From Xanthomonas sp. (GTDB lineage Bacteria; Pseudomonadota; Gammaproteobacteria; Xanthomonadales; SZUA-5): a DNA stretch of 32,874 bases. The notes beneath the pieces were generated by a model that was given only the letters and a program-made list of their open reading frames with translations, was not told where the DNA came from and searched no databases. The translations under genes were made by a program, and so were the position numbers. How positions within the stretch are numbered: position 1 is the first letter of the stretch; every line of letters begins with the position of its first letter. Where the stretch lies: contig JAIMJQ010000026.1 in the NCBI GenBank assembly GCA_020693165.1, positions 1 through 32,874 of the forward strand, read 5' to 3'. This document shows positions 1 to 32,874 of the stretch, piece after piece.

Positions 1-7
1 CCCGCCA

Positions 8-514
8 TCACTCCCAGAGCAAGTCCTCGCCAGCCGCCCCCGCGTTCATCGGCCCATGCGGCGCCCCAGCCCATTGCGCCCACCACCAGGGATAGTTGTC
101 CAATCGCAATACCAGGCCGGCGCGCAATGGGTTAGCAATCAAATACCGGGCCTGCTGCCGCAGGTCCTCGTCCGCCCGAATCTTGTGCTCATAGTACTTC
201 GGCTGCCACGGTGAACCATCGACCAACCCGATGCGTTTCATGGCTCTCGCAGAATTCGCCTTGCACGCGGCGACAACGAGCCGCAGGCAAGATGCTTCGG
301 TCAGCGACAACAGCCAGTGCACATGGTCAGGCATCAGCACCCAGGCGTGATTGATGCAGTGTCCGCGTGCCGCCTGCTCCTCGATGGCAGCCCTGGCGAT
401 CCGGGCAGCCGCGGGTTGCGTCAGGAGGGGTTGCCGGTCAATTGTGCAGAAGCTCAGGTGATAGCTTGCCCCTGGTTCGGAGCTGCGGTGTCTGAGGAGT
501 CGATCGTAAGGCAT
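8..514 (-). CDS. REP-associated tyrosine transposase (RAYT, Y1/IS200-like HUH domain)
   Basis: A 168-residue protein of the Y1 transposase superfamily, the domesticated single-strand DNA transposases thought to mobilise or maintain REP palindromes. The HUH metal-binding motif is visible as PDHVHW (His64 and His66). The likely catalytic tyrosine is Tyr124 in the helix ARYLIANPLRAGL, the family's C-terminal signature. The length fits a complete RAYT. The reading frame stays open far upstream, but the start at 514 (MPYDRLLRHR) is preferred because similarity begins there and the upstream part only translates repeat DNA. GTCCAGAC-type palindromes lie 125-300 bp upstream of the start, as is usual for RAYT loci. 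Family assignment is confident; the substrate is inferred from neighbouring repeats. Confidence 0.9.
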   Translation of the reverse strand: MPYDRLLRHRSSEPGASYHLSFCTIDRQPLLTQPAAARIARAAIEEQAARGHCINHAWVLMPDHVHWLLSLTEASCLRLVVAACKANSARAMKRIGLVDGSPWQPKYYEHKIRADEDLRQQARYLIANPLRAGLVLRLDNYPWWWAQWAGAPHGPMNAGAAGEDLLWE

Positions 515-598
515 GGGGTCAGAATCGACCCCGGGTAGCAGCTTTGTCAGTCGGAATCGTTCTCCTTGCCGCGTAGGAAAATTCCGATCTCTGCAGGC

Positions 599-638
599 AG
601 AGCCAGAGCCAGAACCAGAGCCGGAGCCAGAGCCAGAG
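599..638. repeat. GAGCCA hexanucleotide microsatellite
   Basis: About six to seven imperfect copies of a GAGCCA unit (variants GAACCA and GAGCCG). It directly abuts the first REP palindrome upstream of the RAYT gene. On either strand it would encode low-complexity peptide, but no gene is supported here. Confidence 0.85.
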
Positions 639-663
639 CGTCCAGACAAGTCTGGACCCACCA
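638..663. repeat. REP-like palindrome, family A, copy 1
   Basis: Contains the perfect palindrome GTCCAGAC-AA-GTCTGGAC (640-657) followed by CCACCA. The same core with the same flank recurs at 778-809, 25604-25766 and 27485-27557. Located in the 378-nt gene-free stretch between the RAYT gene and the hydantoinase gene. Confidence 0.8.
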
Positions 664-672
664 GATCAAGGG

Positions 673-727
673 CAACAGCAACAGCAACAGCAATAGCCGG
701 AGCAACAGCAACAGCAAATGCAACAGC
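673..727. repeat. AACAGC hexanucleotide microsatellite
   Basis: Two blocks of AACAGC units interrupted by AATAGCCGGAGC, lying between two family-A palindromes. It differs in unit from the GAGCCA array on the other side of the first palindrome. Confidence 0.85.
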
Positions 728-728
728 G

Positions 729-809
729 CCCAGACCAGTCTGGGCCCTCGCAAGCAACGAGGACCTGCTGCGGCTGTTGTGGGTCCAGACTGGTCGGGAC
801 GCTTTTCGG
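729..809. repeat. REP-like palindromes, family A, copies 2 and 3
   Basis: CCCAGAC-CA-GTCTGGG at 729-744 is a diverged short palindrome. The sequence from 778 (TGTGGGTCCAGACTGGTC, then GGGACGCTTTTC) matches the fuller element at 27485. Copy 3 is in the opposite orientation to copy 1, giving the head-to-head arrangement typical of BIMEs. The rest of the 515-892 gap shows nothing else except the ribosome binding site of the next gene. Confidence 0.75.
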
Positions 810-862
810 CATTGCCGCCATGCCATGAGCTTTGACGTGGTCATCTCATCGCCGTAGCGTAG

Positions 863-2305
<1,443 letters not shown>

Positions 2306-2446
2306 GCCGTGCGGCTAGCCCGGCGTACGCGCCACAGGCGCGTTCACCGGGAACCCCGAGATCGACGGCCATCTCATCGCGGACGCAGCCCGCGCTCGCC
2401 GAGTATGCCGTAAAGCATTGATTTTCGTGTGGTAGCGGCCTTGTCC

Positions 2447-2473
2447 CGCGAGCTCCTGGCTGCAGAGCTCGCG
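2447..2473. terminator. hairpin between convergent hydA and gcvP
   Basis: Perfect 9-bp inverted repeat CGCGAGCTC / GAGCTCGCG with a 9-nt loop, midway between two convergent genes. There is no T-run, so this may be a Rho-assisted or bidirectional stop rather than a classical intrinsic terminator. Confidence 0.45.
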
Positions 2474-2503
2474 ACGCAAGGTCGCTCACAGTTCGCCCAG
2501 TGC

Positions 2504-5377
<2,874 letters not shown>

Positions 5378-5431
5378 GGGAAACTCCGAAGACGGGCAGG
5401 GCTGCAAAACGCGGGCATGCGTTTGGTTTGC

Positions 5432-5590
5432 CCCATCTGTCTGCTTTGCCTGAGAGCGTAACCCCTTCGGCGGACCGGCCCTGACGGACCGGCCTCTTTC
5501 CAGATGATGAACGCTGCCGCGCGGTCCTTTGGCCTGAGAGTTTCCGGGGCGGTTGCTCCTTCGGCGCCGGACGAATCCGGTCTCTCCCAC
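5432..5590 (-). ncRNA. tandem glycine riboswitch (gcvT motif, two aptamers)
   Basis: Read on the minus strand, the leader carries two copies of the glycine aptamer hallmark. The first, about 5590-5519, runs GGGAGAGACCGG, then GCCGAAGGAGCAACC, then AAACTCTCAGGCCAAAGGACCG. The second, about 5505-5432, runs GGAAAGAGGCC, then GCCGAAGGGGTTACGC, then CTCTCAGGCAAAGCAGACAG. The tandem architecture immediately upstream of gcvP matches the known class, which turns on glycine cleavage when glycine is abundant. About 55 nt separate the second aptamer from the gcvP start, so the expression platform probably acts there. No intrinsic terminator is obvious, which leaves translational control possible. Confidence 0.95.
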
Positions 5591-5659
5591 GTGGCGGGGG
5601 AAGACTAGCACGGGCAACCGTGACCGAAGCTTGAGTGGAAGCAAGCGTCTGCATTCCGA

Positions 5660-6060
5660 CTACTCGAAGCTATCCGCAAAGCGCTCCCAGCAGCGACTGT
5701 TCAACGCGGCGGCGCCCATCGACAGTTGCGGCGCGCTCGAAATCACGGTGAACAGGCCGTTGCTCAGGTTGCGGCTGCGGTAACCAATGCAGGCGCCGGA
5801 TTGGGCTTGCGCCCAACCCATCAGTCGATCGTTCGCGTTGTCGAAGTCGATCGGGCCATGAAACAGACTCGACACGTAGCCGGTGTTGCCCGCCAGCGTG
5901 ATCGAGCCATCGATGCGATCGACGCGTGTTCGAGCACCGAGAGCACTCGTCGCTCGCGATCGAATTGCTGGCGCGCCTCGGGCGCCTGCAGGCCGCGATG
6001 CAGTACCTTGATCGCCACCGTCTGGCGCACGCCCTCGACCAGTCGATGCGCGCGATACGC
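5660..6060 (-). pseudogene. decayed remnant containing a Ser/Thr protein kinase N-lobe
   Basis: On the minus strand, 6060-5914 translates to the N-lobe of a eukaryotic-like kinase: [10 protein letters not shown], then the ATP-lysine strand [12 protein letters not shown] (Lys codon at 6008-6010), then RQQFDRERRVLSVLEHASIA. The glycine-rich loop upstream is interrupted by an in-frame stop. After ASIA the kinase similarity ends. A different frame, open to a stop at 5660, continues as SITLAGNTGYVSSLFHGPID, then LMGWAQAQSGACIGYRSRNL and so on; this does not resemble a kinase and its origin is unknown. No intact gene is supported in 5600-6320. Best read as a deletion/fusion scar of a kinase gene next to the 3' end of an unrelated, possibly exported, protein. 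Confidence 0.6.
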
Positions 6061-6320
6061 CCCGGATCAGTCATCCGCGCGACCTGCCGATGCCATCGCC
6101 CATCAGCATAGTCACCCTTTGGATCAACTGGCTACCCCACAGCATGGCAGAACTGGCATGCCCCGGGTGCAAGGGATTTGACCGCGACCATCGACAGTTC
6201 GCGCGCGACGAGACTGGCATTCACGCCGAACGCTGGCGGACCGTGGCAACATCCACCCGGAGAGGTTTAAGGTCGCGCTGCGGCCGAAGCCGCAACTGTG
6301 CCATTGCCCCGGAGACTTCC
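6061..6320. other. gene-free stretch upstream of the SOD gene
   Basis: With the remnant above this forms a 730-nt interval without an intact gene. Open frames pass through it but have no recognisable start, ribosome binding site or homology. Only the GGAG ribosome binding site (6311-6314) of the next gene is clear. A confident promoter could not be picked. Confidence 0.5.
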
Positions 6321-7034
6321 ATGCTGACGACACGCTTTTCCAGTCTGCTCCCGCGCCTTTGCTTCGTCGCCATCTGCGCCGTCGCGCACGTCGCCAGTGC
6401 CGCGACCGCCGCGCCGGCCTTCACGCTGCCCGACCTGCCATACGCGACCAACGCGCTGGAGCCGGCGATCGACACGCAAACGATGGAGATCCACCACGGT
6501 CGCCATCACCGCGCCTATGTCGACAACCTCAATGCCAAGGTGGCGGAGTTCCCGGCACTGGCCGATGCTTCGCTGGAAGACATCCAGCGCCGCATCTCGG
6601 CTTTCGACGTCGCCGTGCGCAACAACGGCGGCGGTCATTACAATCACAGCCTGTTCTGGGAACTGATGGCGCCGGTGGGCGAGGGCGGCGCGCCCTCGGC
6701 CGAACTGGCGACGGCGATCGACGCTGCCTTCGGTTCGTTCGAGGCGTTCAAGAAGCTGTTCTCCGATGCGGGCGCCAAGCAGTTCGGCTCCGGCTGGGCG
6801 TGGCTGCTGGTCAAGGATGACGGCACGCTGGCGGTGAGCTCGACGCCTAACCAGGACAACCCGCTGATGGATGTGGTGGCCGTCCGCGGCACCCCGCTGC
6901 TCGCGGTGGATGTGTGGGAGCACGCCTACTACCTCAAGTACCAGAACAAGCGCGCGGATTACCTCGCGGCGTGGTGGAGCGTGGTCAACTGGAATGCGGT
7001 AAACGCCCGCTTCGCCGCGGCGTCGAAGAAATAG
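6321..7034 (+). CDS. superoxide dismutase, Mn-type (Fe/Mn family), exported
   Basis: A 237-residue protein of the Fe/Mn SOD family that dismutates superoxide to hydrogen peroxide and oxygen. Residues 1-28 form a classical Sec signal peptide ending in VASAATA, so the enzyme is predicted to act in the periplasm or outside the cell; most Fe/Mn SODs are cytosolic. Metal ligands are His58, His109, Asp197 and His201 (DVWEHAYY). The outer-sphere glutamine lies in the C-terminal half (PNQDNPLM, Gln178), and the N-terminal half reads [13 protein letters not shown], the pattern of Mn rather than Fe enzymes. Metal preference is inferred. Start chosen for the GGAG site and complete signal peptide. fumC follows after 10 nt. 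Confidence 0.93.
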
Positions 7035-7044
7035 GCCGGGCTTG

Positions 7045-8469
<1,425 letters not shown>

Positions 8470-8505
8470 CCGCTTGACTTCGCCTTCCTTTGCGTCCGCT
8501 GCGGG

Positions 8506-8967
8506 CTAGCGCTCGGCCTTGCCGAACACCGGTACCAGTGACCAGAGCTTTGACAAGGAGAAGCTCGGCGTCAACTTGCGGACCGAGCGTTCGGCGGGAT
8601 TGGCCAGTTGCGGCTCAACCGTCGGGGTCCCGCGCACGGCGTCGCGAACGAAGCCCTCCTTGCCCAGGCGCGCCGATTCCAGCGCGAGGCGATCCCAGCG
8701 CAGGAAGTGGACCTCGGGCACAAAGATCCACTCCATGCTCGGCAGGTCGCGCCCCAGGGGATCCCAGTAGCGTGTGCCAGGAAGTGCCGACGCCTGCAGC
8801 CGTACGCGGCCGCGCAGACGAAACGCCACGCCGTCGAAGCAGTAGACGATGAACGCGTGCCCCTTGATCATCGCGCAGGGCTTGCCGTAGAGGTAGCCGA
8901 TGGATGCCTCGTGCGTGCGTCGCAGGTAATCGCAGATGGTATCGAAGCGCGTGCGCGCGTTGGCCAT
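8506..8967 (-). CDS. conserved hypothetical protein, possible TfoX-N/MmcQ-YjbR-like fold
   Basis: A 153-residue soluble protein of unproven function. It starts MANARTRFDTICDYLRRTHE and has a core GKPCAMIKGHAFIVYCFDG followed by LPGTRYWDPLGRDLPSMEW and VPEVHFLRWDRLA. That pattern of a 'GKPC' strand, a 'FDG' turn and an 'MxEWxxVP' segment resembles small TfoX N-terminal or MmcQ/YjbR-like proteins, but the match is judged by eye. No signal peptide or membrane segment. The ATG at 8967 is favoured over the one at 8973 because it is better spaced from a strong GGGGGGA ribosome binding site. It converges with fumC and diverges from pxpB. Confidence 0.7.
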   Translation of the reverse strand: MANARTRFDTICDYLRRTHEASIGYLYGKPCAMIKGHAFIVYCFDGVAFRLRGRVRLQASALPGTRYWDPLGRDLPSMEWIFVPEVHFLRWDRLALESARLGKEGFVRDAVRGTPTVEPQLANPAERSVRKLTPSFSLSKLWSLVPVFGKAER

Positions 8968-9058
8968 GATCATTTCCCCCCTGGGACGGATCGTAACGCA
9001 AACCGCGGAATGATTTCTTGTTGCCGGAATCGCCCGGTGCGATGGAATACTCCGGCGC

Positions 9059-9721
9059 ATGGACTATGAATGCTGGCCGCTCGGAGACTCGGCGCTGCTA
9101 TTGCGCTTCGCGACCCGCATTGACCTGGCGGTGAACGCGGATGTCCATCGTGCTGCGGCTGCGCTGGCGGCGGCGAGCTTGCCGGGCGTGCGCGCGATCG
9201 CGCCGAGTTATGCCGCGCTGGTGGTGACTTTCGATCTGGTCGAGACACAACGCAGCGGCGGCGTCGAGTGGCTGCAGCAGCGCGTCGACCAGACACTGGC
9301 GGCGGTTGCCGGACGCGAGGTGGATGAAGGGCGCCGGGTCGACGTGCCGACCCGATACGGCGGTGCTGACGGACCGGATCTGGCGGTGGTGGCCGCAGAA
9401 GTCGGATTGAGCGTCGACGCGGTCATCGATCTGCATGCCGGCAGCGAGTATCGCGTTGCCATGATTGGATTCCAGCCCGGCTTTCCCTATCTGCTGGGAT
9501 TGCCCGAGCGCCTGCAGTTGCCGCGGCGCAGCAGCGTGCGTGCCCATGTGCCCGCCGGCTCGGTGGCGATTGCCGGCGCCCAGGCCGGCATCTACCCGGG
9601 CGACTCGCCGGGTGGCTGGCACGTGCTCGGGCGCACTACATTGCGCTTGTTCGATGCCTCCGCAGCGTGCCCGTCGCTGCTGCTGCCCGGCGATCGCGTG
9701 CGCTTCGTGCCGGTGCCCTGA
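9059..9721 (+). CDS. pxpB: 5-oxoprolinase subunit PxpB (KipI family)
   Basis: A 220-residue subunit of the prokaryotic ATP-dependent 5-oxoprolinase PxpABC, which opens 5-oxoproline (pyroglutamate) to glutamate. The family hallmark is clear: GFQPGFPYLLGLPERLQLPRR, then VPAGSVAIAGAQAGIYPGDSPGGWHVLGRT, then a C-terminal LLPGDRVRF. It is the first gene of a six-gene same-strand cluster. Its stop overlaps the start of pxpC as TGATG, indicating translational coupling. The upstream gap to the divergent gene is only about 90 bp and must hold the promoter. The gene starts with little room for a ribosome binding site after a possible GAATACT -10 element, so a short leader is possible. Confidence 0.95.
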   Translation: MDYECWPLGDSALLLRFATRIDLAVNADVHRAAAALAAASLPGVRAIAPSYAALVVTFDLVETQRSGGVEWLQQRVDQTLAAVAGREVDEGRRVDVPTRYGGADGPDLAVVAAEVGLSVDAVIDLHAGSEYRVAMIGFQPGFPYLLGLPERLQLPRRSSVRAHVPAGSVAIAGAQAGIYPGDSPGGWHVLGRTTLRLFDASAACPSLLLPGDRVRFVPVP

Positions 9722-10707
9722 TGCTGGAAATCCTGCGCATAGCGCCGCTGAGCAGCGTACAGGATGCGGGACGCGACGCCTGGCGGCACCTCGGCGTGCC
9801 GCAGTCGGGACCACTCGACCATTGGTCGCATGCGGTCGCCAATGTACTGGTCGGCAATCCGCCTGCGACCGCCGCCATCGAGATCGGGCGTGGACGCAGC
9901 CAGTTGCGCTTCCACGAAGCCGCCCTGATCGCCATGACCGGAGCGCGCATGCCAGTGCACGCGGCCGGTGTATCGCTGCCGCTGTGGCGCCCGCTGGCGG
10001 TGTCGGCGGGCACGCTGCTCACGGTGGAGCCGGCGCTGCTCGGTGCGCGCGGCTACCTCGCCGTTGCCGGCGGCTGGGCGACGCCTTCGGTGCTGGGTTC
10101 GCGCAGCGCGATGATGCGTGGCGAGGGATTTCCGGCGTTGCTGCGGCGTGGCGATCGGCTACCGTTCTCGGTCGATGCCTGCGCCGCCTGGCCGTCGATC
10201 AGGTTGCCGGCTTCATCGCGGGCGCCGACGGTTGCCCGCTGGTGGGCCGACGGCGAGCCCTTGCTGGACCTGTCGGGGCACGCCGGATTGCGCGTCATCG
10301 ACGCCAGCCATTTGCCGCTGCTGCGCGACCGCCGCGCGCTGTATCTGCAGCAGTTCGAACTGAGCAGCGCCGCAAACCGGATGGCCGCGCCGCTGCGCGG
10401 GCTGCCGCTGGCGATCGAGGATGCGGGGTCGCTGATCAGTGAGCCCGTGGTGCCGGGCAGTGTGCAACTGCCGCCCGATGGGCAACCGGTGGTCCTGCTG
10501 GCCGAAGCCCAGACCGTGGGTGGCTACGCGCGCATCGCCCACGTCGCCAGCATCGATCTTGCGCGCCTCGCGCAACGCCTGCCGGGTTCGGTCATCCGTT
10601 TCGAACCGATCAGCGTGGCTGCGGCCCAGCGTCTGTGGCTGTGGCGCCAGCAACGCCTGATGCGTCTGCGTATCGCGGCGCTGGCGCGGTTGCAGGAAAA
10701 ACGGTGA
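9721..10707 (+). CDS. pxpC: 5-oxoprolinase subunit PxpC (KipA family, biotin-dependent carboxyltransferase-like)
   Basis: A 328-residue partner of PxpB. The N-terminus MLEILRIAPLSSVQDAGRDAWRHLGVPQSGPLDHWSH is diagnostic of the family, with later motifs GARGYLAVAGGW and LGSRSAMMRG. The ATG at 9721 overlaps the pxpB stop codon; although the frame is open upstream, the conserved N-terminus fixes the start. PxpB and PxpC form the complex that works with PxpA. An 87-nt gap follows before pxpA, the only real gap in the cluster. Confidence 0.95.
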   Translation: MLEILRIAPLSSVQDAGRDAWRHLGVPQSGPLDHWSHAVANVLVGNPPATAAIEIGRGRSQLRFHEAALIAMTGARMPVHAAGVSLPLWRPLAVSAGTLLTVEPALLGARGYLAVAGGWATPSVLGSRSAMMRGEGFPALLRRGDRLPFSVDACAAWPSIRLPASSRAPTVARWWADGEPLLDLSGHAGLRVIDASHLPLLRDRRALYLQQFELSSAANRMAAPLRGLPLAIEDAGSLISEPVVPGSVQLPPDGQPVVLLAEAQTVGGYARIAHVASIDLARLAQRLPGSVIRFEPISVAAAQRLWLWRQQRLMRLRIAALARLQEKR

Positions 10708-10794
10708 CCAACGAGATCCCTTGCACCGCGCGCGAGCCGCTGGACCGCCGCCGACCAACGAGGCGATGATCGGTGGCCGTGAAGAGGATTGCCG

Positions 10795-11550
10795 ATGCGC
10801 GAACGTTGTGACCTCAACGCCGACCTCGGCGAGAGCTTTGGCGCGTGGCGGATGGGCGATGATGCGGCGCTGCTGGCGCAGGTCAGTTCGTGCAATATCG
10901 CCTGCGGGTTCCATGCCGGCGATCCGCTGACGATGCAGCGCACGGTGGCGAGCGCGCTCGCCCAGGGAGTCGCAATTGGCGCCCACCCGAGCTTGCCCGA
11001 TCTGGTCGGATTCGGTCGCCGCGAGATGCGCGTGGCGGCCGACGAGCTGCAAGCGCTGACGCTCTACCAGTGCGCTGCACTGGACGGTTTCGTGCGCGCC
11101 AGCGGTGCCCGCCTGCAGCATGTCAAGCCGCACGGCGCGCTCTACGGCATGCTGGCACGCGATGCGCAGCTGGCGACCGCCTTTGTCGCCGCAGTGGCTG
11201 CGCTTGACCGTTCGCTGGCGATCTTGGGTCCGCCGCATGGCGCCTTGTTGGAGGCGGCGGCAGCGGCGGGCTTGCGCTACAGGCGCGAGGGCTTCGCCGA
11301 CCGCGGCTACCTGGCGGACGGCCATCTGCTGCCGCGCGATCGACCTGGAGCGGTGCTCGATAGGGCGGCGGCGCGGGTACAAGGGCTGAAACTGGCGCGT
11401 GGCGAACCGATCGCTGCAGTCGACGGCGCGCAACTGCATCTTTCCATCGAGACCCTGTGCCTGCACGGCGATGGTGGCGAGGCGCTGGCACTGGCTCAAG
11501 CACTGCGCGACGACCTCGATTGCGCCGGCATCGCGGTGCGCGCGTCATGA
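10795..11550 (+). CDS. pxpA: 5-oxoprolinase subunit PxpA (LamB/YcsF family)
   Basis: A 251-residue TIM-barrel-like subunit of 5-oxoprolinase. It begins CDLNADLGESFGAWRMGDD and continues SSCNIACGFHAGDP, VAIGAHPSLPDLVGFGRR, VKPHGALYG and YREGFADRGYLADG-type motifs, all characteristic of YcsF/PxpA. Together with the two upstream genes it completes the PxpABC enzyme. The ATG at 10795 follows an AGAGGA ribosome binding site at good spacing; an in-frame TTG six bases earlier is less likely. The stop overlaps the next gene as ATGA. Confidence 0.96.
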   Translation: MRERCDLNADLGESFGAWRMGDDAALLAQVSSCNIACGFHAGDPLTMQRTVASALAQGVAIGAHPSLPDLVGFGRREMRVAADELQALTLYQCAALDGFVRASGARLQHVKPHGALYGMLARDAQLATAFVAAVAALDRSLAILGPPHGALLEAAAAAGLRYRREGFADRGYLADGHLLPRDRPGAVLDRAAARVQGLKLARGEPIAAVDGAQLHLSIETLCLHGDGGEALALAQALRDDLDCAGIAVRAS

Positions 11551-12221
11551 CAATGTCGACCTGGTGGGCATTGCTGCCGGTGGTCGTGGTCGTCCTCGGT
11601 TTTGCGCTGCGCCAGCACCCGGCGCGGGTGGTGCTGGTCGCCGCCTTGAGCGCCGGCCTGGTGGGCGGACTCGGCGTTGTCGGCCTGCTGGAAACGCTCG
11701 GTAGCGGCTTCCTCAGTGCACGTTATCTGTTGTTGATCGTGCTGGCGTTGCCGGTGATCGCGCAGGTCGAGGCGCACGGATTGCGCGTATTGGCCAAGCG
11801 CCTGGTCGGCGGCTGGCAGGGCGCTCGCCCGGGGCGGCTGCTGCTCGGCTACCTGGCACTGCGCCAGGGCTCGGCGGCGCTTGGCCTGACCAGCCTCGGT
11901 GGCCATGCGCAGATGGTGCGACCGCTGGTTGCGCCGATGGCCGAGGCAGCGGCAGAGCAGGAGCCCGGCGGCGTCGACGCGGCTGAGCGCGAGCGGGTGC
12001 GCGCGCTGTCGGCGGCAACCGACAACGTCGGCCTGTTCTTTGGCGAGGATCTGTTCCTGGCCTTCGGCGCGGTGCTGCTGATGCAGGCCTTTTACGCCGA
12101 ACGTGGGATCCAACTGGCGCCACTGGAAATCGCTTTGTGGGGACTGCCGACGGCGATCCTCGCATTTGCGATCCACGGCGCACGCCTGCTCTGGCGCGAT
12201 CGCCAGCGGGCCCGCCGATGA
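11547..12221 (+). CDS. DUF969 membrane protein, candidate 5-oxoproline transporter subunit
   Basis: A 224-residue, very hydrophobic protein with about six membrane helices; the conserved centre is LRQGSAALGLTSLGGHAQMVRPLVAPMAEAAA followed by ATDNVGLFFGEDLFLAFGAVLLM. It is recognised as DUF969, a family almost always paired with DUF979. Biochemical function is not established to my knowledge. Sitting between the 5-oxoprolinase genes and pyroglutamyl peptidase, with ATGA overlaps on both sides, it most plausibly forms one half of a permease for 5-oxoproline or pyroglutamyl peptides. That role is inference from context. Confidence 0.85.
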   Translation: MTMSTWWALLPVVVVVLGFALRQHPARVVLVAALSAGLVGGLGVVGLLETLGSGFLSARYLLLIVLALPVIAQVEAHGLRVLAKRLVGGWQGARPGRLLLGYLALRQGSAALGLTSLGGHAQMVRPLVAPMAEAAAEQEPGGVDAAERERVRALSAATDNVGLFFGEDLFLAFGAVLLMQAFYAERGIQLAPLEIALWGLPTAILAFAIHGARLLWRDRQRARR

Positions 12222-13147
12222 CGCTGGTCCCGCTGTACCTGCTGCTCGGCAGCTATTTCGCGCTGATCAGCTGGCGCGCCGCGCACGATCGCCTGCGACC
12301 CGCCGCCGCCGCGCGCAGCGCCTTTTTCGCGATTCTCGCAGTGCTGTTCCTGGTCGGCGAACTGCTGCCAACGGCGGTGGCCGGTGCGCTGGTGCTGGCG
12401 CTCGCGGTGGTCGCTGGCTGGGGGCTGCCGCAGCAGACCGCCGCGCCGGCGTCGACGCGCGAGCAGACCGGCGGCAAGCGGCTGCTGCTGCCGGTGCTGG
12501 CAATCCCGGCGCTGACCATCGCGCTGACCCTGGCGTTGCCGCAGGTTTCGCTGGCTGGCGTCGCTTTCAGCAAGCAGGCGGCTGCGCTGTATGGCCTCGC
12601 CTGCGCCTGCATCGTGGCGTTGGCGCTGGCGCTGGCGATCACCCGGGAAACGCCGGGGCCGGCACTGGCGCGTGGCGGCGATCTGCTCGAATCGATCGGC
12701 TGGGCGGTGCTGCTGCCGCTGCTGCTGGCGGTGCTCGGCACGCTGTTCGCAAAGGCCGGCGTCGGCGATGCACTGGCGCAGGCGATCGGCACGCTGATGC
12801 CGCTCGACGTGCGCTGGGTGGCGATCCTCGCCTATGGCCTCGGCATGGCGCTGTTGACGATGGCGATGGGCAACGCCTTCGCCGCCTTTCCGGTGATCGC
12901 CGGCGGCATCGGCATGCCGTTCCTGGTATCGGTGCACGGCGCCGATCCGGCGCCGATGGCTGCAATCGGCATGCTGTCCGGCTACTGCGGCACGCTGATG
13001 ACCCCGATGGCCGCCAATTTCAATCTGGTGCCGGTGGCCTTGCTCGATCTGACCGATCGCAGCGCCGTGATCCGCGCGCAGATACCCACGGCGATTCCAC
13101 TGCTCGCCGGCAACCTGATCCTGCTCGGGTTACTCTGCTTCCGATGA
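12218..13147 (+). CDS. DUF979 membrane protein, candidate 5-oxoproline transporter subunit
   Basis: A 309-residue integral membrane protein with roughly nine to ten hydrophobic helices, partner of the preceding DUF969 protein. Conserved-looking polar stretches are MAMGNAFAAFPVIAGGIGMPF and MLSGYCGTLMTPMAANFNLVPVALL, the latter resembling substrate loops of secondary transporters. Start and stop both overlap neighbours by four bases (ATGA), so it is translated in step with DUF969 and pcp. Transport of 5-oxoproline is inferred from gene order, not from sequence homology to a characterised carrier. Confidence 0.87.
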   Translation: MTLVPLYLLLGSYFALISWRAAHDRLRPAAAARSAFFAILAVLFLVGELLPTAVAGALVLALAVVAGWGLPQQTAAPASTREQTGGKRLLLPVLAIPALTIALTLALPQVSLAGVAFSKQAAALYGLACACIVALALALAITRETPGPALARGGDLLESIGWAVLLPLLLAVLGTLFAKAGVGDALAQAIGTLMPLDVRWVAILAYGLGMALLTMAMGNAFAAFPVIAGGIGMPFLVSVHGADPAPMAAIGMLSGYCGTLMTPMAANFNLVPVALLDLTDRSAVIRAQIPTAIPLLAGNLILLGLLCFR

Positions 13148-13749
13148 ATGCGCATGTCCTGCTGACCGGTTTCGAACCCTTCGCGGGGGATGCCCGCAAT
13201 CCGTCGTCCGAGGCCTGTGCGCGGCTCGATGGCAGCCAGATCCGCGGTCGCCAGGTGCGCAGCCTGTGCCTGCCGACCGCATTCAGTGCCGCGGCGCTGC
13301 GCCTGCTGCGCGAGATCGCGCGCGATCCCCCGGCGTTGGTGATCGCGACCGGTCTGGCCGGCGATCGAGCCCAGATCACGCCGGAGCGCTTCGCGCTGAA
13401 CTTCGCCGACGCACGCATCGCCGACAACCGCGGCCGCCAGCCACGCGAACGCACGCTCATCCGTGGAGCGCCACTGGCCTACGCCAGCACCTTGCCCGTT
13501 TCGCGCATCGTCGAGCGCCTGCGCGCGGCCGGCATCCCGGCGGCGCCGTCGCTGTCGGCCGGCGCCTTCGTCTGCAACGAACTGTTCTTCCGCCTGCGCC
13601 ACGCGCTGGAAGGCAGCACCGTGCGCGCTGGCTTCATCCATCTGCCGTATGCCAGCGAGCAGGTGGTCGACCGCCCCGGCGTGCCGAGCCTGCCGCTGGC
13701 GACGCTGGCGGATGGGCTGCGGATTGCCATCGAGACCTCGCTCGCGTAG
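13144..13749 (+). CDS. pcp: pyroglutamyl-peptidase I (peptidase family C15)
   Basis: A 201-residue cysteine peptidase that removes N-terminal pyroglutamate from peptides, releasing 5-oxoproline for the PxpABC enzyme encoded upstream. The catalytic triad is visible: Glu81 in QITPERFALNFADARIADN, Cys144 in SAGAFVCNELFF and His166 in GFIHLPYASEQ. The N-terminus VLLTGFEPFAGDARNPS is typical. No signal peptide, so it acts in the cytosol, implying that pyroglutamyl peptides are imported or made inside. Last gene of the operon; the start overlaps DUF979 by four bases. Confidence 0.96.
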   Translation: MNAHVLLTGFEPFAGDARNPSSEACARLDGSQIRGRQVRSLCLPTAFSAAALRLLREIARDPPALVIATGLAGDRAQITPERFALNFADARIADNRGRQPRERTLIRGAPLAYASTLPVSRIVERLRAAGIPAAPSLSAGAFVCNELFFRLRHALEGSTVRAGFIHLPYASEQVVDRPGVPSLPLATLADGLRIAIETSLA

Positions 13750-13876
13750 CCGGCTGTGCGCGCTGCGCGCGTTCAGCGGGGGCTGGCAGCACGCTCGCTC
13801 CGGCGAACGCTTGCGCCGAGCACCGGCCTACGCCCGCGCTGCGCTATCGTTGGCATTCACAACCGGATAGATCCCG

Positions 13877-14545
13877 ATGGCCCGATTGGTCGAACTAGCC
13901 GCCATCGACGGCGCACACATCCACGCCGACCTGGCGCTGCCCGGGAACGCCAACGGTATTGGCCTGGTCGTGATCCAGGAGGTGTTCGGCGTCACCGCGC
14001 ACATCCGCGCGGTGGCCGCCGATTACGCGACGCACGGCTACGCGGTGCTGGCGCCACGGCTGTTCGACCGCATCGAAGCGGGCGTCGAACTCGCCTGCGA
14101 CGACGCTGGCATGGCGCGCGGGCGCGAGTTGGTCGGGCAGCTGGGATTCGACGCGCCGTTGCGCGATGTGGGCGCCGCTGCAGACTGGCTGCTGGCACAC
14201 GGCTTCCGATCGGTCGCGGTGGTCGGTTATTGCTGGGGCGGCGTGGTCGCCTACCTCGCGGCCACCCGGCTCGGCCTGCCGGCGGTGAGCTACTACGGGC
14301 GGCTGGTGCCGCAGTTCCTGCACGAGCGCCCGCAGGCCGCGTTGCTGTTCCATTTCGGTGAACGCGATGCGCTGATCCCGAAAGCCGCCGTCGATGCGAT
14401 TGCGGCGCGCCTGCCGCAGGTGCCGTTGCACCGATATCCGGCTGGGCACGCCTTCAATCGACTTGGCGATCCGCATGGTGATCCGGCCTGTGCGATGCTG
14501 GCGCAGGAGCGCACACTGGCATTCTTGCAGACTCAGCTGGGGTAG
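13877..14545 (+). CDS. dienelactone hydrolase family protein
   Basis: A 222-residue alpha/beta hydrolase with a cysteine nucleophile. The triad is Cys119 in GYCWGG, Asp164 in GERDALIP and His191 in AGHAFN, in the order and spacing of carboxymethylenebutenolidases. The N-terminal VVIQEVFGVTAHIRAVAADYATHGYAVLAPRL is also a family hallmark. No signal peptide. No other chloroaromatic-degradation gene is nearby, so the true substrate is unknown; members of this family act on various lactones and esters. The next gene begins 8 nt after the stop, suggesting co-transcription. Confidence 0.92.
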   Translation: MARLVELAAIDGAHIHADLALPGNANGIGLVVIQEVFGVTAHIRAVAADYATHGYAVLAPRLFDRIEAGVELACDDAGMARGRELVGQLGFDAPLRDVGAAADWLLAHGFRSVAVVGYCWGGVVAYLAATRLGLPAVSYYGRLVPQFLHERPQAALLFHFGERDALIPKAAVDAIAARLPQVPLHRYPAGHAFNRLGDPHGDPACAMLAQERTLAFLQTQLG

Positions 14546-14553
14546 ACCGGGCG

Positions 14554-14985
14554 ATGAGCGAATTCGAACTCGATCCACGCCTGGCGGGCGACAGTGTCGG
14601 TCTCGGCGATATCGGGTCCATCCACGTGCGCGCGATGGCGACCGCGCCCTGGCCCTGGCTGGTGTTGATTCCGAAGCATCCGGAGGCGGTGGAACTGCAC
14701 GATCTGCCGGCACCGATCAGAGACGAACTGTGGGCGCTGGCCGGTGCGCTGGGTCCGATCCTCAAGCGCGAATTCGATGGCGACAAGCTCAACATCGGCG
14801 CGCTCGGCAATGTCGTCGCGCAACTGCATTTGCACCTCATCGTGCGCCAGGTCGGCGACCCCGGCTGGCCGAGCCCGGTATGGGGCCGCAACGAAGCCGA
14901 GCTTGGCGCCGAGGCCGCCGCCGAGCGCCAGCAGCGCCTGCACCAGTGCCTGTGCGCACTGGCCGGAGAGAGGCTGCAGGCGTAA
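14554..14985 (+). CDS. HIT-family nucleotide hydrolase/transferase
   Basis: A 143-residue histidine-triad protein. The motif region reads NVVAQLHLHLIVRQVGDPGWPSPVWG: the last two histidines of the H-x-H-x-H triad are present but the first position is Gln. This Gln variant looks like the small proteobacterial subgroup with 'QLH.H' cores, in which the catalytic middle histidine is retained. Likely substrate is a dinucleoside polyphosphate or nucleoside phosphoramidate; not determinable here. Tightly linked behind the dienelactone hydrolase-like gene. Confidence 0.88.
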   Translation: MSEFELDPRLAGDSVGLGDIGSIHVRAMATAPWPWLVLIPKHPEAVELHDLPAPIRDELWALAGALGPILKREFDGDKLNIGALGNVVAQLHLHLIVRQVGDPGWPSPVWGRNEAELGAEAAAERQQRLHQCLCALAGERLQA

Positions 14986-15060
14986 ACGGAGGGCAGGGCA
15001 GGGTTGATGCCTGGGCGCACCACGGCGCTCACTGGACACATCGCGGGTGACCGAAGAACA

Positions 15061-15101
15061 GTTTTGTCCTTTGCGTCCTTTGCGTCCTTTGCGGACAAAA
15101 G
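15061..15101. repeat. GGACGCAAA-family array, copy with about two full units
   Basis: Reads TTTTGTCC, then TTTGCGTCC twice, then TTTGCGGACAAAA. The ends TTTTGTCC and GGACAAAA are inverted repeats. The same design occurs at 21684-21703 (no full unit) and 31601-31657 (four perfect units). Located between the convergent HIT-family and beta-CASP genes. Confidence 0.85.
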
Positions 15102-15184
15102 GCATTCCAACGCGTCGCCGCGCAGTTCGATAGGAGACGACGTTCCGGACTGGGGCAACCCAGTGCCGAGGAAGCGTTGCGACC

Positions 15185-16576
15185 TCAGATCGTCCTTTCC
15201 ATCCCTGGCCTCGCGAGCGTGGCCTCGCAGCCGTAGCGGCTGCGCAGTTCCTTCGCCAGGATCTCGCGCGCCTTGTCTTCGCCGTGGACAAGGTAGACCG
15301 GGGGCTTGTCGCGGAAGTGCGCGTACCAGTTCAGCAGTCCCTGCTGGTCGGCGTGCGCCGAGAGGCCGCCGACGGTGTGGATGCGCGCGTTGACGCGGAT
15401 GATCTCGTTGAAGATGCGCACCGTCGAATGGCCGTCGACCAGTTGCCGCCCGAGGGTGCCCTGGGCCTGGTAGCCGACGATCATCACGTGGGCGCCAGGA
15501 CGCCACAGGTTGTGCTTGAGGTGATGGCGCACGCGACCGCCATTGCACATGCCCGATCCGGCGATGAAGATGCAACCATTCGTGTGTCGGTTGAGTTCGC
15601 GCGATTCCTCCATCGAGTCGACGAAGCGCAGACCTGGCAGCGTGAACGGATCTTCGCCATCGCTCCATTGAGTGCGACCGGCGTGGTCGAACAACTTCAC
15701 GTGGCGCCGATAGACGTCGACCACCCTGGTTGCCATCGGGCTGTCGAGGTAGACCTTCCAGCGCTTCATGCCCCATTCGTCGTAGTGCTTGGCGAACCAG
15801 TACAGCAGTTCCTGGCTGCGCCCGACGGCGAAGGCGGGAATGATGACGTTGCCGCCGCTGGCGCGCGCGGCATCCAGCACTTCGCCGATTTCGACGATGG
15901 TCTGGTCGCGCGGGCGGTGTAGGCGATCGCCGTAGGTGCTTTCCAGCATCACCAGGTCGGCCTCACCGACCGGCGTGGCGTCGCGCATGATCGGCGTGCC
16001 GTCCGGGCCGATATCGCCGCTGAACACCAGTTTGCGCTCGCCGGCGCCTTCGTCGATCCAGATCTCGACGATCGCGGCGCCGAGGATGTGGCCGGCGTCC
16101 TGCAGGCGCAGGTGGACGCCGGGGAATAATTCGATGCGCTGGTCGTAGTCGTGGCCGCGCATGCGTCCCAGGGTTACGCCCACATCCTCAAGGCTGTAGA
16201 GCGGTTCCAGCAGCTTCAGCCCGCGGCGCGCGCGCATGCGGTTGCTGTGCTCGACATCGGCGGCCGCCAGCCGCGCCGAGTCCTCCAGCATCACTCGCAC
16301 CAGATCGGCGGTGGCGGTCTGCGTGTGGACCTTGCCGTTGTAGCCGCGCTTGACCAGCAGCGGCAGGCGTCCGCAGTGGTCGACGTGGGCGTGGCTGAGG
16401 ATCACCGCGTCGATATCGGAGGGATCGAACGGGAAGTTTTCGCGGTTGCGCGTATCTTCTTCGCGACCGCCCTGGATCATGCCGCAGTCGAGCAGGATCT
16501 TCTTGCCGGCCGCCCGCAACAGGTGACAGGAACCGGTGACTTCACCGGCCGCGCCGAGGAACTGGATCGAAGCCAT
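15185..16576 (-). CDS. metallo-beta-lactamase/beta-CASP family ribonuclease-like protein
   Basis: A 463-residue cytosolic MBL-fold protein of the YSH1/CPSF type. The zinc motif HAHVDHCG is at residues 62-68. The beta-CASP region is represented by MLESTYGDRLHRPRD, IPAFAVGRSQELLYW and IAGSGMCNGGRVRHHL, and the C-terminal RMMBL motif by VGGLSAHADQQGLLNWY followed by VYLVHGEDKARE. Members are RNA endo/exonucleases or RNA-processing factors; the exact substrate is unknown. It is the last gene of a four-gene minus-strand run, 74 nt after the sulfurtransferase. Confidence 0.93.
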   Translation of the reverse strand: MASIQFLGAAGEVTGSCHLLRAAGKKILLDCGMIQGGREEDTRNRENFPFDPSDIDAVILSHAHVDHCGRLPLLVKRGYNGKVHTQTATADLVRVMLEDSARLAAADVEHSNRMRARRGLKLLEPLYSLEDVGVTLGRMRGHDYDQRIELFPGVHLRLQDAGHILGAAIVEIWIDEGAGERKLVFSGDIGPDGTPIMRDATPVGEADLVMLESTYGDRLHRPRDQTIVEIGEVLDAARASGGNVIIPAFAVGRSQELLYWFAKHYDEWGMKRWKVYLDSPMATRVVDVYRRHVKLFDHAGRTQWSDGEDPFTLPGLRFVDSMEESRELNRHTNGCIFIAGSGMCNGGRVRHHLKHNLWRPGAHVMIVGYQAQGTLGRQLVDGHSTVRIFNEIIRVNARIHTVGGLSAHADQQGLLNWYAHFRDKPPVYLVHGEDKAREILAKELRSRYGCEATLARPGMERTI

Positions 16577-16650
16577 CGCGCATCTCGCAGTCGTTCAGTT
16601 CTGCCGACGATACGCTGTAGACCGGAGCAGGTTAAACGCGGAGACGCGGT

Positions 16651-17511
16651 TTACGCCCCAACTGCGACCGGCCGCGACGGATCGGTGATCCAGCCGCTCC
16701 ACGAATCCGGGTACAGGCGTGAGCCGCGCAGGCCGGCGACGTCCATGGCCAGGCGGTTGTGGCAGGCGGTCACGCCCGAGCCACACATGTGGACAACGCT
16801 GGTCGCGGCGCGACCGCGCAGCAGTTGCGTGAACTCGGTGCGCAATTGCGAGGCCTCCTTGAAGCGTCCGTCGTCGCCGAGGTTGTCGGTGAATGGGCGA
16901 TTGAGCGCGCCCGGAACATGGCCGGCGACCGGGTCGAGCGGTTCTGTCTCGCCACGAAAGCGAGGGCCGGCGCGAGCGTCGAGCAAGGTCAGCGTGCCGT
17001 TGGCGAGTCCCTTGGCGACGGCGTCAGCGCTCGCCCAGGCGTCGGCAGCGAGCAGCAGATGCTCAGGCAGCCGGCTTGTTGGGTAATTCGGCGCAGGGAC
17101 GGTCTCCAACGGCAGTCCGGCACGCTGCCACGCGGCAAAGCCACCGTTCAGCACTTTGACCTGGGTGTAGCCAGTCGCGCGCAGCAGCCACCAGAGTCGG
17201 GCCGCATAGGCGCCGGAATCCTGGTCGTAAGCGACGACTGCGGTGTGCCGGGTGATGTCGAGTCGGGCCAGCGACGCTGCCAGCGCGGCCATGCTCGGCA
17301 GTGGATGGCGGCCGTGCTCGGCCACCTGCGACAGGTCCGAGAGGTCGCGGTTGAGATCGGCGTAGCGCGCGTGCGGCAGCCGCGATTGGTCGTAGAGCCG
17401 GCGCCCGGCGTCGACATCGGCGAGATCGAAACGGCAGTCGATGATTCGCAGGCCAGGTTCGGTGAGGCGTGTCGCCAGATCAGCGATGGAAATCAGCGGG
17501 GTCGAAGCCAT
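16651..17511 (-). CDS. sseA: sulfurtransferase, 3-mercaptopyruvate type (two rhodanese domains)
   Basis: A 286-residue protein with two rhodanese domains. The first (about 8-135) is inactive by its lack of a catalytic cysteine loop; the second ends in the active loop MCGSGVTACHN with Cys243. CGSGVTAC is the loop type of 3-mercaptopyruvate sulfurtransferases, while thiosulfate sulfurtransferases usually have a basic loop. Predicted to move sulfane sulfur from mercaptopyruvate to cyanide or thiol acceptors. The ATG at 17511 overlaps the end of the upstream Nudix gene by about 32 nt, indicating tight coupling. Confidence 0.93.
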   Translation of the reverse strand: MASTPLISIADLATRLTEPGLRIIDCRFDLADVDAGRRLYDQSRLPHARYADLNRDLSDLSQVAEHGRHPLPSMAALAASLARLDITRHTAVVAYDQDSGAYAARLWWLLRATGYTQVKVLNGGFAAWQRAGLPLETVPAPNYPTSRLPEHLLLAADAWASADAVAKGLANGTLTLLDARAGPRFRGETEPLDPVAGHVPGALNRPFTDNLGDDGRFKEASQLRTEFTQLLRGRAATSVVHMCGSGVTACHNRLAMDVAGLRGSRLYPDSWSGWITDPSRPVAVGA

Positions 17512-18145
17512 GGCGGTCAAGGCGCTCCAGCAGATTCACCCACATGCCCGCAGTGGCGCCCCAGATGTAGCGGTCGCCGAACGGGAAGACATAGTAGCTG
17601 CGCAGCCGACCGCGGAAGTGGCGTTCTTCGCGCTTCAGGTTGCGACGGTCGAGCAGAAACTGGAGCGGAACCTCGAAGACTTCCTCGACCTCGCGTGCGT
17701 CCGGCACGCTCGACGCCTGCGGGTCAATGATTCCGACGACCGGCGTTACCGCAAAGGCGCTGATGGTGCCGTAGACATCCAGCAATCCAAGCGGACGCAC
17801 ACTCGCCGGTGCGATGCCGAGTTCCTCCTGGGTTTCACGCAGGGCGCCTGCCACGGCATCACAGTCGCACGCCTCGATGCGGCCACCCGGAAAACTGATC
17901 TGGCCGCCGTGCTGCGGCAGGTTCTGGGTGCGCTTGGTCAGCAGCACCTGCCAGCCGTGCGCGCGGGGCACCAGACCCACCAGCACCGCAGCCGGCCGCA
18001 AGCGCTGGCCCGCGGGCAGCAATCCGTCGAGTTCATCGAGGTTGCAGGGCACAGCTTCGCTGGCGTCGAGCGGACGCAACGCAGCCGTGAGTTTCGCGAC
18101 CCAGTCGGCGCTTGCCGGCAGCGGCCGGACCGCCGCGTCAATCAC
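17480..18145 (-). CDS. Nudix hydrolase, CoA pyrophosphatase (NudL/YeaB) type
   Basis: A 221-residue Nudix protein with the NudL/UPF0035 signature LLTKRTQNLPQHGGQISFPGGRIE leading into the catalytic helix ALRETQEELGI. Predicted to cleave CoA or CoA derivatives to phosphopantetheine compounds and 3',5'-ADP. The glutamate of the GX5E part of the classical box is not present in its usual place, a deviation also common in NudL. Start is uncertain: a GTG at 18145 gives an 8-nt overlap with the preceding gene, while an ATG at 18175 would give 38 nt; neither has a clear ribosome binding site. The end overlaps the sulfurtransferase gene. Confidence 0.88.
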   Translation of the reverse strand: MIDAAVRPLPASADWVAKLTAALRPLDASEAVPCNLDELDGLLPAGQRLRPAAVLVGLVPRAHGWQVLLTKRTQNLPQHGGQISFPGGRIEACDCDAVAGALRETQEELGIAPASVRPLGLLDVYGTISAFAVTPVVGIIDPQASSVPDAREVEEVFEVPLQFLLDRRNLKREERHFRGRLRSYYVFPFGDRYIWGATAGMWVNLLERLDRHGFDPADFHR

Positions 18146-18338
18146 GACGGCGCTCGCGCAGCGGCAACACCTCATCCATGATCCGGCGCCGTTCGGCGTC
18201 CGGCAGTTGGCGCCAGGCGCCGATTTCAGCTCCGGTGCGCAGGCAGCCGGTGCACAAGCCGTCGTCGCCGAGGGAGCAAACGCCGATGCAGGGCGACAGT
18301 GCCGCCGACGTTGCGGGTGTAGTCAAAGTCCAGTCCAT
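18138..18338 (-). CDS. DUF1289 family protein
   Basis: A 66-residue protein with the DUF1289 pattern SPCIGVCSLGDDGLCTGCLRTGAEIGAWRQLPDAERRRIM: four cysteines arranged as CxxxC...CxxC, suggestive of a small metal or Fe-S binding domain. Function unknown. The ATG at 18338 places the cysteine motif near the N-terminus as usual; a TTG at 18407 would add an unconserved extension. First gene of the minus-strand run and possibly nearly leaderless, with a TACACT hexamer about 11 bases before the start. It diverges from the gene at 18461. Confidence 0.85.
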   Translation of the reverse strand: MDWTLTTPATSAALSPCIGVCSLGDDGLCTGCLRTGAEIGAWRQLPDAERRRIMDEVLPLRERRRD

Positions 18339-18460
18339 ACTGCAAAGTGTATCGCTTGCCAGGGCCGATTCATGCGTGAAAGCATCGCCGTCATGAATTC
18401 GACGCAATCATATCCGCCCGGCGTTCAGGTCCTGTCTACCCCAGCGCCGGCGGCCCGCGG

Positions 18461-18880
18461 GTGCTAGCGGTCGCCGGCAAGATCCTGCGCGATTACGGAC
18501 GCGTGCTGGGCGAAATCGAGCCCGGCTGCGCGGCGTTGCCGCAGTCGTTCCTGCCGCATCCGCGCGGCGCCATCCAGGAAGCCACCTTGCGCGTCCTGGC
18601 CAGGCTGGATCCGTCCGACGACGCGCTGCGCGACGCACTGATCCGCGGTTTCGTGTTTTTGGCACAGTTCGTCGACGACGACAAAGCCGAACGGGTAGCC
18701 GATGGGCAGGCGCAGATGGACGCTCTGGCGCTGGAAGCCGGCGCCGAGCCGCAATCGCCGCAAGCCCACGATGCGCTGCGCATCGTCAACCAGATCAAGG
18801 TGGAAATGGAGCAGGCACTGATCCAGGCCTGCCAGGCGGCGAAAATCCCGCTGTCGCGGGCGCCGTCGTTGCTCAAGTAG
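18461..18880 (+). CDS. hypothetical protein, alpha-helical
   Basis: A 139-residue soluble protein I do not recognise. It is rich in Ala, Leu, Asp and Glu and looks mostly helical, with a region RGFVFLAQFVDDDKAERVADGQAQMDALAL and a C-terminus ending SRAPSLLK. The only standard start in frame after the upstream stop is GTG at 18461, without a strong ribosome binding site. Codon use resembles the neighbours and a strong hairpin follows directly, which support a real gene. Confidence 0.7.
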   Translation: MLAVAGKILRDYGRVLGEIEPGCAALPQSFLPHPRGAIQEATLRVLARLDPSDDALRDALIRGFVFLAQFVDDDKAERVADGQAQMDALALEAGAEPQSPQAHDALRIVNQIKVEMEQALIQACQAAKIPLSRAPSLLK

Positions 18881-18911
18881 CCTGGTGTACGCGCGAAGCG
18901 CGTACACCAGG
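18881..18911. terminator. 14-bp perfect hairpin after the hypothetical gene
   Basis: CCTGGTGTACGCGC, loop GAA, then its exact complement. It begins at the base after the stop codon of the upstream gene. There is no T-run, so termination is likely but not proven; alternatively it is a mobile palindrome. Confidence 0.55.
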
Positions 18912-18934
18912 GCAGTGAAGCAGTTGGTAGTCAT

Positions 18935-18994
18935 TGGTGAGTGGCAACAGCAGGAGTGAGGCGATGCCGCGCTTTTGCCACTTGCCACTCACCA
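18935..18994. repeat. inverted repeat TGGTGAGTGGCAA / TTGCCACTCACCA
   Basis: Two perfect 13-bp arms (18935-18947 and 18982-18994) enclosing 34 nt, between the hypothetical gene and the 3' end of the FKBP gene. Could be a terminator for the FKBP gene or a short repeat element. Confidence 0.6.
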
Positions 18995-19030
18995 TGGTGC
19001 GCGTCGGAGCCGCGCTTGCCGATGACCGCT

Positions 19031-19759
19031 TTACTTCACTTCAATCAGCTTGATGTCGAAAACCAGTGCCTGGTTCGGGCCGATCGGGCGCGGGCCGCGC
19101 TCGGCGTAGGCCATTTCCGGCGGCAGGAAGATCTGCCAGTGGTCGCCCACGCGCATCAGCGGCAGCACTTCCTGCCAGCCCTTCAGCACCTGGTTGACCT
19201 GGAACTTGGCCGGCACGCCGCGGGCAAACGAGCTGTCGAACTCGAAGCCGGTGATCAGCGAACCGCGGTAATGCACGGTGACTTCGCTGGTGGCAGTCGG
19301 GCGCGTACCGTTGCCTTCCTCGATCACGCGGTACTGGATACCCGACGGCAGCGCGATGATGCCCTTCTTGCTGCGGTTCTCGGCCATGAACTTGGTGCTG
19401 GCGGCCTTGTTCTCACTGGCGAGTTTGTTGAACTTGGCTTCGGATTCGGCCCGCAACTTGGATTCAAGCAGTTCCATCTGCGCGGCGAGTTGCTCGCGCG
19501 GATAGGCTACTTCCTTGCCGCTGAAACCATCTTGCAGGGCGCGGATCACGCCATTGATGTCGATGTCGACGCCGCGTTCCTTGAGATCGGCGCCGAACTG
19601 GTAGCCGATGGCATAGCTCATCTTGGCCTTGTCCATCGCCACCGCAGGCGCGGCAGGCGCAGCCGGAGCAGCCGGAGCAGCGCTCGGGGCCGGGGTCTGC
19701 GCCCAGGCGGACAGCGAGAACACGGCAGCGGCAACCGCCGCCAATTGGGTAAATTTCAT
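19031..19759 (-). CDS. FKBP-type peptidyl-prolyl cis-trans isomerase (FkpA/Mip-like), exported
   Basis: A 242-residue periplasmic or outer-membrane associated folding catalyst. Residues 1-21 form a Sec signal peptide (cleavage near AWAQ), followed by an Ala/Pro linker of AAP repeats. An FKBP N-terminal dimerisation domain spans roughly 43-140 (MSYAIGYQFGADLKERG, then a long charged helix), and the isomerase domain about 145-242 shows VTVHYRGSLITGFEFDSSF, VLKGWQEVLPLMRVGDHWQIFLPPEMAYAERG and LVFDIKLIEV. A strong GGAGG site precedes the ATG. Confidence 0.95.
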   Translation of the reverse strand: MKFTQLAAVAAAVFSLSAWAQTPAPSAAPAAPAAPAAPAVAMDKAKMSYAIGYQFGADLKERGVDIDINGVIRALQDGFSGKEVAYPREQLAAQMELLESKLRAESEAKFNKLASENKAASTKFMAENRSKKGIIALPSGIQYRVIEEGNGTRPTATSEVTVHYRGSLITGFEFDSSFARGVPAKFQVNQVLKGWQEVLPLMRVGDHWQIFLPPEMAYAERGPRPIGPNQALVFDIKLIEVK

Positions 19760-19991
19760 TGAAACCTCCGAAGAAACGGGGATGCATCGGGCCGTTATTG
19801 CTTTTGTACGCGGCGCGACGCGCTGGTGAGAGCCGCGCGGATTCTAAGGGATGCAGTTGTCAAAGGTCACCCTAATCGGTGCCGAAGGGCCTCGGTGCGG
19901 TGAAAGCCGTTCAGGTGGGGCGCCGTTGTGCGAGAGTGTGCGGCCAAGAGGGCAGGTGACAGCAGATTCGCAGCGCGCTTGAATTTTTACC
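19760..19991. other. first part of the 477-nt gap before pspA
   Basis: Upstream region of the FKBP gene (its GGAGG site lies just before 19759). Nothing else could be assigned; no open frame here has gene-like features. Confidence 0.4.
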
Positions 19992-20071
19992 TGCCCTCGT
20001 GCCCTCGTGCCCTCCTGCCCTCGTGCCCTCGTGCCCTCGTGCCCTCGTGCCCTCGTGCCCTCGTGCCCTCA
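19992..20071. repeat. 8-bp tandem repeat, ten copies of TGCCCTCG
   Basis: Ten contiguous 8-bp units; the third is TGCCCTCC and the last TGCCCTCA, the others identical. Lies about 100 bp upstream of the predicted psp promoter. As the unit is not a multiple of three, it is not a protein repeat. A likely variable-number locus. Confidence 0.95.
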
Positions 20072-20172
20072 ATGGCGAATTCCACAAACTGATGGCGGTC
20101 CTCACCATCCGGCCGCAGCAGTTTCAATCTTGCCAGCCAGGCGTCACCAACAAAAACAAAGACTTGTGGGCT

Positions 20173-20188
20173 TGGCACGAGACTTGGA
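20173..20188 (+). promoter_or_regulatory. sigma-54-like promoter for pspABC
   Basis: TGGCACGAGACTTGGA matches the -24/-12 consensus TGGCAC-N5-TTGC[AT] with correct spacing and one deviation (GG instead of GC at -12). It lies 49 nt upstream of the pspA start. Sigma-54 dependence with the activator PspF is known for psp operons of enterobacteria. No pspF gene occurs in this window. No enhancer site could be picked by eye. Confidence 0.6.
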
Positions 20189-20236
20189 ACGACTGTGGTA
20201 CCCGAACAGGGTCATGAATCCACAGGAGAACGCAAC

Positions 20237-20905
20237 ATGGGTGTCTTTTCCCGCCTTTCCGACATCATCAACGCGAATCTGAATTCGCTGCTGGACAAGG
20301 CCGAGGATCCCGAGAAGATCGTCAGGCTGATGATCCAGGAAATGGAAGATACGCTGGTCGAAGTCCGCTCGGCCGCGGCCAAGGTCATCGCCGAGCGCAA
20401 GGAGCGCGAGCGCCAGTTGGGTCTGCTCGACCAGGAACAGCTCGATTGGGAGCACAAGGCAGAACTAGCCCTGCGCAAGGACCGCGAGGATCTGGCCAGG
20501 ATGGCGCTGTCGCACAAGGCGACGCTCGGCGACCAGAGCAAGGCGGTGGCGCACGATCTGGTCGTGCTCGGCGAGAACCTCGCCAAGCTCAACGACGACA
20601 TCGCCAAGCTGCAGGCCAAGTTGCAGGACGCCAAGGCACGCCAGCGCACCATCGTCATCCGCGCCCAGAATGCGCAGACTTCGCTGAAGGCGCGCACGCA
20701 GATCCACTCGGCCAGGATCGACGACATGCTGAATCGTTTCGATTATGCCGAACGGCGCATTGACGCGGTCGAGGCGCAGGCCGAATCTCTGGATTTGGGT
20801 CGCGCGAAGACGCTGAATCAGGCGTTCGCGGACCTCGAGTCCGAAGAGCGCATCAAGGGTGAGCTCGAAGCGCTCAAGGCCCGTGTCCAGCAGCCCAAGG
20901 GGTAA
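20237..20905 (+). CDS. pspA: phage shock protein A (PspA/IM30 family)
   Basis: A 222-residue, almost entirely coiled-coil peripheral membrane protein of the ESCRT-III-like PspA/Vipp1 family, which stabilises stressed inner membranes and in E. coli also inhibits PspF. The N-terminal amphipathic helix MGVFSRLSDIINANLNSLLDKAEDPEK and the next segment IVRLMIQEMEDTLVEVRSAAAKVIAERKE are diagnostic. A CAGGAG ribosome binding site supports the ATG at 20237. pspB begins 5 nt after the stop. Confidence 0.96.
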   Translation: MGVFSRLSDIINANLNSLLDKAEDPEKIVRLMIQEMEDTLVEVRSAAAKVIAERKERERQLGLLDQEQLDWEHKAELALRKDREDLARMALSHKATLGDQSKAVAHDLVVLGENLAKLNDDIAKLQAKLQDAKARQRTIVIRAQNAQTSLKARTQIHSARIDDMLNRFDYAERRIDAVEAQAESLDLGRAKTLNQAFADLESEERIKGELEALKARVQQPKG

Positions 20906-20910
20906 CGACG

Positions 20911-21141
20911 ATGTGGGCGGTTCTTGAAGTTCCGCTGATCCTGTTCCTGGTGGTGGTGGTGCCGATCTGGTTGGTACTGCACTACCGAAGCAAGCGCGCG
21001 GCGAACACCGCGACGCAGCCGATCGGCACTGAGGGTGACGTCACCGAGTTGTGGCAGGCAACTCGGCGCATGGAAGAGCGCATCCGGACGCTGGAACGCA
21101 TCCTGGATGCCGATGCACCGAACTGGCGAGGTCGCACATGA
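20911..21141 (+). CDS. pspB: phage shock protein B
   Basis: A 76-residue inner-membrane protein. One hydrophobic N-terminal helix (about 5-24) is followed by a short basic stretch HYRSKR and a coiled-coil LWQATRRMEERIRTLERIL, the classical PspB layout. It works with PspC to sense membrane stress and recruit PspA. Its stop overlaps the pspC start as ATGA. Confidence 0.93.
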   Translation: MWAVLEVPLILFLVVVVPIWLVLHYRSKRAANTATQPIGTEGDVTELWQATRRMEERIRTLERILDADAPNWRGRT

Positions 21142-21587
21142 GCCGCAGTCATCGTTTTGGATATGAGTACGCTTCGAGCCAATGGACGGGGGCAGCATCG
21201 ATGAATCAGAGCTACAGCCCGAGCCCGCGCTTGTACCGCGACGTCGATCGTCGTTGGTTGGCCGGCGTACTCGCCGGAGCGGCCGGCCATTTCGGTTGGA
21301 ATCTGGCCGCACTGCGCATCGTCACCATGGTCGCCTGCATGACGCCGATTGTGCCGGTGATCCTCGTCGGCTACATCCTCGCGGCGTTGATCCTGCCGCC
21401 GCGTTCGACCATGCCGCCGCCCGCGCCGGCCGCCAGCGAGTGGCAATCGGCGCCGCCGCCGGGCGTGACTGCATCCGAGTTGAAGTACCGTATCCGCGAG
21501 ATGGAAGACCGGCTCCGGGCGATGGAGGCCTACGTCACCAGCGCCCAGTACGAGATCGACCGCGAACTGAAACGCGACTCGAACTGA
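21138..21587 (+). CDS. pspC: phage shock protein C (PspC domain)
   Basis: A 149-residue membrane protein. The PspC domain occupies about 31-90 (RLYRDVDRRWLAGVLAGAAGHFGWNLAALRIV, then a second hydrophobic helix VPVILVGYILAALILPPR). A C-terminal coiled coil follows (ELKYRIREMEDRLRAMEAYV). The start at 21138 has a GAGG ribosome binding site and overlaps pspB; a later ATG at 21201 would lose a weakly conserved N-terminal tail and cannot be excluded. Confidence 0.92.
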   Translation: MSRSHRFGYEYASSQWTGAASMNQSYSPSPRLYRDVDRRWLAGVLAGAAGHFGWNLAALRIVTMVACMTPIVPVILVGYILAALILPPRSTMPPPAPAASEWQSAPPPGVTASELKYRIREMEDRLRAMEAYVTSAQYEIDRELKRDSN

Positions 21588-21608
21588 GCTGATCGGCAGT
21601 TGGAGAGC

Positions 21609-21632
21609 GACGGCCCGCGCGAGCGGGCCGTC
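21609..21632 (+). terminator. hairpin terminator after pspC
   Basis: Perfect 10-bp stem GACGGCCCGC, loop GCGA, GCGGGCCGTC, followed by a weak GTCGTT tail. Placed 21 nt after the pspC stop codon. Confidence 0.7.
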
Positions 21633-21683
21633 GTCGTTGGGTGGCGTCATTGCCGCGCGGGTCCGGCGCGACAAAAGAGGATC

Positions 21684-21703
21684 TTGTCCGCAAAGGACAA
21701 AAA
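21684..21703. repeat. GGACGCAAA-family element, minimal copy
   Basis: TTGTCCGCAAAGGACAAAAA has the terminal inverted parts of the arrays at 15061 and 31601 but no full internal unit. It lies between the psp terminator and mrp. Confidence 0.75.
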
Positions 21704-21814
21704 TGAAGTCAGCGACCCGCCGCGTCCGACAAGAGCCTGCCTGGCTTGGCTTGCGCGCCGCATTTCACGTCGCCTGCCGCATACTCGCGGGCTTTTCAGC
21801 ATGGGAGACCGGGA

Positions 21815-22906
21815 ATGTCCGCATTGACCCAGGATGACGTCCGCGCGCTGCTCGCTACGTTCGTCGATCCACATCACGGCGAGAATCTGGTGGCGGCCGG
21901 CAGCGTGCGCGGCGTCGGTGTCGATGGTGCCAACGTCGCCGTCGAGATTGGTCTTGGCTATCCGGCCGAGAGCTGGTGCGAGACGCTCGCGGCAGAGGTG
22001 AAGGCCGTCCTCGAAGCCGATCCGCGCATCCAGCGCGCGGTGGTCGACGTCGGCTGGCAGGTGATCGCGCACAAGGTGCAGCAGGGTCTGACGCCGCTGC
22101 CCGAGGTGAAGAACATCATCGCGGTGGCCAGCGGCAAGGGCGGCGTCGGCAAGAGCACCACCGCGGTCAACCTGGCGCTGGCGCTGCAGGCCGAAGGCGC
22201 GGTGGTCGGCATCCTCGACGCCGACATCTACGGCCCCAGCCAGCCGCGCATGCTCGGCATTTCCGGCAAGCCGGACACCCGCGACGGCAAGGTGATCGTG
22301 CCCAAGAGCGCCTACGGCCTGCAGGTGATGTCGATCGGCTTCATGATCGAAGAAGACACGCCGATGATCTGGCGCGGCCCGATGGTCACCCAGGCGCTGC
22401 AGCAGTTGCTCAACGAGACCGACTGGCAGGGCCTCGATTACCTGGTGATCGATCTGCCGCCGGGCACCGGCGATATCCAGCTGACCCTGTGCCAGCGGGT
22501 GCCGGTGTCGGGCGCGGTGATCGTCACCACGCCGCAGGACATCGCCCTGCTGGACGCGCGCAAGGGACTGAAGATGTTCGAGAAAGTGGCCGTGCCGGTG
22601 CTCGGCATCGTCGAGAACATGAGCACCCACGTGTGCAGCAACTGTGGCCACGTCGAACCGATCTTCGGCAGTGGCGGCGGCGAACGCATGGCCGAGCAAT
22701 ATGGCGTCGCACTGCTCGGCCGCCTGCCGCTGGACATTCGCATCCGCGAGGAATCGGATTCTGGCCACCCGACCGTGCTCGCCGCACCCGATTCGGCGAT
22801 CGCCGCGACCTATCGCGAGATCGCCCGCAAGGTCGCCGGACGCCTCAGCCGGCAGGCGCGCAACAAGTCGATCGGCTTCCCGAACATCGTCATCCAGAGC
22901 ACCTAG
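21815..22906 (+). CDS. apbC: Mrp/NBP35-family iron-sulfur cluster carrier ATPase (ApbC)
   Basis: A 363-residue P-loop ATPase that carries Fe-S clusters to target apoproteins in the cytosol. An N-terminal MIP18-like domain (about 1-85) is followed by the deviant Walker A GKGGVGKST, the switch IYGPSQPRMLG, the Walker B region LVIDLPPGTGDIQL and the cluster-binding pair in THVCSNCGHVEPIFGSGGG (CxxC). This order is canonical. A GGAGACCGGGA stretch serves as ribosome binding site. Apparently monocistronic, with a terminator after it. Confidence 0.96.
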   Translation: MSALTQDDVRALLATFVDPHHGENLVAAGSVRGVGVDGANVAVEIGLGYPAESWCETLAAEVKAVLEADPRIQRAVVDVGWQVIAHKVQQGLTPLPEVKNIIAVASGKGGVGKSTTAVNLALALQAEGAVVGILDADIYGPSQPRMLGISGKPDTRDGKVIVPKSAYGLQVMSIGFMIEEDTPMIWRGPMVTQALQQLLNETDWQGLDYLVIDLPPGTGDIQLTLCQRVPVSGAVIVTTPQDIALLDARKGLKMFEKVAVPVLGIVENMSTHVCSNCGHVEPIFGSGGGERMAEQYGVALLGRLPLDIRIREESDSGHPTVLAAPDSAIAATYREIARKVAGRLSRQARNKSIGFPNIVIQST

Positions 22907-22914
22907 ATTGGAAA

Positions 22915-22948
22915 GGGCGCTGCGACGTCCCGCAGCGCCCAGTTTCTT
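22915..22948. terminator. intrinsic terminator, probably bidirectional
   Basis: Perfect 10-bp stem GGGCGCTGCG / CGCAGCGCCC with a 6-nt loop, followed on the plus strand by AGTTTCTT and on the minus strand by TTTCC. It sits between the convergent apbC and the small secreted protein gene. Confidence 0.8.
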
Positions 22949-22950
22949 GA

Positions 22951-23421
22951 CTAATTTCCGATCAGATCGCTAAAGGATACAAGCAGGCATGCGTTATAGT
23001 TAGCGCAGCTATGATTGCTCCAAACAAACGGAACCCAGCCATATTGACCAGTTCCCTGCCGCGGGTCGGAGCCTTCTGTAGTTGGCGCGTCCGACCTCTG
23101 GTACCTATCCGTTCGACTGTATCTGGTGCAAACGGTTGGGGTTGCGCACTCAGTCCACTCTTGGGTGACCTCATCACCCGGCTCGGCATCCGAATCCGGC
23201 TCGGGGGGGCCACCCCCTTCTGTTTTTACATGGTTTTGGTTACCTTCAATAATTTCCGTCTGATATGTCACCCGGAATCCGACAGCGCTTGCACCAGGCT
23301 GGGGAGGGCCACCCGTGACACCAAACCCGTCCGCGTCCTTTGAGTAAGCGGACCCAGAAACGTGCATTGAAAATGCAAACACAGCTATGCCAATAGTTCT
23401 TGCAAAACTAACATTACCCAT
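22951..23421 (-). CDS. hypothetical secreted protein of atypical base composition
   Basis: A 156-residue protein with an N-terminal signal peptide (SFARTIGIAVFAFSMHVSGSAYS). The mature part is polar, rich in Gly, Pro, Thr and Glu, with a GGGPPEPDSDAEPGDE linker. Four cysteines (CATPTVC and CANYNAC) suggest two disulfides. I recognise no family. A TTTTGGAG sequence about 9 nt before the ATG and the adjoining terminator support a real gene. Its DNA is clearly more AT-rich and uses codons unlike the neighbours, suggesting recent acquisition or relaxed selection. Confidence 0.68.
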   Translation of the reverse strand: MGNVSFARTIGIAVFAFSMHVSGSAYSKDADGFGVTGGPPQPGASAVGFRVTYQTEIIEGNQNHVKTEGGGPPEPDSDAEPGDEVTQEWTECATPTVCTRYSRTDRYQRSDAPTTEGSDPRQGTGQYGWVPFVWSNHSCANYNACLLVSFSDLIGN

Positions 23422-23605
23422 TATTCACTCCAAAAGAGGGTGTTAAGTCGTCGCGTGTCGCGGAACGTAAATCAACGCATCGTAACATCTGTGTCAACAC
23501 TGCGTGAAGCATGCCGCGGTCATGCTGCAGTCGCAATCGTCACCAAGTGAAATTTGCCTGACACGGCGCTATCGTCCGTCCACCCCTAGTTGCGAGGTTC
23601 TACCC
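23422..23605. other. AT-richer divergent intergenic region
   Basis: About 180 nt between the divergent small secreted protein and S9 peptidase genes. It must hold both promoters, but no box could be assigned with confidence. Confidence 0.4.
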
Positions 23606-25555
23606 ATGTTTCTGCGTGGATTGTGTCTGGCGTTGCTGCTGGTCAGCGACGTCGCCGGAGCGGCGACCGCCGCCGAACTGCCGGTCAAGGATTTCTGGCG
23701 TCACAGCGAGTTCGAGCAGATCCGGATCTCTCCGGATGGCAAGTACCTGGCTGCGACCGTGCCCGATGAAGAAACGCGGGCGCTGGTGATCTTCACCCGC
23801 AAGGACCGCAAGGTTTCCGGCGTGGCGCGCTTCACCGACTCGCGCCAGGTTGGCGCGTTTGCGTGGGTCAACAACGATCGCGTCGCCTTCACCATGAGCG
23901 ACCGTGGCGGTCGTCTGGTGCGACCGCAGCCGCGCGGCGAACTGTTGTTCATGCGCGCCGATGGCAAGGACAAAGCCGCCTACGCCGGTGGTTCGCGCGG
24001 TTCGCTGTTGTCGCGCACGCTGCGCGATGGCAGCGACTACGTGATCGTCACCGACTTCCTGCCGAGCCAGCGCCAGGAGCAGGCGGACGTCGTGCTTTAT
24101 CGCGTCAACGCCAAGACCGCCAAGTCGATGAAAGTGGCGTTTTCGCCGGTGCCGAATGCGGGCTTCACGCTGACCCGCGACGGCGAGCCGCGCGTCGCCT
24201 CCGGTGGCGTCGGCTATCGCCAGAGCGAGGTCCATTATTACAACGCCGAGCAGAAGTCCTGGCGCAAGATCCACGCCGAGAAGGACACCGGCGTGCCGAT
24301 GAATCCGTGGGTCATGCACAGCGACAACCGCCGCTTCTATGCCGTGATGCCGGAAAAGTCCGGCCCGCATGGGCTGTATCTGGTGGATGAGAACGGCAAG
24401 CGCGAACTGGTGGTGCGCGACGAGGTGTCCGATCCGGCCGGGGTGGTCATGTCGCTCGATGGCAAGGACGTGATCGGCGTCGAGTTCAGCTCGACCATGC
24501 CCAAGCGCCACTGGATCCTGCCGGACCACCCCGATGCGATCCTGCTGAAGAACCTGCAGCGCAGCTTCGCCGGCCAGTGGGTGAACTTCAGCAATGCCAC
24601 CGACGACGGCAACCTGATCGTGGTCAATGTGCGCAGCGATCGCAATGCCGGCGAGTTCTACATCTACGATCGCGAGGCCAAGCAGGCGACCTACCTCGCC
24701 AGCGTGCGCCAGTGGATGGACCCGGAGCTGATGGCGGAGATGAGGCCGATCCAGTTCAAGGCGCGCGATGGCCTGACCATCCATGGCTGGCTGACGCTGC
24801 CGAAGGGCTCGGATGGCAAGAACCTGCCGCTGATCGTCAACCCGCACGGCGGCCCGTATGGTCCCTACGACGACTGGGGCTTCAATCCGGAAATCCAGTT
24901 GTTCGCCTCGCGTGGTTACGCCGTGCTGCAGCCGAACTTCCGTGGCTCCGGTGGTTTTGGTCGCGAGTTCGAGGAGATCGGCTATCGTCAGTGGGGCGGC
25001 ACCATGCAGGACGACGTCACCGATGCCACCCAGTGGGCGATCAAGGAAGGCATCGCCGATCCGAACCGCGTGTGCATCTACGGCGCCAGTTACGGTGCCT
25101 ATGCGTCGCTGATGGGCGTCGCCAAGGAGCCGGACCTTTACCGGTGCGCGATCGGCTTCGTCGGTGTCTATGACCTGAAGACCATGTACAGCCGCGGCGA
25201 CATCCGCGAGCGCGACTCCGGTGTCGACTTCCTCGAGGAGGTCCTCGGCAAGTCCGAGGACGAACTGGCCAGTCGTTCGCCGGCGCGCCTGGCGAAGAAC
25301 ATCAAGGTGCCGGTGGTCATCGTCGCCGGTGGCGAGGATCGCCGCACACCGCCGAAGCAGAGCGAAATCCTGGTCGCCGCACTCAAGAGCGCCGGCAAGG
25401 AGAATCTCGTCGAGGAGTTCTACGTGCAACCCGGCGAAGGCCACGGCTTCTACGAGGTCGAGCACAACCTCAAGCTTTACAACACCTTCCTCGGCTTCTT
25501 CGACCGTCACATCGGCGCCAAGGCCAAGGCGCCGGAAGCGGCTGCGCTGCAATAA
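23606..25555 (+). CDS. S9 family (prolyl oligopeptidase-type) exported serine peptidase
   Basis: A 649-residue enzyme with a signal peptide (1 to about 23, LALLLVSDVAGAATA). A beta-propeller domain (about 30-390) is followed by an alpha/beta hydrolase domain beginning near MRPIQFKARDGLTIHGWLTLP. The catalytic triad is Ser495 in YGASYGAYAS, Asp578 in AGGEDRRTP and His613 in GEGHGF. The oxyanion-site segment NPHGGPYGPYDDWGFNPE is typical of acylaminoacyl- and dipeptidyl-peptidase-like S9 members. Predicted to trim short peptides in the periplasm. An earlier in-frame start at 23504 is rejected because it would precede the signal peptide with unconserved sequence. Confidence 0.94.
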   Translation: MFLRGLCLALLLVSDVAGAATAAELPVKDFWRHSEFEQIRISPDGKYLAATVPDEETRALVIFTRKDRKVSGVARFTDSRQVGAFAWVNNDRVAFTMSDRGGRLVRPQPRGELLFMRADGKDKAAYAGGSRGSLLSRTLRDGSDYVIVTDFLPSQRQEQADVVLYRVNAKTAKSMKVAFSPVPNAGFTLTRDGEPRVASGGVGYRQSEVHYYNAEQKSWRKIHAEKDTGVPMNPWVMHSDNRRFYAVMPEKSGPHGLYLVDENGKRELVVRDEVSDPAGVVMSLDGKDVIGVEFSSTMPKRHWILPDHPDAILLKNLQRSFAGQWVNFSNATDDGNLIVVNVRSDRNAGEFYIYDREAKQATYLASVRQWMDPELMAEMRPIQFKARDGLTIHGWLTLPKGSDGKNLPLIVNPHGGPYGPYDDWGFNPEIQLFASRGYAVLQPNFRGSGGFGREFEEIGYRQWGGTMQDDVTDATQWAIKEGIADPNRVCIYGASYGAYASLMGVAKEPDLYRCAIGFVGVYDLKTMYSRGDIRERDSGVDFLEEVLGKSEDELASRSPARLAKNIKVPVVIVAGGEDRRTPPKQSEILVAALKSAGKENLVEEFYVQPGEGHGFYEVEHNLKLYNTFLGFFDRHIGAKAKAPEAAALQ

Positions 25556-25566
25556 CGTTCGACGCG

Positions 25567-25586
25567 GCGCCCGCGCAGGCGGGCGC
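25567..25586 (+). terminator. GC-rich hairpin after the S9 peptidase
   Basis: GCGCCCGC, loop GCAG, GCGGGCGC, 12 nt after the stop codon, without a T-run. Confidence 0.5.
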
Positions 25587-25603
25587 GATGATGCCTCCCC
25601 GGC

Positions 25604-25766
25604 TTTGGTGGGTTCGAACCTTGTCCGAACGCGCCTGGCCGGGGACGGGAACAAGCGTCCGGACAAGGTCTGGACCCACGAACTGCGGGCGGTAGTGGGT
25701 TCGGACCTTGTTCGAGCGCTCTGGCTTCGGGTCGGTGACAAGCGTCCACACGAGCCCCGGACCCAC
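25604..25766. repeat. two REP-like inverted pairs, family A (BIME)
   Basis: Unit 1 (25604-25679) opens with TTGGTGGGTTCGAACCTTG and ends with CAAGCGTCCGGACAAGGTC and TGGACCCAC, an inverted copy of the opening. Unit 2 (25695-25766) repeats the scheme with GTGGGTTCGGACCTTG and ACAAGCGTCC, then CGGACCCAC. The second unit ends 2 bp from the stop codon of the Mur ligase gene. It fills the space between convergent genes. Confidence 0.85.
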
Positions 25767-25768
25767 GA

Positions 25769-27463
25769 TCATCCCTCGCGCAACCGCCCGAACACCGTCT
25801 CGACCTCGCTGTGAACGAACATCACGGCGAGATCGCCCGGCTGCAGCCACGCCAGCGTCCGCTGCAGCGCCTCGCTGTCGGTCTCGCACTCCTCGATGCG
25901 CCCGGCGTCGAGGCCGCCGGCGGCGGCACCCTGGCGCAACAGCGCCGGAATTGCGCCGGTCTCGCGCCCGCGCCGGTACTTGGGCATGTCCTTGACGATC
26001 AGATGATCCGGATTCTCGCGCGCGGCCAGTTCGCCGAGCGAGCGGATCGCGTCGTCCTGGCGATCGCCCGCCTGCCCGATCGAGATCAACAGGCGCCGGT
26101 GCGGCAGGCCGCGCGCGCTATTGAAGATCGCCGCCAGGCTGTCCGGGTTATGGCCGAAGTCGGCAAGCACCTGCGCGCCCGAGCGCAAGGTGTAAAGGTT
26201 GGCGCGCCCCGGATTGTCGTCGACCGAGCGGCCAAAACTCATCAGGGTCGAACGGATCGCCGCCAGCGGCAGCTTCAACTGGATCGCCGCGGCCGCCGCC
26301 GCCAGGCAATTGGCGATGTTGTGGCGCGCGCTGGCTCCGCCCGGCAGGCCGATCTCATGCAGCCCGACCAGATCGATGCGCCGATGCGGTTGCTCATAGA
26401 CCAACCGGCCATCGCGCACGGTCGCCACGCCGCGTAGTGCGCGCGTGCTGCGCAGCGTCGCCGGATTCGCTGGCTGTACCGCGAACCAGGCGGTGTCGCG
26501 GTCGACGCGCCGCGCCTGCTCGCGGCACCACTCGTTCTCGGCATTGGTGACCAGCACGCCATGCGGCTTGAGCGCCTTGGCCACCAGGAACTTGACCTCG
26601 GCCAGTTGGCCGAGCGTGTGGATTCCCATGTCATTGAGGTGATCGTCGGCGATGTTGGTGACGATCGCGACATCGGCGGTACGCACCGACAGCCCGCGCC
26701 GGAGCATGCCGCCGCGCGCCACTTCGAGTACCGCGAACCCGGTTTGCGGATGGCGCAGCACCTTGCGCGCGCCGCCCGGACCGGAATAGTCGTCGCGATC
26801 GAGCACCTCGCCGCCGACTTCGACAGAGTCCGTGCAGCAGTGGCCGGTCACGCGCCCGGCGACGGAGGCCATGCGCGCCAGCATGCGCGTGGTCGTGGTC
26901 TTGCCGTTGGTGCCGGTAACCAGCGCCACCGGTATGCGATGGCGCACGCTCGGCCAGTCGATGCAGTCCGGGTCCGGCACGGATTCATCGGCGAAGGTCT
27001 GCGCAAAGCGGCCCTCGCCGACACTGAGATCGCCGTCGCCGACCAGCAGTTGCGCGTGCTCCTTCAACGCCCGCTCGCGAAAGGCCACCAGCGCCGGATT
27101 GGCGGCGTTGTCGCGACGCCGCTGCAGCCGTGCGCGGATGCGTGAGCGGCGCGGCACCTCGTGGTCGATGACGCCCGACAGCGCCAGCTCCCACGCCCAC
27201 TCGGCGATGAAGGTGGCGACCATCAACTGGTCGATCGGCGCTTCCAGCGCGCAGTGCAGCGTCGGCTCGAACCAGCGCGTGACCCGCGCGAGCTCGCCCC
27301 AGCCCAAGGCCACCGTGAAGCGTCGCACCTCGCGCCGCCAGCGCGCAGCCAGGTGCGTGCGGATCTGCGGCGGCGGCTGCGTCTCGATTACCGCGCCGGG
27401 CCCGTCGAGCAGGATGGTGCGGCCGGTCAGGCGCCGGGTGTCGGTGAGGTAGGGGAGGGTCAT
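25769..27463 (-). CDS. stand-alone Mur ligase related to the C-terminal half of cyanophycin synthetase
   Basis: A 564-residue protein. Residues 1 to about 170 match no domain I recognise. From about 178 a Mur ligase unit follows: P-loop VTGTNGKTTTTRM (184-190), EVARGGMLRRGL, TNIADDHLNDMGIHTLGQLAEVK and a C-terminal domain starting near DDNPGRANLYTL with LADFGHNPDSL and GQAGDRQDDAIRSLGELAA. These segments closely parallel cphA just upstream (ETARGGLLKRGM; DHLGLRGIDTLDELAEVK), so it is a CphA paralogue lacking the ATP-grasp half. It probably couples an amino acid to an acidic backbone with ATP; the substrate is unknown. It follows cphA after 102 nt on the same strand. Confidence 0.9.
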   Translation of the reverse strand: MTLPYLTDTRRLTGRTILLDGPGAVIETQPPPQIRTHLAARWRREVRRFTVALGWGELARVTRWFEPTLHCALEAPIDQLMVATFIAEWAWELALSGVIDHEVPRRSRIRARLQRRRDNAANPALVAFRERALKEHAQLLVGDGDLSVGEGRFAQTFADESVPDPDCIDWPSVRHRIPVALVTGTNGKTTTTRMLARMASVAGRVTGHCCTDSVEVGGEVLDRDDYSGPGGARKVLRHPQTGFAVLEVARGGMLRRGLSVRTADVAIVTNIADDHLNDMGIHTLGQLAEVKFLVAKALKPHGVLVTNAENEWCREQARRVDRDTAWFAVQPANPATLRSTRALRGVATVRDGRLVYEQPHRRIDLVGLHEIGLPGGASARHNIANCLAAAAAAIQLKLPLAAIRSTLMSFGRSVDDNPGRANLYTLRSGAQVLADFGHNPDSLAAIFNSARGLPHRRLLISIGQAGDRQDDAIRSLGELAARENPDHLIVKDMPKYRRGRETGAIPALLRQGAAAGGLDAGRIEECETDSEALQRTLAWLQPGDLAVMFVHSEVETVFGRLREG

Positions 27464-27484
27464 CGATCAGCTCCAGCGCGCCGC

Positions 27485-27557
27485 TTTTGGTGGGTCCAGA
27501 CTTGTCTGGACGCTTTTCGCACGACGACAAGCGTTGGGACAAATCCGAACCCACCAA
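27485..27557. repeat. REP-like inverted pair, family A, between cphA and the Mur ligase
   Basis: Opens TTTTGGTGGGTCCAGAC, then TTGTCTGGACGCTTTTC, and closes with AAGCGTTGGGACAAATCCG and AACCCACCAA, an inverted copy. It occupies most of the 102-nt spacer inside a putative operon, where REP pairs can tune mRNA stability. Confidence 0.88.
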
Positions 27558-27565
27558 GGCCAGGC

Positions 27566-30361
27566 TCAATCCGCCTCCTCCGCCACGATGAACACGCCGC
27601 GTTCGTCCTGGCGGATCTCCATCGGCATTGGCTCGGAATAGTCCTCGAAACCCATCAGGCCGCTGATCGCGGCTGCTGGCGCGGCGATCAAGTTGGGCTT
27701 TTCCGGCGCCGCCACCACGTCCGGCTTGAAGTAGATGATCTGCTTCCAGCTGCGCGGGATGTTGTCGGCGAACACGATGACGAGGTCGCCTGCGCGCGCG
27801 CGCTTGAGCGCCGAATGGATTGCTTCCTGCTCATCCTCGATGACCTCGACCTGTTCGGGCGCCACGCCGGATTCGACCAGCCCCTTGTGCAGCAAGGCCG
27901 GCACCTCGTCGCCACGGCGTCCGCGCGTGTTGTCATCGCGCTTGCAGATGTAGGTGTCGTAATGGCCGGCCGCGGCCTGCGCCAGTTCGACGATGTCCTC
28001 GTCGCGGCGGTCGCCCGGCGCCGCCATCACCACGATGCGCTTGCCGACGATGTTCAGCTGGTCGGTGAGGCTGGCCATGGCGCTGATGCCGTGGGCGTTG
28101 TGCGCGTAGTCCATGATCACCTTGAACGGATGCTCGTCGAACACGTTCAAGCGACCCGGTGCCTGGAAGAAGCTGGTGGTGAAGGTGCGCAGGCCGTGCT
28201 CGATGTTCTCGCGACTGACCTTCAGGCCGTAGGCCAGCGCCGCCGCGAACATCGCGTTCTGCACGTTGTGCAGCGCGCGGCCCTCGATGGTCGCCGGGAT
28301 CAGATGCGTCCACATCAGCGGCAGATGGCTGCCTTTGTCGTAGAGCGCGATCATGTGACCGTTCATGCCCTGCTCCAGCACCACCGCGCGTCCGCCGGCG
28401 CGGATATGCGCCTGCACCAGCGTGTGGCGCGGATTCATCGTCACGTAGCAGACGTTCTTCGCACGTGCATAGGCGGCCATCCGCAGCACCCGCGGATCGT
28501 CGGCGTTGAGCACCGCGGTGTCGTTGGCGATCTCCATCACCGTGCGCTTGACCTCGGCCAACTCGTCGAGCGTGTCGATGCCGCGCAGGCCGAGGTGGTC
28601 GCTCTGCACATTGAGCACCGCGGCGACATCGCAATCGCGCACCGCCATGCCGCGCTTGAGCAGCCCGCCGCGCGCGGTTTCCAGCACCGCCGCATCCACC
28701 GTCGGGTCGCGCAGCACCATGCTCGCCGCCACCGGGCCGGTCATGTCGCCCTTCACCGTCAGCTTGCCGTCGATGTAGACGCCATCGGTGGTGGTCAGGC
28801 CGACCGTGTGGCCGGCCATCTTCAGGATGTGCGCGAGCATGCGGCTGGTCGTGGTCTTGCCGTTGGTGCCGGTGATGCAGGCGATCGGGATGCGCGATGG
28901 CGCGCCTGGCGGGAACAGCATGTCCATCACTGCGCCGCCGACGTCGCGCGACTTGCCCTCGGCCGGCGACACATGCATGCGGAAACCCGGCGCGGCGTTG
29001 ATCTCGCAGATGCCGCCGCCGAGCGTCTGGTAGCTTTGCGAGATGTCGTCGGTGAGGAAGTCGACGCCGCAGACGTCGAGACCGATTGCCTTGGCCGCGC
29101 GCACCGCCATCGCCCGGTTGTCCGGGTGCACGATATCGGTGACGTCGATCGCGATGCCGCCCGTCGACAGATTGGCGGTCGAGCGCACGTAGAAAATCTC
29201 ATCCGGCGGCAACACCGTGTCCAGCGTGTAGCCCTTCTTCGCCAGCAGTTCGTCGACCTGGTGGTCGAGCTGAATCTTGGTCAGGATCTTCTCGTGGCCG
29301 ATGCCGCGGCGCGGATCGCTGTTGACGATGTCGATCAGCGCCTTGATCGACTGTTCGCCGTCGCCGGTCACGTGGCCCGGTACGCGCTTGGCGGCGGCCA
29401 CCAGTTCGCCGTTGACCACCAGCATGCGATGGTCGAAACCGGTGATGTAACTCTCGACAACCACCGTCTTGCTGATCTGGCTGGCGACCTCGTAGCCGCG
29501 CGCCACTTCTTCCGGGTTGCGCAGGTTGATGCAGACACCGCGGCCATGGTTGCCGTTGTACGGCTTGACCACCACCGGATAGCCGATGCGTTCGGCTGCG
29601 CGCAGCGACTCGCGCTCGCTCGATGCGGTCATCTGCCTGGGTACCGGCAGGCCGAGATCCTCGAAGATCTTGTGCGACATTTCCTTGTCGCAGGACAGTT
29701 CGACCGCGATATGGCGCGTCTCGCTGGTGATGGTCGCCTGGATGCGCTGCTGGTAGCGCCCGTGGCCCAGTTGCACCAGGCTCTGGTCGTTCAGGCGCAG
29801 CCAGGGAATGCCGCGCATCTCGGCGGCCTTGACCAGCGATCCGGTGCTGGGCCCGAGTTCGCGCTTGTGCGTGTAGCGGATGAACCAGTCGCGCTCGCGC
29901 TCGAAGTTGAAGTCCTTGTCGGCGTACTTTTTGCGAAGGTCATTCGGTAGCAGTGAGTGGATCAGGCGCAGCGCCAGTCGACTGGCTTCCAGGCCAACGT
30001 CCTTGTCCTGGATTTCGAACACCACGTTGTACTGGCCTGGATTCCTGGTCGAGCGAGTCTTGCCAAAGGTCACCTCGTGCCCGGCCAGATGCTGCACTTC
30101 CAGCACGGCATGCTCGAACACATGCCCCAGCCAGGTTCCCTCGCCCTCACGCATGCGGCGCAGAAAGCCGCCGGTCTCGCCGTAGGAACAGCCATGGTCC
30201 GCCAGCGTCGGCAGCGCCTTGAGCAGACCGTCGATGAAAGCATCGCCCAACCGCGTCGTCGACCACTGCTCCAGCTCTTCCAGATCGACCACATGCAATA
30301 CACACGGAAACAGCGCGAACCGGTTCGGTCCGCCATAGACATCAGTACTCAGTATGCGCAT
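27566..30361 (-). CDS. cphA: cyanophycin synthetase
   Basis: A 931-residue ATP-dependent ligase that makes multi-L-arginyl-poly-L-aspartate without a ribosome. It shows the CphA N domain (about 1-160; MRILSTDVYGGPNRFALFPC, FLRRMREGEGTWLGHVFEHAVLE), an ATP-grasp domain (about 215-485; VVKPYNGNHGRGVCINL, GVDFLTDDI, ICEINAAPGFRMHV) that adds Asp, and a Mur ligase domain with P-loop GTNGKTTTSRM (about 498-508) that adds Arg. The length fits the family (about 870-940). The ATG at 30361 follows a GGGGA site. No cyanophycinase (cphB) or isoaspartyl dipeptidase lies in the window. Three copies of a 57-bp repeat occupy the region upstream of its start. Confidence 0.96.
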   Translation of the reverse strand: MRILSTDVYGGPNRFALFPCVLHVVDLEELEQWSTTRLGDAFIDGLLKALPTLADHGCSYGETGGFLRRMREGEGTWLGHVFEHAVLEVQHLAGHEVTFGKTRSTRNPGQYNVVFEIQDKDVGLEASRLALRLIHSLLPNDLRKKYADKDFNFERERDWFIRYTHKRELGPSTGSLVKAAEMRGIPWLRLNDQSLVQLGHGRYQQRIQATITSETRHIAVELSCDKEMSHKIFEDLGLPVPRQMTASSERESLRAAERIGYPVVVKPYNGNHGRGVCINLRNPEEVARGYEVASQISKTVVVESYITGFDHRMLVVNGELVAAAKRVPGHVTGDGEQSIKALIDIVNSDPRRGIGHEKILTKIQLDHQVDELLAKKGYTLDTVLPPDEIFYVRSTANLSTGGIAIDVTDIVHPDNRAMAVRAAKAIGLDVCGVDFLTDDISQSYQTLGGGICEINAAPGFRMHVSPAEGKSRDVGGAVMDMLFPPGAPSRIPIACITGTNGKTTTSRMLAHILKMAGHTVGLTTTDGVYIDGKLTVKGDMTGPVAASMVLRDPTVDAAVLETARGGLLKRGMAVRDCDVAAVLNVQSDHLGLRGIDTLDELAEVKRTVMEIANDTAVLNADDPRVLRMAAYARAKNVCYVTMNPRHTLVQAHIRAGGRAVVLEQGMNGHMIALYDKGSHLPLMWTHLIPATIEGRALHNVQNAMFAAALAYGLKVSRENIEHGLRTFTTSFFQAPGRLNVFDEHPFKVIMDYAHNAHGISAMASLTDQLNIVGKRIVVMAAPGDRRDEDIVELAQAAAGHYDTYICKRDDNTRGRRGDEVPALLHKGLVESGVAPEQVEVIEDEQEAIHSALKRARAGDLVIVFADNIPRSWKQIIYFKPDVVAAPEKPNLIAAPAAAISGLMGFEDYSEPMPMEIRQDERGVFIVAEEAD

Positions 30362-30412
30362 TGCGTGATTCCCCAATCACCAGGCCCGGCCCAAGCATGC
30401 CCCAGTTTTGGA

Positions 30413-30469
30413 TTGCTTTGTAGGAGTCCCGGTCGCCCCTGGCGGAGCGCTTGTTCGCGCATCGAACTG
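30413..30469. repeat. 57-bp repeat, family C, copy 1 (diverged 5' end)
   Basis: Shares the cores GAGTCCCGGTCGCCCCTGG and GCGCTTGTTCGCGCA with copy 2; the flanking ATGTTC arm is lost but GAAC is kept at the other end. Part of the 503-nt gene-free interval between cphA and aat. Confidence 0.85.
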
Positions 30470-30486
30470 GCTGACTTCTAGTCCGC

Positions 30487-30530
30487 CGTTTGCCCTGATA
30501 AAGCGTCGGCCGCTTTGCTCAGGGCGAACG
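30487..30530. repeat. long imperfect hairpin
   Basis: GTTTGCCCTGA and TCAGGGCGAAC pair at 10 of 11 positions, with an inner AAGCG/CGCTT stem. Lies between repeat copies 1 and 2 of family C. Could be a REP-type element of another family. Confidence 0.6.
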
Positions 30531-30572
30531 GACTCATCGTTGCGTTGGCTAACAAGATCAATTGCTTACGGC

Positions 30573-30629
30573 ATGTTCGGTGAGAGTCCCGGTCGCCCCT
30601 GGCGGCGCGCTTGTTCGCGCACAGAATAT
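30573..30629. repeat. 57-bp repeat, family C, copy 2
   Basis: Bounded by ATGTTC and the near-complement GAATAT. Inside lie GTCGCCCCTGGCGGC and the small hairpin GCGC-TTGTTC-GCGC. Nearly identical to copy 1 over its central 40 bp. Confidence 0.88.
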
Positions 30630-30654
30630 CCTATATAAATCAAAGACATGCGAG

Positions 30655-30711
30655 ATGTTCTGTGAGAGTTCCTGCCGCACCAGTCGGTGCGCTTGTTCGC
30701 CCATCGAACAT
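30655..30711. repeat. 57-bp repeat, family C, copy 3
   Basis: Exactly the length of copy 2, bounded by perfect ATGTTC / GAACAT inverted ends. The centre differs (CTGCCGCACCAGTCGGTGCG) but keeps the potential to pair GCACC with GGTGC, i.e. compensating change. A weaker partial copy may start near 30813 (ATGTTCAGTGACGGAG). The rest of 30712-30864 shows nothing assignable. Confidence 0.85.
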
Positions 30712-30864
30712 CCGTTTGCAGGTCACGCTGGCCGCGTAGCGGCCTACCTGACAGAGTGCCGGGCCACGCCGTCTTCTTCGCAGACAAAGTGGCCTGCTTT
30801 CAATGACGTGCGTAATGTTCAGTGACGGAGGAATGTACCTGGCGCCGCGGTCAATGCCGCACTC

Positions 30865-31572
30865 CTACAACGGCAGCGAGTCGCTGCGCCAACTGGGGTC
30901 CCGATCGCTCGATCGCGTCGACTCTGCGACCGCCGCCACAAAACCTCTGCGCGGCATCGACTCGGCGCCGAGGCTGACCAGATGCGCGGTCTCCTGCTGG
31001 CAGTCGATCAACGGCCAGCCCCACGATGACAATCGCGCGCACAGCGCCCACAGTGCCGCCTTCGACGCGTCCGGCACCGCGCTGAACATCGATTCCCCGA
31101 AATACATGCGGCCGATCGCCAGCCCATAGAGCCCTCCCACCAGCCGCGATCCCTCCCAGACCTCGACACTGTGGGCAATGCCGAGTCGGTGCAGGCGCAC
31201 ATAGGCGGCAATCATCTCCGGCACGATCCAGGTGCCGTCCTGGCCCGGCCGCGGTGCGTGCGCGCAGGCGTGGATGACCGGCAGGAACGCGGTGTCGCAA
31301 CTGATCCGCCAGCCGGCGGCGCGCACCCGCTTGCGCAGGCTGCGCGTCAGCTTGAAGGCTTCCGGGTGCAGCACCAGGCGCGGATCCGGCGACCACCACA
31401 GGATCGGCTCGCCCGCCGAGAACCAGGGAAAGATGCCGCGCCGGTAGGCGGCGACCAGTCGCTGCGGCGACAGATCGCCGCCCATCGCCAGCAACCCGTT
31501 CGGGCGCCGCAGCGCCGAGGCGGGGTCGGGAAACGTGTCGGGATCGGCACCCAGGATTGGCGGAGCGGTCAT
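30865..31572 (-). CDS. aat: leucyl/phenylalanyl-tRNA--protein transferase
   Basis: A 235-residue cytosolic enzyme that adds Leu or Phe from aminoacyl-tRNA to N-terminal Arg or Lys, marking proteins for ClpAP via ClpS. Family hallmarks are PNGLLAMGGDLSPQRLVAAYRRGIFPWF, PILWWSPDPR, the substrate segment GESMFSAVPDASKAAL, and IDCQQETAHLVSLGAESMPRRGF. Length is normal. The ATG at 31572 is chosen from the conserved start; no strong ribosome binding site is seen. A GGACGCAAA array begins 29 bp upstream of the start codon. clpA and clpS are not in the window. Confidence 0.96.
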   Translation of the reverse strand: MTAPPILGADPDTFPDPASALRRPNGLLAMGGDLSPQRLVAAYRRGIFPWFSAGEPILWWSPDPRLVLHPEAFKLTRSLRKRVRAAGWRISCDTAFLPVIHACAHAPRPGQDGTWIVPEMIAAYVRLHRLGIAHSVEVWEGSRLVGGLYGLAIGRMYFGESMFSAVPDASKAALWALCARLSSWGWPLIDCQQETAHLVSLGAESMPRRGFVAAVAESTRSSDRDPSWRSDSLPL

Positions 31573-31600
31573 GCGCCGATTCTGCCGCGCGGAGTGCATT

Positions 31601-31657
31601 TTTGTCCGCAAAGGACGCAAAGGACGCAAAGGACGCAAAGGACGCAAAGGCCGCAAT
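31601..31657. repeat. GGACGCAAA-family array, four perfect 9-bp units
   Basis: TTTGTCCGCAAA followed by four exact GGACGCAAA units (31613-31648) and a degenerate GGCCGCAAT. Same family as 15061-15101 and 21684-21703. Immediately upstream of aat, so it lies in its leader or promoter. Confidence 0.92.
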
Positions 31658-31666
31658 CGTAACCCA

Positions 31667-31721
31667 CCGTTCGTCCTGAGCGGTTCCCGCGAGCCTGCGA
31701 GCGGGAAATAGTCGAAGGACG
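31667..31721. repeat. REP-like element, family D, copy 1
   Basis: CCGTTCGTCCTGAGCGGTTC, an inner CCCGC/GCGGG hairpin, then AATAGTCGAAGGACG. Its inverted copy is at 31825-31878. The type TTCGTCCTGAGC...TCGAAGGAC is a common dispersed intergenic element in bacteria. Confidence 0.85.
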
Positions 31722-31824
31722 TGTGCCGCGCACCCGCTCGGCGTTCGAATCGCGAAACCCAAGCATCTCCAAAGGTACAAGTGCGCTCGGTGTCCCTGCC
31801 GCATCATCGACCCCGGCAAGTCCG
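31722..31824. other. spacer between the family D inverted pair
   Basis: About 100 nt enclosed by two inverted REP-like elements, in the 336-nt gap between aat and the TPR protein gene. No gene, RNA or regulatory site could be recognised. Confidence 0.4.
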
Positions 31825-31878
31825 CGTCCTTCGACTGTTTCCCCCGGAACCGCGTGGGGAAACGCTCAGGACAAACGG
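31825..31878. repeat. REP-like element, family D, copy 2 (inverted)
   Basis: CGTCCTTCGACTGTTTCCCC, then a short loop, then GGGGAAACGCTCAGGACAAA and CGG: the inverted counterpart of the element at 31667-31721. It ends 31 nt from the 3' end of the TPR gene. Confidence 0.85.
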
Positions 31879-31908
31879 TATCGCGATGGGCTCACCGAAT
31901 AGTTGCGC

Positions 31909-32796
31909 TCAACCCTCCCGCAGCGCCTCCATTTCCTTGCTCGCCAACTGGAACCTGGGTTCGACATCCAGCGCCGCCTGGTAGGCCGCGATGGCCTCGT
32001 CCTTGCGGCCGAGCTTGGCCAACAGCTGCGCGCGGCGGTAATGCGCGCCGGCCAGCGAGAAGCGTTCCGGGTAGCGCGGCAGGGCGATCAGTGCATCGAT
32101 CGCGGCGAGCGCCGGTTCCAGTTCGCGCCCGCTGGCGGCGGCCCACTTGGCGAACTGGTAACGCGCAGCGACGCTCCCTGGGTCAGCCGCGAGGGCCTGG
32201 TCGATCAGGGCCTTGCTGGCGTCGAAATCCGACTTGCCGAGCATGATGGCGACGACGGTCCCGAGGGCATCGGGATGCGCCGGCGCCAGCGCCAGTGCCG
32301 CCTGGTTGCCGCGCAGGTAACCGTCGGTATCCTTTTCGGCCGCCCGCAACTGCGCCCCAGCGCGATGTCCCTCGACCGGCGACAGTGCCGCGATCCGCCC
32401 GGCGATGGCAGCCGCTTCTTCGTCGTCGCCGCCCATCATCCCCGGCGCCATCAGGTAGAACTGCATCAGCGCGTACTGCGCGTCGATGTACTTCGGGTCG
32501 AGTTCGACCGCGCGCTCCAGGCCGTTGCGCGATTCCTTGGCCAAGCCCATCGCCTTGAACATGCCCGATTGCATGGCCATCTGTCCGGCCGTGTTGCCGG
32601 CCCAGTAGGCGGCCCGCGGGTTGTCCGGCTCCGCTTCGTGCCAGCGCGTCGCCGTGTCATAGGCCTGCTCGACTTTGCTGCGTGCCATCAGGTCCGCCAC
32701 CTGGGCAGCCGTGTCGGTGGGCGCCGTCGGTGCCAGGGATTCGGCAGCGGCGATGTGGGCAGCGGTCAACAGGGACAACGCGAGCAACAGGCGCAT
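31909..32796 (-). CDS. exported tetratricopeptide-repeat protein
   Basis: A 295-residue protein with a signal peptide (MRLLLALSLLTAAHIAAAES). The mature part consists of TPR-like helix pairs, for example AYDTATRWHEAEPDNPRAAYWAG, NGLERAVELDPKYIDAQYALMQFYL, DASKALIDQALAADPGSVAARYQFAKWA and AQLLAKLGRKDEAIAAYQAALDVEPRFQLA. Predicted to mediate protein-protein contacts in the periplasm; partners are unknown. It is probably monocistronic, with a family D repeat pair after its 3' end. The upstream region runs off the window. Confidence 0.9.
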   Translation of the reverse strand: MRLLLALSLLTAAHIAAAESLAPTAPTDTAAQVADLMARSKVEQAYDTATRWHEAEPDNPRAAYWAGNTAGQMAMQSGMFKAMGLAKESRNGLERAVELDPKYIDAQYALMQFYLMAPGMMGGDDEEAAAIAGRIAALSPVEGHRAGAQLRAAEKDTDGYLRGNQAALALAPAHPDALGTVVAIMLGKSDFDASKALIDQALAADPGSVAARYQFAKWAAASGRELEPALAAIDALIALPRYPERFSLAGAHYRRAQLLAKLGRKDEAIAAYQAALDVEPRFQLASKEMEALREG

Positions 32797-32874
32797 GGGG
32801 CAGGATCTCGGCTGATTGGGGGATTTTCGGCGCCGGCAACGATCAAGCCGGCAGGGCGACTGGATAGCGGGCGA

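Follow-up and report, generated by a model that had tools for sequence, protein, structure and literature searches.

The gene directly downstream of cphA in the window, the 32,874-nucleotide stretch of DNA analyzed here, codes for an N-M form of cyanophycin synthetase, in which a degenerate CphA-type N domain and a stub of the G domain are joined to a complete M domain. Cyanophycin, a nitrogen-storage polymer, is attributed to a single enzyme, CphA1, and CphA2 is regarded as a side branch found in cyanobacteria. The paralogue departs from CphA1, CphA2, and MurE in features that define each of them and is most fittingly described as a new, uncharacterized variant of the cyanophycin synthetase family. 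The most likely reading, to which we give about an even chance, is that it would serve as an accessory side-chain ligase acting on cyanophycin or its precursors.

Domain Architecture of the Paralogue

The sequence-only reading had described cphA followed by a 564-residue paralogue on the same strand, and both open reading frames were found in that arrangement.

27566..30361, minus strand: cphA, cyanophycin synthetase 1, 931 aa from ATG, with N, G, and M domains
30110..30190, minus strand: zinc-peptidase motif (primer-making site) of the CphA N domain, C58...H80-x-x-E83-H84
25769..27463, minus strand: N-M paralogue of CphA, 564 aa plus stop, 102 bases downstream of cphA
27164..27463, minus strand: paralogue residues 1–100, degenerate CphA-type N domain (AlphaFold2/Foldseek and hhalign)
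26993..27154, minus strand: paralogue residues 104–157, what is left of the opening of the G domain, ahead of the missing ATP-grasp core (hhalign)
25808..26944, minus strand: paralogue residues 174–552, complete MurE-like M domain, core and lid (Pfam, NCBIfam, Foldseek)

The window cphA is predicted to encode a complete three-domain cyanophycin synthetase. In profile searches, the protein scores 1138 bits against TIGR02068 (cut-off 850) and also matches PF18921, ATP-grasp, Mur_ligase_M, and Mur_ligase_C; against the solved CphA1 chain 7lgm it scores 1029 bits. An alternative TTG start at 30376 would give a protein of 936 aa. Residues C58, H80, E83, and H84 of the zinc motif are invariant across 23 aligned CphA sequences, with a spacing of Cx21HxxEH compared to the published Cx19HxxEH, which is present in 83% of CphA1 (PMC9262961). 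In SuCphA1, the zinc-peptidase site of the N domain makes primers (PMC9262961). Three related repeats of ∼75 bases (69%–75% identity) lie upstream of cphA (window positions 30397–30713), and a pair of related repeats lies downstream of the paralogue (25601–25768). Elsewhere in the window, an 8-base tandem repeat (TGCCCTCG, about ten copies, 19992–20086) is located just before a PspA-family gene, and a 9-base tandem repeat (CGCAAAGGA, 31607–31656) is located at the start of the leucyl/phenylalanyl-tRNA transferase reading frame; given this repeat, the true start of the transferase may lie further downstream.

The paralogue aligns with TIGR02068 over residues 174–552 only (profile positions 476–850, E = 7.6e-102), and its score of 341.8 bits is below the cut-off of 850 for CphA1. 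Matches to Mur_ligase_M (residues 182–393, 74.8 bits versus a curated cut-off of 24) and Mur_ligase_C (residues 419–547, 48.7 bits versus 28.4) assign the predicted protein to the Mur ligase superfamily. No ATP-grasp Pfam domain, as expected of a backbone-extending G domain, was matched in the paralogue, nor was PF18921, and the score against the MurE profile TIGR01085 (∼97 bits) is well under its cut-off of 257. The description of this protein as a truncated CphA paralogue without ATP-grasp is borne out, and the P-loop (GTNGKT), ARGG, and DHL motifs are present. Orthologues in annotated relatives are labeled simply “Mur ligase family protein”; that of Ruegeria sp. THAF33 is WP_152460471.1. 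The whole paralogue was modeled by AlphaFold2 from an alignment of 32 orthologues with a pLDDT of 93.3 and a pTM of 0.92. In Foldseek comparisons, the full model aligns over the entire length of TeCphA1 (TMq 0.83), leaving a gap at the G domain; the TMq with MurE is about 0.54.

The first ∼170 residues had been thought to match no known family. Indeed, Pfam, NCBIfam, and PDB sequence searches with residues 1–173 gave nothing consistent; PF16292 (DUF4938) was matched in 1 of 32 family members, with a sub-threshold match in the linker of a Deinococcus protein described below. Structure and profile comparison, however, identify this region as a degenerate CphA N domain followed by the opening of the G domain. 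A template-free AlphaFold2 model of residues 1–175 alone (pLDDT 94.2, pTM 0.88) was searched against 350,542 PDB chains with Foldseek, and 12 of the 13 matches at E ≤ 0.001 were CphA1 or CphA2 (best E 4.4e-6, probability 1.00), the only other being a designed protein. With a CphA profile built from 50 diverse CphA-family sequences, hhalign placed paralogue residues 3–155 collinear with CphA 5–210 (E = 3.2e-5, score 38.4); scores did not exceed 20.2 in 30 column shuffles and reached 14.7 with the reversed profile. An earlier comparison using closely related CphA sequences alone had given E = 0.024. Within this alignment, residues 104–157 correspond to CphA 153–210, and the same residues align to the linker of an ATP-grasp-less CphA from Deinococcus deserti with E = 1.7e-6. 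A new or unfamiliar N-terminal domain is ruled out by the Foldseek matches, the Deinococcus bridge, and the hhalign comparison with the diverse CphA set.

The conserved start of the paralogue, DSRRLTGPNLF, contains a D-S-R-R-L-T-G-P-N loop that is the counterpart of the CphA GPN loop. The N domain, whose PF18921-type fold is recognized by structure and profile-profile comparison only, is shorter than that of CphA; an excision scan favors loss of CphA residues about 85–134, yet many excisions raise the score. The HxxEH zinc site of CphA1 is absent from every aligned paralogue N domain. As judged from the alignments, the G domain is reduced to its first ∼55 residues and the ATP-grasp core is missing.

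Ancestry and Other Reduced Relatives of CphA

In a tree of M domains, the paralogues group as a single clade (SH-aLRT 92) that falls outside all CphA (96); the rooting is tentative, with the Mur outgroup on long branches. Because of this position, the paralogues appear to be old and not copies of the adjacent gene, and a recent duplication of the neighboring cphA is ruled out to the extent that the tentative rooting holds. The CphA1s paired with a paralogue group together. In another CphA1 clade, several genomes carry a CphA2-like neighbor that keeps the N, G, and M core but is without the lid, and a CphA1-CphA2 pair has been described in Sideroxydans (PMC5178258).

Compared with CphA1 (TIGR02068; 7lg5, 7lgj, 7wae), the paralogue shares the N-domain fold, the start of G, and a complete catalytic M domain but is without the ATP-grasp core and the zinc-peptidase motif, and its N domain is shorter and its recognition loop altered. 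CphA2 (7ta5, 8fxh) is likewise a CphA derivative cut to one ligase site and without the zinc motif. However, CphA2 keeps an active G domain and has an inactive M domain that has lost the P-loop and lid, whereas the reverse is seen in the paralogue, which keeps M and loses G. The M-domain fold and catalytic core are also shared with MurE, but the MurE-type N-terminal UDP-sugar-binding domain is missing and the N terminus is CphA-like. A parallel is WP_012695043 (L112:5047–7221) on plasmid 3 of Deinococcus deserti, annotated as “Mur ligase family protein,” a CphA that has lost the ATP-grasp core and covers CphA 5–229 plus 460–885. Here too an N domain and G stub are joined to a complete M domain and the zinc site is altered (HxxEH to QxxQH), but the N domain still scores as PF18921 and the M domain groups with CphA1; no cphA neighbor was seen in the stretch of plasmid 3 that was viewed. 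As its M domain groups with CphA1 and not with the paralogue, loss of the ATP-grasp probably happened more than once.

Other variants were observed in the order to which the window's genome belongs. Proteins of 820–960 aa at three loci (L101–L103; genomes G427 and G448) have a CphA-like Mur half, match ATP-grasp weakly or not at all, and lack PF18921; they come from one family of the order, and full-length CphA1 was not found in these two genomes. On contigs G533:C6 and G620:C39, a CphA1 43%–44% identical to that of the window has a shorter CphA-like neighbor of 769–772 aa whose match to CphA stops near residue 730; this seems to be another type of pairing. No description of an N-M paralogue was found in the open-access library searched; cyanophycin ligases have been classified into ten groups (2007) and into nineteen groups (PMC3646047), and the sequence may have been noticed there earlier.

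Catalytic Residues and Candidate Functions

The M domain of the paralogue contains the following elements.

26894..26917, minus strand: P-loop TGTNGKTT, residues 183–190; G184, N186, G187, and K188 invariant in 32 paralogues
26639..26644, minus strand: D274-H275, invariant, equivalent to D585/H586
25961..25993, minus strand: amino-acid-recognition loop, residues 491–501 (KDMPKYRRGRE), from the alignment

In all, the paralogue and CphA families have 41 invariant M-domain positions in common, among them K188, T211, E247, D274, H275, and K291. K188 is the equivalent of K499 of TeCphA1, the catalytic P-loop lysine of that enzyme, whose Mg-ATP-binding residues have been described (PMC9427784) and are also among the shared invariant positions. 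Mutation of D585/H586 inactivates the M domain of SuCphA1 (PMC9262961). The Mur-like M domain with its catalytic residues is therefore retained as in CphA1, and loss of these residues in homologues, which the sequence-only reading had named as evidence that would count against it, did not occur in the 32 paralogues. Because the shared invariant positions include the catalytic residues, the paralogue is probably an active ATP-dependent ligase. A dN/dS of about 0.22 against two congeners indicates purifying selection and, together with a frame that is open in nearly all relatives, argues that the open reading frame is not a chance one. Invariance of all tested catalytic M residues across 32 family members would be unexpected in a dead subunit and speaks against a role as a regulator or non-catalytic partner of CphA, docking, for example, through its N and M surfaces. 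Strict linkage to cphA would suit such a role, as would a loop that touches the M domain in SuCphA1 (PMC9262961) and appears to be conserved here as LTGPN; we nevertheless consider the role improbable.

The backbone part of the enzyme is lost and the side-chain part is complete; therefore, this second ligase is probably used to build or finish the polymer. Without the ATP-grasp core, the paralogue would be unable to extend the Asp backbone, so this function is excluded, as is primer cutting in the manner of CphA1, since the zinc site is missing. The earlier suggestion that the paralogue supplies primers is weakened as far as the known route is concerned, because the zinc-peptidase motif is absent there and present in the neighboring CphA. 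As an accessory side-chain ligase, the paralogue would bind cyanophycin or nascent poly-Asp through its N/M surface and, at the expense of ATP, link a basic amino acid (Arg or Lys) by an isopeptide bond to an unoccupied side-chain carboxylate of Asp. Beside CphA1, it would finish, repair, or modify side chains; the ATP-dependent activity, the substrate, and the amino acid attached are all inferred. The N-M arrangement holds the polymer in CphA1 (PMC9427784). However, in CphA1 the M domain works exclusively on the chain end that the G domain presents to it (PMC9427784), and access to the substrate without a G domain thus counts against the side-chain reading.

The differences between the two families are concentrated at a few positions and in the recognition loop. 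In CphA, this loop has the form K-x-DD-x-x-RGR with an invariant DD; in the paralogue, it is longer, (D/E)xxx(Y/H)xRGR, and without the DD. The CphA sequence APGR is also changed to NPGR, and positions S227, R233, R256, W326, N417, and A465 are invariant in the paralogue but differ from CphA. The paralogue may consequently use another amino acid or another acceptor. In MurE, the incoming amino acid is recognized by the DNPR loop, which we take to be the equivalent of residues 491–501. The loss of the DD before RGR in this loop and the change to NPGR would fit a ligase that attaches a different amino acid (e.g., Lys, ornithine, or other) to give a modified cyanophycin, but RGR and the catalytic core in its entirety are retained and CphA itself tolerates Lys, and we regard this alternative as rather unlikely. 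Variation in side-chain composition between polymers is itself known (PMC8560796) and is in its favor. The broader proposal that a stand-alone side-chain ligase long conserved beside CphA1 in Pseudomonadota adds an amino acid that CphA1 does not, so that the native polymer would differ from textbook cyanophycin, is offered tentatively and with low confidence.

Linkage to cphA and to Cyanophycinase

Within a sample of 61 genomes around that of the window, 31 have a full-length cphA; the paralogue is present in 30 of these and lies directly downstream on the same strand in 28. The sole exception is G424, whose contig ends inside cphA. In G003 and G426, the paralogue and cphA are located on separate contigs. 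G003 and G004, which belong to one genus, both have the paralogue apart from cphA. No genome in this sample has the paralogue without cphA sequence. The same pattern was seen among the matches listed from a wider sample of 250 genomes of the order. Across the phylum (398 genomes, about 29 with CphA), the paralogue N-terminal domain was found in five, always beside cphA. The pairing proposed from the sequence alone is thus a meaningful one, and its absence from related genomes, the other finding that would have spoken against it, was not observed. The paralogues of G008, G429, and G536 have one in-frame stop each, which may reflect assembly error or real loss or early decay.

In Ruegeria, Shinella zoogloeoides, and Roseateles, the genes for cyanophycinase, CphA, and the paralogue follow one another on plasmids as an operon. 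Of 38 selected genomes, 35 have a cyanophycinase, in most cases immediately upstream of cphA. None was seen among the flanking genes examined in the window, and of the two earlier alternatives, a breakdown enzyme elsewhere or a different one, the first holds: a cyanophycinase is on another contig of the same genome (G000:C4:9587–10324, 262 bits). Given this copy and the usual position in relatives, the “missing” enzyme is, in this family, a matter of location only. Enzymes for dipeptide hydrolysis (PF01112, PF04952) gave no match in the window's own genome, which is 77% complete.

The operon with cyanophycinase would fit a small-molecule ligase that makes β-aspartyl dipeptides or short primers, or re-ligates cyanophycinase products, and so feeds CphA. 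Cyanobacterial CphA2 re-polymerizes dipeptides (PMC10206079), and the pairing of another CphA1 clade with CphA2-like proteins instead of the paralogue points the same way. Nevertheless, the adjacent CphA has its own intact primer-making site and a paralogue without ATP-grasp would be unable to join backbones, which makes such a role unlikely. That the paralogue acts outside cyanophycin metabolism and stands beside cphA by history only is very improbable: its separate location in G003, G004, and G426 and its faster evolution (79% identity to the G001 orthologue versus 91% for cphA) could be read in this way, but within the 61-genome sample it is never found in a genome without cphA sequence, its N-terminal domain is always beside cphA in the wider survey of the phylum, and plasmids carry it together with cphA and cyanophycinase. 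The accessory side-chain ligase remains the reading that we favor.

A third architecture, N-M with the ATP-grasp lost, stands beside cphA throughout the order sampled and on alpha- and betaproteobacterial plasmids. CphA has been reduced in opposite directions, with G kept in CphA2 and M kept in the paralogue and, probably independently, in Deinococcus. Many cyanophycin producers may thus carry a second side-chain ligase hidden by its annotation as a Mur ligase family protein. Should it prove active, the paralogue would affect the side-chain composition and properties of the polymer and would be a ready tool for cyanophycin engineering.
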